A DNA stretch of 10,628 nucleotides, taken from NCBI GenBank assembly GCA_003448025.1, contig DLXL01000269.1:10742-21369 (forward strand), written 5' to 3'. The translations under genes and the position numbers were made by a program. Shown one piece after another: positions 1 to 10,628 of this stretch. A model generated the notes under the pieces. The model was not told the origin of the DNA and made no database searches. It saw nothing but the letters and a program-made list of their open reading frames with translations. Every line of letters starts with the position of its first letter. Within the stretch, counting starts at the first letter, position 1. This DNA is from Saprospirales bacterium. GTDB taxonomy: Bacteria; Bacteroidota; Bacteroidia; Chitinophagales; Saprospiraceae.

Positions 1-1
1 G

Positions 2-3000
2 GATTACAACAACGCAACAGACCCCAATCACCAGGCACTGCAGTTCCCGATGGATTGTGCCATTTGTCACAACGAAACAGCCTGGGAACCTTCCATTTTT
101 GATCACAACGCCGTTTACCCATTGAACGGAGTGCATGCCGTCATTGCCAATGATTGCAATGCCTGCCACCATGGCAATTACGTCAATACCCCGAATACCT
201 GCTTTGGTTGTCACACCGAGGATTACAACCAGGTGGCCAATCCCAATCACCAGCAGGCTCAATTCCCTACGGATTGCACGATTTGCCATACAGAAACGGC
301 CTGGACACCCACTACTTTTGACCATAACGCCATTTATCCCTTCACGGGCGCTCACATGGCCATAGCCGACGATTGTGTGGCCTGTCACCATGGCAATTAT
401 GTGAATACCCCGAATACCTGTGCGGGCTGTCACACGCCTGATTACAACGCTACTGCTAATCCCAACCACCCGGCACTCGGTATTCCAACAGATTGTGCCC
501 TGTGCCACACCACGGATCCTGGTTGGGCGCCGGCTACTTTCCCGATCCACAACAATTATTATCCGTTAAACGGGGCACATGCCGGAATTGCCAACGATTG
601 CGCCACCTGCCACAACGGAGATTATAACAATACGCCCAATACCTGTAACGGATGCCATAACGCCGATTATCTGGGTACCACCAATCCTGATCACGAGGTT
701 GTACAATTCCCGACCGATTGTGCGCTTTGCCATGGTGAAACCGCCTGGTCGCCTTCTACATTCGATCACAGCAGTATTTATCCATTTACCGGGGCGCACA
801 TAGCCATTGCATCTGACTGTAACGCCTGTCACCAGGGTAATTACAACAATACACCCAATACCTGTGAAGGGTGTCATACACCGGATTACGATGCCAGTCT
901 TAATCCGAATCATGCAGCAATCGGGATACCTGTTACCTGCGCCCTTTGCCACACCACCGATCCGGGTTGGGCGCCGGCCACCTTCCCGATACATAACAAC
1001 TATTATCCGCTAAACGGGGCACACTCGGTGATCGCTGAGGACTGTGTTACCTGTCATAATGGCGACTATAACAATACACCCAATACTTGTGTGGGTTGTC
1101 ACCAGTCTGATTACAACGACACTTCCAATCCGGACCACGAGACGCTGCAATTCCCTACCGATTGTGCACAGTGTCATGGCGAAACGGCCTGGGTGCCAGC
1201 TACCTTTGACCACTCTGCCATATATCCTTTCACCGGGGCACATATAGCTATTGCCAATGATTGTGATGCCTGCCACCATGGCAATTACAACAATACGCCA
1301 AATACTTGCGAAGGTTGCCACACACCGGATTTCAATGCCAGTCTGAATCCGAATCACGTGACATTGGGCATTCCAACGGATTGTGCCATGTGCCATACCA
1401 CCGATCCGGGCTGGGCGCCAGCCACCTTTCCGATACACAACAACTATTATCCGTTAAACGGTGCGCATGCAGGCATTTCCAACGATTGTGCCGTGTGTCA
1501 TAACGGCGATTACAACAATACCCCCAATACCTGTGTGGGGTGCCACCAGGCTGATTACAATAATACCACTAACCCGGATCACGAAGCCGCCCAGTTCCCA
1601 ACCGATTGTGCCATTTGCCACAGCGAAACGGCCTGGGTGCCTTCTACTTTTGACCACAATGCCATTTATCCGTTCACAGGCGCGCACATAGCCATCGCGG
1701 ACGACTGCAATGCTTGTCACCACGGCGATTACAATAACACGCCTAATACTTGTGAAGGTTGCCATACGCCGGATTACAATGCCAGTTTGAACCCGAATCA
1801 CGTGACGCTGGGTATCCCGACAGATTGTGCCATGTGTCATACGACCGATCCTGGCTGGGCGCCGGCCACCTTCCCGATACACAACAACTATTATCCGTTA
1901 AATGGTGCACATGCCGGCATCTCCAACGATTGCGCCGTGTGTCACAACGGGGATTACAATAATACCCCTAATACCTGTGTCGGTTGTCACCAGGCTGATT
2001 ACAACAATACCACTAATCCGGATCACGAAGCAGCCCAGTTCCCCACCGATTGTACGATTTGTCATGGTGAAACGGCCTGGGTCCCTTCCACCTTTGACCA
2101 TACGGCCATCTATCCGTTCACTGGTGCGCATATAGCTATTGCGGACGACTGCAATGCATGCCACCAGGGCAATTATAACAATACGCCTAACACTTGTGAG
2201 GGTTGCCATACACCGGATTATAATGCCAGTCTGAACCCCAACCATGCCACGCTGTCCATTCCAACGGATTGCGCCATGTGCCATACTACCGATGCTGGAT
2301 GGGAACCGGCCACCTTCCCTATACACAACAACTATTGGCCCCTCAATGGCGCACATACGGTGGCTTCCTGCGTGGATTGTCATAACGGGGATTACAACAA
2401 TACACCCACCACCTGTGTTGCCTGTCACCAGGCTGATTACAATGCGGCACTAGATCCCAACCACCAAACCAATAACCTGCCGCTAACCTGCCAGGATTGT
2501 CATAATGAAACAGCCTGGTCGCCGTCAACGTTCGACCACAACAGCGTTTATCCGTTTACAGGTGCGCATATTCCTATTGCGGATGATTGTAATGCCTGTC
2601 ACCAGGGCAATTACAACAATACGCCCAATACCTGTGAAGGCTGTCATATGCCGGATTACAATACCAGTGTGAATCCAAATCACGTCTCATTGTCCATTCC
2701 AACGGATTGCGCCATGTGTCACACTACAGATCCGGATTGGATGCCTGCTACCTTCCCCATTCACGATAATTATTGGCCATTGAATGGGGCACATACAAGT
2801 CTGAATTGTGTGGATTGTCATAACGGAAATTACAATAACACTCCCAATACCTGTAACGGGTGCCACAACGACGATTACATAGCCACCACCAATCCGAACC
2901 ATACACAGGCAGGATTCCCAACCACCTGCCAGGATTGTCATACCGAGGATGCCTGGATTCCATCTTTCTGGGATCACAGTACCTGGCCACTTACCGGGGC

Positions 3001-3409
3001 GCATCTTAATGCGGCCTGTACGGATTGTCACATCAATGGCAATTACAACAACACGCCCAATACCTGTTTTGGTTGCCACGCTTCCGATTACAACAATGCC
3101 AACGATCCGGATCACTCTGCAGCGCAGTTCCCAACCACTTGCGAAGACTGTCATACCACTACTGCCTGGATACCCTCAACCTGGGATCATGATCAACAGT
3201 ATTTCCCCATATTTAGTGGTACCCACAACAATGAATGGGATCAGTGTATAGACTGCCATACGACTCCCGGAAACTTTTTAGTTTTCAGCTGCATAGATTG
3301 TCATGAACACGATGATCCGGTGGATATGGCGGATCACCACCAAGGCGTACCCGGGTATCAATACAATAGCCCCGCCTGCTATAGTTGTCACCCGGACGGA
3401 AATAACTAA
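2..3409 (+). CDS. Giant tandem-repeat multiheme c-type cytochrome, 5' end outside window
   Basis: The frame is open to the left edge. The ATG at 50 is not a start: it sits inside a module where other copies read FPTDC (here FPMDC), and the repeat continues upstream of it. The visible 1,135 residues hold 46 CxxCH heme-attachment sites, about one per 25 residues. Fourteen modules of 71-75 residues each carry three CxxCH plus three further invariant His (in FDH or PIH, in GAH, and in NPNH or NPDH). That ratio fits bis-His ligation of every heme, as in the cytochrome c3/c7 class. A diverged 92-residue end piece has four CxxCH and finishes in CYSCHPDGNN. I see no Lys or Arg in the visible part; Asp, Asn, Thr, Pro and His are abundant. 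The signal peptide must lie upstream. Expected location is the periplasm or cell surface, with heme added by a synthase such as the CcsBA encoded nearby. The partner barrel gene starts seven bases after the stop. Electron transport is secure as a class function; the substrate and the exact location are unknown. Confidence 0.93.
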   Translation, partial: DYNNATDPNHQALQFPMDCAICHNETAWEPSIFDHNAVYPLNGVHAVIANDCNACHHGNYVNTPNTCFGCHTEDYNQVANPNHQQAQFPTDCTICHTETAWTPTTFDHNAIYPFTGAHMAIADDCVACHHGNYVNTPNTCAGCHTPDYNATANPNHPALGIPTDCALCHTTDPGWAPATFPIHNNYYPLNGAHAGIANDCATCHNGDYNNTPNTCNGCHNADYLGTTNPDHEVVQFPTDCALCHGETAWSPSTFDHSSIYPFTGAHIAIASDCNACHQGNYNNTPNTCEGCHTPDYDASLNPNHAAIGIPVTCALCHTTDPGWAPATFPIHNNYYPLNGAHSVIAEDCVTCHNGDYNNTPNTCVGCHQSDYNDTSNPDHETLQFPTDCAQCHGETAWVPATFDHSAIYPFTGAHIAIANDCDACHHGNYNNTPNTCEGCHTPDFNASLNPNHVTLGIPTDCAMCHTTDPGWAPATFPIHNNYYPLNGAHAGISNDCAVCHNGDYNNTPNTCVGCHQADYNNTTNPDHEAAQFPTDCAICHSETAWVPSTFDHNAIYPFTGAHIAIADDCNACHHGDYNNTPNTCEGCHTPDYNASLNPNHVTLGIPTDCAMCHTTDPGWAPATFPIHNNYYPLNGAHAGISNDCAVCHNGDYNNTPNTCVGCHQADYNNTTNPDHEAAQFPTDCTICHGETAWVPSTFDHTAIYPFTGAHIAIADDCNACHQGNYNNTPNTCEGCHTPDYNASLNPNHATLSIPTDCAMCHTTDAGWEPATFPIHNNYWPLNGAHTVASCVDCHNGDYNNTPTTCVACHQADYNAALDPNHQTNNLPLTCQDCHNETAWSPSTFDHNSVYPFTGAHIPIADDCNACHQGNYNNTPNTCEGCHMPDYNTSVNPNHVSLSIPTDCAMCHTTDPDWMPATFPIHDNYWPLNGAHTSLNCVDCHNGNYNNTPNTCNGCHNDDYIATTNPNHTQAGFPTTCQDCHTEDAWIPSFWDHSTWPLTGAHLNAACTDCHINGNYNNTPNTCFGCHASDYNNANDPDHSAAQFPTTCEDCHTTTAWIPSTWDHDQQYFPIFSGTHNNEWDQCIDCHTTPGNFLVFSCIDCHEHDDPVDMADHHQGVPGYQYNSPACYSCHPDGNN
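47..3130 (+). repeat. Tandem triheme module array with 444-bp two-module period
   Basis: Module starts, taken at the Pro before (T/D)C, are at 47, 266, 485, 710, 929, 1154, 1373, 1598, 1817, 2042, 2261, 2480, 2699 and 2918. Two types alternate from 266. Type A (73 residues) has ETAW, a FDH His and CEGCHTPDY. Type B (75 residues) has TTDPGW, a PIHNNYYPLNG segment and CVGCHQADY. An A+B pair is exactly 148 residues, so equivalent points recur every 444 bases from 266 to 2261. The module at 47 is type A, so two A modules stand side by side at the left. Modules from 2261 on lose two residues between the second conserved His and the second heme motif, and diverge further towards the end. The repeat also produces long empty antisense frames at 444-base spacing. 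Confidence 0.93.
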
Positions 3410-3416
3410 GCGTCAT

Positions 3417-5042
3417 ATGAAATACTGGATTTTCATAGTCAGTTTGCTCATGGGGCCAACACTCCTGGTTGGGCAGAATAACCAGACCCTCGAGAAGGGT
3501 ACGGCGAGTTTTGTTTCGTCACAAAACGTCTATGTAAAGTTCAGTGCAACAGAAAATATCAATAAAGGCGATACCCTTTTTATCAAAGAGGCAGATAAGC
3601 TCAAGCCAGCCCTTATCGTAAAAGAAAAATCGTCCAGTTCCTGTGTTTGCAGTTCGCTTTTGCCTGAAAAGGTTAAAATAGGAACGGAGTTTTATGCCAG
3701 GGTTCAGGTAAAAAAAGAGCCGGAAAAGCAAAAGGAGCGCAAGGCAAAGGACCGCCCTGTCGTAAGTCAGGACAGCAGTTTGAAACCACCTCCGGTAGTG
3801 ATCCCGCCACAGCAGGAAGACAAGGACGAAGTAAGCTACAAACAGAAATCGAAGGGGCGCGTTTCCGCTGCCACCTATAGCAGTCTGGCCGGCGCCGAGC
3901 AAACCCACCGCATGCGGTACACCTTTATGTATCAGGGTAATAACCTGCGAAATTCACGATTTTCCACCGAGCAATACATAACCTTCCGGCACACTTCGGG
4001 CGCCTGGAATGAGGTGAAAGAGAATTTTAACAATGCCCTTAAAGTGTATTCTCTGTCCGTGAAGTATGACCTGGGTAAATATTCCAGTATAACCCTGGGC
4101 CGGAAAATCAACCAGCGCATTTCCAGCATGGGCGCTATCGACGGATTGCAGTTTGAGAAAGGAGTGAAGAACTTTATGGTGGGGGCCATCGTGGGCTCAA
4201 GACCGGATTATGCCGATTATCGCCTGAACGTAAACCTGTTTCAGGCCGGGGTATATGTTGGTTACGTTAACCGCAATCCGCAGAGACACCGGGAAACCAC
4301 CTTTGGGGTGATTGAACAGCGCAACCATGCACGTACAGATCGCCGATTTGCCTATTTTCAGCATTCCAATAACCTCACAAAAAGCATGAGCCTGTTCGGC
4401 TCTATGGAAGTCGATATGTATCAGGTGGTAGACAGTGTGGTCACGAACGCCATGCGAATTACCAATATTTTGCTTACACTCCGATACAAGGTGTCTAAAC
4501 AGTTCAGTTTGTCTGGTGGGTACGACAACCGTAGAAACATCATCTATTACGAGTCGTACAAGAGCTATATAGACCAGTTGATTGATGATGAAACCCGGCA
4601 GGGATTGAGACTTGGCGCCACCTATCGAATCAGCAAGCGGATCAACTGGGGAGCGAACACCAGTTGGCGGTTTCAAAAGAGCAATTTAAACCTCTCTAAA
4701 AACCTCAACACCTACCTGAATTTTAATCGTCTGCCCTGGATTCATTCCAGTCTTTCCCTTTCTGTTAACTGGTTGCAGACGACCTATCTGACCAGCAAAA
4801 TGTATGGGGCCCGCTTGAACCAGGAGCTCATCCGGGGCAAGTTGAACGGCGAATTGTACTACAGAATGGTAGATTATGATTACGGAAATGAACAAAGCCG
4901 TTTCATGCAGCATATCGCAGGCGCCGACTTGTCGTGGAACATCACCCGCACACTGGGACTTTACCTCTATTATGAAGGAACCTATACCGATTCAAGGGCT
5001 GCTTTTCACAGGGTGAATACCAGAATTATTCAGCGATTTTGA
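3417..5042 (+). CDS. Outer-membrane beta-barrel protein paired with the multiheme cytochrome
   Basis: The product has 541 residues. The ATG at 3417 is chosen because it starts a clean signal peptide (MKYWIFIVSLLMGPTLLVGQ, cut near residue 20); the frame extends further upstream but overlaps the cytochrome gene. Residues 27-96 form a small beta-rich domain, possibly SH3-like, with a CVC pair at 76-78. Residues 97-148 are a charged, Pro-rich linker with a very basic stretch at 97-113. From about 149 to the end there are alternating polar/hydrophobic strands rich in Tyr, Trp and Phe, and the last residue is Phe (IIQRF), the usual mark of a barrel recognised by BamA. About 390 barrel residues would allow roughly 14-18 strands. 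The gene begins seven bases after the cytochrome stop, so the two are almost certainly co-transcribed. I cannot assign a named family. A porin-like sheath or surface anchor for the cytochrome, by analogy with MtrB/PioB-type conduits, is inference. It contains no CxxCH. Confidence 0.85.
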   Translation: MKYWIFIVSLLMGPTLLVGQNNQTLEKGTASFVSSQNVYVKFSATENINKGDTLFIKEADKLKPALIVKEKSSSSCVCSSLLPEKVKIGTEFYARVQVKKEPEKQKERKAKDRPVVSQDSSLKPPPVVIPPQQEDKDEVSYKQKSKGRVSAATYSSLAGAEQTHRMRYTFMYQGNNLRNSRFSTEQYITFRHTSGAWNEVKENFNNALKVYSLSVKYDLGKYSSITLGRKINQRISSMGAIDGLQFEKGVKNFMVGAIVGSRPDYADYRLNVNLFQAGVYVGYVNRNPQRHRETTFGVIEQRNHARTDRRFAYFQHSNNLTKSMSLFGSMEVDMYQVVDSVVTNAMRITNILLTLRYKVSKQFSLSGGYDNRRNIIYYESYKSYIDQLIDDETRQGLRLGATYRISKRINWGANTSWRFQKSNLNLSKNLNTYLNFNRLPWIHSSLSLSVNWLQTTYLTSKMYGARLNQELIRGKLNGELYYRMVDYDYGNEQSRFMQHIAGADLSWNITRTLGLYLYYEGTYTDSRAAFHRVNTRIIQRF

Positions 5043-5112
5043 CGTTTGTTACCGTATCTGAATGTGATGGGTTTGGCGGTAAAATGCCTGTTGCAATTTG
5101 CGGAAAAGGGTG

Positions 5113-5141
5113 TTGTCATATGGGCACAGTGAGTACATTTG
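5113..5141 (+). promoter_or_regulatory. Bacteroidota-type promoter for the OB-fold lipoprotein gene
   Basis: TTG at 5113-5115 is followed after 18 bases by TACATTTG at 5134-5141, a full match to the TAnnTTTG -7 element known from Bacteroidota housekeeping promoters. The spacing is in the accepted range. Transcription would start near 5147-5149, about 20 bases before the ATG at 5167. This suggests the lipoprotein can be transcribed independently of the cytochrome-barrel operon. The rest of the 124-base gap (5043-5166) shows only a weak TTACCG...CGGTAA inverted repeat (5049-5082), with no clear terminator. Confidence 0.6.
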
Positions 5142-5166
5142 AGCGTCTGACTAACAACTAAATACA

Positions 5167-5934
5167 ATGAAGCCTTACACGAAAGTCGTTTTGTTTTCCT
5201 GGATCCTGCTGAGCCTTTCTGCCTGCGATTCCAAACCCAGAGTTATTGAAGCAGAGGGAGCAGATGCACAAAATGCCCCCATATTTAAGGATGTCCAGCA
5301 CAACCATGGTGAAGCTGCACCGGCGCAGGAGGCGGATGGGAAGGAACACAAAGTGGTAGTAGCCGAAACCTTGCATACGGATAAGTATACCTACCTCCGG
5401 GTAAAAGAGGAGGAGGAAGAGTATTGGATCGCCATTACCAAAAGAGAGGTCAAAGTGGGAAGTACCTGCTATTACCGTGGTGGATTACTGAAGAAAAACT
5501 TCCAAAGCAAGGAATTCAACCGTGTATTTGAAACGGTATACCTCGTAGGCGATTTCAGGGAGGAGAATGAAGGCGCGTCTGCCGCCAGGGGGGGAGGCAT
5601 TCCGGCAGGCTCGGAAGCTTTGGAACCGCCGAAAAATGTACAACGCGCTCCCGGAGCGATCAAGATTTCCGATCTGGTGGCCAATGCGGCTAAATACAAT
5701 GGCAAGACGGTAAAGATCACCGGCAAATGCGTCAAGATCAACCCAATGATCATGGGCAGAAACTGGCTCCATATTCAGGATGGATCCGGCAAAAACCTGG
5801 ACCTAACCGTTACGACTACCGAAATGGTACAGCTTGGCGCTATAGTAACACTGGAAGGGGTATGGGCTACCAACAAGGATTTTGGCGCCGGCTACAAGTA
5901 CGATTACATTCTGGAGGCTGCCGTACTCAAATAG
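5167..5934 (+). CDS. Lipoprotein with two OB-like domains
   Basis: The product has 255 residues. A short N-terminus with a hydrophobic core and the lipobox LSAC (Cys20) marks a lipoprotein. Asp follows the Cys, and I see no Lys-Glu/Asp-rich surface-export signal after it, so a periplasm-facing anchor is likelier than surface display. A flexible stretch (21-60) includes a HNH at 45-47. Residues 61-130 form a first beta-rich domain (YTYLRV, EYWIAI, VKVGSTCYYRGG). Residues 165-254 form a second domain of OB-fold type (YNGKTVKITGK, MGRNWLHIQDGSG, LTVTT, VTLEG, DFGAGYKYD). A Gly/Pro-rich linker joins them. There is no CxxCH; single Cys at 101 and 188. OB proteins of this secreted class occur beside respiratory and cytochrome genes, but their role is poorly defined; a chaperone or assembly factor is only a guess. 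The gene has its own promoter and ends 14 bases before a strong hairpin. Confidence 0.82.
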   Translation: MKPYTKVVLFSWILLSLSACDSKPRVIEAEGADAQNAPIFKDVQHNHGEAAPAQEADGKEHKVVVAETLHTDKYTYLRVKEEEEEYWIAITKREVKVGSTCYYRGGLLKKNFQSKEFNRVFETVYLVGDFREENEGASAARGGGIPAGSEALEPPKNVQRAPGAIKISDLVANAAKYNGKTVKITGKCVKINPMIMGRNWLHIQDGSGKNLDLTVTTTEMVQLGAIVTLEGVWATNKDFGAGYKYDYILEAAVLK

Positions 5935-5947
5935 AGGAGGTAATACG

Positions 5948-6013
5948 TTTTCACGATCAAACAAAAGAGGCTCGGAGCGTACGCTTCGAGCCTCTCTTGT
6001 TTGATCGTGAAAA
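5948..6013. terminator. 66-nt near-perfect palindrome, likely bidirectional terminator
   Basis: Two 31-base arms (5948-5978 and 5983-6013) flank a GTAC loop. They pair throughout except for one A-C mismatch and one G-U wobble. It lies between the stops of two convergent genes, 14 bases after the lipoprotein stop and 12 bases from the ccsBA stop. The GC-rich inner stem (AGAGGCTCG with CGAGCCTCT) has an A-rich run before it and a T-rich run after it on both strands, as expected for a factor-independent terminator serving both directions. The outermost bases (TTTTCACGATC and its complement) extend the stem beyond usual terminator length. Confidence 0.8.
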
Positions 6014-6024
6014 TGGATGGCAGC

Positions 6025-9000
6025 TTACGTCCATTTTTGGTAGGCGCGGTGTTTCCACATGGCCAGCAAGCTGATGAGGATCAATGCGCCAACGATGTAA
6101 TACACAAAGGACGGTACAGGCACCGGATCGCCCGCTGCATAGGAATGCAGGCCGGACAGGTAATAGTTCACGCCAAAATAAGTCATGGCTACAGAGGCCC
6201 AACCGAACAGGGTGGCCACGTTGAAAGCGTATACGCCACGCAATCCGGGAATAAACCGCATATGTAAAATGAAGGAATACACCAGAATGGTCACCAGCGC
6301 CCAGGTTTCCTTGGCATCCCAGCCCCAGTAACGCCCCCAGGATTCATTGGCCCAAACACCTCCCAGATAAGTGCCAATGCTGATCATGTACAGCCCGCCA
6401 ATCAGGGTCATTTCACTGATAGTGGTCATTTCCTGAATGATCCGGTATACGTTTTGATGGTTTTTCCGGTTGGCAAATATCATGAAAATCAGGTTCAGTA
6501 CACCGATGATCGCGCCTAAAACCAGAAAACCGTAGCTGCCGGCCTCCAGCGATACGTGGATGGTAAGCCAATAGGATTTCAGTACCGGAACCAGGGGGGT
6601 AATTTCCGGATCCAGCCAGCTCAATCCTGCTACCATCATAATAGTGGATGCCAACACAGAAGTAGCCGTCAGGGCCCCGTACGATTTTCGGGCAAAGATC
6701 AACCCTGCCAAAACCGTAGTCCAGCCAATATAAATCAACGACTCATAACCATTGCTCCACGGCGCTCTGCCGGATATGTACCAACGAAGCCCAAGTCCGA
6801 AGGTATGCAGGGCAAATGCGGTCAGCAGTCCCCAAAACAGCACTTTGGATACGAGTTGAAGTCTGTTGTCCGGCTTGAAAACCGCACTGAAAAGCAGCAC
6901 CAGGTAGGCCAGGCCCAGCAGTCCGTAAAGCCCTGTCAGCCGATTGAAGATATTGAGTTTGTTCAGCAGCAATTCGGCATTCACCACACTTTCCGAGGGC
7001 AAAATGGAGCCTCCGTATTTCTGTTGGTACTGGTCGAGTTCAGCCACCATCCGGTTGGGCAGATCCCAATCGTTGGATTGCATGGCCTCCAGCAATGCCG
7101 GCACATACATAGGGTAAAAGCCCTCCACAATGGTACTCCCGCCGGCCTGATGCTGATGCCTGTGCTCGCTGTGTTCCGGTGCAAGCCAGGTATTGGAAGT
7201 GTCGCCCGGTATCGGGAACACTTTCATGAACCTGCCGGAAAATATCAAAGCACAGATGTTCACCTTTTCATCCACTTTAACCAGCTCTTTTTCAAATACC
7301 CCGCGGTCCCGGGGAGCGCTGTTGGACGCTTTTCTAACCGCATCCCGAAGTTTATACGCGCCGGTTTCATCAAAAAAATCGTTGTAGCAAACCATGTCAC
7401 TGTTCACCTGAAGCAGGTTTCTGATCTCCTCATGTTTGCCGATTTTAATGATCCGGGCATCATACCAGTCTTCAGGTTTGGCGGTCATACCCAGGATGAT
7501 CTGCTCGGCATCCAGTCCAAACATCGACTCCTTTCGGGCGAGTTTGCGCATGACCTCGTTGGCAAACGTGTTCATCGGCTTAAATCGGCCGCGCTGGTCC
7601 TGTACCAGTAGTTTGCCAAAGCGGTGGGCGTGATCTGCACTGATCGCGTTTGACCCCGGTGCAGGAGGATCGGCAATAGCCATCGGCGCATTCCAGCCGA
7701 ATAGGGCCAACACCAGCCAAACAGCTGCTTTTCCGGCAACACGCCGCATTTTTTTAAGGTTCCCTGCCAGTTGCATAAACCGGCTGTTGGCAGTAAACAG
7801 GCTCAATATCATGCCAAGGGTAAGGATAATGTATCCTATATAGGAAATCCAGGTGCCCGGTGCGTCGTGATTGACACTCAGGTAGGTGCCCAGCTCATCC
7901 TGATCGTAGGAGGATTGAAAAAAGCGATAGCCGTCGTAATCCAGGATATGATTCATGTAGATACGCTGATTGCGCACCAATCGATTCCGGCTGTCGGTGA
8001 GCGTAACTTCACTGGCATAGGAGGAGGCACTGTTGGTGCCGGGATAACGCTCCATGATGAAATCCCGCAGTTTTATGGAAAAAGGCAATGCTACACGCCT
8101 GGCGCCATACGATACTGCCAACTCCGCATCGCCCAGGGAAACCACAGTTGGCCGGCCTTCAACGCCCTGCATGCCGGAAACGAACACCTGCTTCGGCGTT
8201 CCATTCCAGGTGATGTTAAGCTCCAGTCCGCCACGACTGGTACTGGTCATTTTGGGGCTGGAGGAGGTGATCTCTGTTTTGGCACTGGGATTGAAATCAC
8301 CGAAAACAAAGCTTTCTACGCCATTGGAATACAAGCTGCGCAGCATGAGCGGATGTTCAAGGCCTGCTTCAAGGGTGTCCCTGGTTTGGGTGGCCATTAC
8401 CATTTGCGCGAAAGCGGTGGGCGCTTTGAAAGTCAGATTTTTTTGCTCGTATTTGATGTTGAATGCTGCCGGATCTTCAGGGTTGCCGAAGTTGAACAGC
8501 GTGCCATAGATGTTTACTTTGTCGAGATACCTGACTAAAAACTCTTCTCTGCCATTCATCCCGCCGATGACCACTTTGATGATGGGAACCCCGTTCGGAT
8601 CCGAGGTCAGGGTTTCCTGAGGGTTGGGAATAAAACGATTAAGCGACACGTTCAATTCCTTGTTTTGGATCAGGTACGACCGCTCTAATTCATTTTTACC
8701 CAGGGAAGCGAACAAAACAGGCTCGTCAAAAACATACCGTTTGCCATTGGACAATAACTGAAACTGCACATAGGACTCGGAACTCAGGTAAGTATTGGAA
8801 GCGCTTCCTTCACGAATATTCATCATACCTTCCGTTCCAAAATATCGGGTAACACCGGCACCCAACAAAATGACCAGAATGGCCACATGAAAGGTCAGAA
8901 TAGCCCACTTTTTTTGCTGTGCCATGCGATACCGCACAATATTCACAGCTATGGAGATACCAAACAATACAAGTATGGCTTCAAACCACCGGGACTTGAA

Positions 9001-9141
9001 AATTAGTTTTTGAGCGGCACTGGTACCAAAATCATTCTCGATAAAAGTGGCAACCCCGATGGCCGCGGCAAACAACAACATGTACAATCCCGCTGCGGAG
9101 GTGGAGAACAGCCTGTCTGACAATTTTTTCAATACATTCAT
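6025..9141 (-). CDS. ccsBA: Fused ResB-CcsA (CcsBA) system II cytochrome c heme lyase
   Basis: The product has 1,038 residues from the start chosen here (MNVLKKLSD), which places the first membrane helix at the usual distance; an in-frame ATG at 9165 would add eight residues (MLPFCYTS). Neither start has a clear ribosome site. The N-terminal ResB part has membrane helices near 17-33, 53-69 and 79-97, with His85 in the third, then a large periplasmic region and another helix near 430. A second periplasmic region (FKPMNTFANEVMRKLARK) follows. The C-terminal CcsA part has several helices, the Trp-rich heme-handling motif WGRYWGWDAKE (Asp942) and conserved His779 (HTFGLGLRWY), His862 (TIHVSLEAG) and His999 (GLHSYA). 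The family exports heme across the inner membrane and ligates it to CxxCH of apocytochromes. The thiol-reducing partners (ResA/CcdA type) are not in the window. The gene is convergent with the lipoprotein and divergent from the tsdA-like gene. It appears intact. Confidence 0.95.
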   Translation of the reverse strand: MNVLKKLSDRLFSTSAAGLYMLLFAAAIGVATFIENDFGTSAAQKLIFKSRWFEAILVLFGISIAVNIVRYRMAQQKKWAILTFHVAILVILLGAGVTRYFGTEGMMNIREGSASNTYLSSESYVQFQLLSNGKRYVFDEPVLFASLGKNELERSYLIQNKELNVSLNRFIPNPQETLTSDPNGVPIIKVVIGGMNGREEFLVRYLDKVNIYGTLFNFGNPEDPAAFNIKYEQKNLTFKAPTAFAQMVMATQTRDTLEAGLEHPLMLRSLYSNGVESFVFGDFNPSAKTEITSSSPKMTSTSRGGLELNITWNGTPKQVFVSGMQGVEGRPTVVSLGDAELAVSYGARRVALPFSIKLRDFIMERYPGTNSASSYASEVTLTDSRNRLVRNQRIYMNHILDYDGYRFFQSSYDQDELGTYLSVNHDAPGTWISYIGYIILTLGMILSLFTANSRFMQLAGNLKKMRRVAGKAAVWLVLALFGWNAPMAIADPPAPGSNAISADHAHRFGKLLVQDQRGRFKPMNTFANEVMRKLARKESMFGLDAEQIILGMTAKPEDWYDARIIKIGKHEEIRNLLQVNSDMVCYNDFFDETGAYKLRDAVRKASNSAPRDRGVFEKELVKVDEKVNICALIFSGRFMKVFPIPGDTSNTWLAPEHSEHRHQHQAGGSTIVEGFYPMYVPALLEAMQSNDWDLPNRMVAELDQYQQKYGGSILPSESVVNAELLLNKLNIFNRLTGLYGLLGLAYLVLLFSAVFKPDNRLQLVSKVLFWGLLTAFALHTFGLGLRWYISGRAPWSNGYESLIYIGWTTVLAGLIFARKSYGALTATSVLASTIMMVAGLSWLDPEITPLVPVLKSYWLTIHVSLEAGSYGFLVLGAIIGVLNLIFMIFANRKNHQNVYRIIQEMTTISEMTLIGGLYMISIGTYLGGVWANESWGRYWGWDAKETWALVTILVYSFILHMRFIPGLRGVYAFNVATLFGWASVAMTYFGVNYYLSGLHSYAAGDPVPVPSFVYYIVGALILISLLAMWKHRAYQKWT

Positions 9142-9270
9142 GCTTGTATAGCAGAAGGGCAGCATGGCCCCGGTTTGTGGAATAAACTGTTGTATATTCG
9201 GTAAAAATAAGGGAAAGGTTGCTACCGGGTGCTAAAGAAATTGCCCCATCGCATCCGGAGAAAAGTTGGC

Positions 9271-9286
9271 TGTGACTTTTATCACG
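9271..9286. promoter_or_regulatory. Crp/Fnr-family operator-like palindrome
   Basis: TGTGA-N6-TCACG gives perfect GTGA/TCAC half-sites with six-base spacing, the pattern bound by Crp/Fnr-family regulators (including HcpR-type regulators described in Bacteroidota). It lies in the divergent gap, 95 bases before the tsdA-like start and about 130 before the ccsBA start, so it could act on either gene. No convincing TAnnTTTG promoter was found on either strand of this gap (9142-9380), so the relation of the site to transcription starts is unknown. Confidence 0.5.
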
Positions 9287-9380
9287 TTGCACTATTTACC
9301 GATTCAGGACTTTTGTACAGCAATCCTTTGAAAACGCTTATATTAATGGTTTCAAACCTCCGGAAACAAAACATTTAAAG

Positions 9381-10535
9381 ATGAACAACGCTGTATACTT
9401 TCCTGCTCTTTGGTTGGGCATTGCAGTAGTGGTGATTGGTATTATGGCTATTCTGGCCGCCATTTCCTATTTCAGGCAAACCATCGGCAAGGATCCTTTG
9501 ACGCGGAGCCAATTTCACCGCCAGATAGTTTTATTGCAACAAATGCGTTGGGTATTATCGCTTCTGGCTATTGCCATGACCGGTGTCGGACTGGGTGCCT
9601 GGTATCTGGATAGTACACAAAAAGAAAAATCCGAAGCAGAAATGCGTGCCGGATTATTGCCGCAATACGACCGTGGCAAAATTTGGGAAGCCCCGGATCC
9701 ATTGCTGGCTGAAACAGATGAACATGCTTCCCTGATAGCCTATGGCCGTGATCTGGTAGCGCGGACGCAAGATTATTTTGGCGAAAACGGACTGGTGCGC
9801 CCCGGAAGTATCAACAACATGAATTGCCAGAACTGTCACCTCGACGCAGGCAGTAAGCCTTATGGTAACAACTATTTTGCCGTGAACAGCACTTACCCGC
9901 AAATGCGCGCACGTTCCGGCTCCCTGGAAACTATTCCTAAACGGATCAACGACTGTTTTGAACGCAGCCTCAATGGTCAGGCACTGGATACGACCGGCCG
10001 GGAAATGCGGGCCATCGTAGCTTATATGCAGTGGCTCGGATCCGGTATTCCCAAAGGCGAAAAACCCAAAGGATCCGGTTTGGCCGAAGTGCCTTTCCTG
10101 AACCGACCCGCAGATCCGGTTCTGGGTAAAAAGATATATGCCGAAAAATGCGCCTCCTGCCACGGCGCAGATGGCCAGGGTCTGCCAATGGCTGCCGACA
10201 GCCCTCGTGATTATCCGCCACTTTGGGGAGATAAAAGCTACAATCAGGCCGCAGGTCTATTCCGGATGTCGCGCTTTGCAGCTTATGTAAAGGCAAATAT
10301 GCCCTTTGGCGCAAGCTACCAAAATCCACAGCTGAGCGATGAAGAAGCCTGGGATGTGGCGGCATATGTGAACTCTCAGCCAAGACCGGCACACCCATTC
10401 TTGAAATCCGACTGGCCTAAAATAGAGAAAAAACCCTACGACCACCCTTTTGGCCCGTACGCAGATCCATTCTCGGAAGAACAACATAAATTTGGACCTT
10501 ACGATCCAATCATAGCCTTTTATAAAAAGGATTAG
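9381..10535 (+). CDS. Membrane-anchored diheme cytochrome c, TsdA-like thiosulfate dehydrogenase family
   Basis: The product has 384 residues. Two N-terminal membrane helices (about 8-30 and 56-76) precede two cytochrome c domains that would face the periplasm. Domain 1 has CQNCH at 149-153, then RINDCFERSLNG with Cys192. In characterised TsdA enzymes a Cys in this region is the distal ligand of the active-site heme. Domain 2 has CASCH at 257-261, the TsdA-type segment YPPLWGDKSYNQAAG and a NMPFG Met307, the likely sixth ligand of the second heme. TsdA enzymes join two thiosulfate to tetrathionate, or run the reverse. The two anchors are unlike the soluble enzymes and suggest electron exchange at the inner membrane. 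The chosen ATG at 9381 begins the first helix directly; the upstream bases are A-rich without a Shine-Dalgarno. The gene is divergent from ccsBA, whose product would mature it. Family membership is fairly secure; the substrate is not proven. Confidence 0.85.
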   Translation: MNNAVYFPALWLGIAVVVIGIMAILAAISYFRQTIGKDPLTRSQFHRQIVLLQQMRWVLSLLAIAMTGVGLGAWYLDSTQKEKSEAEMRAGLLPQYDRGKIWEAPDPLLAETDEHASLIAYGRDLVARTQDYFGENGLVRPGSINNMNCQNCHLDAGSKPYGNNYFAVNSTYPQMRARSGSLETIPKRINDCFERSLNGQALDTTGREMRAIVAYMQWLGSGIPKGEKPKGSGLAEVPFLNRPADPVLGKKIYAEKCASCHGADGQGLPMAADSPRDYPPLWGDKSYNQAAGLFRMSRFAAYVKANMPFGASYQNPQLSDEEAWDVAAYVNSQPRPAHPFLKSDWPKIEKKPYDHPFGPYADPFSEEQHKFGPYDPIIAFYKKD

Positions 10536-10562
10536 CCCCAGCCCCCAAGGTGGCTTGCCCCC

Positions 10563-10628
10563 TCAAACCCATCAAACCCATCAAACGCTTCAAACCCCAT
10601 CAAACCCCTCAAACCCTTCAAACCCTTC
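10563..10628. repeat. 9-nt tandem repeat TCAAACCCN reaching the window edge
   Basis: Seven units lie head to tail: 10563, 10572, 10581, 10590 (10 nt long), 10600, 10609 and 10618, then a partial unit. The core is TCAAACCC followed by A, T or C; the third unit reads TCAAACGCT. The repeat starts 28 bases after the stop of the tsdA-like gene. The bases between (10536-10562) are C-rich with only a four-base CAAG/CTTG stem, so no terminator is evident. The repeat may continue outside the window. No coding frame is supported. Confidence 0.85.

What the first reader, a model, noticed from the sequence alone, without database searches (positions are those of the whole stretch)
2..3409. A 1,135-residue stretch with no lysine and no arginine
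Reading the whole visible cytochrome, I find not one Lys or Arg, while Asp and Glu are frequent. Heme propionates would add still more negative charge. Neighbouring proteins have normal or high Lys/Arg content, so this is specific to the gene and must be selected. It implies an extreme polyanion, perhaps bridged by metal cations or a basic partner. It also means trypsin cannot cut it, so standard tryptic proteomics would miss the protein entirely.
Basis: partly seen in the sequence, partly recalled or inferred. Interest (0 to 1): 0.78.

Follow-up and report, generated by a model that had tools for sequence, protein, structure and literature searches.

The report
Lysine- and arginine-free giant surface cytochrome
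A giant many-heme protein that probably carries electrons outside a Bacteroidota cell has no lysine or arginine over most of its length, and other very large secreted proteins of the same bacterium are nearly stripped of these residues too, so the rule seems to concern what leaves the cell rather than this one gene.

Summary
In detail: 1,135 residues, 46 CxxCH, 0 Lys, 0 Arg. Upstream, K/R are confined to the first ~305 readable residues; 1,694 readable residues are K/R-free. It is selected: eight aligned pairs of relatives show 6 K/R replacements where one-step mutation predicts 193, while Asp/Glu varied freely and the periplasmic sister cytochrome showed no deficit. The protein is the presumed extracellular cytochrome of a PCC3-like porin-cytochrome cluster. 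'Extreme polyanion' is half right: Asp/Glu are ordinary (10.2%) and K/R are replaced by neutral residues. Trypsin avoidance finds no support: uncuttable K-P/R-P sites are purged equally. The K/R-free state is not universal: some relatives have 4-8%. Best reading: selection against positive charge on large proteins outside the outer membrane; the physical reason is unproven.

The parts
2..3409 (+). C-terminal 1,135 residues of a giant multiheme c-type cytochrome: K/R-free array of about 15 three-heme units of about 74 residues, 46 CxxCH
   Evidence: Open frame and translation; spacing and units; Pfam Cytochrome_C7 PF14522 E 1.2e-57; gene continues upstream outside the window
3417..5042 (+). Outer-membrane beta-barrel (candidate porin of the conduit), 541 residues, start chosen at the in-frame ATG before a signal peptide-like stretch
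   Evidence: No Pfam or NCBIfam hit; AlphaFold2 with 24 rows, pLDDT 80, 22 strands by my count from residue 144; Foldseek best matches are outer-membrane barrels, at low TM-scores; relatives follow the giant cytochrome in other loci
5167..5934 (+). GW-domain protein with a lipoprotein-like start, part of the conserved gene order
   Evidence: Pfam GW PF13457 E 6.4e-7; same gene at this place in the Emticicia plasmid
6025..9165 (-). CcsBA-type cytochrome c synthase (ResB + CcsA/CcmC domains), heme attachment
   Evidence: Pfam PF01578 E 9e-36 and PF05140 E 5.8e-26; NCBIfam CcsB below its cut-off; ccsA also in the Emticicia cluster
9381..10535 (+). Smaller c-type cytochrome (SoxA/TsdA-like plus cytochrome c domain); may or may not belong to the system
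   Evidence: Pfam PF21342 and PF00034

Best explanation
The stretch is the repeat array of the extracellular multiheme cytochrome of a PCC3-like porin-cytochrome conduit. Electrons would pass between the quinone pool and the outside through an inner-membrane di-heme-b-like protein, a K/R-rich 20-23-heme periplasmic cytochrome and a beta-barrel to a single-chain wire of about 80 hemes (inferred from gene content). The array lacks K and R because very large proteins exposed outside the outer membrane in this lineage are under strong selection against positive charge; the cytochrome is the most extreme case seen. Shown here: the absence, the purifying selection, its restriction to the part beyond the N-terminal domain and to this cytochrome rather than its presumed periplasmic sister, and a like depletion in non-cytochrome secreted giants. 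Inferred: cellular locations, that charge is what is avoided, and why. I think the likeliest reason is that long extracellular polymers without cationic side chains do not stick to the cell's own acidic surface sugars, to nucleic acids or to one another and so stay extended, with acidic groups and heme propionates handled by Ca2+/Mg2+.
For: Pair test: changes into K/R 6 seen against 192.7 expected in the giant, D/E 349 against 174.7; periplasmic sister K/R 133 against 69.8, D/E 115 against 59.1. Sister richer in K/R in 25 of 25 pairs at equal residues per heme. Own-genome CHU_C giants: body K/R median 1.9%, runs up to 1,680. Eleven genomes: giant K/R against CHU_C K/R rho 0.86, p 0.0007; length-matched 0.82. 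K/R replaced by A, T, N, Q, S. K-P/R-P sites purged like the rest. PCC3 parts: HX13H membrane protein, barrel.
Against: Cellular locations are not measured. Eleven related genomes are few, the correlation is not corrected for kinship, and the CHU_C stretches were chosen by me from a capped listing. G070 (Aureispira) departs: cytochrome 1.0%, CHU_C 7.1%. T9SS type A proteins of the own genome are less depleted (median 5.6%). Some relatives of the giant carry 3.5-6.9% K/R (20 of 161), Emticicia 8.2%, and 120 of 120 shorter relatives from a distant query have some K/R in the body, median 4.3%, so the system can exist with K/R. The anti-sticking reason has no direct evidence. Trypsin-family genes are somewhat more numerous in the K/R-poor genomes, which would fit the protease rival.
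Confidence: 0.5

Rival explanations
1. Protease resistance: K and R are removed because extracellular trypsin-like or gingipain-like proteases, own or of neighbours, would cut the chain.
For: Both K and R are gone, in exposed proteins; all 12 genomes searched carry C25 (1-4 matches) and trypsin-family (3-10 matches) genes. Trypsin-family matches are 3, 3, 3 and 5 in the four genomes with K/R-bearing CHU_C proteins and 3-10 in the eight others.
Against: Bonds before proline, which trypsin leaves, are cleared equally: K/R at the W-x-P site make up 13 of 179 in relatives under 0.5% K/R and 98 of 1,271 in those over 3.5%; K/R-P share in CHU_C proteins is 181 of 2,379 at 6.7% Pro against 107 of 1,908 at 4.9% Pro. 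The higher trypsin-family counts go with larger genomes, and the counts include any trypsin-fold gene. A protease that cuts before proline is not excluded.
Confidence: 0.17
2. Cytochrome-specific electrostatics: positive charge is avoided to set heme potentials evenly, to bind cations or positive mineral surfaces, or to dock with a partner.
For: The giant cytochrome is lower in K/R than the CHU_C median in 11 of 11 genomes, and Aureispira (G070) has a K/R-poor cytochrome with ordinary CHU_C proteins. Depletion also occurs in some Ignavibacteria and Zixibacteria relatives.
Against: Non-cytochrome giants of the same genome have K/R-free runs up to 1,680 residues. Relatives with 4-8% K/R keep the same array.
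Confidence: 0.2
3. Salt adaptation: secreted proteins of marine or saline bacteria lose K/R and gain acid.
For: Reported for marine periplasmic and extracellular proteins (PMC11928666, passages read). Acid content of giant and sister go together (rho 0.66).
Against: The periplasm should share it, but the sister has 7.4-17.1% K/R in the 25 pairs. Acid is not raised in the window (10.2%), and open-ended relatives L048 and L019 have no K/R with 4.7% and 5.8% D/E. K/R-poor and K/R-rich loci have like flanking proteins.
Confidence: 0.08
4. Export cost: long chains cross the membranes more easily without positive residues.
For: Among CHU_C proteins of genomes with a low-K/R giant, K/R falls with length (rho -0.32, p 0.012, n 60). 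The giant cytochrome lacks room for a T9SS tail (161 relatives: median 5, at most 89 residues after the last CxxCH), so two routes may share the trait.
Against: Within full-length giants interior K/R does not fall clearly with heme number (rho -0.15, p 0.075, n 136). CHU_C proteins of over 1,000 residues in K/R-rich genomes have about 8% K/R.
Confidence: 0.1
5. Chance of one founding repeat copied many times.
For: The array is repetitive; some units are identical.
Against: 18 K/R changes expected and 0 seen between units; pair test 6 against 193; 31 of 161 relatives with zero K/R in the body.
Confidence: 0.02

Closest known systems
PCC3 porin-cytochrome complex of iron oxidisers (He et al. 2017, PMC5566968: passages and section 15 read; passages of PMC10734462)
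   Same: Gene set of porin, giant extracellular cytochrome, ~21-heme periplasmic cytochrome and ~300-residue inner-membrane protein with two HX13H motifs; low residues per heme; repeats
   Different: Described from Proteobacteria; extra genes here (FAD/NAD(P)-type protein, GW protein, CcsBA, 13-heme paralogue); K/R loss not mentioned in what I read; sequence kinship not tested
Giant Saprospiraceae cytochromes, Bacteroidota with >100 heme motifs (PMC11495043, passages read)
   Same: Very probably the same kind of protein: secreted, Bacteroidota, very many CxxCH
   Different: That paper reports counts; in the passages read, no composition, cluster or mechanism
Marine extracellular proteins with fewer Arg/Lys (PMC11928666, passages read)
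   Same: Fewer Arg/Lys in exported proteins
   Different: A shift of averages with more acidic residues, periplasm included; here near-total loss without acid gain and beside a K/R-rich sister
Lysine deserts of proteasome-linked proteins (PMC10665810, PMC10169902: abstracts in the listing)
   Same: Long stretches without Lys
   Different: Arg is missing here too; no link to ubiquitin or Pup was looked for

Membership tests
PCC3 | Outer-membrane beta-barrel encoded next to the cytochromes | tested here: met
   Model of the window's 541-residue protein, pLDDT 80, 22 strands; Foldseek best hits are outer-membrane barrels, TM-scores low
PCC3 | Periplasmic cytochrome with about 21 hemes | tested here: met
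   20 or 23 CxxCH in all 25 pairs; in the own genome the gene is split by a gap. Location itself not tested
PCC3 | Inner-membrane protein of ~300 residues with two HX13H motifs | tested here: met
   L090, L039, L074 and own contig, Emticicia; five membrane helices not tested
PCC3 | Large extracellular cytochrome with 22-39 residues per heme | tested here: met
   Median 25.5 residues per heme; extracellular place not tested
PCC3 | Sequence kinship with the proteobacterial PCC3 proteins | not tested
   Those sequences could not be reached
T9SS cargo | C-terminal secretion domain (CHU_C or Por_Secre_tail) | tested here: not met
   No such Pfam match in P0001; median 5 residues after the last CxxCH in 161 relatives
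Polymerised cytochrome nanowires (OmcS/OmcE/OmcZ kind) | Sequence match to solved filament cytochromes; filament formation | tested here: inconclusive
   phmmer finds no PDB chain at E <= 1e-5; own repeat model too poor to compare (pLDDT 50); filaments not testable

The most novel reading that the evidence does not exclude
In Lewinella/Phaeodactylibacter-type Bacteroidota the outer membrane is a charge boundary: giant proteins destined for the outside, whatever their fold or secretion route, have been cleared of Lys and Arg by long-term purifying selection, with acid content left free. Such a surface-wide rule, distinct from halophily and from trypsin avoidance, would explain K/R-free stretches of up to about 2,000 residues and would leave a class of surface proteins largely invisible to tryptic proteomics.
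Probability: 0.4. Interest if true: 0.78.

Novelty: new variant of a known kind. Interest (0 to 1): 0.62.

Why it matters
It turns a composition oddity into a testable rule about what can live on a bacterial surface, and it offers natural pairs (K/R-free and K/R-bearing versions of the same many-heme array) to ask what charge does to a biological wire. It also warns that tryptic proteomics may under-report such proteins. In Sideroxydans lithotrophicus ES-1 the extracellular PCC3 cytochrome (Slit_1448) had 0% coverage in 8 of 8 conditions, while the inner-membrane protein and porin of that cluster were seen in 8 of 8 and the periplasmic cytochrome in 7 of 8 (PMC12016527, table passage). I could not check that protein's K/R content, so this is only suggestive; the same paper says multiheme cytochromes are hard to detect because of their modified cysteines.

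Tried and rejected
AlphaFold2 of a four-unit repeat with 23 rows (of 31 segments available) gave pLDDT 50 and was dropped. An apparent fall of K/R with heme number (rho -0.70, n 25) fades when the K/R-bearing ends are removed in 136 sequences (rho -0.15, p 0.075). Heme crowding: rejected, the K/R-rich sister has the same residues per heme. Base composition: thought unlikely, since Asn is the commonest residue and neighbours are normal. Counts of C25 and trypsin families do not decide the protease question. Proteobacterial PCC3 sequences could not be reached: plasmid searches found only Emticicia at full length, and the other listed plasmids matched the periplasmic sister over at most 39%. A search with an Eisenbacteria relative gave 120 listed cytochromes with body K/R 0.5-10.1%, median 4.3%, none zero. 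A Pfam search in 61 genomes of the phylum was not used further. Searches failed on my wrong coordinates and were repeated. In one search one comparison used the wrong ORF of L013; redid it. CHU_C figures (13 of 30 loci of each kind, one strand) were redone. Script one search failed and was redone; one search stopped half-way, its first part is used and the rest was redone. Literature: 10 searches showed no report of K/R-free cytochromes or of a K/R-free secretome in their listings; they cover open-licence PMC papers only, and supplements were not read.
Full report
WHAT IS THERE. Window 2-3409 (+) encodes 1,135 residues with no Lys and no Arg, 46 CxxCH motifs and 98 His. Motif spacing repeats as about 33-35, 15, 25 residues: a three-heme unit of about 74 residues, 15 of them here. 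The window is G000:C441:10742-21369 of a 5.3 Mb, 648-contig genome, 84.5% complete. It starts just after a run of N. Upstream (L009) the gene can be followed in pieces from about 7863: 215 residues with a signal peptide-like start, 7 CxxCH and 14 K/R; an in-frame TGA at 8508-8510; 569 residues with 23 CxxCH and 5 K/R, all in the first 90; a gap; 80 residues with 3 CxxCH; a gap; then the window. That makes 79 CxxCH and 1,694 K/R-free residues that can be read. The two gaps inside the gene are flanked by the same 22 bases on both sides, so copy number and gap length are unsure.

IS THE ABSENCE MORE THAN CHANCE? The four other window proteins have 11.2% K+R over 2,264 residues. Among 498 open frames of 150 residues or more with fewer than 3 CxxCH in 79 related loci, the longest K/R-free run has median 34; one has 479 and the rest at most 106. 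Because the array is a repeat I ran three further tests. First, between the 15 units there are at least 157 amino-acid changes; from the codons about 18 should have given K or R, and none did. Second, I aligned eight pairs (window with L012 and L013, and six pairs of loci that I chose as near relatives). Among replaced codons one-step mutation predicts 192.7 changes into K/R, and 6 replacements involve one. For D/E it predicts 174.7 and 349 are seen. The same count on four pairs of the periplasmic sister gives K/R 133 against 69.8 and D/E 115 against 59.1. Relative to expectation, positive charge is thus about sixty times rarer among replacements in the giant than in its sister, while negative charge is treated alike. 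Third, 161 relatives (169 before 8 duplicates were dropped; the listed best of two searches, not all relatives) show a median body K/R of 0.39%; 31 have none between residue 300 and the last 150, and 20 have more than 3.5%. Of 136 full-length ones 28 have a K/R-free interior. The longest K/R-free runs are 2,043 residues in L026 (94 hemes) and 1,855 in L076; the isolate Phaeodactylibacter xiamenensis KD52 (L090) has 1,691. On a tree of the N-terminal domain (FastTree, 137 rows, many weak branches, midpoint root) 114 rows are under 2% and 23 above; the state needs at least 14 changes, 11 of them forced by well-supported branches. With stricter classes (under 0.5%, over 3%; 93 rows) it needs 7.

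WHERE K AND R REMAIN. In 136 full-length relatives K/R is 5.4-10.4% in seven of the first ten heme intervals, falls to about 1-2% further on, and is 7.2% after the last heme. Short 13-heme paralogues, whose start looks by eye like the same N-terminal domain, have 3.9-6.7%.

NEIGHBOURHOOD. Relatives show a common order: a ~290-residue membrane protein, a ~440-residue protein annotated NAD(P)-binding in Emticicia, a 20-23-heme cytochrome, the giant cytochrome, a ~540-residue barrel, a GW-domain protein, and CcsBA nearby. In 25 of 25 pairs from 24 of 79 loci the first cytochrome is richer in K/R than the giant's body (medians 13.4% and 1.3%) with like residues per heme (26.6 and 25.5), and in 22 of the 25 the giant starts inside the end of the sister gene. 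The membrane protein carries HX13H motifs at two conserved places, as described for the PCC3 inner-membrane protein. The window's barrel was modelled with pLDDT 80 and 22 strands; its best structural matches are outer-membrane barrels at low TM-scores. This fits PCC3 as described by He et al. 2017 (section 15 read), which notes low complexity and small residues but not K/R. Kinship with proteobacterial PCC3 sequences is untested.

THE TURN. A 483-residue non-cytochrome in L038 with a secretion-like start has a 479-residue K/R-free run, so I looked at secreted proteins of the own genome. In 20 stretches around CHU_C (T9SS) matches, giant open frames without CxxCH have body K/R of median 1.9% (0.58-6.6%) and K/R-free runs up to 1,680 and 1,036 residues (where one frame was counted twice, 21 rows; one search counts 20). 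I then took 60 CHU_C stretches from 10 of the 12 genomes, picked by me from a capped listing for frames over about 1,000 residues (none from G066 and G072). In the eight genomes whose giant cytochrome has under 1.5% interior K/R, CHU_C proteins have a median of 2.07% (60 proteins); in the three over 3% the median is 7.9% (20 proteins). Spearman over 11 genomes is 0.86, p 0.0007; in the 1,000-1,900-residue class 0.82. The giant cytochrome is below the CHU_C median in 11 of 11. G070 (Aureispira) departs: cytochrome 1.0%, CHU_C 7.1%. T9SS type A proteins of the own genome are less affected (median 5.6%, 28 of 30 loci, partial frames). These genomes are related and the test is not corrected for that.

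RESULTS AGAINST A UNIVERSAL RULE. Emticicia oligotrophica DSM 17448 carries the cluster on a plasmid with a 40-heme giant at 8.2% K/R. The 120 listed relatives of a shorter Eisenbacteria cytochrome all have some K/R in the body (0.5-10.1%, median 4.3%). So the purge belongs to some lineages and to giant forms, not to the whole cytochrome family.

WHAT IS BEING AVOIDED. Not acid balance: K/R and D/E are weakly linked (rho -0.37), and open-ended relatives L048 and L019 have no K/R with 4.7% and 5.8% D/E. At columns where three K/R-bearing relatives have K/R, 20 others have A, T, N, Q, S, and D+E less often (5.2%) than overall (9.4%). No sign of trypsin avoidance: sites before proline are cleared as thoroughly as others in the cytochromes (13 of 179 against 98 of 1,271) and in CHU_C proteins (181 of 2,379 at 6.7% Pro against 107 of 1,908 at 4.9% Pro). 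Trypsin-family gene counts are somewhat higher in most K/R-poor genomes, which are also mostly larger, so this rival stays open. Not heme crowding. Salinity should act in the periplasm too (PMC11928666), where the presumed sister keeps its K/R. What remains is positive charge on very large proteins outside the cell. My preferred reason, that such chains do not stick to acidic surface polymers or to each other, is inference.

CHARGE. With 116 acidic residues, two propionates on each of 46 hemes (established chemistry), no K/R, and 98 His for 92 heme-ligand places if every heme is bis-His, the stretch must be strongly negative.

VERDICT. Observation confirmed. The gene is a new variant of a known kind (a PCC3-like giant cytochrome), and the K/R purge looks like a rule for giant surface proteins of the lineage. 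The searches listed showed no report of it.

Noticed in passing
L155 (G000:C109:1-9639) and L158 (G000:C238:1-12224): CHU_C-tailed giant proteins of the own genome with K/R-free runs of 1,680 and 1,036 residues, longer than or close to the window's run.
   Followed up: partly
L038:3-1451 (-): 483-residue non-cytochrome of a Saprospiraceae MAG with K/R only in its first residues (479-residue K/R-free run).
   Followed up: partly
L009:8508-8510 (upstream of the window): In-frame TGA in the N-terminal part of the giant cytochrome gene of this draft genome; relatives with intact frames exist. Real mutation or assembly error cannot be told.
   Followed up: no
L009:10218-10368 and 10610-10741: Both scaffold gaps inside the gene have the same 22 bases on each side, so they look like assembly breaks at a repeat and the copy number is unsure.
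   Followed up: no
Full-length relatives, e.g. L090:4553-10669: Heme number is quantised: 125 of 136 full-length relatives have 3n+1 CxxCH motifs, and 98 of 120 shorter relatives from another query do too, as if three-heme units are added or lost whole.
   Followed up: partly
L092 (NC_018749.1:77444-96350): Emticicia oligotrophica DSM 17448 carries the cluster (ccsA, HX13H membrane protein, NAD(P)-binding protein, both cytochromes, barrel, GW protein) on plasmid pEMTOL02, with a K/R-bearing giant (8.2%): a cultured test strain and a sign of mobility.
   Followed up: partly
PMC12016527, coverage table: Extracellular PCC3 cytochrome of Sideroxydans had 0% tryptic coverage in 8 of 8 conditions while the inner-membrane protein, periplasmic cytochrome and porin of that cluster were detected.
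   Followed up: partly
L009:6664-7731: A 13-CxxCH paralogue sits between the K/R-rich cytochrome and the giant gene; it looks by eye like the giant's N-terminal domain with a C-terminal cap and no array.
   Followed up: no
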